64,000 nucleotides of DNA from Nocardioides caldifontis (GTDB lineage: Bacteria > Actinomycetota > Actinomycetes > Propionibacteriales > Nocardioidaceae): NCBI RefSeq assembly GCF_008087345.1, contig NZ_ML701735.1:433010-497009 (forward strand), in the 5' to 3' direction. Under the pieces are notes generated by a model. The model saw only the letters and a list, made by a program, of their open reading frames with translations. It did not search any database and had not been told where the DNA came from. A program made the position numbers and the translations under genes. Of this stretch, positions 1-64,000 are shown piece by piece. Each line of letters opens with the position of its first letter. Positions within the stretch are counted from its first letter, which is position 1.

Positions 1-6
1 TCCCCC

Positions 7-90
7 GCCGAGCCGTCGCATATTCACGGCGCCCCCCGTGAAGATGCGACGGCTCGGCACCTCTCACCCGGGAAGATGCGACGGCTCGGC
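7..90. repeat. Three copies of a 20-nt repeat, one inverted, before the first gene
   Basis: The core AAGATGCGACGGCTCGGC is read forward at 41-58 and 73-90, and inverted with one mismatch at 7-24. Copies one and two (7-27 and 38-58) face each other and could pair as a hairpin. A near-identical core recurs at 45611-45685, 45 kb away, so this looks like a dispersed element rather than part of the gene. The function is unknown. Confidence 0.8.
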
Positions 91-109
91 CGGCTGGGAG
101 GATGCGGCG

Positions 110-1282
110 GTGGACGTCGAGACCTTCCGGTGGCTGCTGACCGACCCCGGTCAGGTCGCGCTGGGCACGGCCACGCAGCTGTACGCCGAGGGGGTCGACC
201 CGATCCGCGCCGGCGAGCGGCTCCGGCGGGCCCTCGACCCGGACCAGGCAGCCGCCGCGATGGCCCAGGCCACGCTGCGCGCGGCGGCCCGCGAGAAGTT
301 CGGCGAGGACGCGGCGCGGATGTACTTCACCGCCGACGGGCTGGAGCAGTCCACACGTCGCGAGGTGGCGGCCCACCGGGCGGCGCGGGTCGCCCTGGCC
401 AGGCCCGGCTCGGTGCTCGACCTCGGGTGCGGGATCGGCGGGGACCTGGTCGCGCTGGCCCGGGCGGGCACCACGGTGGCGGGCGTCGACCGCGACCCGC
501 TGCGGGTGGCGGTGGCCGCCGCGAACCTCGACGCGCTCGGGCTGCCCGGCGCCGTGCAGGAGGCGGACGGCACCGCGCTCGACCTGACCCCGTTCGGCGC
601 CGTCTTCGCCGACCCGGCTCGCCGCTCGGCGAAGGGGCGGACGTTCGACGTCACCGCCTGGACACCGCCCTGGAGCTTCGTCGAGCAGCTGCTCCGCCGC
701 CCCTCGGTGGTCAAGGTGGCGCCCGGCATCCCGCACGACCTGGTCCCCGAGGGGGTCGAGGCGGAGTGGGTCAGCTTCGCCGGCGACGTGAAGGAGGCGG
801 TGCTCTGGGCTGCGCCGCTCGCCGTCGCCCGACACCGCGCGACGGTGGTCTCGCCACGAGGCCTGGCGACGCTCACCGAGGCCGACGACCCCGGGCCCGG
901 TGCGGTGCGGCCGGCGGGGAGGTATCTCTACGAGCCCGACGGCGCGGTGGTCCGCGCCGGGCTGGTCACCGCGGTCGCGGCGCAGGTCGGTGGCTGGCTG
1001 CTCGACGAGCACATCGCGTACGTCGCCTCCGACCGTGCCACCACGACGCCGTACGCGCGGGCCTATGAGGTGGTCGAGCAGCTCCCCTACCAGGAGAAGC
1101 AGCTGAAGGCGGCCCTCCGCGACCGCGGCATCGGCCGGCTGACGATCAAGAAGCGCGGCGTCGCGGTCGTCCCCGAGCAGCTGCGCAAGCGGCTCGCGCT
1201 GCGCGGCGACGCGGAGGCGACCCTCGTCCTCACCCGCGCGGCCGGGAAGGGCACCGCGCTGCTGGTCCGTCCCCTCACGTGA
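110..1282 (+). CDS. Class I SAM-dependent methyltransferase with THUMP-like C-terminus
   Basis: Predicted cytoplasmic methyltransferase of 390 aa. A Rossmann SAM site, LDLGCGIGGD, lies at about residues 103-112, and an acidic motif IV (FADPARR) at about 167-172. The C-terminal third (YQEKQLKAALRDRGIGRLTIKKRG) resembles the THUMP-like domain of the actinobacterial family to which I assign it. The substrate is not known; an RNA or small-molecule target is possible. I start at GTG 110 because GGGAGGA lies 7 nt upstream, whereas the open frame further upstream is made of repeat sequence. It is followed at 11 nt by the sigma-factor promoter region. Confidence 0.85.
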   Translation: MDVETFRWLLTDPGQVALGTATQLYAEGVDPIRAGERLRRALDPDQAAAAMAQATLRAAAREKFGEDAARMYFTADGLEQSTRREVAAHRAARVALARPGSVLDLGCGIGGDLVALARAGTTVAGVDRDPLRVAVAAANLDALGLPGAVQEADGTALDLTPFGAVFADPARRSAKGRTFDVTAWTPPWSFVEQLLRRPSVVKVAPGIPHDLVPEGVEAEWVSFAGDVKEAVLWAAPLAVARHRATVVSPRGLATLTEADDPGPGAVRPAGRYLYEPDGAVVRAGLVTAVAAQVGGWLLDEHIAYVASDRATTTPYARAYEVVEQLPYQEKQLKAALRDRGIGRLTIKKRGVAVVPEQLRKRLALRGDAEATLVLTRAAGKGTALLVRPLT

Positions 1283-1295
1283 GGCAACCCTGATG

Positions 1296-1320
1296 CAACC
1301 TTCCGCACCCCGGTCGCGTC
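1296..1320 (+). promoter_or_regulatory. Putative ECF-type promoter of the sigma-factor operon
   Basis: A CAACC element (1296-1300) and a CGTC element (1317-1320) are separated by the AAC-to-CGTC distance typical of ECF sigma promoters (17 nt). A second GCAACC starts 10 bp upstream. This fits autoregulation by the sigma factor encoded next. It is an inference from spacing and motif only. Confidence 0.45.
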
Positions 1321-1373
1321 TTGGGCGTGAACAGGGTGTCGGTCCGGGGCTCCGGACCCCGAGCGGCGGAAGG

Positions 1374-1961
1374 ATGGTGACGGTCGTGGGAGCTGCAGTC
1401 CTCGAGGCTGACGAGCAGACGGGAGCCGCCGTGGGCGCACGGGACAAGGACGCGCGGGACCGGGAGTTCTCCGAGTACATGCAGGCCCGGCAGCCGTCGC
1501 TGCTCCGCACGGCGTACCTCCTCACCGGCGACCAGCACACCGCCGAGGACCTCGTGCAGACCGCGCTCGCCAAGCTCTACCTGAGCTGGGACAAGGTGCA
1601 GCGCCACGAGGCCGTGGACGGCTACGTGCGGCGGATCCTCGTCAACGAGCACAACTCCCTGTGGCGCCGCGCCTGGAAGAAGCGCGAGACCACCGCCTCC
1701 GAGCTGCCGGACCGACCGGCCGACCCCGACGCGCCGAGCGCGACCCACGACGCCGAGCTCTGGGCCTTCGTGCAGACGCTCCCGAGGAAGCAGCGGGCCG
1801 CCATCGTGCTGCGCTACTACGAGGAGCTCAGCGAGGCCGAGACCGCCGAGATCCTGGGCGTCTCCGTCGGCACCGTCAAGTCACAGACCAGCCGCGCACT
1901 CTCAGCGATGCGCGCCCGCGTGGGCGAGATCGCCCACCTCTCGCCCCAGGAGGAGCGATGA
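1374..1961 (+). CDS. SigE-family ECF RNA polymerase sigma factor
   Basis: Alternative sigma factor with region 2 (ARQPSLLRTAYLLTGDQHTAEDLVQTAL) and region 4 (PRKQRAAIVLRYYEELSEAETAEILGVSVGTVKSQ, a helix-turn-helix for -35 recognition). It would direct RNA polymerase to a stress or envelope regulon; the signal is unknown. The start is uncertain. ATG 1374 directly abuts GGAAGG, GTG 1386 lies 12 nt after it, and GTG 1431 follows GGGAG by 5 nt and may be the true start, since the conserved part begins near DREFSEYM. Its stop overlaps the next gene (ATGA at 1958-1961), which points to translational coupling with a partner protein. The family is clear; the target genes are not. Confidence 0.9.
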   Translation: MVTVVGAAVLEADEQTGAAVGARDKDARDREFSEYMQARQPSLLRTAYLLTGDQHTAEDLVQTALAKLYLSWDKVQRHEAVDGYVRRILVNEHNSLWRRAWKKRETTASELPDRPADPDAPSATHDAELWAFVQTLPRKQRAAIVLRYYEELSEAETAEILGVSVGTVKSQTSRALSAMRARVGEIAHLSPQEER

Positions 1962-3139
1962 CCGAGGACCGAGGGCTCACCGAGGCTCTGCAGCGCCGGG
2001 CCGACGAGCTCGGCACCACCCACCCCCTCAGCCTCGAGGACGTCCAGGGCCGGGCCCGCGGCATCCGCCGCCGGCGCACCGCCCTGTCGGGGCTGGCTGC
2101 CGCGGCCGTCCTGGCCGTGGCCGCCCCGATCGGGCTGACGATCGGCGACGACGCGACCCCCGACCGCTCGACGCCCGTGGCGTCCAGCGGCGTCAAGGAC
2201 GGCGTGCTCACCACCGAGGTCGACGCCGACGGCGGGAAGCCCGGCGTCCCCTACCTGTACGACGGGGAGATCCACCTCCCGGACGGCGGCACCGTCCAGG
2301 TGGCCGGCGAGTGGACGAGCTTCGACACGCTCGGTGAGGGGTTCGTGGTCTCGGACGGCTCCGATCTCGCGCTGCTCGACGTCGAGGGCCAGATCGTCCA
2401 CGAGGTGCCGACCTCGGGGAGCACCTTCGCCGTTTCGGCGGACCACACGGTGGTCGCGCACCTGACCGAGCGTGGTGTGCAGACCATCGGTGTCACCGGC
2501 GACGAGTTCACCGTGCCGGTCCCCGCCGACATCGAGTCCCCGCAGCTCGTCGCCGTCCAGGGCACGGAGAGCTGCGACCCGGAGCACGAGGAGGGCGGTT
2601 GCGTGTTCTTCCTCAACGACGGCGGTCCGACGCCCGGCGCCTGGTCGTTGACGTCGAAGGGGATGATCAACCCGCTCAGCGAGTTCCTGGCGCTCAGCGA
2701 CGTCGCGGACGACAAGCAGGTCGCCGGGATGACGAGCATCGACGAGCTCGAGCCGAGCGCCTGCCACCAGGTGTGGGCCGACGCGTTCGCCGACGGCCCC
2801 GAGTGGCACAGCTGCGACCACCGCGTCATCGCCTTCAGTCCGGACGGCACCCGGGTCTCGGCGGGGTACTCCTACGCCGACGGGTTCGGAGACGGGTCGC
2901 TCGCGATCCTCGACGCGGCCGACGGCACCGTCCTCGCCGAGTGGGTCAACTCCGAGGAGCACCCCGCGGCGGCCACCAACCTCGGGTGGGACGACGACGG
3001 CACGCTGCTGGGCGTCGTCAACGAGGGCGAGAGCTGGGCGCTGATGCGGTTCAGCCCCGACGGCGGGCTGGCCAAGGTGATGGACGTGGAGGGCGAGTAC
3101 TCCGAGTCCAGCCCGATCCTCCTCCCCCGGAGCTCCTGA
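1958..3139 (+). CDS. Membrane-anchored beta-propeller protein, likely anti-sigma partner
   Basis: 393 aa. A short cytoplasmic N-terminus (about 1-40, Arg-rich just before the membrane) is followed by one transmembrane helix (about 44-65, ALSGLAAAAVLAVAAPIGLTI) and a long extracytoplasmic domain with WD/YVTN-like repeats (SPDGTRVSAGYSYADG, SPDGGLAKVMDVEG). It contains a small Cys cluster (ESCDPEHEEGGC) and further Cys near 267 and 287 that could form disulfides. The gene overlaps the sigma gene by 4 nt and has a strong AGGAGG. Topology and coupling suggest a regulator that senses outside and holds the sigma factor inside, but no canonical zinc anti-sigma HxxxCxxC motif is seen. Confidence 0.7.
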   Translation: MTEDRGLTEALQRRADELGTTHPLSLEDVQGRARGIRRRRTALSGLAAAAVLAVAAPIGLTIGDDATPDRSTPVASSGVKDGVLTTEVDADGGKPGVPYLYDGEIHLPDGGTVQVAGEWTSFDTLGEGFVVSDGSDLALLDVEGQIVHEVPTSGSTFAVSADHTVVAHLTERGVQTIGVTGDEFTVPVPADIESPQLVAVQGTESCDPEHEEGGCVFFLNDGGPTPGAWSLTSKGMINPLSEFLALSDVADDKQVAGMTSIDELEPSACHQVWADAFADGPEWHSCDHRVIAFSPDGTRVSAGYSYADGFGDGSLAILDAADGTVLAEWVNSEEHPAAATNLGWDDDGTLLGVVNEGESWALMRFSPDGGLAKVMDVEGEYSESSPILLPRSS

Positions 3140-3165
3140 CTCCCAGCAGGAGCACCTCGCACCAC

Positions 3166-3198
3166 GTGCCGGCCGGAGCAGCCAGCTCCGGCCGGCAC
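3166..3198. terminator. Bidirectional hairpin terminator
   Basis: Perfect 14-bp stem (3166-3179 with 3185-3198) and a 5-nt loop, lying between the convergent propeller gene and tsaD. There is no U-tract, as is common in this GC range. Confidence 0.8.
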
Positions 3199-3214
3199 GC
3201 GCGTGTGTCCAGCC

Positions 3215-4261
3215 TCAGAGCAGCACCTCGGTGACCGGCAGGCTCGAGTCGGCGGGGATGTCGAGCGTCGAGGGCTCGCGACCCCGCACCACCATCTCGG
3301 CGCCGAGGGCCGCCACCATCGCCCCGTTGTCGGTGCAGAGCCCGGGGCGTGGGACCCGCACCCGGATCCCGTGCTTCGCGGCGCGCTCCTCGGCGAGCGA
3401 CCGGAGCCGCGAGTTCGCCGCGACCCCGCCCCCGATCAGCAGGTCCTCGACGCCGCGGTCGACGCAGGCGTCGAGGGCCTTGCGCACCAGCACGTCGCAG
3501 ACCGCCTCCTGGAACGACGCGGCGACATCACCCACCGGCACCGGCTCGCCGGACGACTCGCGGGCCTCGACCCACCGCGCGACCGCCGTCTTCAGCCCGG
3601 AGAACGAGAAGTCGAACCGGTGCCGCTCCAGGTCGCGCCGGGAGGTGAGCCCGCGCGGGAAGTCGATCGCCACCGAGGAGCCCGAGCGCGCCGCCCGGTC
3701 GATGTGCGGGCCGCCGGGGAACGGCAGCCCCAGCAGCCGGGCGACCTTGTCGAAGGCCTCCCCCGCTGCGTCGTCGATCGTCGAGCCCAGCGGCTCGACG
3801 CCGGTCGTCACGTCTTCCACCAGCAGCAGCGACGAGTGGCCTCCGCTCACCAGCATCGCGAGGCAGGGCTCGGGGAGCGGCCCGTGCTCGAGCTGGTCGA
3901 CCGCGACGTGGGAGGCCAGGTGGTTGACGCCGTACAACGGCTTGTCGAGCCCCACCGACAACGCCTTCGCGGCGGCCACGCCGACCAGCAGCGCACCTAC
4001 CAGCCCGGGGCCGCTCGTCACGGCGATCGCGTCGACGTCGCCGAGGGAGACGCCGGCGGTCTCGCAGGCCCGCTCGATCGTCGGCACCATCGCCTCGAGG
4101 TGCGCGCGGGACGCGACCTCCGGCACCACGCCCCCGAAGCGCGCGTGCTCGTCGACCGACGACGCGACGGCGTCGGCGAGCAGGGTATGGCCCCGCACCA
4201 GGCCGACGCCGGTCTCGTCGCAGGACGTCTCGATCCCCAGCACCAGCGGCTCGTCGCTCAC
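3215..4261 (-). CDS. tsaD: tRNA N6-threonylcarbamoyladenosine transferase TsaD
   Basis: Catalytic subunit of the t6A37 complex. With TsaB and TsaE it transfers threonylcarbamoyl from threonylcarbamoyl-AMP to A37 of ANN-decoding tRNAs in the cytoplasm. 348 aa, the usual length. The ASKHA/Kae1 hallmarks are present: N-terminal [15 protein letters not shown], the metal-binding HLASHVAVD region, [15 protein letters not shown], and [11 protein letters not shown] plus [11 protein letters not shown] near the C-terminus. I start at GTG 4261 (RBS GGAGGA), which overlaps the rimI stop by 4 nt. It is the last gene of the operon that begins at glmS. Confidence 0.97.
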
Positions 4262-4722
4262 CCTGTCCTCCTCCCGCACGACGCGGTCCCCAGCGACGCG
4301 CGCAGCACGACGGCGTCGGTGCCGTCGCGGTAGTACCGCGGCCGCCGGTCGATCTCGACGAACCCGGCCGCGACGTAGAACGCCAGCGCGCCCGCGTTCC
4401 CCGCGCTGACCTCGAGCAGCATGCGGTCGGCGCCGTCCCGGCGCCCGTGCTCCATCAGCTCGGTGAGCAGCCGGCTGGCCACCCCGGTACGCCGGACCGC
4501 CGGCACGACCCCGATCCGCTGGAGGTCGACCACGTCGCCGGCGAGCAGCGTCACCGCGTAGCCGAGCACGTCGTCGCCCTGCGCCGCGACCAGCGCCGTC
4601 CGCCGTGGACCGGTCAGCTCCTCGGCCACCGAGCTCCACGTCCACGCGTCGACGCCGAACAGCTCCTGCTCGAGGGCGGTCACGGCGGGCACGTCGGAGG
4701 CGGTGGCCGGGCGGAGCCTCAC
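4258..4722 (-). CDS. rimI: Ribosomal-protein-alanine N-acetyltransferase RimI
   Basis: GNAT-fold acetyltransferase of 154 aa, typical for RimI, which acetylates the N-terminus of ribosomal protein S18. The acetyl-CoA loop appears as [20 protein letters not shown] (about 71-90), followed by [20 protein letters not shown], the diagnostic RimI stretch. GTG start at 4722 overlaps the tsaB stop, and its own stop overlaps the tsaD start; rimI commonly sits between tsaB and tsaD in actinobacteria. In such clusters the substrate may be broader than S18. Confidence 0.93.
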
Positions 4723-5360
4723 GACACCTTCTTCGGCGGGCCGGGGGCGACCGCGTCGGGGCGGCGGAGGTAGACCGGCTCGGGGTCGACGAGCTCGGCG
4801 CGCTCCTCGGCGACGACGAGCGCGAGGGTCGCCGCCGACGGCCGCTCGGGGGCGCCGGTGCGCGCGAACGCCTCCGGGTAGAGCTGCGGCCCCGCGCCGA
4901 CCACGAGGCGACCGGGGTCGAGCCGTTCGGCGATCGCGGCGGGGCGCTCGACGTGCAGCTCGCCGAGGCGCTGGCCCTGCTCGTCGTACTCCGCCCAGAA
5001 GAGCTCCTTGCGGCGGGCGTCGATGGTGGCGACCACCGGCTCACCGGCGGTGTCGGCCGCCTCGACCCCGAGGACGTCGAGGCTGCAGACGCCGTAGACC
5101 GGGATGCCGAGGGCCAGCCCGAGGGTGCGGGCGGTGACCAGCCCGACCCGCAGCCCCGTGTAGGGACCCGGGCCGACGCCCGCGGCGACCGCGGTGACGT
5201 CCTGGCGGATCGCGCCCACGCGCTCGAGGGCGGCGGTGATCATCGGTGCGAGCTGCTCGCCGTGCTGCATCGGGCGCTCGCTGGTCGCGGTGTCGACGAT
5301 CCCGTCGTCGTAGAGCGCCACGGAGACCAGCGGCGTGGAGGTGTCGAGGGCGAGGAGCAC
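4719..5360 (-). CDS. tsaB: tRNA t6A dimerization factor TsaB
   Basis: Non-catalytic ASKHA partner that binds TsaD and TsaE during t6A37 synthesis. 213 aa. The conserved N-terminus [19 protein letters not shown], the region [13 protein letters not shown] and [21 protein letters not shown] identify the family. I place the start at GTG 5360, directly before LLALDTSTP, with GGGGG just upstream; the longer open frame would add residues not found in the family. It starts 10 nt after the tsaE stop. Confidence 0.95.
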
Positions 5361-5370
5361 GCCCCCGAGG

Positions 5371-6315
5371 TTAGGCGACCAGCCGTGAGAGCCCCGCGCC
5401 AACCCAGCGGGCTCCGACCGGCACGACGCGAGCCGAGCGGGCCTCCGGAGCCGGGTCGGCCGGACCCTCCGGACCCCCGACGCTGCGGGTGAGCGTGATC
5501 TCCAGACGGTCCTCGGCGAGGAGCTCGGCCAGCCCCTCCCCCCACTCGACGACGGTGACGGAGTCCTCGACGGTGACGTCGAGGTCGAGGTCGTCGAGCT
5601 CGACGGCCCCGGAGAGCCGGTAGGCGTCGACGTGGACCAGCGCCGGCCCGTCGCCGAGCGGCGGGTGGACGCGTGAGATCACGAACGTCGGCGAGGTGAT
5701 CCCGCCGCGGACGCCGAGCCCCTCCCCGAGCCCCTGGGTGAGCGTGGTCTTCCCGGCTCCGAGCTCGCCGGTGAGCACCACGACGTCGCCGGCGTGCAGC
5801 AGCCCGGCGACCCGGCGGCCGAGCTCGTGCATCTCCTCGGCGGTGGGGACGGGGACCACGACGGGGAGCTCCTTGACCATCGTGAGGCTGGTGCCGTCGT
5901 GGGCCACCTCGACGTACCCCTGGCCGAGCCAGAACCGCACCGTGCCGGGCAGCTCGGCACGCGCCAGGCAGCGCGTCCGCTCCATGCCGAGGTCGCGGGC
6001 GACCAGCTCCGCCTTCGCCGCCATCGCGTGCGCGACGCCGTGGTGCTGGGCGTCGGGGAGCACCGCGACCCGGCGGAGCAGCAGCGACTCCGGCTCCGGC
6101 ACCAGCAGCACCGACCCCACCGGTCGGCCGTCCAGGGTGGCCAACAGTCCGCCGCCCTCCGCGAGCGCGGCGCGCACGGTGTCGGCGGTCTCGTCGAGCG
6201 CGGTCGCGGGCGGGTCGAGGGCCGGCCGGGCGCCGAACGCGGCGTGCACGATCGCGACGACCGTCTCGGCCGCCTCCGGCCCCACCTCGACGACGGTGAG
6301 CCCCTCGAGGGTCAC
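5371..6315 (-). CDS. tsaE: GNAT acetyltransferase-TsaE fusion protein
   Basis: 314 aa, about twice the length of ordinary TsaE (about 150). Residues 1-140 form a GNAT domain (RRVAVLPDAQHHGVAHAMAA is the acetyl-CoA loop; LPGTVRFWLGQGY is the C-terminal motif). Residues about 145-300 are TsaE, the ATPase that recycles the t6A complex, with Walker A GELGAGKTTLTQG, the switch SPTFVISR, the HVDAYRL motif and VTVVEWGEGL. GTG start at 6315 overlaps the upstream hydrolase stop. With rimI two genes away, this places a second acetyltransferase inside the t6A operon. What the GNAT half modifies is unknown. Confidence 0.9.
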   Translation of the reverse strand: MTLEGLTVVEVGPEAAETVVAIVHAAFGARPALDPPATALDETADTVRAALAEGGGLLATLDGRPVGSVLLVPEPESLLLRRVAVLPDAQHHGVAHAMAAKAELVARDLGMERTRCLARAELPGTVRFWLGQGYVEVAHDGTSLTMVKELPVVVPVPTAEEMHELGRRVAGLLHAGDVVVLTGELGAGKTTLTQGLGEGLGVRGGITSPTFVISRVHPPLGDGPALVHVDAYRLSGAVELDDLDLDVTVEDSVTVVEWGEGLAELLAEDRLEITLTRSVGGPEGPADPAPEARSARVVPVGARWVGAGLSRLVA

Positions 6316-7400
6316 GGGCGCCCCTCCGCCTCGACGGCCCGCAGGTCGGCCTCGTCGAGCAGCGCGTCGAGCCGCTCCTGGACCTCGTCGGCCGCCTCCA
6401 TGATCGACATGTGGCCCACTCCGGGGAGCTCGAGGAGCTCGGAGCCGGGGATCCGCGAGTGCAGCTTGCGGGAGTGGCCGATCGAGGTGAGCTTGTCCTC
6501 GGTGCCGCACACGATCAGGGTCGGCACCCGGGTGAACGCCTCGACGACGTGGAACTTGTCGAGGGCGTCGAACTGCGGGATGAACTCGACCAGCACCTCG
6601 AGCGGCGTCCGGTGGATCATCTCGTCGACGAAGGCCACGTGCGCCGCGGGCACCCGACCCGAGCCGAACGCGAACTGCCGCACGAGCCAGAGCCCCAGCG
6701 CCGACCGGTTCTCCCGCACCAGCTCGAGGAGCCGCGCGCGTTCGTTGGCGACCAGCAGCCCCCGCTCGAGCGCCCGCTTCCCGAGCGCGTCGGGCACGTG
6801 CTTGGCCACGATCTTGTGGGTGCGCTGGCCGCCGGCGGTGGTGGAGACCAGCCCCACCCCGACGACCTTGTCGCCGAAGAGCTCGGGGTGCTGCTCGGCG
6901 AGGGCGACGATGGTCATGCCGCCCATCGAGTGGCCGACGAGGACGACCTTCTCGTCCGGCTCGGTGAGGGTGGCGAGCACCTGCTCGAGGTCGTGGCCGA
7001 GCTGGTCGATGGTGGCGTTCTCGGTCGACGAGCGCTCGCTGCGGCCGTGGGACCGCTGGTCGTAGAGGACGATCCGGCGCCGGCCCCGCAGCGCCTGGCG
7101 CTGGAAGTGCCAGCAGTCGAGGTTGAGCGAGAAGCCGTGGACGAGCACGACCGTGACGCGCTCGCGGCCGGCGTCGCCCGCCGAGCCGTACGGCGCGCGC
7201 TCGTCGACCTCGGCGTGCAGGAGCACCTCGTCGTCGGCCTTCACCTCGTGCACGGTGCCGCGCAGGGAGCCGAGCTCGGGCTCCCCCGCGAGCGCCTGGG
7301 CCAGGCGCCGCTGACCCAGCCACCGGTCGACCAGGTAGCCGCCCGTGGCGACGGCGAGCCCGGAGCCCGCCAGCAGCCCTGCGGTGCGTCTGCGGCTCAT
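6312..7400 (-). CDS. Alpha/beta-fold hydrolase, membrane-anchored
   Basis: 362 aa. The N-terminus (RRRTAGLLAGSGLAVATGGYLV) looks like an uncleaved anchor. The hydrolase fold has oxyanion-side VLVHGFSLNLDCW, nucleophile elbow GHSMGG, acid CGTEDKLTS and catalytic His GVGHMSIME, so the triad is complete. ATG 7400 overlaps the alr stop by 4 nt, and its own stop overlaps the GNAT-TsaE start, so it is translated within the operon. The substrate is not predictable; lipases and esterases of this type are often found between alr and tsaE in actinobacteria. Confidence 0.88.
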   Translation of the reverse strand: MSRRRTAGLLAGSGLAVATGGYLVDRWLGQRRLAQALAGEPELGSLRGTVHEVKADDEVLLHAEVDERAPYGSAGDAGRERVTVVLVHGFSLNLDCWHFQRQALRGRRRIVLYDQRSHGRSERSSTENATIDQLGHDLEQVLATLTEPDEKVVLVGHSMGGMTIVALAEQHPELFGDKVVGVGLVSTTAGGQRTHKIVAKHVPDALGKRALERGLLVANERARLLELVRENRSALGLWLVRQFAFGSGRVPAAHVAFVDEMIHRTPLEVLVEFIPQFDALDKFHVVEAFTRVPTLIVCGTEDKLTSIGHSRKLHSRIPGSELLELPGVGHMSIMEAADEVQERLDALLDEADLRAVEAEGRP

Positions 7401-8590
7401 CGTGCGGGGTCCTCCTGGGTGCTGTCGACGTGCTCGCGGGTGAACCGTCCTCCGAGCCGGGTGACGATCTCGTAGGAGATCGTCCCGCACGCCCGGGCCC
7501 ACTCCTCCGCGGTGGGCTCCCCGGTGAGACCGGGGCCGAAGAGCACCACCTCGTCACCCGCGGCGGCCGGGGCGTCACCGAGGTCGACGACGAGCTGGTC
7601 CATGCAGACCCGGCCGGCCACGGTGGTCCGCCGGCCGGCGGCGAGCAGCGGGGCCACGCCGGACGCGCTGCGGAGCACCCCCTCGGCGTACCCCACGGGC
7701 ACCACGCCGAGCGTCGTCTCCCGGTCGGTGACGTAGGTGTGGCCGTAGCTGACCCCCGACCCCGGCGGCACCCGCTTCACGAGCGCGAGCCGGGCGGTGG
7801 CGGTCATCGCGGGGACGAGCCCCAGCTCCGCGGAGCTCTGCAGCTGCGGCACCGGCGAGAGCCCGTACGCCGCGAGGCCGCACCGGACCAGGTCGAAGCG
7901 GCTGGTCGGCCGGGTGAGCGCCGCGGCGGAGTTCGCCAGGTGGCGCCACCGGGGACGGAGCCCGGCCTCCTCGGCCACCGCGAGGGCGCGCCGGAAGGCC
8001 GCCTCCTGGGCGTCGTTGGCCGGGTGCTCCGGCTCGTCGGAGCAGGCGAGGTGCGACCAGATCCCGGTGACCTCCACGTGCCCGTCCTGGCGGGCCTGCA
8101 GCGCGGCGGCGACCAGGGCCGGCCAGTCGGCCTCGGTGGCGCCGCCCCGGCCGAGGCCGGTGTCGATCTTGAGCTGGAGCCGGGCGGTGCGTCCGACCTC
8201 CTGGGCGGCGGCGACAACGGCGGCGACGTCGTCGGGGGTGTAGGCAGTGAGCTCCACGTCGGCGGCGACCGCGGGGGCGAGCTCCTCCCCCGGCGTCCCG
8301 AGCCAGCACAGCAGCGGCCCCTCGTCGCCGGCGGCGCGCAGGGCGAGCGCCTCCTCGAGCACCGCCACACCGAGCCAGTGGGCACCGGCCTCGCGGGCGG
8401 CACGGGCCACCTCGACCATCCCGTGGCCGTAGCCGTCGGCCTTCACGACCACCATCAGCTCGGCGGGCGCGGCGGCCGCGCGCAGCGTGGCGACGTTGTG
8501 GCGCACGGCCGCGAGGTCCACGACGAGCCGCGCGCGGGGCAGGGTCGAGCTCCCGGTGGTCACGCCCGCCATCGTCCCAGAGAGGGTCAC
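7397..8590 (-). CDS. alr: Alanine racemase
   Basis: PLP enzyme making D-alanine for peptidoglycan. The PLP-lysine motif VVVKADGYGHG is near residue 50, and the second-barrel catalytic tyrosine region SYGHTYV and the C-terminal CGTISYEIVTRLG are present. Length is 397 aa, within the family range. The GTG start at 8590 overlaps the nnr stop; ATG 8572 is an alternative that would remove six residues. As part of the glmS-to-tsaD operon it links D-Ala supply to aminosugar synthesis. Confidence 0.96.
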   Translation of the reverse strand: MTLSGTMAGVTTGSSTLPRARLVVDLAAVRHNVATLRAAAAPAELMVVVKADGYGHGMVEVARAAREAGAHWLGVAVLEEALALRAAGDEGPLLCWLGTPGEELAPAVAADVELTAYTPDDVAAVVAAAQEVGRTARLQLKIDTGLGRGGATEADWPALVAAALQARQDGHVEVTGIWSHLACSDEPEHPANDAQEAAFRRALAVAEEAGLRPRWRHLANSAAALTRPTSRFDLVRCGLAAYGLSPVPQLQSSAELGLVPAMTATARLALVKRVPPGSGVSYGHTYVTDRETTLGVVPVGYAEGVLRSASGVAPLLAAGRRTTVAGRVCMDQLVVDLGDAPAAAGDEVVLFGPGLTGEPTAEEWARACGTISYEIVTRLGGRFTREHVDSTQEDPAR

Positions 8591-9984
8591 GGCTCCCCGA
8601 GCAGCCTCGCGCAGGTCCGCGGCACCGCACGCGCCACGTCAGGGGCGGTGAGCGGTCCGCCGCCCGAGGCGAGCGCCGCCGCCGCACCGTGCAGCCAGGA
8701 GCCCACGCTCGCGGCGTCGAACGGCGCCAGCCCGGCGGCCAGCAGCGCCCCGACCAGCCCGGCGAGCACGTCGCCGGCTCCGGCCGTGGCCAGCCAGGGC
8801 GGCCCGACCGTCGTGACCCGGACCCGACCGTCGGGGTCGACGGCGAGCGTGTGCCGGTTCTTCAGCAGCACCACCGCGTCGAAGCGGCGCGCGGCCTCGC
8901 GGGCGCAGCGGAGCTGGTCGGCCTCGACCTCGGCGCGCTCGACGCCGAGCATCCGGGCGAGCTCCCCGGCGTGCGGCGTCAGCACCGCCGGCACCCCGAG
9001 CGGCCGGTCGACCACCCCGAGCGCGTCGGCATCGAGGACGACCGGCACGCCGTCGGCGAGCGCCGCGCGGAGCTGCTCGGCCGCGGCGTCGTCGGCGCCC
9101 GACCCGACCACCCACGCCTGCACCCGCCCCTCGCCGACGACCACCTCCGGGTGGTCGGCCTGTACCAGCGACGCCACCGCGGACCCGGCGTCGGCCGGCA
9201 CGTAGCGCACCATCCCGACCAGCCCGGTGCTCGCGCCGGACACGCAGAGGGCCCCCGCGCCGCGGTAGCGGTCCGAGCCGGCGCGGACCCCGACGACGCC
9301 GCGGGTGTACTTGTGGGCGTCCGGGGCGGGCACCGGGAGCAGCCCTCGGACGTCGTCCTCCTGCAACGCCTCGACCACCGGGGCGGGGAGGTCGAGCCCA
9401 AGCTCCACGAGGTGCACCACGCCGCAGGCGCGGGCCGCCGGGTCGACGAGCAGGCCGACCTTGTGGGTGCCGAAGGTGACGGTGAGGTCGGCGCGCACGT
9501 GAGGCCCCTCGACCCGGCCGGTGTCGACGTCGATGCCCGAGGGGACGTCCACCGCGACGAACGGCGTGCCCTCCAGCGACGCCACCAGCGACGCGGCCTC
9601 GGGGCGGAGCCCGCCGGCGGCGCCGATCCCGACGATCCCGTCGACCGCGACGTCGTAGGGCCCGCGCGGGGCGTCGACCACCCGTCCGCCCGCGTGGCGG
9701 AACGCCGTGAGCCCGCCGGGGTGGGCCCGGTCGGGGGCGAGGAGCACCGCGTCCACCGACGCCCCACGACGAGCCAGCGTCGCCCCTGCGTGCAGCGCAT
9801 CTCCGCCGTTGTTGCCCGCGCCGACCAGGAGCAGCACGCGGGCGCCGTACACGCGGCCGAGGAACTCGGCGAGCGCGGTCGCCAGCCCGGTCGCGGCGCG
9901 CTTCATCAGCGCCCCCTCGGGGGTGGCGGCGAGCACCGGCGCCTCCGCGGCCCGCACCTGCGCGACGGTGTGCGCGCTCCTCAT
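8587..9984 (-). CDS. nnr: Bifunctional NAD(P)H-hydrate epimerase/dehydratase
   Basis: Repairs hydrated NADH/NADPH. The N-terminal YjeF_N epimerase domain (about 1-210) has GNNGGDALHAG and VDVPSGIDVDTG. The C-terminal ADP-dependent dehydratase (about 225-465) has DADAL, LTPHAGELARML, LLKNRHTLAV and the nucleotide site ATAGAGDVLAG. 465 aa, normal for the fused form. ATG 9984 was chosen before RSAHTVAQVRAAE, the conserved family start. It lies 49 nt after acpS and overlaps alr. Confidence 0.94.
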   Translation of the reverse strand: MRSAHTVAQVRAAEAPVLAATPEGALMKRAATGLATALAEFLGRVYGARVLLLVGAGNNGGDALHAGATLARRGASVDAVLLAPDRAHPGGLTAFRHAGGRVVDAPRGPYDVAVDGIVGIGAAGGLRPEAASLVASLEGTPFVAVDVPSGIDVDTGRVEGPHVRADLTVTFGTHKVGLLVDPAARACGVVHLVELGLDLPAPVVEALQEDDVRGLLPVPAPDAHKYTRGVVGVRAGSDRYRGAGALCVSGASTGLVGMVRYVPADAGSAVASLVQADHPEVVVGEGRVQAWVVGSGADDAAAEQLRAALADGVPVVLDADALGVVDRPLGVPAVLTPHAGELARMLGVERAEVEADQLRCAREAARRFDAVVLLKNRHTLAVDPDGRVRVTTVGPPWLATAGAGDVLAGLVGALLAAGLAPFDAASVGSWLHGAAAALASGGGPLTAPDVARAVPRTCARLLGEP

Positions 9985-10033
9985 CCGGGGTCCCCGCGGC
10001 GGTGGGAGCGCAGCGAGCAGCGTCGTGGGGTGG

Positions 10034-10383
10034 TCATGACTCGAGGACCACGAAGGCGGTGGCCACGCCCGCGTCGTGGGAGAGGGAGAGGTGGGCGGTG
10101 GCCGCACCGAGCCGCCGGGCAGCCTCGTCGACGGTGCCGCTGAGCACGAGGACCGGGCGGCCGGAGCTCTCGCGGACCACCTCCGCGTCCTGCCACTCCA
10201 GCCCCGCGGGCGCGCCGAGCGCCTTGGCGAGCGCCTCCTTGGCCGCGAAGCGGGCGGCCAGCGAGGCGACCGGGAGCGACCGCTCGCCGGGGGTGAAGAG
10301 CCGCTCCGCGAGCCCGGGGGTACGCCGCAGCGACTCCTCGAACCTGCCGATGGCGCAGACGTCGACGCCCACCCCGACGATCA

Positions 10384-10384
<1 letters not shown>
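10034..10384 (-). CDS. acpS: Holo-[acyl-carrier-protein] synthase
   Basis: Transfers 4'-phosphopantetheine from CoA to acyl carrier proteins. 116 aa. The motifs [16 protein letters not shown] (Mg-binding Asp) and [12 protein letters not shown] (catalytic Glu/Lys) are intact. The start is GTG 10384, sharing one base with the glmS stop. CoA itself depends on CoaA, encoded by the divergent gene at 12304. Confidence 0.95.
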
Positions 10385-12228
<1,844 letters not shown>

Positions 12229-12235
12229 GGGCGCG

Positions 12236-12241
12236 AGTCTA
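12236..12241 (-). promoter_or_regulatory. -10 hexamer immediately upstream of glmS (leaderless)
   Basis: TAGACT on the minus strand, 7 nt before ATG 12228. This fits the TANNNT -10 element found before leaderless genes in actinobacteria. No clear -35. Confidence 0.5.
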
Positions 12242-12290
12242 CGGGCGCGGCTCCCCGCAGCCCCGCCCGCGACGCCGGGACGTCGGTGGG

Positions 12291-12296
12291 GAGAAT
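12291..12296 (+). promoter_or_regulatory. Possible -10 hexamer upstream of coaA
   Basis: GAGAAT ends 7 nt before ATG 12304, a weaker match to the leaderless pattern (A at position 2, T at position 6). Confidence 0.35.
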
Positions 12297-12303
12297 GGTC
12301 GCC

Positions 12304-13275
12304 ATGCCGTCCGCCGCCGACGACCGCACCCCTTTCGTCGAGCTCGACCGCAGCGCGTGGGCGGCCCTCGGGACGGCTGCCGAGCAGCCGCTCACCGAGG
12401 AGGAGATCGAGCGGGTCCGCGGACTCGGCGACGAGCTCGACCTCGAGGAGGTCGAGCAGGTCTACCTGCCGCTCTCCCGCCTGCTCAGCCTGTACGTCGA
12501 GAGCGCCGGCGCCCTCCACCGGGCGCAGGAGGCGTTCCTCGGCGGCCAGCCGGACTCCACCCTGGCCCAGCCCCCGCGGACGCCGTTCGTGATCGGGCTC
12601 GCCGGATCGGTGGCGGTCGGGAAGTCCACGACCGCCCGGGTGCTCCAGCAGATGCTCGCGCACTGGCCGGAGCACCCCCGGGTCGCGCTGGTGACCACCG
12701 ACGGGTTCCTGCTCCCCAACGCCGAGCTCCGGCGCCGCGGGATCCTGCACCGCAAGGGGTTCCCGGAGTCCTACGACCGCAAGGCGCTGCTCCGGTTCGT
12801 GATGGACATCAAGTCAGGCAAGGACGAGGTGGCCGCGCCGACGTACTCCCACCTGGTCTACGACGTCGTCCCGGACCAGCCGGTCGTGGTGCGGAAGCCG
12901 GACATCGTCGTGGTCGAGGGGCTCAACGTGCTCCAGCCGGCGCGGCTCGGGGTCGACGGCCGTCCCGGGCTGGCGGTGAGCGACTTCTTCGACTTCTCCG
13001 TCTACGTCGACGCCTCCTCGACCGACGTACGGCGGTGGTACACCGAGCGGTTCCTCAAGCTCCGCGAGACCGCGTTCCGCGACCCGACGTCGTACTTCAG
13101 CCGCTACGCCGACCTCAGCCACGACGACGCCGTGGTCGAGGCGCACCGGCTGTGGGACACGATCAACGGGCCCAACCTCAAGCACAACATCGCGCCCACC
13201 AAGGGCCGCGCCAACCTCGTGCTCCGCAAGGCCTCCGACCACTCGGTGCGGTGGGTCCGGCTCCGCAAGCTCTGA
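12304..13275 (+). CDS. coaA: Type I pantothenate kinase
   Basis: Phosphorylates pantothenate in the first committed step of CoA synthesis. 323 aa, usual length. Walker A GLAGSVAVGKSTTARVL, TDGFLLPNAELRRRGILHRKGFPESYD and the C-terminal NLVLRKASDHSV are typical. It is divergent from glmS across 75 nt. I prefer ATG 12304 over ATG 12295 because it leaves either a 10-nt spacer after GGGGAG or a 7-nt spacer after a -10-like hexamer. Confidence 0.96.
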   Translation: MPSAADDRTPFVELDRSAWAALGTAAEQPLTEEEIERVRGLGDELDLEEVEQVYLPLSRLLSLYVESAGALHRAQEAFLGGQPDSTLAQPPRTPFVIGLAGSVAVGKSTTARVLQQMLAHWPEHPRVALVTTDGFLLPNAELRRRGILHRKGFPESYDRKALLRFVMDIKSGKDEVAAPTYSHLVYDVVPDQPVVVRKPDIVVVEGLNVLQPARLGVDGRPGLAVSDFFDFSVYVDASSTDVRRWYTERFLKLRETAFRDPTSYFSRYADLSHDDAVVEAHRLWDTINGPNLKHNIAPTKGRANLVLRKASDHSVRWVRLRKL

Positions 13276-13383
13276 CCCCGAGCGGCCGACGCGCAGAGGA
13301 GCAGATCCGGGAGATCGACCTCCTGTGGCCGGGAACTCGGGAGCGCCAGGGTCGTGGCATCCCCGAACGACCAGGAGGACTCC

Positions 13384-13995
13384 ATGGCCATCATCTCCTC
13401 GATCTCCGACCCCGCCACCATCGCCGCACGCCGGACCGGTGTCGCCCACGCTCTGACCGCGACAGGGGTGGTACTGGCCCTCAACGGCGCACTGCTCGGC
13501 AGCCGACTCTTCCTCGACAGCCGTGACTACTCAGAGGTGGCCGCAAGCGGCCTCCACCTCACGCACTACCTCGTGTGGACCCTGTGCCTGGTCGCCTTGA
13601 GCCAGCTCTACCCGAGGCTGCGTTCGCTGAACGACGCCGGTTCCAGGCTGTCGACGACGGCGCTCGTCGTCGCGGGAGCGGGTGCGGCCTTGGACGCCTG
13701 CGCCCGGTTCGTCTCGGCCTTCGTCACGCCGTACCTCGCCGCGCAGCAGCCGGCCATGGTGGACGGCACACCGGACGCGATCCTCCTCGTCCCCCTGCTC
13801 GCAACCGGTGCGGTCGCCATGGTGGGCGCGGCCATGGTGGGGGTGAGCGGCTGGCGGCACCGTGTCTTCCCGCGAGCCGCGGCTGCCCTGCTCGTGCTCG
13901 GAGGCGTTGCGATCCCCGTCCTGGGACCGGTCTCGAACGTTCTTCTGGGGGGCGCCCTCGCGTGGATCGGCCTCTCAGCGGGCGCCCGACGCTGA
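13384..13995 (+). CDS. Hypothetical integral membrane protein (DUF4386-like architecture)
   Basis: 203 aa with about five or six hydrophobic helices (for example LTATGVVLALNGALLG, LTHYLVWTLCLVALSQL, LLATGAVAMVGAAMVGV, VLLGGALAWIGLSA). Strong RBS AGGAGG 4 nt before ATG 13384. No catalytic motif is recognised. It ends 17 nt before the histidine kinase, so it may be co-transcribed with it, or the kinase may have its own start. I do not assign a function. Confidence 0.75.
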   Translation: MAIISSISDPATIAARRTGVAHALTATGVVLALNGALLGSRLFLDSRDYSEVAASGLHLTHYLVWTLCLVALSQLYPRLRSLNDAGSRLSTTALVVAGAGAALDACARFVSAFVTPYLAAQQPAMVDGTPDAILLVPLLATGAVAMVGAAMVGVSGWRHRVFPRAAAALLVLGGVAIPVLGPVSNVLLGGALAWIGLSAGARR

Positions 13996-13998
13996 CCC

Positions 13999-14004
13999 TA
14001 GACT
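13999..14004 (+). promoter_or_regulatory. -10 hexamer before the histidine kinase (leaderless)
   Basis: TAGACT ends 8 nt before ATG 14013, and no Shine-Dalgarno lies between them. It just follows the stop of the preceding gene. Confidence 0.5.
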
Positions 14005-14012
14005 CGCCGACC

Positions 14013-15467
14013 ATGACGGGCGCCGAACTCCGCGGTGTCGCGGTCACCGCCGCTGTGGTGACCGCGGTGGCGGGTGTGGCGGTTTTCTGGCTCGCGGTCC
14101 GGCTGCCGGTCCTCGGCGTCGCCGACCCGGCCGGGTCGGCGGCCGCGGCCCCCTTCGTCGTGGGCATGGTGCTGCTCAGCGGCACCGGAGCACTTCTGGT
14201 GCGCCAGGACGCGAGGTCGGTGATCGGCTGGTTGCTGGTGACGACCGGGACCTCGGGGGTCTTGGCGCGGCTGACGTTCGCCCTGGCGGTGCTCGCACAC
14301 GACCGTGGTCACGAATGGGCGAGCGTGCTCGGCTGGCTCACGAACTGGTCCTGGCTGCCGATGCAGGTCCTGGCGATGCTGCTGGTCCTGCGCTTCCCCG
14401 ACGGGCGGCTCCCCCACCCGCGGTGGCGGCCTCTCCAGTGGGTCGTCATCGCCTGGGGCTCGGCGGCGTTCCTGGTCACCGCGCTCCTCCCCGGGGCGCT
14501 GGGTGCCGAGCAGCTGGAGCCTCTCGAGAACCCGGTAGGCGCTGCCGGCGCGGGCGACCAGCTCGAGCTGGCACTCACTGTCCTGTTCGCCGCACAGCCG
14601 GCGCTGGCGCTGGCCGTGGTGGCGGCACCGATCGTGCGGTGGCGCAAGGCGGCGCGGGAGTCCAGGCAGCAGCTGGCCACGGTCGCCGCCGCCCTGCTGC
14701 TCGTCGCTGGAACCGCTCCCCTGGCACTCGCCTGGGAGGCCGCGGAGGTGCTCGAAGGGCTCGCGTGGCTCGTGCTCCCGGTGAGCATCACCTATGCCGT
14801 GGCCCGGCACCGGTTGTGGGACCTCGACACCCGACGCCGGCTCGACCGGCTGCGGGCCGTGCGCGAGGACGAGCGTGCCCGGCTGCAGCGCGACCTCCAC
14901 GACTCCCTCGGACCCATGCTCGGCGCGATCGCGATGCGTGCGGAGGCGGCTCGCAACCTCGTCGCTGCCGGTGCACCCCCCGCCGACGTCGACCGCCTCC
15001 TGGCGACCATCGGTACGGCCACCGAGGACGCGGTCACCGAGGTGCGCCGGTTCCTCGAGGAGCTGGGCCCGTCGGCGTTGGCGGAGACCGACCTGGTCAC
15101 CGCTCTCGAAGAGGTCGTCATGGAGTATTCAGCCGGTGGGCTCCCGGTGCGGCTCTCGGTCCCGGCAGAGCTGCCGGCGCTCGATCCGGCGGCCGAGAGC
15201 GCGTTGTACCGCGTGGCAGTGGAGGCGGTCCGCAACGTCCATCGCCACGCACGTGCGCGGAGCTGTCACCTCGTGCTCCGGGTGGAAGGGGCCGACGTGG
15301 TGCTGGACGTGATCGACGACGGCATCGGCCTTCGGGGTCGACCCGCCGGTGTGGGGCGACGTGCCATGGCCGATCGCGTGGCGGCACTCGGCGGGGTGCT
15401 GGCTCTCCAGGAGGGGAAGGACGGCGGCGTCCACCTCACCGCCCGGCTCACGGGGGCGGCTGGATGA
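14013..15467 (+). CDS. NarL/LuxR-type two-component sensor histidine kinase
   Basis: 484 aa. The N-terminal half has about seven hydrophobic segments and no large extracellular domain. A HisKA_3 dimerisation domain follows, with phospho-acceptor His in LQRDLHDSLGPMLGAI. The ATPase domain has N-box AVEAVRNVHRHARA and G-box DVIDDGIGL, with GVGRRAMADRVAALGG instead of the usual GLxxMxERV form. It should autophosphorylate and pass phosphate to the response regulator whose ATG overlaps its stop. The signal is unknown; the membrane-embedded sensor suggests an envelope or membrane cue. Confidence 0.92.
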   Translation: MTGAELRGVAVTAAVVTAVAGVAVFWLAVRLPVLGVADPAGSAAAAPFVVGMVLLSGTGALLVRQDARSVIGWLLVTTGTSGVLARLTFALAVLAHDRGHEWASVLGWLTNWSWLPMQVLAMLLVLRFPDGRLPHPRWRPLQWVVIAWGSAAFLVTALLPGALGAEQLEPLENPVGAAGAGDQLELALTVLFAAQPALALAVVAAPIVRWRKAARESRQQLATVAAALLLVAGTAPLALAWEAAEVLEGLAWLVLPVSITYAVARHRLWDLDTRRRLDRLRAVREDERARLQRDLHDSLGPMLGAIAMRAEAARNLVAAGAPPADVDRLLATIGTATEDAVTEVRRFLEELGPSALAETDLVTALEEVVMEYSAGGLPVRLSVPAELPALDPAAESALYRVAVEAVRNVHRHARARSCHLVLRVEGADVVLDVIDDGIGLRGRPAGVGRRAMADRVAALGGVLALQEGKDGGVHLTARLTGAAG

Positions 15468-16105
15468 CGGTGCGGGTGATCATCGCGGACGACCATCCGG
15501 TGTTCCTGGAAGGGCTCCGCGTCCTGCTGGCCTCGACTGCGGGGCTCGACGTCGTCGGCGCGGCCGAGGACGGAGCAGCGCTGCTCGACCTCACCGAGCG
15601 CATCCCGTGCGACGTCGTGGTCGTCGACCTGGACATGCCGGGGGTCGACGGCGCCGCCGCCACCCACCAGATCGCGCAGCGCCACCCGCAGGTGGCCGTG
15701 CTCGTGCTCACGATGCACGACGACGACGAGTCGGTGCATCGCGCCCTCCGCGCGGGAGCACGCGGATACGTGCTGAAGGGCGCCGCTCAGGGCGCCATCG
15801 TGCGCGCCATCGAAGCACTCGCGGAGGGAGCCACCGTCCTGCACGGGACGATCGGTGGCAAGGTGCTGCAGGCCGCGACGGAGCGCCGACCGAGCGCCGC
15901 CTTCCCGACCCTCAGCACCCGGGAGATGGAGGTGCTCGAGCTCGTCGCCCGTGGCCTGGCGAACCCGGCGATCGCCGAGCGGCTGTTCCTCACCGTCAAG
16001 ACCGTGCAGAACCGGGTGAGCGACCTGCTCGCCAAGACCGGCAGCAGCAGTCGTGCCGAGCTGGTCGCCCGCGCCCGCGATGCCGGGCTCGGCGGCACGC
16101 CCTGA
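15464..16105 (+). CDS. LuxR/NarL-family response regulator
   Basis: 213 aa. Receiver domain about 1-120: acidic pocket IADDHPVF, phospho-Asp in VVVDLDMPGVDG, conserved Lys in GYVLKGAAQ. C-terminal LuxR helix-turn-helix about 145-205: LSTREMEVLELVARGLANPAIAERLFLTVKTVQNRVSDLLAK. It overlaps the kinase stop by 4 nt, so the two are translated together. Targets are unknown; the neighbouring membrane protein at 13384 is a candidate. Confidence 0.95.
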   Translation: MTVRVIIADDHPVFLEGLRVLLASTAGLDVVGAAEDGAALLDLTERIPCDVVVVDLDMPGVDGAAATHQIAQRHPQVAVLVLTMHDDDESVHRALRAGARGYVLKGAAQGAIVRAIEALAEGATVLHGTIGGKVLQAATERRPSAAFPTLSTREMEVLELVARGLANPAIAERLFLTVKTVQNRVSDLLAKTGSSSRAELVARARDAGLGGTP

Positions 16106-16124
16106 GCCAGGTCGGGCGGAGGAC

Positions 16125-17123
16125 TCAGGCCAGCCGCTTCTGCATCTCCGCCAGCCGAGCGGTCGGGCGGAACCCGAGCAGGGCGTTGACCCGGATCATG
16201 TGCTCGTTGACCTCGGCGTTGTAGGTGATCACGCGCTCGAGGTCGGGCTCGAGCTCCCGCAGCCGCAGCAGGTTGGCGACCTTGACCGCGGTGCCGAGGC
16301 CGTGGCCGCGGTGCTCCCGGGCTACGAGGGTGCCCTGCTGGTAGGCCCGCCCCGGGTCGTGCCGGGGGACGTCGAGCTCGCTGAACGCGACGACGTCGCC
16401 GCGGGGGTCCAGCGCGAGCGTCCGGATCCTCGTGCGCCCGCTCTCGCGCAGCTGCTGCTCCTCCACGCGCACCCGCTCCTCGTCGAAGAGCTCGGCCTCC
16501 TGCTCGAGGTCGCCCGTCGGTGCCTCGGTGACGAGGGTGCCCGCGAGCCGGCAGTACGACGGCAGGACGTCGGCCCAGAGCTCGCCCGTGGTCGTCACGA
16601 GCTCGTACGGCGCGCGCACAGGGCCCAGGGCCTCCAGCCGGTCGGGGTCCACGGGGAGGTCGAGGGTCTGCTGCACGTCGCCGAGCGCGTGGTCGAAGCC
16701 GTGCCGGCGCAGGAGCTCCACACCCGCGTCGCCCGCACCCGTCGGGCCGAGCTCGTAGGCGTGGTCGGTGGTGGAGGTGAGCACCCGCCGACCGCGCTCG
16801 ACGGCGAGCCGCTCGAGGTGCGCGAGCATCGCGGTGGCGTGGCCGCGGCGCCGGTGCTCGGGGTGGCTGTGCACCAGCAGCGAGGCGACCTCGAGGTTGT
16901 CCATCAGCGGCAGCCGCAACCCGCCGGTGGCGACCACGACGCCGTCCTCGAGGAGCGCGAGGCTGACCAGCTCGGCGGCCACCGCGGGGGCCCGCACCTG
17001 GGCGCGGACCTCTTCGAACATCCACGGGACCGCGAACGGGCGCTCGTGACGCTCGGCGGCGAGGTAGACGTCGTGCCAGGCGCGCAGCGCCGCGTCGTCG
17101 TGCGGGTCGACCTCGACGATCAA
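16125..17123 (-). CDS. Tandem GNAT-domain acetyltransferase
   Basis: 332 aa with two GNAT folds. The first (about 1-155) has a good acetyl-CoA loop, HPEHRRRGHATAMLAHLERLA. The second (about 165-332) has VAREHRGHGLGTAVKVANLLRLRE. The layout resembles mycothiol synthase-like proteins, but I do not see enough to call MshD. The start is TTG 17123 after GAGAGGG; no ATG or GTG nearby fits better. It lies between the two-component system (convergent, 19-nt gap) and glmM (co-oriented, 12-nt gap). Confidence 0.8.
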   Translation of the reverse strand: MIVEVDPHDDAALRAWHDVYLAAERHERPFAVPWMFEEVRAQVRAPAVAAELVSLALLEDGVVVATGGLRLPLMDNLEVASLLVHSHPEHRRRGHATAMLAHLERLAVERGRRVLTSTTDHAYELGPTGAGDAGVELLRRHGFDHALGDVQQTLDLPVDPDRLEALGPVRAPYELVTTTGELWADVLPSYCRLAGTLVTEAPTGDLEQEAELFDEERVRVEEQQLRESGRTRIRTLALDPRGDVVAFSELDVPRHDPGRAYQQGTLVAREHRGHGLGTAVKVANLLRLRELEPDLERVITYNAEVNEHMIRVNALLGFRPTARLAEMQKRLA

Positions 17124-17135
17124 GGGCGCACCCTC

Positions 17136-18494
17136 TCAGAGCGCGAGCCGCTCGCGGACCACGCCCGCGAGCCGCTCGGCGACCTCACGGGCCCGGTCGT
17201 GGCTCTCGGCCTCGACCATCACGCGCACCAGCGGCTCGGTGCCGGAGGGGCGGAGCAGCACGCGGCCGGAGCCGGCGAGCGCAGCCTCCTCCGCGGCGAC
17301 CGCCGAGGCGAGCGCGTCGTCGTCGGTGCGCGCCTTGTCGACGTCGGGCACGTTGACCAGCACCTGCGGGAGCCGGGTCATCACCGAGGCGAGCGACCCG
17401 AGCCCCTGGCCGGTCTCGACCATCCGGCTCAGCAGCATCAGCGCGGTGAGCGTGCCGTCCCCGGTGGTGGCGTGGTCACTGAGGATCACGTGGCCGGACT
17501 GCTCGCCGCCGAGGGTGTAGCCGTGGGCGTTCATCGCCTCGAGGACGTAGCGGTCCCCCACCTTGGTCTGCTCGACCCGGATCCCGGCCCGCTCCATCGC
17601 CTGGAGGAAGCCGAGGTTGCTCATCACGGTCGCGACGACGGTGTCGTGCACCAGCCGGCCGCGGTCACGGAGCGTGAGCGCGAGGATCGACAGGATCTGG
17701 TCGCCGTCGACGACGTCGCCGTCGGCGTCCACCGCCAGGCACCGGTCGGCGTCACCGTCCAGCGCGAAGCCGGCGTCGGCGCCGTGCTCGAGCACCGCGC
17801 GCTGCAGCGGCTCGAGGTGGGTGGAGCCGCAGCCGTCGTTGATGTTGTGGCCGTCCGGCGCGGCGTTGATCGCGACGACCTCCGCGCCGGCGGTCCGGAG
17901 CGCGGCGGGGGCGGAGGCGAACGCGGCGCCGTGGGCGCAGTCGACGACGACCTTGAGCCCCTCCAGCCCGGTGGGCAGGGTCCCGACCAGGTGGGCGATG
18001 TACTCGTGGATCCCCTGGTAGTACGTCGAGATCCGCCCGATCGCGGCGCCCGTCGGCCGCTGCCAGGGCTCGCGGAGCCGGCTCTCGATCGTCGCCTCGA
18101 CGTCGTCGGCGAGCTTGACCCCGCCGCGGGCCAGGAACTTGATGCCGTTGTCCGGCATCGCGTTGTGGCTCGCAGAGATCACCACGCCGAGGTCGACGTC
18201 GAGCCCGGAGGTGAGGTGGGCGACGCCGGGCGTGGGCAGCACGCCGACCCGGAGGACGTCGACGCCCGCCGACGCCAGCCCGGCGCACACCGCGGCCTCC
18301 AGGAACTCGCCGGAGAGCCGGGTGTCGCGGCCGACGACGGCGCGCGGACGATGCCCCTCGAACGCGCCCGCCTCGCCCAGGATGTGGGCGGCGGCGACGG
18401 AGAGGTCCAGGGCCAGCTCAGCGGTGAGCAGCCCGTTGGCGAGCCCCCGGACACCATCGGTGCCGAAGACCCGCCCGCCGGTGGACGAGGCCAC
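17136..18494 (-). CDS. glmM: Phosphoglucosamine mutase
   Basis: Converts glucosamine-6-phosphate to glucosamine-1-phosphate for UDP-GlcNAc. 452 aa. The phosphoserine loop [17 protein letters not shown], metal loop DGDADRCL, sugar loop [10 protein letters not shown] and phosphate-binding [14 protein letters not shown] are complete. The GTG start at 18494 is only 6 nt after the rpsI stop, so it is expressed with rplM-rpsI, a common actinobacterial arrangement. Confidence 0.97.
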
Positions 18495-18500
18495 CGACCG

Positions 18501-19010
18501 TCAGCGCTTGCTGTACTGCGGCGCCTTGCGGGCCTTCTTCAGACCGGCCTTCTTGCGCTCGATGACGCGCGCGTCGCGGGTCAGCAGCCCGGCCTTCTTC
18601 AGCGAGGGGCGGTTCGCCTCGACGTCGACCGCGTTGAGCGCGCGGGCCACGCCGAGCCGCAGCGCGCCGGCTTGGCCGGTGATGCCGCCGCCGTGGATGC
18701 GGGCGATGACGTCGAACCGGCCGACGAGGTCGGTGGTGACGAACGGCTCGTTCACGACCTGCTGGTGCAGCTTGTTCGGGAAGTACGAGTCGAGGGTGCG
18801 GCCGTTGACCGTCCACTGACCGGTGCCCGGGACGAGGCGGACGCGGGCGACGGCCTCCTTGCGGCGGCCGGTGGCCGACGCCGGGGCGATCGTCGCGGGA
18901 CGAGCGGGAGCGTCCGCAGAGGCGGCGCTCTCGGAGGTGTAGGCGACGCCCTGCTCGTCGACCTGGTAGGTCTCCTCGACGTCCTGCTGCTCGGTGGTCG
19001 TGTCAGTCAC
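18501..19010 (-). CDS. rpsI: 30S ribosomal protein S9
   Basis: 169 aa. The conserved S9 body starts near residue 47 ([17 protein letters not shown]) and ends with the basic tail [18 protein letters not shown] that reaches the P-site tRNA. An N-terminal extension of about 45 residues, acidic and low in complexity, is typical of actinobacterial S9. It lies 39 nt downstream of rplM. Confidence 0.98.
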
Positions 19011-19049
19011 GAAACGGTTCCTCGATCGGTCTGCTGCTGGGCGGGTGGC

Positions 19050-19493
19050 TTACTGGGAGATCTGGGTGATCTCGAACGGCTTGGCCTTCTGGGCCTGGTG
19101 CGGGTGCTCCGGGCCGCCGTACACCTTGAGCTTCTTCAGCATCTGGCGACCGAGGCGGTTCTTCGGGAGCATCCCCCACACGGCCTTCTCGATGGCCTTG
19201 CGCGGGTCCTTCTCGAGCAGGTCGCCGAAGGCGGTGGCGGTCAGGCCGCCCGGGTAGCCCGAGTGGCGGTAGGCGAGCTTGCTGACCCGCTTGTTGCCCG
19301 AGAGGGCGACCTTCTGGGCGTTGACGATGATGACGAAGTCACCACCGTCGACGTGCGGCGCGAACGTCGGCTTGTGCTTGCCGCGCAGGAGGTTCGCCGT
19401 CTGCACCGCCAGCCGGCCGAGGACCACGTCGGTCGCGTCGATGACGTGCCACTCACGCTGGATGTCAGCGGGCTTCGGGCTGTACGTACGCAC
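19050..19493 (-). CDS. rplM: 50S ribosomal protein L13
   Basis: 147 aa, full length. [44 protein letters not shown] and [19 protein letters not shown] are family hallmarks. GTG start at 19493 with AGAGG 8 nt upstream. It heads the rplM-rpsI-glmM unit, divergent from gltA across 255 nt that hold no gene. A TTGACG on the minus strand near 19620-19625 may be part of its promoter. Confidence 0.98.
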
Positions 19494-19748
19494 TTCACTG
19501 CCTCTTCGTCGAAGTTCGGGGTTGTCGCCGGGCCGCTCCGGACCACCGGCGCGACGTCAGCGGGCCACGCCGGACGCACGGGTGAGCACCCGGGGATCGT
19601 CTGGGGGCAGCCGCGACCGTCAAGACTACCGGGGCGCCGCGAGAGGGTCAAAACGGCCCCGGCAAGGGGCGGTTTCTCACCGTTTCCTCAAGGGGACTAG
19701 GTTGGCGGGAAGCCCGAGCCGATCCACCAAGATCTCCCAGGAGCCGAC

Positions 19749-21065
<1,317 letters not shown>

Positions 21066-21072
21066 CCGGCCC

Positions 21073-21090
21073 GGACCGGTGGGCCGGTCC
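21073..21090 (+). terminator. gltA terminator hairpin
   Basis: GGACCGG tggg CCGGTCC, a perfect 7-bp stem 7 nt after the gltA stop. Confidence 0.75.
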
Positions 21091-21098
21091 GGTGTATC

Positions 21099-21125
21099 AG
21101 GGAAGGGCCGCACGGCTCCTTCCCT
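21099..21125 (+). terminator. Second hairpin after gltA
   Basis: AGGGAAGG (21099-21106) pairs with CCTTCCCT (21118-21125) around an inner GCC/GGC pairing. It could be a backup terminator. It ends 3 nt before the small ORF at 21129, whose only Shine-Dalgarno-like sequence would sit within this stem. Confidence 0.6.
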
Positions 21126-21128
21126 GGC

Positions 21129-21284
21129 ATGAACAGCCCGCATCCTCTCGGTGCCTGGGTGGAGCGCACCCAGCGCTCCGCTCGCCGCCGCCCGACCCGC
21201 AAGTTCCTCGACGACGACGAGTTCGCCGTCCGCCGCTCCCGCGGCCGCTCGGTCATCGTCCCGCGCCAGCGCCGCGGCGACTGA
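21129..21284 (+). CDS. Small Arg-rich hypothetical protein
   Basis: 51 aa, about 30 percent Arg/Lys: MNSPHPLGAWVERTQRSARR, then an acidic KFLDDDEFAV segment, then a basic C-terminus. Codon third positions are almost all G or C, as in real genes of this genome. No homologue is recognised. It lies between gltA and the convergent ABC-F gene, right after two hairpins, and has no good RBS. It may be a nucleic-acid-binding peptide, or a chance frame. Confidence 0.45.
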   Translation: MNSPHPLGAWVERTQRSARRRPTRKFLDDDEFAVRRSRGRSVIVPRQRRGD

Positions 21285-21411
21285 CCGTCCCGAGCCGGTC
21301 GCAGGGCGGCGGTGGGTGCCTCCCAGGGCCCGTGCCACGCGGGGGGCGTGCACGGGGCCGCTCCTGCTGCCCTGCGGCCTTCCCGTCCGGTCCGTCCGCC
21401 GTCCCCGCTGG

Positions 21412-23106
21412 TCAGCGGACCCGCTCGACCCGCCCCTCGTCCCAGACCGGCTCGGTCGACTCGTAGACCGAGCCGTCCGCGCCGTAGACGAGGAACCGGT
21501 CGAAGCCGCGGGCGAACCACCGGTCGTGGGTGACCGCGACGACGGTCCCCTCGAACGCCTCGAGCCCCTCCTCCAGCGCCTCGGCGGACTCCACGTCGAG
21601 GTTGTCGGTGGGCTCGTCGAGGAGGAGCAGCGTCGCCCCCGACAGCTCGAGCAGGAGGATCTGGAACCTCGCCTGCTGGCCGCCGGAGAGCGACTCGAAC
21701 CGCTGCTCGGCGGCGTGCGCGAGCTCGTAGCGGTCGAGCGCCCGTGACGCCTGCTCCCGCGGCATCCCGTCGCGGTGCGCGTCGCCACGGTGCAGCACCT
21801 CGAGCAGCGTCCGGCCGGCCAGCTCCGGGTGAGCGTGGGTCTGGACGAACCAGCCGGGCCGCACGCGGGCCCCGAGCCGCGCGCGGCCCGTGTGCCGGAC
21901 CGGCTCGACGGCCAGCTCCCCCACCGGCCGGTGCTCCACGTCGGGGTCCGACCCGCCCGCGGCGAGCAGCCGGAGGAAGTGCGACTTCCCTGAGCCGTTG
22001 GAGCCCAGGACGGCCACCCGCTCGCCGTACCAGACCTCGAGGTCGAACGGCTTCATCAGCCCGGTCAGCTCGAGCTGCTCGCAGACGACCGCCCGCTTGC
22101 CGGTGCGGCCGCCCTTGAGCCGCATCCGCACCTGCTGCTCACGCGGCTGACCTGTCGGCGGACCGGCCTCCTCGAACTTCCGCAGCCGGGTCTGCGCTGC
22201 CTTGTACTGCGAGGCCAGGCCGTCGTTGTAGGCAGCCTTGATCTTGTAGCGCTGCACCAGCGCCTTCAGCTTCTCGTGCTCCTCGTCCCAGCGGCGGCGC
22301 AGCTCCTCGAACCGGGCGAACCGGTCGCGCCGCGCCTGATGGTAGGAGGCGAAGCCGCCCGGGTGGGTCCAGACGGTGTTGCCGGCCGCACCCAGCTCCA
22401 CGGTGACGACGCGGGTCGCGGTGTTGGCGAGCAGCTCGCGGTCGTGGCTGACGTAGAGGATCGTCTTTGGCGACTCGCGGACCCGGCGCTCCAGCCACTG
22501 CTTGCCGGGGACGTCGAGGAAGTTGTCCGGCTCGTCGAGGAGGAGCACCTCGTCGGGGCCGTCGAGGAGGAACTCCAGGACCAGCCGCTTCTGCTCGCCC
22601 CCGGACAGCGTGGCCAGGTCGCGGTACTTCACCCGCTCGTACGGCGCCCCGAGGGCCGCGGTGCACACCACGTCCCAGGTGACCTCGAGGTCGTAGCCGC
22701 CGGCGTCGCCCCACTCGGCCAGCGCGGCGGCGTACCGCATCTGGGTGGCCTCGTCGTCGGTCTCCATCAGCGCCAGCTCGCACCGCTCGACCTCCGTCGC
22801 GGCGGCGCGGGCGCGCGGCGGCGACACCGACAGCAGCAGCTCGTGGACGGTGGTCGGAGCTCTCCCGTTGGTCGAGCCCGTCGAGACCATCTGGCGCATG
22901 ACGCCGAGCCCGCCGGAGCGGGTCACCGTGCCGGCGTGCGGGGCGAGCTCGCCGGTGACGATGCGCAGCAGGGTGGTCTTGCCGGCGCCGTTGGCGCCGA
23001 CCAGGGCGACCTTCGCGCCCTCCCCGACCCGGAACGAGACGTCGTCGAGGAGCACCCGGCCGTCCGGGAGCTCGTACCGCACGTTCGCGACGTCCACGTG
23101 GCCCAC
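21412..23106 (-). CDS. ABC-F family ATPase
   Basis: 564 aa with two ABC domains and no membrane segments, the ABC-F type that acts on ribosomes as translation factors or antibiotic-resistance proteins. Domain 1: Walker A GANGAGKTT, signature LSGGEQKRL, Walker B LLLDEPDNFLDV. Domain 2: GSNGSGKS, LSGGQQARFQ, LLLDEPTDNLDV. The interdomain linker (about 250-310) is basic and coiled-coil-like. Residues around 73-79 (VSTGSTN) are encoded by a repeat element also present in mfd. GTG start at 23106. Confidence 0.93.
   Translation of the reverse strand: MGHVDVANVRYELPDGRVLLDDVSFRVGEGAKVALVGANGAGKTTLLRIVTGELAPHAGTVTRSGGLGVMRQMVSTGSTNGRAPTTVHELLLSVSPPRARAAATEVERCELALMETDDEATQMRYAAALAEWGDAGGYDLEVTWDVVCTAALGAPYERVKYRDLATLSGGEQKRLVLEFLLDGPDEVLLLDEPDNFLDVPGKQWLERRVRESPKTILYVSHDRELLANTATRVVTVELGAAGNTVWTHPGGFASYHQARRDRFARFEELRRRWDEEHEKLKALVQRYKIKAAYNDGLASQYKAAQTRLRKFEEAGPPTGQPREQQVRMRLKGGRTGKRAVVCEQLELTGLMKPFDLEVWYGERVAVLGSNGSGKSHFLRLLAAGGSDPDVEHRPVGELAVEPVRHTGRARLGARVRPGWFVQTHAHPELAGRTLLEVLHRGDAHRDGMPREQASRALDRYELAHAAEQRFESLSGGQQARFQILLLELSGATLLLLDEPTDNLDVESAEALEEGLEAFEGTVVAVTHDRWFARGFDRFLVYGADGSVYESTEPVWDEGRVERVR
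22870..22888. repeat. Palindromic repeat inside the ABC-F gene
   Basis: GGTCGAGCCCGTCGAGACC matches, with one mismatch, the copy at 57987-58005 in mfd. The arms GGTC(T)CGA and TCGACC can form a bulged hairpin. On the coding strand it is read in frame as VSTGST. Confidence 0.8.
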
Positions 23107-23167
23107 GAGGGGTCATCCTCCATCTCGCCCTGCCCGCAGGTCGAACGCATTTCCCTCCCGCCGGGAC

Positions 23168-23173
23168 TAGTCT
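23168..23173 (+). promoter_or_regulatory. -10 hexamer before the NYN gene (leaderless)
   Basis: TAGTCT ends 6 nt before ATG 23180, so transcription could start at the A of the start codon. Confidence 0.5.
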
Positions 23174-23179
23174 CCGAGG

Positions 23180-23761
23180 ATGGACGGGGAACACGCACTG
23201 ACGTCACCGCGCACGACGTACGTCCTCGTCGACGGCGAGAACATCGACGCCACCCTCGGCGGCTCGATCCTCGGCCGTCGCCCGCGGTCGGAGGAGCGGC
23301 CGCGCTGGGACCGGCTCCTGCAGTTCGTCCAGGAGGCCTGGGGGCAGCCGGTCACCGGGCTGTTCTACCTCGCCGCCAACAACGAGCTGCCGATGGCGTT
23401 CGTCCAGGCACTGCTGGCGCTGGACTACCGGCCGATCCCGCTGTCGGGGGCACCGCACGAGAAGGTCGTCGACATCGCGATCCAGCGGACCCTCACCGAG
23501 CTCGCCCGCCGCGACGCCGACGTGATGCTGGTCAGCAACGACGGCGACTTCATCACCGAGGTCGGCACGCTCCTGGACGACGAGGATCGGCGGGTCGGGG
23601 TCGTCGGGTTCGTCGAGTTCCGCAACCACGGCTTCACCGAGCTCATCGAGCGGGGGCTCGAGCCGTTCGACCTCGAGTACGACGTCCGCGCCTTCAAGGA
23701 GCGGCTGCCGCGGGTCCGGATCATCCCCATCGACGAGTTCGACCCGACCGCCTTCCTCTGA
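23180..23761 (+). CDS. NYN-domain (PIN-like) protein, putative RNase
   Basis: 193 aa. NYN domains share the PIN nuclease fold. The acidic active-site residues are visible in VLVDGENIDA, KVVDIAIQRTLTEL and MLVSNDGDFITEVG. The protein is a single compact domain without signal peptide, so cytoplasmic. It is divergent from the ABC-F gene and convergent with ppdK (17-nt gap). An RNA-cleaving role is inferred from the fold; the target is unknown. Confidence 0.85.
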   Translation: MDGEHALTSPRTTYVLVDGENIDATLGGSILGRRPRSEERPRWDRLLQFVQEAWGQPVTGLFYLAANNELPMAFVQALLALDYRPIPLSGAPHEKVVDIAIQRTLTELARRDADVMLVSNDGDFITEVGTLLDDEDRRVGVVGFVEFRNHGFTELIERGLEPFDLEYDVRAFKERLPRVRIIPIDEFDPTAFL

Positions 23762-23778
23762 CGGCCGGGCCTCCCCCG

Positions 23779-26475
23779 TCAGTCGGCCTTGGCGGCTGCC
23801 GCGGCCCGCCCGGCCTCGAGGCGGGCGACCGGCACGCGGAACGGCGAGCAGGAGACGTAGTCCAGCCCGACCTCCTCGAAGAAGTGGATCGAGTCCGGGT
23901 CTCCCCCGTGCTCGCCGCACACACCGAGGTGCAGGTCGGGCCGGGTGCGGCGGCCACGCTCGGCCGCGACCCGCACCAACGCACCGACCCCCTGGCGGTC
24001 GAGGGTCTCGAAAGGAGACACCCCGAAGATCCCCTTCTCGAGGTACGTCGAGAAGAACGCCGCCTCGACGTCGTCGCGCGAGAACCCCCACGTCATCTGG
24101 GTGAGGTCGTTGGTGCCGAACGAGAAGAACTCCGCCGACTCCGCGATCTCGTCCGCGGTCATCGCGGCCCTCGGCAGCTCGATCATCGTGCCGACCTTGA
24201 AGGGGATCTTCACCCCCTGCTCGTCCTCGACGGCGCCGGCCACCTCGACCACGTCGGCCTTCACCAGCTCCAGCTCCTGCACGGTCGCGACCAGCGGGAT
24301 CATGATCTCCGGGCACGGGTCGCCGCCGGCCTTGATCCGCGCGGCCGCCGCCTCGAGGATCGCGCGGGCCTGCATCGTGAAGAGCCCCGGGATGACCACG
24401 CCGAGCCGGACGCCGCGGAGCCCGAGCATCGGGTTCTCCTCGTGCATCCGGCGGACCGCGGCGAGCAGCCGCACGTCGCGCTTGCTGGGCTTGCCGGCCG
24501 CCTCGGCGACCGCCACCTTCATCGACAGCTCGGTGAAGCCGGGGAGGAACTCGTGCAGCGGCGGGTCGATCAGCCGGATCGTCACCGGCAGCCCGTCCAT
24601 CGCCTCGAGGATCTCCTCGAAGTCCTGACGCTGCAGCGGGAGCAGGGCGGAGAGCGCCGCCTCCTGCTCCTCGTCGGAGTCGGCCAGGATCAGCCGCTCG
24701 ACGAGCTCCCGGCGGTCGCCGAGGAACATGTGCTCGGTGCGGCACAGCCCGATCCCCTGGGCGCCGAACCGGCGGGAGCGCGCGGCGTCACCGGGGGTGT
24801 CCGCGTTGGCCCGTACGCCGAGCCGGCGCGCGGCGTCGGCGTGCTCCATGATCCTGGCGACCGCGGCGACCAGCTCGTCGTCCGCGGCGTCCTCGTCCCC
24901 CTCGAACCAGCGGACCACCTTGGAGTCGATCACCGGCACGTCGCCGAGGAAGACCTCGCCGGTGGTGCCGTCGATCGAGATGACGTCGCCCTCGTGGACC
25001 TCGGTGCCGTCCGGGGTGCGGAACTCCCCGACCCGGACGTCGACGTCGAGGTCGTCGGCGCCGCAGACGCAGGTGCGCCCCATCCCGCGGGCGACCACGG
25101 CGGCGTGGCTGGTCTTGCCGCCGCGGGAGGTGAGGATCCCGGCGGCGACCACCATGCCGTGCAAGTCGTCGGGGTTGGTCTCGCGGCGGACCAGGATCAC
25201 CTGCTCGCCGCGCTCGGCCCACTCGACGGCGGTCGCCGAGTCGAAGACGGCCTTGCCGACGGCCGCGCCCGGGGAGGCGTTCATCCCCTTGGCCAGCAGC
25301 TTCCGCTCGGCCTTCGGGTCGAACTGCGGGAACATCAGCTGCGCGAGCTGGGCACCGGTGACGCGCTCGAGGGCCTCGTCCATGGTGATCAGCCCCTGGT
25401 CGGCGAGCTGCACCGCGATCCGGAACGCCGCGGCCGGCGTACGCTTCCCGACCCGGGTCTGGAGCATCCACAGCTTGCCGCGCTCGACGGTGAACTCGAT
25501 GTCGCAGAGGTCGCGGTAGTGCTCCTCGAGCCGCTGCATGATCTCCATCAGCTCGTCGTACGACTTCTTGTCGAGCTTCTCCAGTTCCGCCAGCGGGACG
25601 GTGTTGCGGATGCCCGCGACGACGTCCTCGCCCTGCGCGTTCTGCAGGTAGTCGCCGTAGACGCCCTGGGCGCCGGAGGCCGGGTCACGGGTGAAGGCGA
25701 CCCCCGTCCCGGAGTCCATGCCGCAGTTGCCGAACACCATCGAGCAGACGTTGACCGCGGTGCCGAGGTCGCCGGGGATCCGCTCCTGCCGGCGGTAGAG
25801 GACGGCGCGCTCGGTGTTCCAGGAGTCGAAGACCGCGGCGACCGCCTGGTCGAGCTGCGCGCGGGGGTCCTGCGGGAACGGTTCGCCGCACTGCTCCTCG
25901 ATGATCCCCTTGTAGGTCTCGACCAGTGCACGCAGCCGCTCGGCGTCGAGGTCGAGGTCGCTCTCCGCTCCGACCTCCTCCTTCAGCCCGTCGAGGGCGC
26001 CCTCGAACAGCTCACCGTCGATGCCGAGGACGGTCTTGCCGAACATCGCCAGCAGCCGACGGTAGGAGTCCCAGGCGAAGCGCTCGTCGCCGGCCTGCTT
26101 GGCCAGGCCTTCGACGGAGCGGTCGTTGAGCCCGACGTTGAGGACGGTCTCCATCATCCCGGGCATCGAGAACTTCGCGCCCGAGCGCACCGAGACCAGC
26201 AGCGGGTCGTCCGGCTCGCCGAGCTTCCGCCCCATCGCCTGCTCGAGGGCCTCGAGGTGCTCGGTGACCTCCTCCTCGAGCCCTTCCGGCATGGTGCCGG
26301 GCTGCCCCTCACCCGCGGACCCGAGGTACGCCCGGCACGCCTCCGTGCTGATGGTGAAACCAGGGGGGACCGGGAGCCCCATGTTGCTCATCTCGGCGAG
26401 GTTCGCCCCCTTGCCGCCGAGCAGGTCCTTCTGGTCCTTGCTGCCCTCGGAGAAGTCGTAGACGTACTTGGTCAT
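23779..26475 (-). CDS. ppdK: Pyruvate, phosphate dikinase
   Basis: Interconverts pyruvate + ATP + Pi and phosphoenolpyruvate + AMP + PPi. 898 aa. The N-terminal ATP-grasp starts KYVYDFSEGSKDQKDLLGGKGANLAEM. The swivelling domain carries the catalytic His in GGKTSHAAVVARGMG. The C-terminal PEP barrel has GIGLCRTEHMF, FSFGTNDLTQMTWGFSRDD and VCGEHGGDP. I start at ATG 26475, the conserved start; the upstream in-frame codons are not part of the family. A CAAGAT hexamer lies 6 nt upstream. Confidence 0.97.
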   Translation of the reverse strand: MTKYVYDFSEGSKDQKDLLGGKGANLAEMSNMGLPVPPGFTISTEACRAYLGSAGEGQPGTMPEGLEEEVTEHLEALEQAMGRKLGEPDDPLLVSVRSGAKFSMPGMMETVLNVGLNDRSVEGLAKQAGDERFAWDSYRRLLAMFGKTVLGIDGELFEGALDGLKEEVGAESDLDLDAERLRALVETYKGIIEEQCGEPFPQDPRAQLDQAVAAVFDSWNTERAVLYRRQERIPGDLGTAVNVCSMVFGNCGMDSGTGVAFTRDPASGAQGVYGDYLQNAQGEDVVAGIRNTVPLAELEKLDKKSYDELMEIMQRLEEHYRDLCDIEFTVERGKLWMLQTRVGKRTPAAAFRIAVQLADQGLITMDEALERVTGAQLAQLMFPQFDPKAERKLLAKGMNASPGAAVGKAVFDSATAVEWAERGEQVILVRRETNPDDLHGMVVAAGILTSRGGKTSHAAVVARGMGRTCVCGADDLDVDVRVGEFRTPDGTEVHEGDVISIDGTTGEVFLGDVPVIDSKVVRWFEGDEDAADDELVAAVARIMEHADAARRLGVRANADTPGDAARSRRFGAQGIGLCRTEHMFLGDRRELVERLILADSDEEQEAALSALLPLQRQDFEEILEAMDGLPVTIRLIDPPLHEFLPGFTELSMKVAVAEAAGKPSKRDVRLLAAVRRMHEENPMLGLRGVRLGVVIPGLFTMQARAILEAAAARIKAGGDPCPEIMIPLVATVQELELVKADVVEVAGAVEDEQGVKIPFKVGTMIELPRAAMTADEIAESAEFFSFGTNDLTQMTWGFSRDDVEAAFFSTYLEKGIFGVSPFETLDRQGVGALVRVAAERGRRTRPDLHLGVCGEHGGDPDSIHFFEEVGLDYVSCSPFRVPVARLEAGRAAAAAKAD

Positions 26476-26523
26476 GGGGTCATCTTGTACCCACCGCACC
26501 TTGGCGCGTCAGGTACTCCTACC

Positions 26524-27561
26524 TCAGTCCGTCGTCTGCCTCGCCCAGAGGTTGATCCCGGAGTCCACGGCGTGCTGGTCGATGTCCGCCAGCTCGCTGT
26601 CGGTGAAGGCCGGCCCGTCGAGCGCGTCGAGGTTCATGTCGAGCTGCTCGACCGACGAGGCCCCGATCACCACCGAGGTCATGCGCGGGTCGCGCAGCGC
26701 CCACTGCAGCGCCATCTGGGCGAGCTTCTGGCCGCGGGACCGCGCGATCTCGTTCAGCGCCCGGACGTTCGACAGCACCTGCTCCGACAGGTGCTCCTTC
26801 GGGAGCGTGCTGCCCTCGCGCGCCGCCCGCGAGTCCTCCGGGACGCCGCCGAGGTAGCGGTCGGTGAGCAGCCCCTGGGCGAGCGCGGTGAAGGCGATGC
26901 ACCCCATCCCCTCGTCCTCGAGGGTGTCGAGGAGCTCCTCCTCGATCCACCGGTTGAGCATCGAGTACGACGGCTGGTGGATCAGCAGCGGGGTGCCGAG
27001 GTCGCGGGCGATGCGGGCGGCCTCGGCGGTCCTCTTCGCGGAGTACGACGACAGCCCGACGTACGTCGCCTTGCCGCTGCGGACCACGTGGTCGAGCGCC
27101 GTCATCGTCTCCTCCAGCGGCGTCTCCGGGTCGGCGCGGTGGTGGTAGTAGATGTCGACGAAGTCGAGCCCCATCCGCCGCAGCGACTGGTCGAGCGAGG
27201 CGAGCATGTGCTTGCGGGAGCCGCCGCCGTAGCCGTACGGGCCGGGCCACATGTCCCACCCGGCCTTGGTGGAGATCACCAGCTGGTCGCGGAGCCCGGC
27301 GAAGTCCTCGCGGAGGTACCTCCCGAAGTTCTCCTCCGCCCGGCCGTACGGCGGTCCGTAGTTGTTCGCGAGGTCGAAGTGGGTGATCCCGCGGTCGAAC
27401 GCGCGCCGCAGGATGCTCCGCTGCACCTCCTCGGGGCGGTCGTCGCCGAAGTTCTGCCACAGACCGAGGGAGATCACCGGGAGCTTCAGGCCGCTCCGAC
27501 CGCAGAAGCGGTACTCCATCGACTCGTAGCGGTCGGGGGCGGGCGTGTACGACGCAGGCAT
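26524..27561 (-). CDS. Aldo-keto reductase, MgrA/YghZ type
   Basis: 345 aa NADPH-dependent reductase. The tetrad is visible: DLANNYG (Asp, Tyr), STKAG (Lys), YYHHRAD (His). LGLWQNFGDD, SKAGWDMWPGPYG-like sequence and GGGSRKHMLASLDQSLRRM match the L-glyceraldehyde-3-phosphate/methylglyoxal reductase subgroup. Strong RBS AAGGAGGAG 2 nt before ATG 27561, just after the rsmC-like stop (9-nt gap), so the two are probably co-transcribed. Confidence 0.9.
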   Translation of the reverse strand: MPASYTPAPDRYESMEYRFCGRSGLKLPVISLGLWQNFGDDRPEEVQRSILRRAFDRGITHFDLANNYGPPYGRAEENFGRYLREDFAGLRDQLVISTKAGWDMWPGPYGYGGGSRKHMLASLDQSLRRMGLDFVDIYYHHRADPETPLEETMTALDHVVRSGKATYVGLSSYSAKRTAEAARIARDLGTPLLIHQPSYSMLNRWIEEELLDTLEDEGMGCIAFTALAQGLLTDRYLGGVPEDSRAAREGSTLPKEHLSEQVLSNVRALNEIARSRGQKLAQMALQWALRDPRMTSVVIGASSVEQLDMNLDALDGPAFTDSELADIDQHAVDSGINLWARQTTD

Positions 27562-27570
27562 GGCTCCTCC

Positions 27571-28173
27571 TTACCCCACCGCCCGGCTTTCCAGCACCCG
27601 GAATCCCTTGGCGCTCGCCAGCCGTGTCGTCGGCCAGCCCTCGTCGGTCAGCCACCGCTGCAGCGAGTCGGCGCCGAGGTTCTTCCCGACCACCATGACC
27701 GCGCGGCCCCCGGGGGCCAGCCGGGGCAGCCAGGTGCGCAGCAGCGTGTGCAGCGCCTCCTTGCCGATCCGGATCGGCGGGTTCGACCAGAGCTCGGCGA
27801 AGCGCAGCCCGTCCGGCACGGCCCCGGGCAAGGCCGTGCGGACGCGGTCGTCGACCCCGTGGGCGGCGGCGTTCTCGGCGGCGAGCAGCAGGGCCCGCTC
27901 GTTGACGTCGACCGCCCAGACCTCGGCCGCCGGGCACTCCAGCGCGAGCGCGGTCGCCAGCACGCCGTAGCCGCAGCCGAGGTCGAGCAGCGGCCCGTCG
28001 GTCACCGGCGGCTCGGTCTCCCGGAACAGGACCGCGGTCCCCGGGTCGAGCCGCCCCTGGGAGAAGACGCCCGAGCCCGAGACGAGCTCCAGGGAACGCC
28101 CCCAGACCTCCGCCCGCAGCGGCAGCCGCTTGAACGGCACCGAGGGGTCGGCGGTGAAGTAGTGCTCATCCAC
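27571..28173 (-). CDS. RsmC-like class I methyltransferase
   Basis: 200 aa single MTase domain. SAM site [17 protein letters not shown] (about 82-98), acidic [11 protein letters not shown], and the N-methyltransferase motif [15 protein letters not shown]. The NPPxxxG motif and the start [13 protein letters not shown] match the rRNA guanine-N2 methyltransferase family (RsmC half). The GTG start at 28173 overlaps the truA stop by 8 nt. A role on rRNA is inferred from the family and from the tRNA-modifying neighbour. Confidence 0.88.
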
Positions 28174-29047
28174 CGCTCGGCCCGCCTGCCACCGTCCGGG
28201 TCCGCCGGGTCTCGCCCGCCCGCGCGGCCACCTCGTCGTCCGGCGGGTACGCGACCTGCTCGAGGGTCAGCCCGTGCGGCGGCACGACGAGCACCGCGGG
28301 GTCGCGCACGCCGGCGTGGAGGACCTCGGCCGGCCACCCCGTCGTACGACGTCCCTCGCCGACGGCGAGCATCGACCCGACCAGCGCGCGGACCATGTTG
28401 TGGCAGAACGCGTCGGCGCGCACCGTCGCCTGCGCGACGCCTTCCGGCGAGCGGTCCCAGCGGAGCTCGAGCAGGGTGCGGACGGTGGTCGCCCCCTCGC
28501 GCCGCCGGCAGTACGCCGCGAAGTCGTGCTCGCCGAGGAGGGCGGAGGCGGCGTCGTTCATCGCCGCGTCGTCGAGGGGGCGAGACCAGGTCAGGACGTG
28601 ACCCCGGACCAGCGGGTCCACGGCCTCCGGCCGGTCGGCGACGCGGTAGACGTACCGCCGCCACAGCGGCGAGAACCGGGCGTCGAACCCCTCCGGCGCC
28701 CTCGTGGCGCGCCGGATCCGCACGTCGCCGTCCAGGACGCCGTTGAGCCGCCGCAGGAGCACCTGCTCGGGCGGGTCGGCGCTGCGGCCGGCGCCCTGCA
28801 CGAGCCGCTCCTCGTCGACGTCGAGGTGGACGACCTGGCCCCGGGCGTGCACGCCGGTGTCCGTCCGGCCGGCACAGGTCACCGGCACCGCGTCGACGCG
28901 GAGGACGGTCGCCAGGGCGCGCTCGAGCTCGCCCTGGACCGTGCGGAGCCCCGGCTGCGCGGCCCACCCGTGGAACCCGGTCCCGTCGTACGACAGGTCG
29001 AGCCGCAGGCGGGTGCAGGGCGGCTCGGTGCGGGACACGGCGCCCAT
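28166..29047 (-). CDS. truA: tRNA pseudouridine synthase A
   Basis: Makes pseudouridine at positions 38-40 of tRNA anticodon stems. 293 aa. The catalytic Asp lies in [26 protein letters not shown] opens the enzyme and [20 protein letters not shown] closes the active site. ATG 29047 chosen. In many actinobacteria truA follows rplQ directly. Here a divergently read membrane gene and a terminator lie between them, so truA needs its own promoter. Confidence 0.96.
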
Positions 29048-29049
29048 CG

Positions 29050-29055
29050 TAGGGT
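29050..29055 (+). promoter_or_regulatory. -10 hexamer before the YczE-like gene (leaderless)
   Basis: TAGGGT ends 8 nt before GTG 29064. No Shine-Dalgarno is seen between it and the start codon. Confidence 0.5.
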
Positions 29056-29063
29056 CGCTCACC

Positions 29064-29648
29064 GTGACCCCCCGACGGCTCGTCCAGCTCGTCCTCGGCT
29101 GCGCCGTGCTCGGCGTCGGGGTGGCGCTGCTGCTGACCCCCGCGCTCGGCTCGGACGGCTTCTCCACGATCGTCACCGGGGTCGCCGAGGCGAGCGGGAT
29201 GGCGTTCGTCCTGGCCAACGCCATCGTCGCCGCGACGTTCGTCGGCGTGGCCTGGCTCCGCGGCCTCCGCCCGGGCGTCGGGACGCTCACGCAGATCGTC
29301 GTCGTCGGCGCGGTCGCGGACGTCGGGCTCCGGCTCCTCGACGAGCCTGACGCGCTCTGGCTCCGCATCCTGATGGTGCTGGTGGCGTTCCCGGTGCTCG
29401 CGACCGGGATCGCGCTGTACCTCGGCACCCACCTCGGCGCCGGCCCCGCCGAGGCCCCGGCCCTCGCCTGGGACCCGCCGGTGCCCTTCAGGTGGAGCTA
29501 CAGCGTCGTCCAGGGCGGCGGCGCGCTGGCCGGCTGGGCGCTCGGCGCCCCGATCGGCCCGGGGACGGTGGCCGTGATCCTGCTCCTCGGCCCCGTCGTC
29601 GACCTCACCGCCCGGCTCCTTCGCCTGGACATCGCGCAGTCCCCCTGA
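29064..29648 (+). CDS. YczE/YitT-like membrane protein
   Basis: 194 aa with about five transmembrane helices. The start [31 protein letters not shown], the middle [18 protein letters not shown] and [18 protein letters not shown] match the YczE/YyaS/YitT family of small integral membrane proteins of unknown function. It is divergent from truA (16-nt gap) and ends at the terminator shared with rplQ. Confidence 0.8.
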
Positions 29649-29661
29649 CGGGTCGGCATGA

Positions 29662-29698
29662 CGAGAGGCCCGCACCCTGACGGGTGACGGGCCTCTCG
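29662..29698. terminator. Bidirectional terminator between the YczE-like gene and rplQ
   Basis: Perfect 11-bp stem CGAGAGGCCCG (29662-29672) / CGGGCCTCTCG (29688-29698), with an inner CACCC/GGGTG pairing in the loop. Confidence 0.85.
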
Positions 29699-29735
29699 GT
29701 GGTGCGGGTCGACCGGCGTGCCGGTCGGGCGGAGG

Positions 29736-30353
29736 TCAGGCCTTGTCGGCGTCCTCGCCGGCCTCGCCGGCCTCGGCAGCGTCGTCGGCGGTGCCAGTCT
29801 CCTCGGCGGGGGCGTCCTCGGCCGCGGCCTCGGTGGCGTCACCCTCCTCGGCGACCTCGTCCGCGGCGACCTGCTCGACGAGCACGTCCTCCGCGGTGGT
29901 GTCCTCGGCGACCTCCTCCTCGACGACCGGCGCGGCCGGCGTCTCGGTGGCAGCGGCCGCGGGGCGGTCCGCCTTCGAGCGCTGCTTGGGCTGGTACGGC
30001 TCGGTCACCAGCTCGATGACCGCCATGGGGGCGTTGTCGCCCTTGCGCGGACCGATCTTGGTGATCCGGGTGTAGCCGCCCGGACGCTCGGCGAACTGCG
30101 GCGCGATCTCGGTGAAGAGGGTGTGCACGACACCCTTGTCACGGATCGTGCGCAGGACGAGGCGACGGTTGTGCAGGTCGCCCTTCTTCGCCTTGGTGAT
30201 CAGCCGCTCCGCGACGGGGCGCAGCATGCGCGCCTTCGCCTCGGTGGTGGTGATCCGCCCGTGCTCGAACAGCGACGTCGCCAGGTTGCTGAGGATCAGC
30301 CGCTGGTGGGCCGGGCTGCCGCCGAGGCGGGCGCCCTTCTTGGGGGTAGGCAT
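29736..30353 (-). CDS. rplQ: 50S ribosomal protein L17 with long acidic C-terminal tail
   Basis: 205 aa against about 120-130 in most bacteria. The L17 core covers about 1-120 ([37 protein letters not shown]). After residue 130 the protein is almost all Ala, Glu, Asp and Thr (for example [20 protein letters not shown]), predicted disordered and strongly negative. Last gene of the infA-rplQ operon, 50 nt after rpoA. Confidence 0.97.
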
Positions 30354-30403
30354 TCTGCTTCTCGTTCCTCCCGGGCCGTGTCAGGTACCCGGGTAGTGGG
30401 TGA

Positions 30404-31417
30404 TCAGTACTGCTCGTCCTCGACGAACGAGTCGTCGTCGTCGTCGTACGCCGCGAGGGCCAGCGACGGGTCGAAGCCCGGCGCGCTGTCCTTGAGCGAC
30501 AGCCCCATCTCGTGGAGCTTCAGCTTGACCTCGTCGATCGACTTGGCGCCGAAGTTCCGGATGTCGAGCAGGTCCTGCTCCGAGCGGCTGATGAGCTCAC
30601 CCACGGTGTGGATGCCCTCGCGCTTGAGGCAGTTGTACGAGCGGACGGTGAGGTTGAGGTCCTCCACCGGCAGCGCCAGGTCGGCGGCGAGCTGCTCGTC
30701 GACCGGGGACGGACCGATGTCGATGCCCTCGGCCTCGACGTTGAGCTCGCGGGCCAGCCCGAACAGCTCGACCAGGGTCTTGCCGGCCGAGGCGAGGGCG
30801 TCACGCGGCTTCATCGAGCGCTTGGTCTCGACGTCGATGATCAGCTTGTCGAAGTCGGTGCGCTGCTCGACTCGGGTGGCCTCGACCTTGTAGGTCACCT
30901 TGAGGACCGGGCTGTAGATCGAGTCGACCGGCATCCGGCCGATCTCGTTGTCCGCGCCCTTGTTCTGCGCCGCGGAGACGTAGCCGCGGCCGCGCTCGAC
31001 GACCAGCTCCATCTCGAGGCGACCGGTCTCGTTGAGGGTGGCGATCCGCAGGTCGGGGGTGTGCACCTCGACGCCGGCCGGGGGCGCGATGTCGGCGCCG
31101 GTGACCTCACCGGGGCCCTGCTTGCGCAGGTACATCGTGACCGGCTCGTCGTGCTCGGAGGAGACGACCAGGTCCTTGAGGTTCAGGATGATCTCGGTGA
31201 CGTCCTCCTTGACGCCCTCGATCGTCGAGAACTCGTGGAGGACACCGTCGATCTTGATGCTGGTGACCGACGCACCGGGGATCGACGAGAGGAGGGTACG
31301 GCGGAGGGAGTTGCCGAGGGTGTAGCCGAAGCCCGGCTCCAGCGGCTCGATGACGAACCGGGAGCGGAAGTCGTCGACGACCTCCTCGGAGAGGGTGGGG
31401 CGCTGTGCGATGAGCAC
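30404..31417 (-). CDS. rpoA: RNA polymerase alpha subunit
   Basis: 337 aa. The N-terminal dimerisation/assembly domain ([25 protein letters not shown]) and the C-terminal UP-element-binding domain ([19 protein letters not shown]) are both complete. The tail ends in an acidic run ([14 protein letters not shown]). The start is GTG 31417, with GGAAGGA about 7 nt upstream; the open frame further upstream is not conserved sequence. Confidence 0.98.
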
Positions 31418-31510
31418 TGTGTGTTCCTTCCCGGGACCGACCGCTATTTGAGGGTCCCGACCATGGGGGTGGTGAGACCGGTGGCCGCGGCTGCGACCAC
31501 CGGTCGGCAA

Positions 31511-32119
31511 TCACTTCTTCGAGTAGAACTCGACGATGAGCTGCTCCTGGACCGGGATCTCGATCTGGGCCCGGACGGGGAGCTGGTGGATCAGGATGCG
31601 CATCCGGCTCGGGACGACGTCCATCCAGCCGGGGACGACGCGCTCGCCGAAGGTCTCGCGGGCCACGATGAACGGCGTCATCTCCAGCGACTTCTCGCGG
31701 ACGTCGATGACGTCGTACTGCGAGACCTGGAAGGACGGGATGTTCACCTTCTGGCCGTTGACCAGGAAGTGGCCGTGGGTGACCAGCTGGCGAGCGTGGC
31801 GACGCGTGCGGGCGAACCCGGCGCGGTAGACCACGTTGTCCAGCCGGCACTCGAGGAGCTGGAGCAGGTTGTCACCGGTCTTGCCGGGACGCCGCGACGC
31901 CTCCTTGTAGTACCGCGCGAACTGCTTCTCGAGGATCCCGTAGGTGTAACGGGCCTTCTGCTTCTCGCGGAGCTGGAGCAGGTACTCCGACTCCTTGCTC
32001 CGGCCGCGGCCGTGCTGGCCGGGCGGGAAGGGGCGGCGCTCGAACGCCATGTCGCCACCGACGAGGTCAACACCCAGTCGACGCGACTTCTTGGTCATGG
32101 GGCCGGTGTAGCGGGCCAT
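31511..32119 (-). CDS. rpsD: 30S ribosomal protein S4, zinc-independent form
   Basis: 202 aa. Primary rRNA binder with the S4 RNA-binding domain (LDNVVYRAGFARTRRHARQLVTHGHFLVNGQKV). The N-terminal region MARYTGPMTKKSRRLGVDLVG has no CxxC pairs, so it is the zinc-independent paralogue type. 31 nt after rpsK, 93 nt before rpoA. Confidence 0.98.
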   Translation of the reverse strand: MARYTGPMTKKSRRLGVDLVGGDMAFERRPFPPGQHGRGRSKESEYLLQLREKQKARYTYGILEKQFARYYKEASRRPGKTGDNLLQLLECRLDNVVYRAGFARTRRHARQLVTHGHFLVNGQKVNIPSFQVSQYDVIDVREKSLEMTPFIVARETFGERVVPGWMDVVPSRMRILIHQLPVRAQIEIPVQEQLIVEFYSKK

Positions 32120-32150
32120 GGTTCAAAGTCTCCTAGCTTCGATCGACGGG

Positions 32151-32558
32151 TCAGACGCGACGCCGCTTGGGCGGCCGGCATCCGTTGTGCGGGGTGGGGG
32201 TCACGTCCTGGATGGTGCCGACCTCGAGGCCGATCGCACCCAGCGAGCGGATCGCCGTCTCGCGGCCCGAGCCCGGGCCCTTCACGAAGACGTCGATCTT
32301 CTTCATGCCGTGCTCCATCGCCCGACGACCCGCCGCCTCGGCGGCCATCTGCGCGGCGAACGGGGTGGACTTGCGCGAGCCCTTGAAGCCGACGGTGCCG
32401 GCCGAGGCCCACGAGACCACGGCCCCGGTGGGGTCGGTGATCGTGACGATCGTGTTGTTGAACGTGCTCTTGATGTGGGCTTCGCCCTGAGCGATGTTCT
32501 TCTTCTCCTTGCGGCGCACCTTCTTGGCGCCGGCAGCCTGACGGCTCTTGGGAGGCAT
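32151..32558 (-). CDS. rpsK: 30S ribosomal protein S11
   Basis: 135 aa. [36 protein letters not shown] and the C-terminal [17 protein letters not shown] are diagnostic. It forms part of the platform near the E site. Confidence 0.98.
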
Positions 32559-32620
32559 GTGGTTCTCCTACGAAGTTCTGGTGAGAGGCAGAGGGCTCGT
32601 GACCGGTCGGGGACCGAGGG

Positions 32621-32995
32621 TCACTTGGCCTTCTTCTTGCCGGCGACGGTGCGCTTGGGGCCCTTGCGGGTGCGCGCGTTGGTCTTGGTCCGCTGACCAC
32701 GGACCGGGAGGTTCATCCGGTGCCGACGGCCCTGGTAGCTGCCGATCTCGATCTTGCGCCGGATGTCGGCCTGGACCTCGCGGCGGAGGTCACCCTCGAT
32801 CTTGTAGTTCGACTCGATCGCGTCGCGGAGCCTCACCAGCTCCTCGTCGCCCAGCTGGTGGACCCGGAGGTCCGGGCTGACGCCGGTGTCGGCGAGCAGC
32901 TGCTGGGCGCGGGTACGGCCGATGCCGTAGATGTACGTGAGTGCGACCTCGATGCGCTTGTCGCGCGGGAGGTCGACACCGACGAGGCGTGCCAT
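32621..32995 (-). CDS. rpsM: 30S ribosomal protein S13
   Basis: 124 aa. [34 protein letters not shown] and the basic [19 protein letters not shown] tail are typical. It is preceded by a 181-nt spacer after rpmJ, the longest gap in the operon. Confidence 0.98.
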
Positions 32996-33043
32996 GAGTG
33001 GCGTGTCCCTTCGTTGTCCTGGAGGTTTCGGGTCGTGTCGCGC

Positions 33044-33114
33044 CCCGGGAGACCCTGCTGGTCCGCCCGGGCCCCGGCCTCCAGACCGGGGGTGACACCA
33101 CCTCAGCGGTGGTG
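33044..33114 (-). promoter_or_regulatory. Structured spacer between rpmJ and rpsM
   Basis: Two inverted repeats lie in this gene-free gap: CCCGGG-agACC...GGTccg-CCCGGG (33044-33071), and the perfect 7-bp hairpin CACCACC tcagc GGTGGTG (33096-33114). They could act as a partial terminator, a processing site or an autoregulatory site upstream of rpsM. Confidence 0.4.
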
Positions 33115-33176
33115 AGCGATCACGACGTGTGGAAGTTGTTCAGTTGTACGGCGCCGGGGAGCCGGAGCCGATCGAG

Positions 33177-33290
33177 CTAGCCCTGACGCTGCTTGTGGCG
33201 AGGGTTCTCGCAGATCACCATGACGCGGCCGTGGCGACGGATCACCTTGCACTTGTCACAGATCGGCTTGACGCTCGGCTTGACCTTCAT
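33177..33290 (-). CDS. rpmJ: 50S ribosomal protein L36
   Basis: 37 aa: [20 protein letters not shown] then [17 protein letters not shown]. The zinc ligands C-x2-C-x12-C-x4-H are present, so this is the zinc-binding form. ATG 33290, 53 nt after infA. Confidence 0.97.
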
Positions 33291-33343
33291 GAGGAGGCCT
33301 TTCAGATGTGTCGGCTGGTCCCCGCCCGCTCAGGGCAGGGGTG

Positions 33344-33565
33344 TCACTTGTACCGGTAGACGATGCGACCGCGGGTGAGGTCGTAGGGAGAGAGCTCCAC
33401 CACGACGCGGTCCTGAGGAAGGATGCGGATGTAGTGCTGCCGCATCTTGCCGCTGATGTGAGCGAGGACCTTGTGACCGTTGCTCAGCTCGACCCGGAAC
33501 ATCGCGTTCGGGAGAGCCTCGACGATCGTGCCCTCGATCTCGATGACGCCTTCCTTCTTCGGCAT
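33344..33565 (-). CDS. infA: Translation initiation factor IF-1
   Basis: 73 aa, the exact family length. [20 protein letters not shown] and [20 protein letters not shown] mark the OB fold. I use ATG 33565, preceded by GGAGGA; the longer frame upstream is not IF-1. First gene of the infA-rpmJ-rpsM-rpsK-rpsD-rpoA-rplQ operon. Confidence 0.98.
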
Positions 33566-33771
33566 GTCCTCCGCAATCCGTCGTATCGTCTGTTCCACCG
33601 GGTGGCCCGCGAACCGCCCCGAGCACCCCGCGTCGTACGACGCCGGACACCCGGGTGGACCTCGTGAAGCCGCTCCGCGCACCTCATCCCGGACCCGGGA
33701 CGCTCGATCGAGCGCCCTGGACGGGCAGCCGCGAGGCAGCGCACAGCAGACCCACGTTGGGCCGACTGACG

Positions 33772-33802
33772 AGTCTATGCCGAAAAGGCCGCTGAGCGTT
33801 AA
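33772..33802 (-). promoter_or_regulatory. Candidate promoter of the infA operon
   Basis: On the minus strand, TTAACG (33802-33797) is followed after 19 nt by TAGACT (33777-33772). This would give a leader of about 200 nt before infA. The spacing is at the long end for a -35/-10 pair. Confidence 0.4.
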
Positions 33803-33848
33803 TCGGGGGTTCTCCGACCGCGCTGACCGGAACTGACAGCACCGTTTG

Positions 33849-33854
33849 TATGGT
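33849..33854 (+). promoter_or_regulatory. -10 hexamer before the SGNH hydrolase gene (leaderless)
   Basis: TATGGT ends 6 nt before GTG 33861. It supports GTG 33861 as the start, where no Shine-Dalgarno is visible. Confidence 0.45.
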
Positions 33855-33860
33855 GACACC

Positions 33861-34964
33861 GTGCCGATCGGGACCTCCAGGTCCTCGGACCCGGTGGGGT
33901 CGCTGGGGACCGTCGCTCGCAGGATGGCCGCTGCCGCCGCGTTGGGCGGGGGCGGTCTCTCGGTGCTGGGCGGATCCTTGTGGGGGCTCCTCGTCGCGGA
34001 GGCCCAGCTCGCCCGGCGCACCATCGGGAACGCCGAGGGCGACCCGCCCCCCGCGTCCGGGTGGTACGGCCACGGCCGCCCCGGGCCGGCCCTCAAGATC
34101 GCGCTGCTCGGCGACTCCTCGGCGGCCGGCTACGGCGTCGAGGACGTCGAGGAGACCCCCGGGGCCACGATCGCGTCCGGCGTCGCGGAGGCGGCGGACC
34201 GGCGGGTCTACCTCCACTCCGCGGCCAAGGTCGGTGCGCAGACCAAGGACCTCCAGGGGCAGATCGACCAGGTGCTGCCGACCGAGCCGCACGTCGCGGT
34301 GATCTTCATCGGCGCCAACGACGTCACCCACTCGGTGACGATCAAGACGTCGGTGCGGCTGCTCGGCCAGGCGGTCCGGCGGCTGCGCGACGCCGGCGTC
34401 GAGGTGGTCGTCGGCACCTGCCCCGACCTCGGGACCATCGAGCCGCTCGCCCCGCCCCTGAAGCAGGTGGCCCGGGTGTGGTCGCGCCGGCTGGCCGCCG
34501 CACAGGCGACCTGCGTGCTCGAGCACGGGGGCCGGACCGTGGCGCTGGCCTCGATCCTGGCCTCCGAGTTCAGCCGCCTCTCCGACCTGCTCTTCGGCCC
34601 CGACCGGTTCCACCCCTCCGCCGCCGGCTACCACCGGATGGCGTCGGTGGTGCTGCCGACGGTGCTCGCCGCGCTCGACCTCGCGCCGGCGGAGGACGTC
34701 CCGCTGGAGTACGCCCGCGGCGAGGCGATGCTCCCGATCGACATCGCGGTCCTCGAGGCCGCCCGGCACCCCGGCGCGTCCGTGGAGCCGGTCGAGGAGG
34801 AGCGTCAGCCGTCCGGCGGGCGCAGCCGGTTCGTGCTGCTGCGGCGCCGGCGGCGCCAGCCCGAGACCGACGTCGAGGCCCCGAACGAGGCCGAGGGCGA
34901 GGAGCGGGACGGCGACGGCGAGCCCGACGGCGACCTCTCCGTCAGCGAGGCGCCCGCGTCCTGA
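33861..34964 (+). CDS. SGNH/GDSL-type esterase, membrane-anchored
   Basis: About 367 aa. An N-terminal hydrophobic stretch ([23 protein letters not shown]) serves as anchor or signal. The SGNH catalytic blocks are visible: block [10 protein letters not shown] (Ser), the Gly loop, block [11 protein letters not shown] (Asn) and block [11 protein letters not shown] (Asp/His). The C-terminal 60 residues are Arg-rich and then acidic, with no domain. It acts outside or at the membrane, on an unknown ester such as lipid, acetylated glycan or cell-wall substituent. Divergent from infA. Confidence 0.88.
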
Positions 34965-34970
34965 CGACCG

Positions 34971-36461
34971 TCAGAAGCCGCGGAGCACCGACTCCCGGAC
35001 GGTGCCCTCACGCACCCGCTGCGGGTGGTCCCCCACCGGGATCTCCGCGACGACCTCCTCCTCGGCGAAGGAGATGACGGTGACGAGGTCGCTGCCGCTC
35101 ATCGACATCCAGCAGGTGTTCCCGGGCCCTTCGGTGGCCCAGTAGGGCTTGGAGTAGCTGCGGTCGGTGAGGAACCGCCCCCGGCCCTGCAGGACGGTCG
35201 GCGTGAAGGTCGACCGGTCGACGATCGCTGCGTAGTCCGACATCGTCCCGGCCACGCACAGCTTGGTGCCGCGCTCGTTGATCGCCAGCCCGTGGTGGGC
35301 GGAGTCGAGGACGTACTTCTCCCGCGGGAGCCACCGCACCGACTCCTTGACCGGCAGGTCGATCAGCCGGGTGACCCGTCCGACGGCCGGTTCCGGCTCG
35401 CCGCCGAGGACGTAGTCGCCGCCGCCTGTCGGATCGGGGGCGTCGAGCGAGAACTCCACGAGCCCGTGGAAGAACGAGACCTGGGCGTACATGGTCTTCT
35501 CGTCGGGCGTGATCGCGACCGGTCGTACGGCGCTGCTCATGTCGTCGCGGCCGAACTCCTCGAGCTCGCGGCCCATGTCCCAGCGGCGCAGGATCGAGAA
35601 GTCCTCCTCCCGCACCACCTGGAGCCAGCGGTCCGCCTTGATCGCGTCGTGGACGAGGTCGACGTCGATCGGGCCGAGGTAGCCGTAGTCGCCGGGGGTG
35701 TACACGCGCCCGATCGAGGCGTGGTAGATCCGGCGCCCGTCCTTCGAGTAGTTGTTCTCGTGCGGGGTGTCGCCGGACGGGAAGGTCCGGAGCCGCTGCC
35801 CCATCGTCACCTTCGTGCCGTCCGGCAGCACCTCGTCGACCATCGAGAACTCGATGACCTGCCGCTCGGTGGAGTCCGAGACGAGCAGCCGGCGACGATC
35901 CGGCGAGACGCCCATGTGGTCGGTGCGGAAGCCGTCCATCGAGGCCTCGGCGACGATGCTGTCCTTCCGGCCGGCGACCGCCTTCGCGAGGTCGATCCAC
36001 ACGACGTCGGCGAGGCTCGGCCGCGAGACCGCCAGGTAGCGGCCGTCACGGGTGGTGAAGATGTCGTCGACGTACTGGTCGTGGCCCTCGGCGACCACCT
36101 GCTGGATCGCCAGGTAGAGCAGCAGCCGGTCGGGGCGCAGGTAGATCGACCGCAGCTCGGCCTGCTTGTCGGGGACCACGTCGATCGTCCCCAGCGCCTT
36201 GCGGGTCCGGGCGTCGACGATCGTGACGGTGCCGTCCCAGTTGTTGCCGACCAGCATCACGGTGCGACCGTCGGGGAGCGCCCCGGGCTCGGACCGGACG
36301 GCCGCCCCGGCCGGCACCGGCGGCTCGGCGGTGGCCGGTCCCCCGACGGCCGCGACGCCCGCCACCAGGGCGGCGACCACACCCGCGACCGCCCACCGGC
36401 GCCCCGCACCGCCCGTCGCCGGACCCACTGCTGAACCTCTCGCTGCCACCGCTCGCTCCAC
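34971..36461 (-). CDS. Secreted YncE-like beta-propeller protein
   Basis: 496 aa. Signal peptide WAVAGVVAALVAGVAAVGGPATA, cut before about residue 46. The rest is built of propeller repeats (VMLVGNNWDGTVTIVDARTRKALGTIDVV, GVSPDRRRLLVSDSTERQVIEFS, ITPDEKTMYAQVSFFHG). There are no catalytic motifs. It resembles YncE-type seven-bladed propellers, but the ligand is unknown. The start is uncertain: GTG 36461 or GTG 36449. Convergent with the SGNH gene (6-nt gap). Confidence 0.78.
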   Translation of the reverse strand: MERAVAARGSAVGPATGGAGRRWAVAGVVAALVAGVAAVGGPATAEPPVPAGAAVRSEPGALPDGRTVMLVGNNWDGTVTIVDARTRKALGTIDVVPDKQAELRSIYLRPDRLLLYLAIQQVVAEGHDQYVDDIFTTRDGRYLAVSRPSLADVVWIDLAKAVAGRKDSIVAEASMDGFRTDHMGVSPDRRRLLVSDSTERQVIEFSMVDEVLPDGTKVTMGQRLRTFPSGDTPHENNYSKDGRRIYHASIGRVYTPGDYGYLGPIDVDLVHDAIKADRWLQVVREEDFSILRRWDMGRELEEFGRDDMSSAVRPVAITPDEKTMYAQVSFFHGLVEFSLDAPDPTGGGDYVLGGEPEPAVGRVTRLIDLPVKESVRWLPREKYVLDSAHHGLAINERGTKLCVAGTMSDYAAIVDRSTFTPTVLQGRGRFLTDRSYSKPYWATEGPGNTCWMSMSGSDLVTVISFAEEEVVAEIPVGDHPQRVREGTVRESVLRGF

Positions 36462-36655
36462 CTCTCGCCGGCGCTAGGGCCCCCGTGAGCCAGAACGAGC
36501 AGTGGCCCCCTGGGTCACGCGGCCCGAACCGTGCGGACCTTGGGCCCGAGGTTGGCCCGAGCCCGCGGGGGCGGGCCCAAATACCGGGGACAGCGCCTGG
36601 ACGATGGCGCAGACTGAGCCGGTCCACCACCCGCGACGTGCACTCGGAGGCAGCA

Positions 36656-37129
36656 ATGAGAGGTGTGTACCGCTTCTTGGCGGGTTTGATCGCACTGGAG
36701 GTCGTCGTCCAGGCGGCGACCATGGCGTTCGGGGTCGCGGCCCTCGTGCTCTGGGTCGACGAGGGGAACTCCTTCGACAAGGCGCTGCTCGAGAACGAGG
36801 ACGCGGAGTTCGACGGCCTGGCCGGGCTGATCATGCACGGCATCAACGGGATGATGGTGATCCCGCTGCTGGCGCTCCTGCTCCTGATCGTCTCGTTCTT
36901 CGCGAAGGTGCCCAAGGGGATCCTCTGGGCCGGGCTGGTGCTGCTCTTCACGGTGGTCCAGGTCGTGCTCGGGCTCCTTGGCCACAGCTACGCGATCGCC
37001 GGCGGGATCCACGGCGCCAACGCCCTGCTCCTCTTCGGGCTCGCGGTGATGGCGTTCATGAGGTCGAAGACGGTCCCGCCACCGACCACGACGGCGCCGG
37101 GCCAGACCCAGCAGCCGACGCGCGTCTGA
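36656..37129 (+). CDS. Small integral membrane protein next to the multicopper oxidase
   Basis: 157 aa with four predicted helices (YRFLAGLIALEVVVQAATMAF, GINGMMVIPLLALLLLIVSFF, ILWAGLVLLFTVVQVVLGLLG, GANALLLFGLAVMAFM). His residues (MHGIN, GHSY, IHGAN) sit at helix edges, reminiscent of membrane heme- or copper-binding proteins. RBS CGGAGG 5 nt before ATG 36656. 37 nt before the oxidase, so probably its partner. No family name can be given with confidence. Confidence 0.75.
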   Translation: MRGVYRFLAGLIALEVVVQAATMAFGVAALVLWVDEGNSFDKALLENEDAEFDGLAGLIMHGINGMMVIPLLALLLLIVSFFAKVPKGILWAGLVLLFTVVQVVLGLLGHSYAIAGGIHGANALLLFGLAVMAFMRSKTVPPPTTTAPGQTQQPTRV

Positions 37130-37166
37130 CGCGAGCTCGCCCCGCACCTTCCCCGGAACCTTCACC

Positions 37167-38687
37167 TTGACCAAGCACCGCTGGCGGCTGCTCGCTGCCG
37201 TCGCCGCCACCCTCGCCATCGTCGTGCCGCTCGCCTGGATGTGGCAGGCGAGCCGCATGCCCGACACCTACAGCGTGATGGACATGGGGTACGTCGACTA
37301 CGGCGGCGGTCCCGAGCTCGGCCACGGGGACGGGGGCCACGGTGGGCACGGCAGCGGCCACGACGCGGGGTCGGCCAGCGTGCCCGCGGTCAGCGTGGAG
37401 GAGCTCGTCGAGGACACCGACCGGGATGCCGACGTCGAGGTCGACCTGGTCGCTGCGGAGGAGGAGATCGAGCTCGCCTCCGGCCGCACGGTCGACGGCT
37501 ACACCCTCAACGGCACCTCCCCCGGGCCCACGATCCGCGTCCGGGAGGGGCAGCTGCTCGAGGTGCGGGTGCGCAACGAGTCGGTCGACGACGGCATCGC
37601 GCTGCACTGGCACGGCGTCGACGTCCCGAACGCCGAGGACGGGGTCGCCGGGGTCACCCAGGACGCCGTCGGGGTCGGCGAGGAGCACACCTACCGCTGG
37701 GTCGCCGACCAGGCGGGCACCTACTGGTACCACTCCCACCAGGTCTCCCACCGCCAGGTCGTCCGCGGGCTGTACGGCGCGCTGGTGGTCGAGCCGCGGA
37801 AGCAGGACCGGGCCGTCACCACGGCCACCGAAGAGGTCCTCGCCGTCGCCCACACCTACTCCGGCCGGCGGACCCTCAACGGCGAGGAGGGCGACGTCGC
37901 GGTCCCCGTCGACCCCGGGAGCACCGTGCGGGTCCGCGTCGTCAACACCGACAACGGCCCGGTGCGGACGTGGACCGGGGCGCCGTACCGGGTGCTGGCG
38001 ATCGACGCGACCGACGTCAACGAGCCGACCCCCGTCGAGGACCGCTACCTGACGGTGACCGCGGGCGGCCGGGCGGACCTGGAGGTGACCGTCCCCGCGG
38101 ACGGCCGGCCGGTCCGCGTGCAGGTGGGCTCCGCCACCGCGCTGGTCCTCGGCCCGGAGGGCGCCGAGGCGCCGGCCGTGGAGGAGCCCGAGGACGAGCT
38201 CGACCTGCTCTCCTACGGCTCCCCCGCCGACCTCGGGTTCTCGCCGGCGGACGCCGACCGGAGCTTCGACTACCACATCGGTCGCCGCCCCGGGTTCCTC
38301 CAGGGCAAGCCGGGGCTGTGGTGGACGATCAACGGCCACATGTGGCCCGACGTGCCGATGTTCATGGTGGCCGAGGGCGACGTGGTCACGATGGAGATCG
38401 ACAACAGCAGCGGCGACGTCCACCCGATGCACCTGCACGGCCACCACGCCGTCGTGCTCTCCCGCAACGGCCAGCGGGCCACCGGCAGCCCGTGGTGGTT
38501 CGACAGCCTCAACGTCAAGGATGGAGAGCGGTTCGAGATCGCGTTCGTCGCCGACAACCCCGGTGTCTGGATGGACCACTGCCACAACCTTCAGCACGCC
38601 AGGGACGGGCTGGTCGCGCACCTGATGTACGCCGGGGTGACGACCCCGTTCGAGGTGGGCGGGGACGCCCGGAACGAGCCGGAGTAG
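37167..38687 (+). CDS. Multicopper oxidase (laccase-like), membrane-anchored
   Basis: 506 aa. N-terminal helix (WRLLAAVAATLAIVVPLAWMW) anchors it outside the membrane. A His-rich linker (GHGDGGHGGHGSGHD, about 52-66) follows. Copper ligands are in order: HWH 147-149, HSH 189-191, HPMHLH 419-424 and HCHNLQH 471-477; the axial position is Leu482, implying a high-potential type 1 site. It oxidises metal ions or phenols with O2. The start is TTG 37167 with no strong RBS. The acidic stretch EEPEDELD near 339-346 is an inserted loop. Confidence 0.92.
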   Translation: MTKHRWRLLAAVAATLAIVVPLAWMWQASRMPDTYSVMDMGYVDYGGGPELGHGDGGHGGHGSGHDAGSASVPAVSVEELVEDTDRDADVEVDLVAAEEEIELASGRTVDGYTLNGTSPGPTIRVREGQLLEVRVRNESVDDGIALHWHGVDVPNAEDGVAGVTQDAVGVGEEHTYRWVADQAGTYWYHSHQVSHRQVVRGLYGALVVEPRKQDRAVTTATEEVLAVAHTYSGRRTLNGEEGDVAVPVDPGSTVRVRVVNTDNGPVRTWTGAPYRVLAIDATDVNEPTPVEDRYLTVTAGGRADLEVTVPADGRPVRVQVGSATALVLGPEGAEAPAVEEPEDELDLLSYGSPADLGFSPADADRSFDYHIGRRPGFLQGKPGLWWTINGHMWPDVPMFMVAEGDVVTMEIDNSSGDVHPMHLHGHHAVVLSRNGQRATGSPWWFDSLNVKDGERFEIAFVADNPGVWMDHCHNLQHARDGLVAHLMYAGVTTPFEVGGDARNEPE

Positions 38688-38688
38688 C

Positions 38689-39375
38689 TCAGCCGGCCGC
38701 CTCGTCGACGGCCTCCTCCGGGGTGTCCCCGGTGACGTCGTGGGCGCGGCGGTCCTCCAGCGACGGGCCGCCCACCGGGGCTGTCGGCCACTGCTCGACC
38801 TGCCACCCCCGCTCGGGGTCGCCGACGAGGACCACCATCCCGGTGTTCGGCATCCGGAGCCGGACGGTGACCTCCGGGTCGAGCCGGGCAGCGTTGGTCG
38901 TCCACACCCGGATCGCGGCGCCGTGGCTGAACGCCGCGACGGTGTCGTCGTCACCGTGGTCGCCGAGTGCGGCGCGAAGGGCTGCGTCGTACCGTTCGAG
39001 GAAGTCGTGGCCGGTCGAGCCGCCCGGCATGGCGCGGTCGAGCTCGCCCCGCATCCACGCCGCGACGCACTCGGCGTAGCTGCGCACCGCCTTCTCGTCG
39101 GCGCGCATCTCCAGCGCGCCGGCACCGATCTCGCGGAGCCCGTCGTGGACCTGCAGCTCCGCCCCGGCGGCCTCGGCGAGCGGCGCCGCCGTCAGCTGGG
39201 TGCGGACCAGGGTGGAGGCGTGCACCGAGGCCACGTCGACCCCGCGCAGCGCCTCGGGCACCGCGCGGGCCTGCGCGTGGCCGAGCGGGGTGAGCGGCGC
39301 ACCGGGGACGGCGGTGTCGATCGCCCCGGTGACGTTGTTCGGGGTCTGGCCGTGGCGGATCAGCAACAGGCGCAC
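38689..39375 (-). CDS. Histidine phosphatase family protein
   Basis: 228 aa. Phosphoglycerate-mutase-like catalytic motif LLLIRHGQTPNN with a second His in AAFSHGAAIRVW. It probably hydrolyses a small phosphorylated metabolite. The stop lies 1 nt from the convergent oxidase stop. GTG start 39375, with TAGGAT 6 nt upstream and no Shine-Dalgarno. Confidence 0.88.
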   Translation of the reverse strand: MRLLLIRHGQTPNNVTGAIDTAVPGAPLTPLGHAQARAVPEALRGVDVASVHASTLVRTQLTAAPLAEAAGAELQVHDGLREIGAGALEMRADEKAVRSYAECVAAWMRGELDRAMPGGSTGHDFLERYDAALRAALGDHGDDDTVAAFSHGAAIRVWTTNAARLDPEVTVRLRMPNTGMVVLVGDPERGWQVEQWPTAPVGGPSLEDRRAHDVTGDTPEEAVDEAAG

Positions 39376-39381
39376 GCGGCG

Positions 39382-39387
39382 ATCCTA
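39382..39387 (-). promoter_or_regulatory. -10 hexamer before the histidine phosphatase gene (leaderless)
   Basis: TAGGAT on the minus strand ends 6 nt before GTG 39375. Confidence 0.5.
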
Positions 39388-39414
39388 GGCAGCGGCGCGG
39401 AGCCCCGGACGTGC

Positions 39415-39450
39415 AGGAGGGCGCCCCGGCCGGAGCCGGGACGCCCTCCT
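39415..39450 (-). terminator. Terminator of the BI-1 gene
   Basis: Stem AGGAGGGCG (39415-39423) / CGCCCTCCT (39442-39450) with an inner CCCGGC/GCCGGG hairpin, 16 nt after the stop of the upstream minus-strand gene. Confidence 0.8.
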
Positions 39451-39466
39451 CGTGGAGCCGGTGCGG

Positions 39467-40336
39467 TCAGTCGTTGCCGCGCAGGATCGCGAGGATCCGG
39501 AGCAGCTCGATGTAGATCCAGATGATGGTGACCGCGAGGCCGAAGGCCGCACGCCACGACTCGCGCTCCGGGAGCCCGGCCTCGATGCCGCGCTCGACGA
39601 AGTCGAAGTCGAGGATCAGCATCAGGACACCGAGCCCGAGGCCGATGAAGCTCATCACCAGGCCGAGGCCGCCGAAGCCGTTGACCCCGAAGCTGCTGTC
39701 GAAGAACGCCAGGACGAAGTCGAGCAGCGAGACGGCGACGAAGCCGAACATCGCGGCGACGACCCAGGTGCGGAACTTCTGGCCGACCTTGATGTCGAAG
39801 AACTTGTAGGCCGCCAGCGTGCCGAAGACCGCGGCGAGGGTGCCGACGACCGCGCCGATGACGAGCCCCGGGTTGTTCGGGTCGCCGAACGTCGCCTCGA
39901 TCACCTTGCTGAAGGCGCCGACGAAGATCCCCTCGAGGACCGCGTAGGCGAGCACCAGCGCGGGGCTGACCACGCGCTTGAAGGAGTTGACCATCGCCAG
40001 CGCGAAGCCACCGAGCGCGCCGAGCATCGAGAGCGTGTAGAGGGTGCTGGCCGACTCGGCGTCGTGGACGTCGCCGGTGAGGATCCAGGTGGCCGCCGCG
40101 GCGACGATGACGACGCCCATCGTGATCGCGGTCTTCTGGACGACCGAGTCGACGGTCATCCGCCCCTGGTCGGCCTGCGGGAGGTAGCCCTGAGCCTGCC
40201 AGTCGGTCTGCGGGTAGCCCGGGGCCGTCTGGGTCGGCGCGCCGTAGGCGGGGTAGCTGACACCGCTCCGTGCCTGCGCGCGCCCCTGGCCGTTGAACCC
40301 CTCGGTGCGTCGGAAGACGGGATTGCTGCTCTGCAT
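39467..40336 (-). CDS. Bax inhibitor-1/YccA family membrane protein
   Basis: 289 aa. A Pro/Gln/Tyr-rich cytoplasmic head (about 1-65) is followed by about seven helices (TAITMGVVIVAAAATWIL, LSMLGALGGFALAMVNSF, VIGAVVGTLAAVFGTLAAY, LGLVMSFIGLGLGVLML). The final ESWRAAFGLAVTIIWIYIELLRILAILRGND is the BI-1 signature. The family is linked to calcium leak and stress tolerance; the role here is unknown. Confidence 0.93.
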   Translation of the reverse strand: MQSSNPVFRRTEGFNGQGRAQARSGVSYPAYGAPTQTAPGYPQTDWQAQGYLPQADQGRMTVDSVVQKTAITMGVVIVAAAATWILTGDVHDAESASTLYTLSMLGALGGFALAMVNSFKRVVSPALVLAYAVLEGIFVGAFSKVIEATFGDPNNPGLVIGAVVGTLAAVFGTLAAYKFFDIKVGQKFRTWVVAAMFGFVAVSLLDFVLAFFDSSFGVNGFGGLGLVMSFIGLGLGVLMLILDFDFVERGIEAGLPERESWRAAFGLAVTIIWIYIELLRILAILRGND

Positions 40337-40498
40337 CTGTGGTCACTCCTCGCCGGCATGACCGACGCCGCGGTGGTCGTCGGTGCACGGGGACCCCGTG
40401 CGTGGTGCTGCCGGGTCGAGTCTAGGGAGAGACCCTGAACTGTTCCTTAGAAGACACCGTGGGGCGAGTCGTCACGTCTCGCGCACCCCGGCGCCAGC

Positions 40499-41443
40499 TC
40501 AGCCGTGGGTGCGCCGGGCCAGGTCGGCGGCGCCGATCAGCCCGGCGTCGTTGGTCAGCGCCGCGACGCGCAGCTCGGGCGCCGGGCGCTCGCCGCGGCC
40601 GGTGATCTCCTTCGCGAGGGCGGCCACGGTGGGCTCGAGTAGCAGCTCCCCCGCGGCGCTGAGCCCGCCGCCGAGGAGCACGAGCGTCGGGTCGAGGACC
40701 GACACCAGCGACGAGATGCCGTTGGCGAGGTAGGCGGCGAGCTCGTCGAAGAGCGACAGCGCCTCCGGGCGCCCGGCCCGCGCCTGCTCGGTCACCATCA
40801 CCCCGGTCACCGCCGCCGGGTCGCCACCGGCCGCGGCCAGCAGCGCGGGCGCCCGCCCGTCGGCGGCGCGAGCGCGGGCCTCGCTCTGCAGCGCCGTGCC
40901 CGAGGCGTACTGCTCGAGGCACCCCCGGCGGCCGCACTTGCAGGGACGGCCGCCCATCACGACGGTGAGGTGACCGACCTCGGCGGCCACGCCGTGGCCG
41001 CCGCGGTAGAGCTCGCCGCCGAGGATCAGCCCGCCGCCGACGCCGGTGCCCAGGGCGACCATGAGCTGGTCGGGGACACCGCGGCCGGCACCGTAGGCGT
41101 ACTCCGCCCAGGCGGCGACGTTGCCGTCGTTCTCCACCACGACCGGCAGCCCGACCTGCTCGGCGATCGCGTCGGCCATCGTGTCGAGCCCCTCGGGCAG
41201 GTGCGGCGCGAAGTAGATGCCGCGGCGCTCGGCGGTGACGAAGCCGGCCACCCCGACGCCGACCGCACCGATCTCGTGGCGCACCTTGAGCTCGGAGATC
41301 ACCGAGGCGACGGCTTGCTGGAGCAGCACCGGGTCGTGCGTGGGCGAGGGCACGCGGGTCTTCTCCACGACCGTGCCGTGCTCGTCGACGACACCCGCGG
41401 CGATCTTCGTGCCGCCCACGTCCACTCCGACCGCATACGTCAT
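40499..41443 (-). CDS. glk: ROK-family glucokinase
   Basis: 314 aa. ATP motif VGVDVGGTKIAAGVV, sugar-binding VVVENDGNVAAWAEYAYG, GTGVGGGLILGG, GHLTVVMGG and the ROK zinc cluster CKCGRRGCLEQYASG are complete. It phosphorylates glucose with ATP (or polyphosphate in some actinobacteria) for glycolysis. I use ATG 41443, before TYAVGVDVGG. Confidence 0.93.
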   Translation of the reverse strand: MTYAVGVDVGGTKIAAGVVDEHGTVVEKTRVPSPTHDPVLLQQAVASVISELKVRHEIGAVGVGVAGFVTAERRGIYFAPHLPEGLDTMADAIAEQVGLPVVVENDGNVAAWAEYAYGAGRGVPDQLMVALGTGVGGGLILGGELYRGGHGVAAEVGHLTVVMGGRPCKCGRRGCLEQYASGTALQSEARARAADGRAPALLAAAGGDPAAVTGVMVTEQARAGRPEALSLFDELAAYLANGISSLVSVLDPTLVLLGGGLSAAGELLLEPTVAALAKEITGRGERPAPELRVAALTNDAGLIGAADLARRTHG

Positions 41444-41484
41444 GGGGGCAACCCTGCCATCCCCGCTCGCCGGGGCGGGCGCGG

Positions 41485-42537
41485 CTACCCGGAGAGCTGG
41501 TCGGCGAGGAGCTCCAGGGTGCGCTCGCGGCCGACGTTGCGGCCCGGGTCGGCGTCGGTGTGCTCGCCCGCCACGGGGTGCACCATCACCTCGTCGACCT
41601 CGAACCGGGTGGCGAGCTCCTCGGTCTGCTTCCGGGCCGTCTCCGGGTCCCCGACGACCCACCGGCTGCGCATCCCGTCGTACAGCGACTGGTGCTGGGC
41701 CGGGAGCTCGACGGCCTCTGCCTCCTCGACGGTGAGCTGCGGGCGCAGCTCGCCGCCGGTGCGCAGGGCGACCATCGAGAGCAGGTACGGGCGGGCGAGC
41801 CGCTCGGCCTCCTCCGCGGTCTCGGCGACGCAGGCGTTGACGGTGAGGAACGTCGTCGGCCGGTCGGCGAGGTCGCTGGGCCGGAACCCGGTGCGGTAGA
41901 GCTCGAGCGCCTCGGCCGTGCCCTGACCGGAGAAGTGGTGGGCGAACACGTACGGCAGCCCCATCTCGGCGGCGAGCCGCGCGGAGTAGTCGGAGGAGCC
42001 GAGCAGCCAGACGTCGGGGACCGAGGTGGCCACCGGGGTGGCCCGCAGCTCGTAGGTGCGCCCGCGCAGGTCGAGCCCGACACCGGCCGGGCTCAGCATC
42101 GCCACCACGTTGCCGACGTGCTCGGGGAACCGCGAGACCGCGTCGGCCTCGACGCCTCCCCCGCCGTGGCGCAGCGCCCAGTTGGTCACGGGGTCGCTCC
42201 CGGGCGCACGCCCGATGCCGAGGTCGATGCGGCCGGGGTGCGCCGCCTCGAGGAGCGCGAACTGCTCGGCGACGACGAGCGGGGCGTGGTTGGGCAGCAT
42301 CACGCCGCCCGAGCCGACCCGGATCCGCTCGGTGGCGGCGGCGACCATCGAGATCAGCACCGCCGGGTTCGTCGCAGCGACGGCCGGCATGTTGTGGTGC
42401 TCGGCGACCCAGTAGCGGTGGAACCCGGCGCCGTCCGCCACCCGCGCCAGCGACAGGCTGGCCCGGAGGGCGTCGGTGGTGGTCTGGCCGGACCGCACCG
42501 GCACGAGGTCGAGGACGGAGAGCTTGAGGTCGGTCAC
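41485..42537 (-). CDS. LLM-class flavin-dependent oxidoreductase
   Basis: 350 aa luciferase-like TIM barrel. [61 protein letters not shown] and [13 protein letters not shown] are typical of the MsnO8-type subgroup using FMN or F420. The substrate is unknown. GTG start 42537; divergent from the F420-type gene at 42587. Confidence 0.92.
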
Positions 42538-42574
42538 CCCGGGTCAACGGTCGTCGACCGCCGGGCATTCCGGG

Positions 42575-42580
42575 CACAGT
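42575..42580 (+). promoter_or_regulatory. Possible -10 hexamer before the PPOX gene
   Basis: CACAGT ends 6 nt before ATG 42587. It is a weak match (A2, T6 only) to the leaderless pattern. Confidence 0.3.
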
Positions 42581-42586
42581 GGCTCC

Positions 42587-42997
42587 ATGGAGCTCGAGCA
42601 GGCACGTGACTTCGTCCGCACCCACCACCGGGCGGTCCTCGCGACGCGGACCCCGGGCGGCGGGATCCAGCAGAGCCCGGTCCTGGTGACCGTGGACGAC
42701 GACGGGCGCTTCGTGGTGAGCAGCCGCGAGACGGCGTACAAGACGCGGAACCTGCGCCGCGACCCGTGGGCGCAGCTCTGCGTGCTGACCGAGAGGTTCT
42801 TCGGCCAGTGGCTCTTCGTCGAGGGCGAGGCCGAGGTGGTGTCGCTCCCGGAGGCGATGGAGCCGCTCGTCGGCTACTACCGCAGCATCTCCGGGGAGCA
42901 CGACGACTGGGACGACTACCGCCGCGCCATGGAGGCCGAGCGTCGTGTCGTCATCCGCGTCACCGGGCACCGGGCGGGTCCCGACCGGAGCGGGTGA
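42587..42997 (+). CDS. PPOX-class F420-dependent enzyme
   Basis: 136 aa split-barrel flavin/F420-binding protein. HHRAVLATRTPGGGIQQSPVLVTVDDDGRFVVSSRETAYKTRNLRRDPWAQLCV matches the TIGR03618-like F420 subgroup. Members reduce quinones, biliverdin or xenobiotics. ATG 42587, no clear Shine-Dalgarno. 24 nt before the helicase gene. Confidence 0.88.
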   Translation: MELEQARDFVRTHHRAVLATRTPGGGIQQSPVLVTVDDDGRFVVSSRETAYKTRNLRRDPWAQLCVLTERFFGQWLFVEGEAEVVSLPEAMEPLVGYYRSISGEHDDWDDYRRAMEAERRVVIRVTGHRAGPDRSG

Positions 42998-43008
42998 CGG
43001 CCCGCTCC

Positions 43009-43014
43009 TAGGGT
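43009..43014 (+). promoter_or_regulatory. -10 hexamer before the SF2 helicase gene (leaderless)
   Basis: TAGGGT ends 7 nt before ATG 43022. A GGAGG also falls in this gap, too close to the ATG for a good Shine-Dalgarno. Confidence 0.45.
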
Positions 43015-43021
43015 GGAGGCG

Positions 43022-45583
43022 ATGTCCTCCCCCTCCTCCCTCGCCGACCGCGTCCCGCCCGCCGGCGAGGTGGCGCCCGAGGCGCTCCCCGACCGGCTGT
43101 ACGACGAGGTGGCGGGGTGGGCCTCCGACGAGGGGCTGACCCTCTACCCCCACCAGGACGAGGCGCTCATCGAGCTGCTCAGCGGCAGCAACGTCGTGCT
43201 CGCGACGCCGACCGGGTCGGGGAAGTCGCTGGTGGCCACCGGCGGCATCTTCGCGGCGCTCGCCACCGACCGCGTCTCCTTCTACACCGCTCCGATCAAG
43301 GCGCTGGTCAGCGAGAAGTTCTTCGCGATGGTCGACCTGTTCGGCGCCGGCAACGTCGGGATGCTCACCGGCGACGCCGCGGTCAACGCCGACGCCCCGA
43401 TCATCTGCTGCACCGCGGAGGTGCTCGCCAACATCGCGCTCCGCGAGGGCTCCCGCGCCGACGTCGGTTTCGTGGTGATGGACGAGTTCCACTACTACAC
43501 CGAGCCCGACCGGGGATGGGCCTGGCAGGTGCCGCTGCTCGAGCTGCCGCAGGCGCAGTTCCTGCTGATGTCCGCGACGCTGGGTGACGTCACCCGCTTC
43601 GAGGAGGAGCTCACCCGACGGACCGGGCGGGCCACGGCCGTCGTCGACGACGCCGAGCGGCCGGTTCCGCTCAGCTTCGAGTGGGCGGTCACCCCGTTGC
43701 AGGAGACCGTCGAGGAGCTGGTGACGAGCGGCCAGGTGCCGGCGTACGTCGTCCACTTCACGCAGGCCGCCGCCGTCGAGCACGCGACCTCGTTGCGCTC
43801 CACCTCGCTGGTGACGCGCGAGGAGAAGGACCGGATCCTGGAGCACACCGCCGGCGTTCGGTTCGGTCCGGGGTTCGGCCGCACCCTCTCGGCGCTGCTC
43901 CGCAACGGCGTCGGGGTGCACCACGCCGGGATGCTGCCCCGCTACCGCCGGCTCGTCGAACAGCTCGCGCAGCGCGGGCTGCTCAAGGTGGTCTGCGGCA
44001 CCGACACCCTCGGCGTCGGGATCAACGTGCCGATCCGCACGGTGCTGCTGACCGGGCTGGCGAAGTTCGACGGCAGCCGCCAGCGGATCCTCCGCGCCCG
44101 GGAGTTCCACCAGATCGCCGGCCGCGCGGGACGGGCCGGCTTCGACACCCTCGGCTACGTCGTCGTCCAGGCGCCCGAGCACGTCATCGAGAACGAGCGA
44201 CGGGTCCGCAAGGCCGGGGACGACCCGAAGAAGCTCAAGAAGGTGCAGCGGGTGAAGCCGCCCGAGGGCGCGGTCGTCTGGACCCGGCAGACCTTCGACA
44301 AGCTGGTCAACGGCAAGCCGGAGACGCTGGTGTCCCGGATGAAGGTGGACAACGCGATGGTGATCAACGTCGTCGCGCGCGAGGAGGACGCCTTCCCGGT
44401 CCTGCGCCGGCTCCTCACCGACAACCACGAGACGCGGCCGAACCAGCTCCGGCTCGCCCGCCGGGCCCTCCGGCTGGCTCGCTCGCTCGTCGCCTCCGGC
44501 GTCCTGACCCGGCTCGACGAGGTCGACGAGCACGGCCGCCGCTACGTCCTCACCGTCGACCTGCCGCCCGACTTCGCGCTGAACCAGCCGTTGGCGCACT
44601 TCGCGCTCGCCGCCCTCGACGTGCTCGACCCCGAGTCCTCGGAGCACTTCCTCGACGTGGTCTCGGTGATCGAGAGCGTGCTCGAACCGCCGCGGCAGGT
44701 GCTCTTCGCGCAGCAGAACGCCGCCCGCGCCGAGGCCGTGGCGGAGATGAAGGCCGAGGGGATCGAGTACGAGGAGCGGGTGCGGCTCGTCGACGAGATC
44801 ACCTGGCCCCAGCCGCTCGCCGAGCTGCTCACCGCGACGTACGAGATCTACCGGCAGACCCACCCGTGGCTCCGCGAGGACGCGCTCACCCCGAAGTCCG
44901 TGGTGCGCGAGATGTACGAGCACGGCATGACGTTCACCGACTTCGTGAGCCGCTACCAGCTCGCCCGGTCGGAGGGGCTGGTGCTCCGCTACCTCACCGA
45001 CGCCTACCGGTTCTTCCGCCACTCGGTGCCCGAGGCACACCGCTCCCCCGAGCTCGACGAGCTGGTCGAGTGGCTCGGCGAGACGGTGCGCCAGACCGAC
45101 TCCTCGCTGCTCGACGAGTGGGAGGCCCTGGCCGACCCGGCTCACGTCGTGGAGCACCGGGAGGCGCCGGCGCCGCCGCGCACCCTCTCGCAGCAGGAGC
45201 GGGTGCTCCGCGTGATGGTCCGCAACGCGGTGTTCCGGCGGGTCCTCCTCGCCGCCCGCGACGACGTCGACGGGCTCGCCGCCCTCGAGCTCGAGAGCGC
45301 CGCGCGGTGGGAGCCGCCGGGAGAGGTCGTGATGACCCGGTCCGCCTGGGACGAGGCGCTGGAGGCGTACTACGCCGAGCACGACTCGATCGGCACCGGC
45401 CCCGACGCGCGCGGCCCCGACCTCTTCGACGTCACCGTCGAGGGGCGGTGCTGGAAGGTCCGCCAGACCCTCGACGACCCCGAGGGCCACCGCGACTGGG
45501 TCGTCGAGGCCGAGGTCGACCTCGACGCCACCGACGAGCTCGGCGAGCCCGCGCTGCTCTGCACCGCCCTGCGCCGCCTCTGA
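43022..45583 (+). CDS. SF2 DEAD/DEAH helicase with DUF3516-type C-terminus
   Basis: 853 aa. Ski2-like helicase core: Q-like motif LYPHQDEALIELL, motif I ATPTGSGKS, Ia YTAPIKALVSEK, II VMDEFHYY (DEFH in place of DEAH), III MSATLG, and domain 2 with GVGINVPIRTV and motif VI QIAGRAGRAG. The long C-terminal region (about 440-853, ending DLDATDELGEPALLCTALRRL) matches the actinobacterial DUF3516 family. It probably unwinds RNA or RNA/DNA structures; the biological target is not established. Monocistronic or with the PPOX gene. Confidence 0.92.
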   Translation: MSSPSSLADRVPPAGEVAPEALPDRLYDEVAGWASDEGLTLYPHQDEALIELLSGSNVVLATPTGSGKSLVATGGIFAALATDRVSFYTAPIKALVSEKFFAMVDLFGAGNVGMLTGDAAVNADAPIICCTAEVLANIALREGSRADVGFVVMDEFHYYTEPDRGWAWQVPLLELPQAQFLLMSATLGDVTRFEEELTRRTGRATAVVDDAERPVPLSFEWAVTPLQETVEELVTSGQVPAYVVHFTQAAAVEHATSLRSTSLVTREEKDRILEHTAGVRFGPGFGRTLSALLRNGVGVHHAGMLPRYRRLVEQLAQRGLLKVVCGTDTLGVGINVPIRTVLLTGLAKFDGSRQRILRAREFHQIAGRAGRAGFDTLGYVVVQAPEHVIENERRVRKAGDDPKKLKKVQRVKPPEGAVVWTRQTFDKLVNGKPETLVSRMKVDNAMVINVVAREEDAFPVLRRLLTDNHETRPNQLRLARRALRLARSLVASGVLTRLDEVDEHGRRYVLTVDLPPDFALNQPLAHFALAALDVLDPESSEHFLDVVSVIESVLEPPRQVLFAQQNAARAEAVAEMKAEGIEYEERVRLVDEITWPQPLAELLTATYEIYRQTHPWLREDALTPKSVVREMYEHGMTFTDFVSRYQLARSEGLVLRYLTDAYRFFRHSVPEAHRSPELDELVEWLGETVRQTDSSLLDEWEALADPAHVVEHREAPAPPRTLSQQERVLRVMVRNAVFRRVLLAARDDVDGLAALELESAARWEPPGEVVMTRSAWDEALEAYYAEHDSIGTGPDARGPDLFDVTVEGRCWKVRQTLDDPEGHRDWVVEAEVDLDATDELGEPALLCTALRRL

Positions 45584-45610
45584 CGAGTCGTCGCGTCCTC
45601 ACGCCCGATG

Positions 45611-45690
45611 AGGGTCGAGCCGTCGCATCTTCACCCTGGTTCAGGGTCGAGCCGTCGCATCTTCACCCTGGTTCAGGGTCGAGCCGGCGC
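45611..45690. repeat. Tandem 32-bp repeats related to the repeat at the window start
   Basis: Units begin at 45611, 45643 and 45675 (period 32). Each holds GTCGAGCCGTCGCATCTTCA, the reverse complement of the core at 41-58. The third copy is degenerate and forms the last codons and stop of the GNAT gene. The first two copies are identical over 32 bp. Confidence 0.9.
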
Positions 45691-46203
45691 GTCCTGCCGC
45701 AGCAGGAAGTAGAACTGCGCCTCCTTCTCCGAGTGCTCGGTCGTGATCCTGGCCTGCGGCCCCTCGACGGCCCCGATGCGGGCGAGCAGGGCGCGCGACT
45801 TCTCGTTGCGTACGTCGGGCTCGAAGACCAGCCGCGTCACGGTCGCGTCGGAGAACAGCCACGCAAGGACGAACGAGACGAGCTCCGCCGTACGGCCGGC
45901 GCGGTCGGGGTCGTCGCTGAGGAGCAGGTGGACCCCGAGGTCTCCCGGGCGACGCTCGTAGAAGGCACCGATCTCGTCGACGGCGGGGTCGTAGGTCTGC
46001 AGCAGCGCGAGCGGACGATCGGCGGCGCTCTCGACGAGGTACGCAGCGAGGTGCGGCTGCTCCTGGATCCAGCCGTAGATCGCGGCGACGTCATCGACCG
46101 AGGCGTCCTGCATCCCCCAGAACTCGGCGCGGTCCGCGACGACCCGGCGGTGCAGGAGCGGGGCGTCGGCGGCTGGGTCGACGGGACGCAGGGAGAACGG
46201 CAC
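45673..46203 (-). CDS. Siderophore-type GNAT N-acyltransferase
   Basis: 176 aa. DRAEFWGMQDASVDDVAAIYGWIQEQPHLAAYLVE and PLALLQTYDPAVDEIGAFYERRPGDLGVHLLL match the Acetyltransf_8/MbtK-IucB-RhbD group, which acylate the hydroxylysine-type nitrogen of siderophores. No siderophore synthetase lies nearby, so the role is uncertain (perhaps a general lysine or amine acyltransferase). The last residues (QDAPARP) are encoded by a dispersed repeat. GTG start 46203. Confidence 0.85.
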   Translation of the reverse strand: MPFSLRPVDPAADAPLLHRRVVADRAEFWGMQDASVDDVAAIYGWIQEQPHLAAYLVESAADRPLALLQTYDPAVDEIGAFYERRPGDLGVHLLLSDDPDRAGRTAELVSFVLAWLFSDATVTRLVFEPDVRNEKSRALLARIGAVEGPQARITTEHSEKEAQFYFLLRQDAPARP

Positions 46204-46569
46204 GAGGGGTCCTTCCGGTGGGCCCGCATGCTAGCGAGAGGGCTCCGGTTTCCGCCCGCCCAGGGGCGGGAAGGAGTAGCCTTCGAGACACCTCGCCGCC
46301 CGGCGCACCGTCGTACCAGCGCCTGCCGGCGGCCCGCAGCGAAAAACTGCGTAGCCCTCCCCGCCGATCGACCCGGCCCGATCATGGCTCAGCTGAGCCG
46401 TTCTCGCGAGATCGGCGACGAACGTCCGAACCAGCGTGTTGCGCGCGTCACCGGCTGGGTACCTTCTCGGCCAGCCGGGACGCCAGCCCCCTGACGTCGC
46501 GGCCCACACCTGGGAGTCGGGTCCGAGTCGCACACCCTCGGGCCGTCGCAAGTCTGTTGGGAGGCAGCC
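46204..46569. other. 366-nt gene-free region with palindromes and a structured leader
   Basis: No gene found. It contains two adjacent perfect palindromes, GGCTCAGCTGAGCC (46386-46399) and TCTCGCGAGA (46402-46411); a hairpin CCGGCTGG/CCAGCCGG (46451-46458/46471-46478); a stem CGGCCC/GGGCCG (46500-46505/46540-46545) enclosing a TGGGAG; and a short stem CTG/CAG (46554-46567) with TTGGGAGG in its loop, just before the TTG start at 46570. It may hold an operator and a regulatory 5' leader for the next gene. Confidence 0.6.
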
Positions 46570-48297
46570 TTGATCCGTCGCAGCATCCTCGCCTCTGCCT
46601 GTGCAGCCGCGGTCGTCGCACCGTTCGCCGCCTTCGCCGTCTCGGCGGGCGCCGCACCACAGGCCCTCGACCTCGGCCAGCTCGTGCCGAAGTTCCTCAT
46701 CTGGGACAGCCACATCACCGGCTCGAGCGGTCTCGCGGCCAGCAGCCGCGACAGCAACCTCTACTTCACCCACAACGACAAGGGCGACAGCGCCCGACTG
46801 TTCGCGATCGACACGCGCGGTGGCACCCAGGCGGTCCTCAACGTGCGCGGCGCGACCAACGTCGACTGGGAGGACGTCGCCTCCGGGCCGAACCGCACCC
46901 TCTGGGTGGGCGACGTCGGTGACGACCTGCGCAACCGGCCGAACATCGCGGTCTACAAGCTCAACGAGCCCGCGACGTTCGAGGAGGACATGACCGTCAG
47001 CGCGACGAAGTACACCTTCACCTACCCCGACGGCCCGCAGAACTCCGAGGCGATCCTCGTCCACCCGAAGTCCGGCCAGGTCTACGTCGTGACCACCGGG
47101 CTCCTCGGCGGCGCGATCTACAAGGCTCCTGCGAGGCTCAGCACCTCCCGGGCCAACAAGCTCACCAAGGTGGCCACCGCACCGGCCGGCGTGAGCGGCG
47201 GCGCCTTCGCCCCCGACGGCGCTCAGTTCACCCTCGTCACCGGGCTGTCGACGCACACCTACACCACCGTCGGCGGCACAGCGAAGGTCGGGCTGAAGCC
47301 GGTGCTCCTCGACGGCGAGTCGGTCACCTACTCGCGGGACGGCACGAAGCTGCTGATGGGCAGCGAAGGGCTGCTGAGCCCGGTGTACGAGGTGCCGATC
47401 GACGGGTCGACCCCGACTCAGACGCCGACCCCGACGCCGACCCCGACGCCCACCCCGACCCCGACCCCGACCAAGACCCCGACCCCCACGCCGACCCCCA
47501 CCAAGACCCCGACCCCCACGCCGACGCCCACCAAGACCCCGACCCCCACGCCGACCCCGACGCCGTCGCCGGACCCGAGCGGCTGGCAGCTCCAGTACGA
47601 CACGAAGTTCAACAACCTCGACGGCTGGACGATCTACAACAACCAGACCCAGAACAACGACAACTCGATCAACATGGCGAAGAACGTCACCGCCGGGTCG
47701 GGTGGGCTGAACATCGCCGGCAAGCGCGAGTCCGGCTACAACCGGCCGTTCACCTCCGGCGAGATCGTGGGACGCAGCGGCAAGCTGGTCGTGCCGAACT
47801 ACTTCCGCGCCGAGGTCACCGGCACCTTCCAGGACCTCTCCGGGATCTGGCCGTGCCTGCTGTGGTTCCGCCCCGAGAACGCCAGTGACGGCGAGATCGA
47901 CGTCATGGAGTGGATGGGCGGCATGTGGTCCGGCGACCAGAAGCGCGTCGCGATCACGATGCACAACGAGTACGGCGCCACGCAGGACTCGATCAAGAAG
48001 CCGCTGATCCTCAAGAACCACTCGTGGTTCAAGCCGGAGGCCGAGCACACCTACACGATCGAGAAGGTCCCGGGCTCGATCACCGTCTGGGTCGACGGCC
48101 GGAAGCTGAGCACCTTCACCGCGGCCGACAAGGGCTGGTGGAACCGGATCATGGAGGTCAAGGACCGCACGTGGTACCCGCGGATCACCCTGCAGATCGG
48201 CCAGGGCTCCAAGACGAAGGTGGTGCCGAACCCGGACTCCTCCTTCAAGTCCACCAACGTGAAGGTGACCTCCTTCAAGCTCTGGACCCAGAAGTAG
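46570..48297 (+). CDS. Secreted beta-propeller / GH16 glucanase hybrid
   Basis: 575 aa in three parts. A signal peptide (about 1-29, ends SAGAA) precedes a propeller-like domain (30-278: [41 protein letters not shown]) paralogous to the protein at 61942. A Thr-Pro linker follows (281-337). The C-terminal GH16 domain (338-575) has catalytic motif E442-I-D444-V-M-E447, so it should cut beta-1,3 or beta-1,3-1,4 glucans or similar polysaccharides outside the cell. TTG start with GGGAGG 5 nt upstream, in a hairpin loop. Confidence 0.88.
47410..47579 (+). repeat. Low-complexity Thr-Pro coding repeat
   Basis: About 170 bp of C-rich ACCCCG-type units encoding alternating Thr-Pro, with [10 protein letters not shown] repeated three times near its end. 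A flexible interdomain linker in the protein, and a likely slippage site in the DNA. Confidence 0.9.
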
Positions 48298-48311
48298 GGC
48301 CCGACACGACG

Positions 48312-48362
48312 CGAGTCCCACCGGGAGTGCGGGCGGCAGCCTGGTGCCCCCGGTGGGACTCG
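48312..48362. terminator. 14-bp inverted repeat overlapping the tRNA 3' half
   Basis: CGAGTCCCACCGGG (48312-48325) is the exact reverse complement of 48349-48362, which lies in the T arm and acceptor stem of the tRNA gene. On the plus strand it forms a strong hairpin 15 nt after the stop at 48297 and could terminate that gene. On the minus strand it would let the tRNA precursor fold alternatively. Confidence 0.65.
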
Positions 48363-48417
48363 AACCCACACTGCAAGGTTTTTAAGACCTCTGCCTCTGC
48401 CGTTGGGCTACGGGGGC
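48342..48417 (-). tRNA. tRNA with UAA anticodon (Leu, UUA codon) but short variable loop
   Basis: A 76-nt cloverleaf with CCA encoded. Acceptor GCCCCCG/CGGGGGC, anticodon stem GAGGT/ACCTT with loop CTTAAAA (48386-48380; anticodon TAA at 48384-48382), variable loop GCAGT (5 nt), T stem GTGGG/CCCAC with TTCGAGT loop, discriminator A. The D stem has three pairs plus a C13-A22 mismatch. Bacterial tRNA-Leu normally has a long variable arm; this one does not, so its amino acid is uncertain. Confidence 0.85.
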
Positions 48418-48430
48418 CGCCGCTGAGAAC

Positions 48431-49345
48431 CTAGCGGGCCGCGTCGGCCAGCTCCTTCGCACGTCCGAGGACCGCGTCGAGCATCGGCTCGGTCAGCTTG
48501 CCCGTGAAGGTGTTCTGCTGGCTCGGGTGGAAGCACCCGAGAAGGGTCACCCCGCGCGCCACGAGGGGCGGCTCGACGTCCTCCCGGCCCGCCACGAGGG
48601 GCGGCTCGACACCGTCTGGGGGGTCGACGCGGACCTCGACGCCGTGACCGAACTTCGGTTTGGGGCGGGGCACGGCGTAGTCGAGCAGCCGCAGCGCACG
48701 GAGCCCGGCGTCCCAGGCGAAGGAGCCGAGGCAGACCACGACCGCGGCGGAGGGAAGGACCAGCGAGAGCTCGCGGTGGAGCCACGGCGAGCAGGTGTCG
48801 CGCTCGGCGGGTGTGGGCTTGTTGTCCGGCGGCGCACACCGTACCGCGGCCACCATCCTCGCCCCGAGAAGCTGCTGGCCGTCGCCGGCATGCACGGAGG
48901 TGGCCTGCGCGGCGAGCCCGACCCGGTGGAGCGAGGCGAACAACCAGTCCCCCGACTTGTCGCCGGTGAAGATCCGGCCGGTGCGGTTGCCGCCGTTCGC
49001 GGCCGGCGCCAGACCGAGGATCACCACGCCGGGGTCGTCGTCGCCCCACCCGGCGATCGGCCTGCCCCAGTAGGGCTCGCCGGCGAAGGAGGCCCGCTTG
49101 ACCGCGGCCACGCTCTCGCGCCAGGCCACCAGCCGGTCGCAGGCCCGGCAGACCGAGATGCGCGCGGTGAGCTCGTCGAGGTCGGTGCCGGCGGCGAGCA
49201 CCTCGACCTCGGCGGCCGTGCCGGCGGCGGGGGTGTCCGGGGCGGCGGGGTCGTCGGGCCAGCCGGTGCCGGGCGGCACCGGGGAGGGGAACCGCTTCCC
49301 CGTCAGCGGGTGCGGGAGGCCGGGCCCGTTCAGACCAGCGACCAT
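48431..49345 (-). CDS. Uracil-DNA glycosylase, type 5-like (UDGb)
   Basis: 304 aa. Motif [20 protein letters not shown] and motif [16 protein letters not shown] match the type 5 UDG branch, which removes uracil (and hypoxanthine) from DNA. Cys residues in [10 protein letters not shown] and elsewhere fit its Fe-S cluster. The first 60 residues ([21 protein letters not shown]-like) are Pro-rich. Residues EPPLVA occur twice because of a 33-bp duplication. ATG 49345 overlaps the Ppx/GppA stop by 16 nt. Confidence 0.88.
48558..48610. repeat. 33-bp duplication inside the UDG gene
   Basis: GCCACGAGGGGCGGCTCGAC occurs at 48558-48577 and at 48591-48610. It is read in frame on the minus strand as two copies of VEPPLVA. 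A recent tandem duplication or a repeat element. Confidence 0.85.
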
Positions 49346-50253
49346 GCGATGCCGTCCAGGATGTCGCTCACCGAGACCCGCAGCTCGTCGACGCCGGCGT
49401 GCTGCAGCACCCGGTCGAGGATCAGCGCCCCGGCGCCGATGACGTCGGCGCGGCCGGGGTGCATGTAGGGCAGCGCGCGCCGCTCCTCGACCGTCATCCC
49501 GAGGAGCATCGCGGTGGCGTCGTGCACCCCCTCCGCCGGCACGACGGCGTGGTGCAGCACCTCCCGGTCGAAGCGGGGCAGCCCGAGCACCGCGGCGGCC
49601 ACGGTCAGCCCGGTGCCGGACACCGCGACCGCGGTCGCGGTGCGGGCGAGGTCGACGCCCGCTCCTGGCAGGGTGTCGAGCGCGGCCTCGACCTGTGCGG
49701 CAGCCGCCTCGACCTCGGCCGACGACGGCGGGTCGCCGTGCAGGTGGCGCTCGGTCATCCGCACCGAGCCGATGTCGAGCGAGTGGCCGGCCTCGACGCG
49801 GCCGTGGGCACTGCCGAGGACCAGCTCGGTGGAGCCGCCGCCGATGTCGACGACCAGCAGCGGCGCCGGCCGGTCGCCGAGCCCGCGGGTGGCACCGTCG
49901 AAGGAGAGCCGGGCCTCCTCGGCGCCGGCGATGATCTCCGGCCGGACTCCCAGCCGCTCCTCGACCCCGGAGAGGAACACCTCGGCGTTGCGGGCGTCCC
50001 GGGCCGCCGAGGTCGCGCAGAACCGCACCGCCCCGACGTCGTGCTCCGCGACGAGCGCGGCGTACTCGTCGACCGCGGCGAAGAGCCGCGCGAGCGCCTC
50101 GGCGGCGAGCTCGCCGGTCCGGTCGACCCCCTGGCCCAGCCGCACCATCCGCGCCTCCCGGACCAGCTCGACCTCCGACCCCGTCTCCGGGTCGAGGTCG
50201 GCCACCAGGAGCTTCACCGTGTTGGTGCCACAGTCGACGGCGGCTACACGCAC
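49330..50253 (-). CDS. ppx: Ppx/GppA-family phosphatase
   Basis: 307 aa, the short actinobacterial form (about 500 in enterobacteria). ASKHA fold: [45 protein letters not shown]. It acts on polyphosphate ends or pppGpp; the short form is usually called exopolyphosphatase. GTG start 50253 overlaps the DUF501 gene by 10 nt. Confidence 0.93.
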
Positions 50254-50741
50254 GGGCCGGCCGCCCAGAACTCACCCAGCGCGTCGAGCACCTCGTCACC
50301 GAGCGGGTTGACGCCGCGCCCCTGCGCGAGGGCCTGCCCGGCGAGCACGTGGAGGCACTTGACCCGGTCGGGCATCCCGCCGGCGGAGATCCCGTCGATC
50401 TCCGGCACGTGGCCGATCGCCTCGCGCGCCTCGAGGTAGCGCTCGTGCGCCTCGGCGTACGCACGGGCCAGCTCGGGGTCCTCCGCCAGCCGCGCGGTCA
50501 TCTCGGCCATCAGCCCCGACCCCTCGAGGGTGCCGATCATCGATGCGGCGCGCGGGCAGGTGAGGTAGAAGGTCGTCGGGAACGGGGTGCCGTCCGGGAG
50601 CCGCGGCTCGGTCGTCACCACGTCGGGGTGGCCGCAGGGACAGCGGTGGCCGACGGCGTGCACGGCACGGGGCGGCCGCCCCAGCTGTGCCTGCACGACG
50701 TCCTGCTCCTCGGGGGTCAGCCCCCCGTCGGCGCTGCTCAC
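50244..50741 (-). CDS. DUF501 family protein
   Basis: 165 aa. Conserved actinobacterial protein with [38 protein letters not shown] (Cys-His cluster that may bind metal) and [20 protein letters not shown]. Function unknown. It usually sits between ftsB and ppx, as here, with overlapping starts on both sides. GTG start 50741. Confidence 0.9.
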
Positions 50742-51340
50742 CGGTCCTGGTTCTCCGACTGCTTCTGCGGGGGCACCGTGATCTTCTCCGCCGGCCCGGT
50801 GTCCTCGGGCGGCGGGTTGCCGGCGGTCTCGATCGAGTCGAGCGTGGTCTCCCACCACTCCGGGTCGTCGTCCTGGAGCGCCTTGGGGTCGGAGAGCGTG
50901 ACCTCCTGGTCGAGCGGGTTGCCGTCCTCGTCGAGCACCCGGAAGCCGATCTCCCCGGGGAAGCCGAAGGCGAAGCGGGCCCGCGCCTGCGAGACCACGT
51001 AGGCGTCGTCGCGCCACCGCTGCTTCTCGCGGCGCAACGCGTCGATCTCGGCCTCGGAGTCCGCGATCTGCTCCCGCAGCGACGAGAGGTGGTCGCGCTG
51101 CTCGAGGTAGGCGCGGAGGCTCGAGGCGTAGGAGACCGCGAGGACCGCCAGGACCAGCACGAGGATCGCCGCGCGGCTGGTCGGCCGGGGTCGGGGTGCC
51201 GCCGCGACGGCAGCGGCCGAGCGGCTCCGCCAACCGCGCTGGCCAGGGCGCCCCGCCGGGGTGCGGCGGGCCGCGGAGGCGGGACGACCGCGCTGTCCGC
51301 GGCCGCCCTGTCCCCTGCCCGGGGAGGCTCCCTGTGCCAT
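50738..51340 (-). CDS. Septum formation initiator FtsB/DivIC
   Basis: 200 aa. Basic Arg/Gly-rich cytoplasmic head (1-55), one transmembrane helix (AAILVLVLAVLAVSYASSL), an extracellular coiled coil (LEQRDHLSSLREQIADSEAEIDALRREKQRW), then a polar tail. A divisome assembly protein of the FtsL-FtsQ complex. ATG 51340, 11 nt after eno; its stop overlaps the DUF501 gene. Confidence 0.93.
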   Translation of the reverse strand: MAQGASPGRGQGGRGQRGRPASAARRTPAGRPGQRGWRSRSAAAVAAAPRPRPTSRAAILVLVLAVLAVSYASSLRAYLEQRDHLSSLREQIADSEAEIDALRREKQRWRDDAYVVSQARARFAFGFPGEIGFRVLDEDGNPLDQEVTLSDPKALQDDDPEWWETTLDSIETAGNPPPEDTGPAEKITVPPQKQSENQDR

Positions 51341-51351
51341 GACGTCTCCGC

Positions 51352-54118
<2,767 letters not shown>

Positions 54119-54182
54119 AGGGCGCCTTTCGTCCGGATTCGCGAGGTTGGCGGACCGATCATGACCCGGCTCGCGGCGTACG

Positions 54183-54803
54183 TCAGCCAGAAGCGCCGGA
54201 AATCAGCCGGCGGGTCTCCGCACGGAGCTCCTGCTCCGGGTCGAGCCCCGCGGCGCGGGCCTCGAGCACGAGGGCGAGCAGCCGGGCGCCCACCCCCTCG
54301 CCCCGGACGTACGACGCGACGTCGACCCCGGCGGTCTCCAGCCGGCCGGCGACCTTGTCGGCCCAGGCGAGCGCCGGCAGCCCCGGCGGGATCCCCTCGA
54401 CCGGGGAGGTGCGCTGCTTCTCGGCCGCCTTGAGCCGCTGCCAGTTGCGGTCGACCTCGTCGGCGTCGGCCACCTCGAGGCCCGCGAAGACGTGCGGGTG
54501 GCGGTAGACGAGCTTCTCCGCGATGCCACCGGCCACGTCGTCGATGTCGAAGCCGTCGGGCTGCTCGGCGGCGATGCGGGCGTGGAAGACGACCTGCAGC
54601 AGCAGGTCCCCGAGCTCCTCGCGGAGGTGGTCGCGGTCGCCGGTCTCGAGCGCCTCGATCGTCTCGTAGGTCTCCTCGAGCAGGTAGCGCACCAGGCTGA
54701 GGTGGGTCTGCTCGCGGTCCCACGGGCACTCGGCCCGGAGCCGGTCCATCACCTCGACCAGCTCGAGGAACCGCGCGCCGGTCGGCGCGCTGCCCTCGGT
54801 CAC
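54183..54803 (-). CDS. mazG: MazG family nucleoside triphosphate pyrophosphohydrolase
   Basis: 206 aa with one MazG domain (about 15-115). ECPWDREQTHLSLVRYLLEETYETIEALE, EELGDLLLQVVFHARIA give the metal-binding ExxE...ExxD motif. House-cleaning enzyme removing aberrant dNTPs or ppGpp-like nucleotides. The C-terminal half is short and actinobacterial. GTG 54803 lies 7 nt after the lipoprotein stop. Confidence 0.93.
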   Translation of the reverse strand: MTEGSAPTGARFLELVEVMDRLRAECPWDREQTHLSLVRYLLEETYETIEALETGDRDHLREELGDLLLQVVFHARIAAEQPDGFDIDDVAGGIAEKLVYRHPHVFAGLEVADADEVDRNWQRLKAAEKQRTSPVEGIPPGLPALAWADKVAGRLETAGVDVASYVRGEGVGARLLALVLEARAAGLDPEQELRAETRRLISGASG

Positions 54804-54810
54804 GGGAGCG

Positions 54811-55521
54811 TCAGCCGCACTTCTGCGACGACGGCAGCTGGCTGACCAGCTCCTCGGTGGGCTGCGCCTCGGCCGCGCTCCTCGCGAACTCCGAGACCGG
54901 CACCGAGAGCGAGCCGTCGTCGGGAACCAGGGCGCCGTCCTGGAGCCTGCCGTACCGGGGGTCGACCTCGATGTCGATCTCCGCGGCGTGCTCCTGGAGC
55001 AGCCGCTCGCCCTCCTGGAACGCCTGGTCGTCGGTGATCTCCTCGGCGCTCCTGCCCTGCTCCTCGAGGGAGTCGCGACCGAGCTCGATGAGCGCGAACT
55101 GGCTCTCGAGGTACTCCCCCGCGACCTCGTCGAAGGTGTCGCGCGCGTCCTCGGGCACCTGGTCGCGGCCGGCGGTCATCTGCTGCTTGGCCGCGGCGAG
55201 GTCCTCGGAGTCGACCGAGCCGACGTCGCCGACCTGCCGGGCGAGCTCGGTGACCAGCAGGATCGAGAGCGCGTTGTAGCGGGCCTCGGTGGTCGGTGTG
55301 CCCGACGCCGTGCCCGGGAGCCCACCGAGGGCGCAGAGCACCTCCGCGAAGTCGTCGACCTGCTCGTCGGTGATCCGCTGGCCGTCGACCTGGGCGGCGA
55401 CACCGGGCGCGGTGGAGCCGCAGCCGGAGAGCAGCAGCGCCGCCGCGGCGGCCACGGCTCCGGTGCGCGCGAGGGCGCGCCGGGGGGTGGCGGTCCGGGG
55501 ACGGGGGCGGAACACCCTCAC
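54811..55521 (-). CDS. SurA-N-like secreted lipoprotein
   Basis: 236 aa. Signal peptide with lipobox LLSGC (Cys34). VAAQVDGQRITDEQVDDFAEVLCALGG resembles the SurA/PrsA N-terminal chaperone region, but no PPIase domain follows. The rest is helical and acidic. It is likely an envelope protein-folding factor. Between mfd and mazG, the usual actinobacterial position. Confidence 0.85.
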   Translation of the reverse strand: MRVFRPRPRTATPRRALARTGAVAAAAALLLSGCGSTAPGVAAQVDGQRITDEQVDDFAEVLCALGGLPGTASGTPTTEARYNALSILLVTELARQVGDVGSVDSEDLAAAKQQMTAGRDQVPEDARDTFDEVAGEYLESQFALIELGRDSLEEQGRSAEEITDDQAFQEGERLLQEHAAEIDIEVDPRYGRLQDGALVPDDGSLSVPVSEFARSAAEAQPTEELVSQLPSSQKCG

Positions 55522-55553
55522 GAGCAGCTCTCCTTCACCTCACGGGACTCGGG

Positions 55554-59156
<3,603 letters not shown>

Positions 59157-59246
59157 GAAAGCCCCCTCACGTTGGCGGGAGGGGGTTAGATCGAGTCTAC
59201 GCAGCCGTCGAAGGCGGTCGCCGAGCCAACGAGAGCGAGGGTGTCC

Positions 59247-59687
59247 ATGTCCGACCCGGTCCGCGCCACCGAGCACCAGGCCCCTTCCGGGGTGAGCGAC
59301 GAGACGATCGAGGCGGTCGGCAAGCTCTCGGAGGGGTTCGAGTACATCGAGCGCGCCCGCGGGCACCTCTACACCTTCCACCAGCTGATGGGGCGGGCGG
59401 ACTTCCTCGTCGAGGAGGCCGCGGAGATGCTGCGCGACGCCGGGCACCCCGACTTCGCCGACAAGCTGGCGCGCGAGCTGGTCGGCCGCAACGTGCTCGA
59501 CGGCCGCTGGACCTTCCAGGTGGTCGAGGAGTTCGACGACACCTACTACGACTTCTTCCGCGACGTGGAGCGGGAGTCCCGCGAGCTGACCGGCGGCATC
59601 CGCCACCTCTACGAGGCGCGGATGAAGGAGGAGCGCCGGAGCAAGGGGCACCCCGCCCACACCGCCGATCCGCAGACGGAGGGCTGA
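59247..59687 (+). CDS. Conserved helical actinobacterial protein of unknown function
   Basis: 146 aa. Mostly helical: IEAVGKLSEGFEYIERARGHLYTFHQLMGRADFLVEEAAEML, then DKLARELVGRNVLDGRWTFQVVEEFDD. No catalytic motif or signal. ATG 59247 follows GAGG by 6 nt. It lies 5 nt before the LigD-type polymerase, so they are likely one transcript and could work together. I recall this family as often sitting by mfd, but give no function. Confidence 0.8.
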   Translation: MSDPVRATEHQAPSGVSDETIEAVGKLSEGFEYIERARGHLYTFHQLMGRADFLVEEAAEMLRDAGHPDFADKLARELVGRNVLDGRWTFQVVEEFDDTYYDFFRDVERESRELTGGIRHLYEARMKEERRSKGHPAHTADPQTEG

Positions 59688-59692
59688 CCCGG

Positions 59693-60637
59693 GTGGCCTC
59701 GAAGTCGCCCGCCGTCGAGGTCGAGGTCGACGACCGGGTCGTCCGCGTCACCAACCCCGACCGCGTCTACTTCCCGGCGCGCGGGGAGACCAAGCTCGAC
59801 CTGGTGCAGTACTACCTCTCCGTCGGCGACGGCATCGTCCGGGCCCTCTACGAGCGGCCCTGCATGATGCACCGGTTCCCCACCGGGGTCTCCGGGGAGA
59901 AGGTGCACCAGAAGCGGGTGCCGCAGGGCGCGCCCCCGTGGCTGGAGACCGTGCGCGTGCACTTCCCGCGCTTCGACCGCACCGCCGACGAGCTCTGCGT
60001 GACCGAGCTGGCCAGCGTGATCTGGGCGGTGCAGATGTCGACCGTCGAGTTCCACCCGTGGAACAGCCGACGGGCCGACACCGAGAAGCCCGACGAGTGG
60101 CGCATCGACCTCGATCCGGGGCCGCTGTGCGACTTCGCCACCGTCCGCCGGGTCGCCCACGTCGTCCACGAGGTGCTCGACGAGCTGGGAGCGGTCGGGT
60201 GGCCGAAGACCAGCGGGGGCAACGGGATGCACGTCTACGTGCGCATCCCTCCCGTCCACGGCTTCCAGGACGTACGCCGGGCCGCGCTGGCGTTCGCCCG
60301 CGAGGTGGAGCGCCGGGCGCCCGACGACGTGACCACCACCTGGTGGCGCAAGGACCGTGACCCGCACGCGCTGTTCGTCGACTACAACCAGAACACCCGC
60401 GACCACACGATCGCCGCGGCCTACTCCGTGCGCGGCAACCCGGAGGCGACGGTCTCCACCCCGATCCGGTGGGAGGAGGTCGCCGACGTGGAGCCCCGCG
60501 AGCTCACGATCGCGACGGTGCCGGCGCGGTTCGCCGAGCTCGGCGACCTCCACGAAGGGATCGACGAGGCGGTCTTCGACCTCGCCCCGTTGCTGGAGTG
60601 GGCCGACCGGGAGGGCGTCGACCCTCCGGAGGAGTGA
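59693..60637 (+). CDS. LigD-type primase-polymerase domain protein
   Basis: 314 aa stand-alone archaeo-eukaryotic primase (AEP). Family motifs: TNPDRVYFPARGETKLDLVQYYL, catalytic DLDPG, the SGGNGMHVYVRI motif with its conserved His, and the third acidic motif FVDYNQNTRDHTIAAAYSVR. No ligase or nuclease domain follows. Such proteins fill gaps with ribonucleotides in Ku-dependent end joining; Ku and LigD would have to be encoded elsewhere. GTG 59693, 5 nt after the previous stop. Confidence 0.93.
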   Translation: MASKSPAVEVEVDDRVVRVTNPDRVYFPARGETKLDLVQYYLSVGDGIVRALYERPCMMHRFPTGVSGEKVHQKRVPQGAPPWLETVRVHFPRFDRTADELCVTELASVIWAVQMSTVEFHPWNSRRADTEKPDEWRIDLDPGPLCDFATVRRVAHVVHEVLDELGAVGWPKTSGGNGMHVYVRIPPVHGFQDVRRAALAFAREVERRAPDDVTTTWWRKDRDPHALFVDYNQNTRDHTIAAAYSVRGNPEATVSTPIRWEEVADVEPRELTIATVPARFAELGDLHEGIDEAVFDLAPLLEWADREGVDPPEE

Positions 60638-60804
60638 CGTCCCGCCCCGGACGCGTCGGGGTAACGCAGTCCGTTCGATATCAGCAAATCGACCTAGACC
60701 GGGACCGATCCTCAGCCGGTGCATAACCGGACAAACTTTACTTTCGTTCGCGATGCGCTGCGAACCCGAACGTGACTTGGCTATGGTCGGCGGCTGCCGG
60801 GGGC

Positions 60805-60819
60805 GGGACCAAAGACCCG
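60805..60819 (+). promoter_or_regulatory. GGGACCAAAGACCCG motif upstream of a secreted-protein gene
   Basis: Near-palindrome with arms GGGAC and the GTCCC-like end, matching 63709-63721 at 12 of 13 positions over GACCAAAGnCCCG. It also lies in a GGGCGGG/CCCGCCC hairpin. The shape resembles a DosR/NarL-type operator, but no such site is proven. Confidence 0.4.
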
Positions 60820-60827
60820 CCCACACA

Positions 60828-60875
60828 TGACGTTGGGAGCGTCACCGGCGGACCTCGAGAGACGTTGGGAGCGTC
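60828..60875 (+). promoter_or_regulatory. Tandem hairpins with TTGGGAG loops before GTG 60881
   Basis: GACGTTGGGAGCGTC occurs twice. The first copy extends to TGACG/CGTCA (60828-60844). The second (60861-60875) has a 4-bp stem and ends 5 nt before the start codon. The loop GGGAG of the second copy is the Shine-Dalgarno. Confidence 0.65.
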
Positions 60876-60880
60876 CCCCT

Positions 60881-61819
60881 GTGCTGTTGAAGCGTGTCGG
60901 CGTGCTCGCCGCCCTTTTCCTCCTCCTCACCCTGGTGCCCGTGGTGTCGATCGGCGACCAGCCGCCGGCCTCGCAGGCCTCCGCCGCGTGCCGCAAGGCG
61001 CCGAAGTGGCAGAACCAGACGACCAAGTTCGGCATCGGGCTCAGCACCCGTGGCCACAGCAACCTCCAGCAGGACCTGCAGTCCGAGCAGAAGCGGTTCG
61101 GCACCCGGATCCCCGTGATCCGCACCTGGGACACCGGGATGCCGCGCAGCTACGCGTGGGAGGAGCGGTCGCAGTGGTTCGGCAAGCGCTGGATCGTCAC
61201 CTCGCTCAAGCTCGACCCGAAGCAGGTGAACTCCGGCCGCCACGACGCCGCCCTGCGCAACTACTTCAAGACCGCGCCGCGCAAGCAGCCGATCTTCTAC
61301 AGCCTCTTCCACGAGCCCGAGGACGAGGTGAAGCGCGGCGAGTTCACCCCCAAGGAGTTCCGCCAGGCGTTCCGCCGGGTCGTGCGGATCGCGGCGTCGT
61401 ACTGCCGCGACAACCTGTACCCGACGCTGGTGCTGATGAGCTGGACCGCCGACCCGAGGTCGAAGCTCGACTGGCGCGACTACTACCCCGGCCCGCGGTT
61501 CGTCTCCGTGCTCGGTTGGGACCCCTACAACGGGGCGAACGGCGACGCCAAGAGCTACCGCACGCCGCGGGAGATCTTCGGCCCCGTGGTGCGGGCCTCG
61601 AAGGCGGCCGGCAAGCGTTTCGGCGTCGCCGAGACGGGCACAGTGCGCATACCCGGTGACTCCGCCGGCACCGGCCGCGCTGCTTGGCTGCGGGCGACGG
61701 CGAAGTACCTGGACAAGCACAACTCAGCCTGGGTCACGTACTTCCAGTCCACGACCAAGGGCGACTTCGAGCTCCGCGACCAGCCGAGCGTCGCCGCGTG
61801 GCGCGAGGCGATGCGCTGA
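60881..61819 (+). CDS. Secreted GH26-like glycoside hydrolase
   Basis: 312 aa. Signal peptide LLKRVGVLAALFLLLTLVPVVS. The fold resembles GH26-like (beta-mannanase) TIM barrels: KFGIGLSTRG start, acid/base in YSLFHE (Glu145), VLGWDPYN (about 210-217) and a possible nucleophile in FGVAETG (Glu251). It probably cuts an extracellular polysaccharide; the substrate is unknown. I choose GTG 60881 because GGGAG lies 9 nt upstream and the signal peptide follows directly; ATG 60827 has no RBS. Confidence 0.78.
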   Translation: MLLKRVGVLAALFLLLTLVPVVSIGDQPPASQASAACRKAPKWQNQTTKFGIGLSTRGHSNLQQDLQSEQKRFGTRIPVIRTWDTGMPRSYAWEERSQWFGKRWIVTSLKLDPKQVNSGRHDAALRNYFKTAPRKQPIFYSLFHEPEDEVKRGEFTPKEFRQAFRRVVRIAASYCRDNLYPTLVLMSWTADPRSKLDWRDYYPGPRFVSVLGWDPYNGANGDAKSYRTPREIFGPVVRASKAAGKRFGVAETGTVRIPGDSAGTGRAAWLRATAKYLDKHNSAWVTYFQSTTKGDFELRDQPSVAAWREAMR

Positions 61820-61827
61820 CCCCCTTC

Positions 61828-61851
61828 CCCGGGCCGCTCCTGCGGCCCGGG
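61828..61851 (+). terminator. Terminator after the GH26-like gene
   Basis: CCCGGGCCGC tcct GCGGCCCGGG, a perfect 10-bp stem 8 nt after the stop. Confidence 0.85.
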
Positions 61852-61941
61852 TCGACGGGCCACGTCCCCGAGAGGCCGGGGACCCGGCTCCGCCCTGTCC
61901 CCGACCCCCCCGCACGCCCCCATCTCCGGAAAGGCAACCTC

Positions 61942-62760
61942 ATGAGGAACCTCGCCGCCAGGACCGCCGTGGCGACCGCCACCGGCGCCCTCGCCCTGAC
62001 CCTGGTCCCGGCCACCGGCGCCGGCGCCGCGGAGTACTCGCTCGACCGCCGCATCGCCGACTCGCAGGTGAAGGAGTCCAGCGGGCTCTCCCGGTCGACC
62101 TACAAGCGCCCGCTGCTGTGGACCCACAACGACAGCGGCGACGGCCCGCGGCTCTTCGCGATCAGCCGCAAGGGCAAGACCCGCGCCGTGGTGAACATCC
62201 AGGGCGCCTCGGCCAACGACTGGGAGGACATCAGCTCCGGCCCGGGGAACACCCTGTGGATCGGCGACATCGGTGACAACGGCCGGCGCCGCAGCCACAT
62301 CACCGTCTACCGGATCAAGGAGCCGAAGAACCTGAAGGTGAAGTCGGTGAAGGCGACCCGCTTCGACCTCGACTACCCCGACGGCGCCCACGACGCCGAG
62401 GGGCTGATGGTCAACCCGCGCACGGGCCGGCTCTTCGTGATCAGCAAGGCCTCCGGCAACGCCGCGGTCTACCGTGCCCCCGAGGTGCTGCGCAGCGGCA
62501 CGATCAACAAGCTGACCCGCGTCGCGTCCGCGCCGGACATCGTCACCGCGGCCGCCTTCAGCCGGGATGCCAGGAAGATCGTGATCGGCACCTACGGCTC
62601 GGCATACGTCTACTCCAAGCTCGGTGGGAAGGCGCGCAAGCTCTCCAAGCCGAAGACCGCGCAGGGCGAGTCGCTGACCGTGTCCCGGTCCGGTCGCTCG
62701 ATCTTCGTCGGCAGCGAGGGGCGGCAGAGCCCGATCTACCGGATGCCGATGCCCCGCTGA
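61942..62760 (+). CDS. Secreted beta-propeller-like protein
   Basis: 272 aa. Signal peptide (LAARTAVATATGALALTLVPATGAGA). KESSGLSRSTYKRPLLWTHNDSGD, NDWEDISSGPGNTLWIGDIGDN and GAHDAEGLMVNPRTGRLFVISK are repeated almost unchanged in the N-terminal domain of the GH16 hybrid at 46570. Conserved Asp/Asn patches could bind calcium or sugar. No enzyme motif is seen. RBS GGAAAGG before ATG 61942. A third member starts at 63848. Confidence 0.82.
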   Translation: MRNLAARTAVATATGALALTLVPATGAGAAEYSLDRRIADSQVKESSGLSRSTYKRPLLWTHNDSGDGPRLFAISRKGKTRAVVNIQGASANDWEDISSGPGNTLWIGDIGDNGRRRSHITVYRIKEPKNLKVKSVKATRFDLDYPDGAHDAEGLMVNPRTGRLFVISKASGNAAVYRAPEVLRSGTINKLTRVASAPDIVTAAAFSRDARKIVIGTYGSAYVYSKLGGKARKLSKPKTAQGESLTVSRSGRSIFVGSEGRQSPIYRMPMPR

Positions 62761-62782
62761 GGTCGGGCCCCACACCCGGACA

Positions 62783-62815
62783 GACGCCCCCGGCTCTTGA
62801 GGAGCCGGGGGCGTC
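62783..62815. terminator. Bidirectional terminator
   Basis: Perfect 14-bp stem GACGCCCCCGGCTC (62783-62796) / GAGCCGGGGGCGTC (62802-62815) with a 5-nt loop, between convergent genes. Confidence 0.9.
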
Positions 62816-62841
62816 GTCGCGTCTCGGGGCCCGGGGGCCGC

Positions 62842-63630
62842 TCAGCCCTCCGGGTTCTCCGCCCAGTAGCGGCGGACGAACTCGCTGATCGTCCCGGCCA
62901 GCTCCGGCCGGCACACCAGCAGGTCAGGGAGCAGCACGTCGTCCTGGTTGTAGTGCAACGGGGCACCGTCGGCCCGGCTGGTGTGCAGCCCGGCCGCCCG
63001 GGCGACGACGACCGGCGCGGCCGAGTCCCACTCGTACTGACCACCGGCGTGCACGTAGGCGTCGGTCACGTCGCGGGCGACCGAGAGCACCTTGACCCCG
63101 GCGCTGCCCATCGGGACCAGCTCGGCGCCGATCTCCTCGGCCAGCCGCTCGACGAACGCCGGGGGGCGGGTGCGGCTGACCGCGATGCGCGGCCGGCTCG
63201 CGGTCGAGGGCGGCACCACCAGCGGCTCGAGGGTGGAGAAGGTCTGGCCCAGAGCCGGCTGGGCCACCGCGCCCGCCGCGAGGTCGCCGTCGACCCAGAG
63301 CGCGACGTGGACCGCCCAGTCGTCACGCGGCGGCTCGGAGAACTCGCGGGTGCCGTCGAGGGGATCGATGATCCAGACCCGCTTCGAGGAGAGCCGCTCC
63401 TTGTCGTCGCGCCCCTCCTCGCTCAGCACCGCGTCGTCGGGCCGGTGCTCGGCGAGCAGCGCCATGAGGTGCTCGTGGGCCGCGAGGTCGCCCGCGTCCT
63501 TGAGCGCGCGCCCCTCGAGCCCCTGGCCCCGGACCTCCAGGAGCACCTCGCCGGCCGAGGTGGCGAGCCAGGCGGCGAACGCGTGGTCGTCGGCCACTGC
63601 GGGGCCGGGATCGGGGAGGTCGCGCGTCAT
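62842..63630 (-). CDS. CysQ-like 3'(2'),5'-bisphosphate nucleotidase (inositol monophosphatase family)
   Basis: 262 aa. Metal-binding VLSEEGRDD and WIIDPLDGTREFSEPPRDDWAVHVAL motifs, then QYEWDSAAPVVVARAAG near the C-terminus. The family removes phosphate from adenosine 3',5'-bisphosphate (sulfur assimilation) or from inositol phosphates. ATG 63630 with GAGAGG 9 nt upstream; GTG 63639 possible. Confidence 0.9.
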   Translation of the reverse strand: MTRDLPDPGPAVADDHAFAAWLATSAGEVLLEVRGQGLEGRALKDAGDLAAHEHLMALLAEHRPDDAVLSEEGRDDKERLSSKRVWIIDPLDGTREFSEPPRDDWAVHVALWVDGDLAAGAVAQPALGQTFSTLEPLVVPPSTASRPRIAVSRTRPPAFVERLAEEIGAELVPMGSAGVKVLSVARDVTDAYVHAGGQYEWDSAAPVVVARAAGLHTSRADGAPLHYNQDDVLLPDLLVCRPELAGTISEFVRRYWAENPEG

Positions 63631-63708
63631 GCGGCACACCCTCTCATATCGCGCTCCACCGCTGCCGATAAGTCAAATGTCCAGTCCGGCCGCGTTTTTC
63701 CCCTGAAA

Positions 63709-63743
63709 GACCAAAGTCCCGGGCGATTTGGGACCTAAAGTCG
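63709..63743 (+). promoter_or_regulatory. Paired GGGAC/GTCCC motifs before the last gene
   Basis: GACCAAAGTCCCG (63709-63721) and GGGACCTAAAGTCG (63730-63743) lie 8 nt apart in an unusually AT-rich stretch. Both fit a loose GGGACC(n)AAAGTCCC consensus. Confidence 0.4.
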
Positions 63744-63765
63744 TATTTGTCGCGTTCGGCACGGA

Positions 63766-63847
63766 AGCCGGACGCCTCGGGCTCCGGCTCGAGAAGGCCC
63801 CGGGTGGGAGCCAAGGGGCCCGGCACACCACTGTTGGGAGGCAGTCC
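63766..63847 (+). promoter_or_regulatory. Structured 5' leader of the last gene
   Basis: Three hairpins: AGCCGGA/TCCGGCT (63766-63772/63783-63789); GGCCCC/GGGGCC (63796-63801/63815-63820) with TGGGAG in its loop; and ACTG/CAGT (63830-63833/63842-63845) with loop TTGGGAGG, 2 nt before GTG 63848. The last loop is the Shine-Dalgarno. Confidence 0.55.
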
Positions 63848-64000
63848 GTGCGCAAGATCTGCGTGAGCATCGCCGTCGCGGCGTGTGCAGCGGCCACCAC
63901 GCCGCTCGTCACGTCGGCGGCCGTCACCACGACCTCGTCGTCGCCTGTGGTGCAGCCCGCGGCGAGGGTCGCGTCGTACTCGTTGGACCGGGTCATCAAG
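63848..64000 (+). CDS. Secreted propeller-family protein, 5' part only
   Basis: The first 51 residues before the window ends. Signal peptide KICVSIAVAACAAATTPLVTSAA, then SYSLDRVIK, which matches EYSLDRRI at the mature start of the 61942 protein. It is therefore likely the third member of this family. GTG 63848 with GGGAGG 6 nt upstream. Confidence 0.65.
   Translation, partial: MRKICVSIAVAACAAATTPLVTSAAVTTTSSSPVVQPAARVASYSLDRVIK

What the first reader, a model, noticed from the sequence alone, without database searches (positions are those of the whole stretch)
60828..60880. Tandem hairpins exposing a UUGGGAG loop as the ribosome-binding site
GACGTTGGGAGCGTC occurs twice before GTG 60881, each a hairpin with GGGAG in the loop. 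The leaders of the secreted genes at 46570 and 63848 show the same plan: an upstream stem enclosing TGGGAG, then a CTG-TTGGGAGG-CAG hairpin 2-5 nt from the start. Three secreted-protein genes share a design in which the Shine-Dalgarno sits in a loop and is preceded by a decoy copy. This suggests control by an RNA or protein that recognises the loop, or a ribosome standby site.
Basis: partly seen in the sequence, partly recalled or inferred. Interest (0 to 1): 0.75.

Follow-up and report, generated by a model that had tools for sequence, protein, structure and literature searches.

The report
Ribosome-site hairpins on secreted polysaccharide enzymes
In an actinobacterium and two relatives, genes for secreted polysaccharide-cutting enzymes carry a small RNA hairpin that displays the ribosome-binding site in its loop, often with a second copy just upstream; it looks like a docking site for a regulator, most likely a small RNA with matching C-rich loops, but the regulator is not proven.

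Summary
GACGTTGGGAGCGTC occurs at 60829-60843 and 60861-60875; CTGTTGGGAGGCAG at 46554-46567 and 63831-63844. Genome-wide, UGGGAG-loop hairpins sit directly before five secreted carbohydrate-active genes. A model trained on these found three more in a congener (G002), all before secreted polysaccharide lyases; a variant lies in a third species (G004). Inspected best hits in other relatives were inside genes. Stems differ with paired changes while the loop is fixed. A second TGGGAG lies 23-29 nt upstream in four leaders from three species (43 nt in a fifth; p about 3e-8). Most leaders are not unusually stable as a whole, so support comes from covariation and position. CsrA is an unlikely reader: G002 lacks csrA but keeps the hairpins; csrA-bearing congeners show none. 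G002 has, in an exopolysaccharide locus 8 kb from one target, a terminator-ended RNA with two CCUCCCA loops, exactly complementary to its three leader loops. Best reading: SD-in-loop leaders silenced by a C-rich-loop sRNA, as RNAIII does with rot. An ANTAR protein (PdtaR, present) and a reader-free RBS remain rivals. No such sRNA was found in the third of the window genome examined.

The parts
60829..60843 (+). Upstream hairpin H1, GACG-UUGGGAG-CGUC (extends to U-A, 5 bp)
   Evidence: Sequence; stem score 5; loop-to-loop spacing to H2 32 nt
60861..60875 (+). SD hairpin H2, GACG-UUGGGAG-CGUC, 5 nt before GTG 60881
   Evidence: Sequence; model hit 26.4 bits (training member)
60805..60818 (+). 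GGGACCAAAGACCC, palindromic box like GGGAC-N4-GTCCC with 1 mismatch; possible transcription-factor site
   Evidence: Such boxes (at most 1 mismatch) lie within 220 nt of 5 of 9 leaders, 0.017 expected per leader
60881..61819 (+). Secreted GH26-like protein (312 aa)
   Evidence: PF02156, E 5.7e-5; signal-peptide-like start
46511..46516 (+). Upstream TGGGAG copy, 43 nt before the SD hairpin; local stem weak
46554..46567 (+). SD hairpin CUGU-UGGGAG-GCAG, 2 nt before TTG 46570
46570..48297 (+). Secreted beta-propeller (phytase-like) + GH16 protein (575 aa)
   Evidence: PF13449, PF00722
63797..63820 (+). Upstream hairpin GGCCCC..GGG-UGGGA-GCC..GGGGCC enclosing TGGGAG at 63805-63810
   Evidence: Folds locally; loop-to-loop spacing 30 nt
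63830..63845 (+). SD hairpin ACUGU-UGGGAG-GCAGU, before GTG 63848
63848..64000 (+). Start of secreted beta-propeller + GH16 protein (610 aa; continues beyond the window, L056 6858-8687)
   Evidence: PF00722

Best explanation
The leaders are cis-regulatory RNA elements. A short hairpin shows the Shine-Dalgarno as a UGGGAG(G) loop, and in about half of the leaders an identical loop sits about 30 nt upstream. The loops are docking sites for a trans-acting regulator that competes with the ribosome. The most likely regulator is a small RNA with C-rich (CCUCCCA) loops that pairs loop-to-loop with one or both hairpins and blocks translation, as S. aureus RNAIII does with rot mRNA. The regulated set is secreted polysaccharide-active enzymes. 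Shown: the hairpins, their place, covariation, paired spacing, and in G002 a terminator-ended RNA-like locus with two perfectly complementary loops. Inferred: transcription of that locus, pairing in the cell, repression, and that the window's own organism has such an RNA.
For: Fixed loop with varying paired stems: 97.9% of cells paired, 4 of 5 pairs changed on both sides, sliding controls far lower (partly circular). Position: every G002 hit of a model trained on G000 that lies at a gene start is before a secreted polysaccharide lyase; inspected best hits of other genomes are inside genes. Paired loops: 5 of 9 leaders, p 2.9e-8, loop spacing 29-34 nt in four leaders of three species. In G002 a three-hairpin RNA with terminator (z -4.8) at C1:4169046-4169165 (+) has two CCUCCCA loops complementary to UGGGAGG of all three G002 leaders; predicted duplexes -14 to -18 kcal/mol against about -10 for the 16S tail. 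Its best, sub-threshold Rfam matches are anti-SD sRNAs ar14 and sX13. It lies beside a sugar transferase gene in an exopolysaccharide locus, 8 kb from target 4177501. Precedent: RNAIII-rot (PMC2837412), B11/6C (PMC10470900).
Against: No equivalent C-rich-loop RNA was found in the about one third of the window genome that was read. Expression of the G002 RNA is unproven; the hairpins could be only a terminator, and the candidate was found after the fact. 60881, C5_229 and G004 loops end in C or A and match CCUCCCA over one base fewer. Four of nine leaders have one hairpin only. SD sequences are complementary to any C-rich loop by nature.
Confidence: 0.42

Rival explanations
1. ANTAR-type control: the dual hairpins are bound by the response regulator PdtaR (REC-ANTAR), which occludes the RBS held in the second stem-loop.
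For: Actinobacterial ANTAR-target RNAs are dual hexaloop hairpins with 2-25 nt linkers, 37% of them over the RBS or start codon (PMC8164766). REC-ANTAR protein present in G000, G002 and G003. Loop position 4 is G, the contacted base; A1 makes no specific contact in EutV (PMC8934654).
Against: The conserved A1 is U in all ten aligned hairpins (C5-C9 region); 4 of 9 leaders lack a second hairpin with this loop; the loop is invariant over all six positions, more than ANTAR needs; the protein is equally present in G003, which has no such leaders.
Confidence: 0.15
2. CsrA represses these mRNAs by bridging two GGA loops, and the RNA after sigA is a CsrB-like sponge.
For: csrA present in the window genome. 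GGA at loop positions 3-5 of a hexaloop over the SD, dual sites, short stems as in CsrA ligands (PMC7652899). Intergenic RNA with UUGGGAG, GGGGAG and UUGGGAG loops.
Against: G002 lacks csrA with neighbours cspA and phoU intact, yet has three leaders. G001 and G003 have csrA but no leader hairpins. The A of ANGGA is missing. The sponge candidate has no substantial match in relatives.
Confidence: 0.12
3. No trans-acting reader: the hairpin simply holds or tunes a strong Shine-Dalgarno (standby site, stability or temperature effect).
For: The loop is the SD itself, and most leaders have only the one hairpin near the start. Hairpins are weak enough for ribosomes to open.
Against: The non-SD upstream copies keep the same loop; hairpins with this loop or its complement occur in non-coding RNAs; the element is confined to one enzyme class, while TGGGAG is not a common SD here.
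Confidence: 0.2
4. Shared descent only: a leader plus signal-peptide cassette copied between enzyme genes, with no selected RNA function.
For: 46570 and a G002 lyase share about 29 nt across hairpin and start and similar signal peptides, with unrelated enzymes behind; three leaders belong to paralogues.
Against: The upstream leader is unrelated while the hairpin is kept; other leaders have different stems with the same loop.
Confidence: 0.08

Closest known systems
S. aureus RNAIII with rot and coa mRNAs (C-rich hairpin loops pairing with SD-bearing loops)
   Same: Target mRNA shows the G-rich SD in a hairpin loop; in rot two loop-loop contacts, one in the 5'UTR and one at the RBS, both needed (PMC2837412). 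Same design as H1 + H2 here.
   Different: Different phylum; here the partner RNA is only a candidate, and is short (about 120 nt) rather than RNAIII.
6C / B11 sRNA of mycobacteria (two C-rich loops binding ribosome-binding sites)
   Same: Actinobacterial, two C-rich loops, represses through the RBS without a known chaperone (PMC10470900).
   Different: B11 targets are described as G tracts near the RBS, not paired SD-in-loop hairpins; the G002 RNA does not match any Rfam family at threshold.
Alphaproteobacterial ar14 ('cuckoo') anti-SD sRNAs
   Same: Three hairpins, anti-SD motif in loops, variable stems (PMC10746234); best Rfam match of the G002 RNA (19.1 bits, below the 58.8 cut-off).
   Different: Only two of three loops carry the motif, shorter motif CCUCCCA, different phylum, score far below threshold.
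ANTAR-target RNAs
   Same: Dual hairpins, hexaloop possible, RBS in the second stem-loop, G at loop position 4 (PMC8164766).
   Different: A1 absent; invariant loop; several leaders with one hairpin.
CsrA/RsmA sites
   Same: GGA in hairpin loops, one over the SD, short stems (PMC7652899).
   Different: No A of ANGGA; element present where csrA is absent.

Membership tests
RNAIII-type SD-loop / C-rich-loop sRNA pair | SD displayed in a hairpin loop of the mRNA | tested here: met
   Nine leaders; weak stems
RNAIII-type SD-loop / C-rich-loop sRNA pair | Trans RNA with complementary C-rich hairpin loops in the same genome | tested here: inconclusive
   Candidate found in G002; none in the part of G000 read; rest not readable
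RNAIII-type SD-loop / C-rich-loop sRNA pair | Pairing blocks translation in the cell | not testable with these tools
   Needs reporter and deletion experiments
ar14 (cuckoo) sRNA, for the G002 RNA | Rfam RF02344 gathering score | tested here: not met
   19.1 bits against 58.8
6C RNA, for the G002 RNA | Match to an Rfam 6C family | tested here: not met
   No 6C hit up to E 1
ANTAR-target RNA | Two stem-loops with a 2-25 nt linker | tested here: inconclusive
   Clear in 60881, 63848, G004 and G002_4177; single hairpin in four of nine leaders
ANTAR-target RNA | Hexaloop with A1 and G4 | tested here: not met
   Loop UGGGAG: G4 present, A1 absent in all; A1 itself is not contacted by EutV (PMC8934654)
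ANTAR-target RNA | ANTAR protein in the genome | tested here: met
   PF03861 protein in G000; homologues in G002, G003
CsrA target | CsrA encoded in every genome that has the element | tested here: not met
   Absent in G002
CsrA target | ANGGAN loop | tested here: not met
   UGGGAG: GGA in place, A replaced by U
Known Rfam family, for the leaders | Match at gathering threshold | tested here: not met
   Only a tRNA in the window; nothing credible for two leaders

The most novel reading that the evidence does not exclude
A previously undescribed post-transcriptional regulon in Nocardioidaceae: secreted exopolysaccharide enzymes carry paired SD-in-loop hairpins that are switched by loop-loop pairing with a cuckoo-like C-rich sRNA encoded in the exopolysaccharide locus, without CsrA, possibly tuned by G-rich-loop decoy RNAs such as the one after sigA.
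Probability: 0.3. Interest if true: 0.68.

Novelty: new variant of a known kind. Interest (0 to 1): 0.52.

Why it matters
Few sRNA or leader-RNA regulons are known in Actinobacteria outside mycobacteria and Streptomyces (general knowledge). A compact set of nine leaders with a fixed loop, variable stems and a candidate partner RNA is a directly testable system for Csr-independent control of secreted polysaccharide enzymes, and repeats the RNAIII-rot design in another phylum.

Tried and rejected
CsrA as reader: attractive at first (csrA present, GGA loops, sponge-like RNA), rejected as main reading because of the G002/G001/G003 distribution. The RNA after sigA as a conserved sponge: its loops are not behind sigA in the relatives examined and it has no substantial match elsewhere. 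Rfam identity: none. CebR-type operator TGGGAGCGCTCCCA (recalled from memory; similar palindromes seen in Streptomyces loci L260 and L286): the second half-site is missing in our leaders. The 32545 site: antisense to the start of a ribosomal-protein-like gene, unrelated. Orthologous propeller genes of G001, G003 and G055 lack the hairpin, and none was found at the starts in named Nocardioides or Streptomyces loci. A GH16-domain scan of genome contigs found no relatives. ANTAR search by regular expression failed until more of the genome was read.

Full report
Observation. The window (G000:C2:433010-497009 of a 4.8 Mb genome; family Nocardioidaceae) holds GACGTTGGGAGCGTC at 60829-60843 and 60861-60875, and CTGTTGGGAGGCAG at 46554-46567 and 63831-63844, each just before a gene for a secreted protein. 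The genes encode a GH26 protein (60881) and two beta-propeller + GH16 proteins (46570, 63848). The neighbouring secreted gene 61942 has an ordinary RBS, so this is not a general feature of secreted genes.

Genome-wide. An exact pattern search found 24 GTTGGGAGNC sites. The ones placed as the SD of a secreted gene are 46570, 63848, a third propeller-GH16 paralogue (C5:229653, -) and a GH16 protein (C8:144155, +). All four have stems, against 2 of 19 other sites, the ncRNA site after sigA being set apart (Fisher p 0.0017). In 147 relatives the 14-mer occurs four times; one is in congener G002 before a PL14 polysaccharide lyase unrelated to 46570, with about 29 nt identical to the 46570 leader across the hairpin and start while the rest of the leader is unrelated.

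Covariance models. A model of eight G000 hairpins (R1) found in G002 three sites at the starts of secreted lyases: 558840, 557104 and 4177501 (PF21294 and PF14099). A second model (R2) over 148 genomes gave 8 hits in G000 and 3 in G002. The inspected best hits of other genomes lie inside genes, many on codons reading R-W-E-A. A variant leader, CTGTTTGGGAGCAG with an upstream 10-bp hairpin carrying UGGGAG, precedes a propeller gene in G004.

Structure. In the alignment of ten hairpins UGGGAG is invariant while 4 of 5 stem pairs show changes on both sides; 97.9% of cells pair, and sliding destroys this. This is partly circular, because some rows were found with a paired model; the Fisher test above and the positions of the G002 hits are not. 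Isolated hairpins are weak (-3.5 to -4 kcal/mol), and leader folds are mostly not more stable than shuffles. The G002_4177 leader folds into exactly the two hairpins (z -2.1).

Paired copies. Five of nine leaders have a second TGGGAG within 60 nt upstream (0.012 expected per leader, p 2.9e-8), four of them 23-29 nt before the SD hairpin, from three species. Loop-to-loop spacing is 29-34 nt. Five of nine also have a GGGAC-N4-GTCCC-like palindrome within 220 nt (0.017 expected per leader), reminiscent of LuxR/DosR-type boxes (recalled, not tested). Transcription starts are not known, so copy 1 at 60829 may or may not be in the mRNA.

Reader: CsrA. The genome has csrA, GGA-in-loop dual sites are CsrA-like (PMC7652899), and an intergenic RNA after sigA (L059 7060-7400, minus strand) folds strongly (z -7) with UUGGGAG, GGGGAG and UUGGGAG loops and a terminator-like end. 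But csrA is patchy (31 of 148). G002 lacks it beside intact cspA and phoU yet has three leaders, while G001 and G003 have it and no leader hairpin was found. CsrA is therefore unlikely as the general reader.

Reader: ANTAR. Actinobacterial ANTAR-target RNAs are dual hexaloop hairpins that often overlap the RBS (PMC8164766). A PdtaR-like REC-ANTAR protein is present in G000, G002 and G003. The conserved A1 is absent here and single-hairpin leaders exist. It remains a rival.

Reader: sRNA. A search for paired UGGGAG hairpins in 2 Mb of held sequence found one further strong pair, in G002 at C1:4169046-4169165. Read on the strand that ends in GCCUCUUUUUU it is a three-hairpin RNA (z -4.8) with two CCUCCCA loops, the exact complement of UGGGAGG in all three G002 leaders. 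Its best though sub-threshold Rfam matches are the C-rich-loop sRNAs ar14 and sX13. It lies near a bacterial sugar transferase and a GDP-mannose dehydratase, 8 kb from target 4177501. Predicted loop pairing is stronger than pairing with the 16S tail (tail sequence supplied from general knowledge). RNAIII-rot (two loop-loop contacts, 5'UTR and RBS, both required; PMC2837412) is the same design, and B11/6C shows that C-rich loops act on RBSs in Actinobacteria (PMC10470900).

Verdict. A real, narrowly distributed cis-element with a fixed loop. Recognition of the loop by a regulator is well supported; an sRNA reader is the best specific mechanism, with moderate confidence.

Noticed in passing
L059:7060-7400 minus strand (G000:C4:163059-163399): Strongly folded 340-nt intergenic RNA behind sigA (z -7) with two UUGGGAG loops, a GGGGAG hexaloop and a terminator-like end; no substantial match in 147 relatives. 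Possible decoy RNA.
   Followed up: partly
L343:9046-9165 (+) (G002:C1:4169046-4169165): Cuckoo-like sRNA candidate with two CCUCCCA loops and a U6 terminator beside exopolysaccharide genes.
   Followed up: partly
L060:302-538 minus strand (G000:C15): csrA next to cspA in an actinobacterium; csrA is patchy in the family (31 of 148 genomes) and lost from the same spot in G002.
   Followed up: partly
60805-60818 and upstream of other leaders: Palindromes close to GGGAC-N4-GTCCC upstream of 5 of 9 leaders, resembling LuxR/DosR-type operator boxes; suggests a common transcription factor.
   Followed up: partly
L060:120-330: Tandem repeats of a unit like CGCGCCACGAGGGGCGGCTCAACACCCCAG downstream of csrA; a similar unit stands near the RNA after sigA (L059, about 7000-7080).
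   Followed up: no
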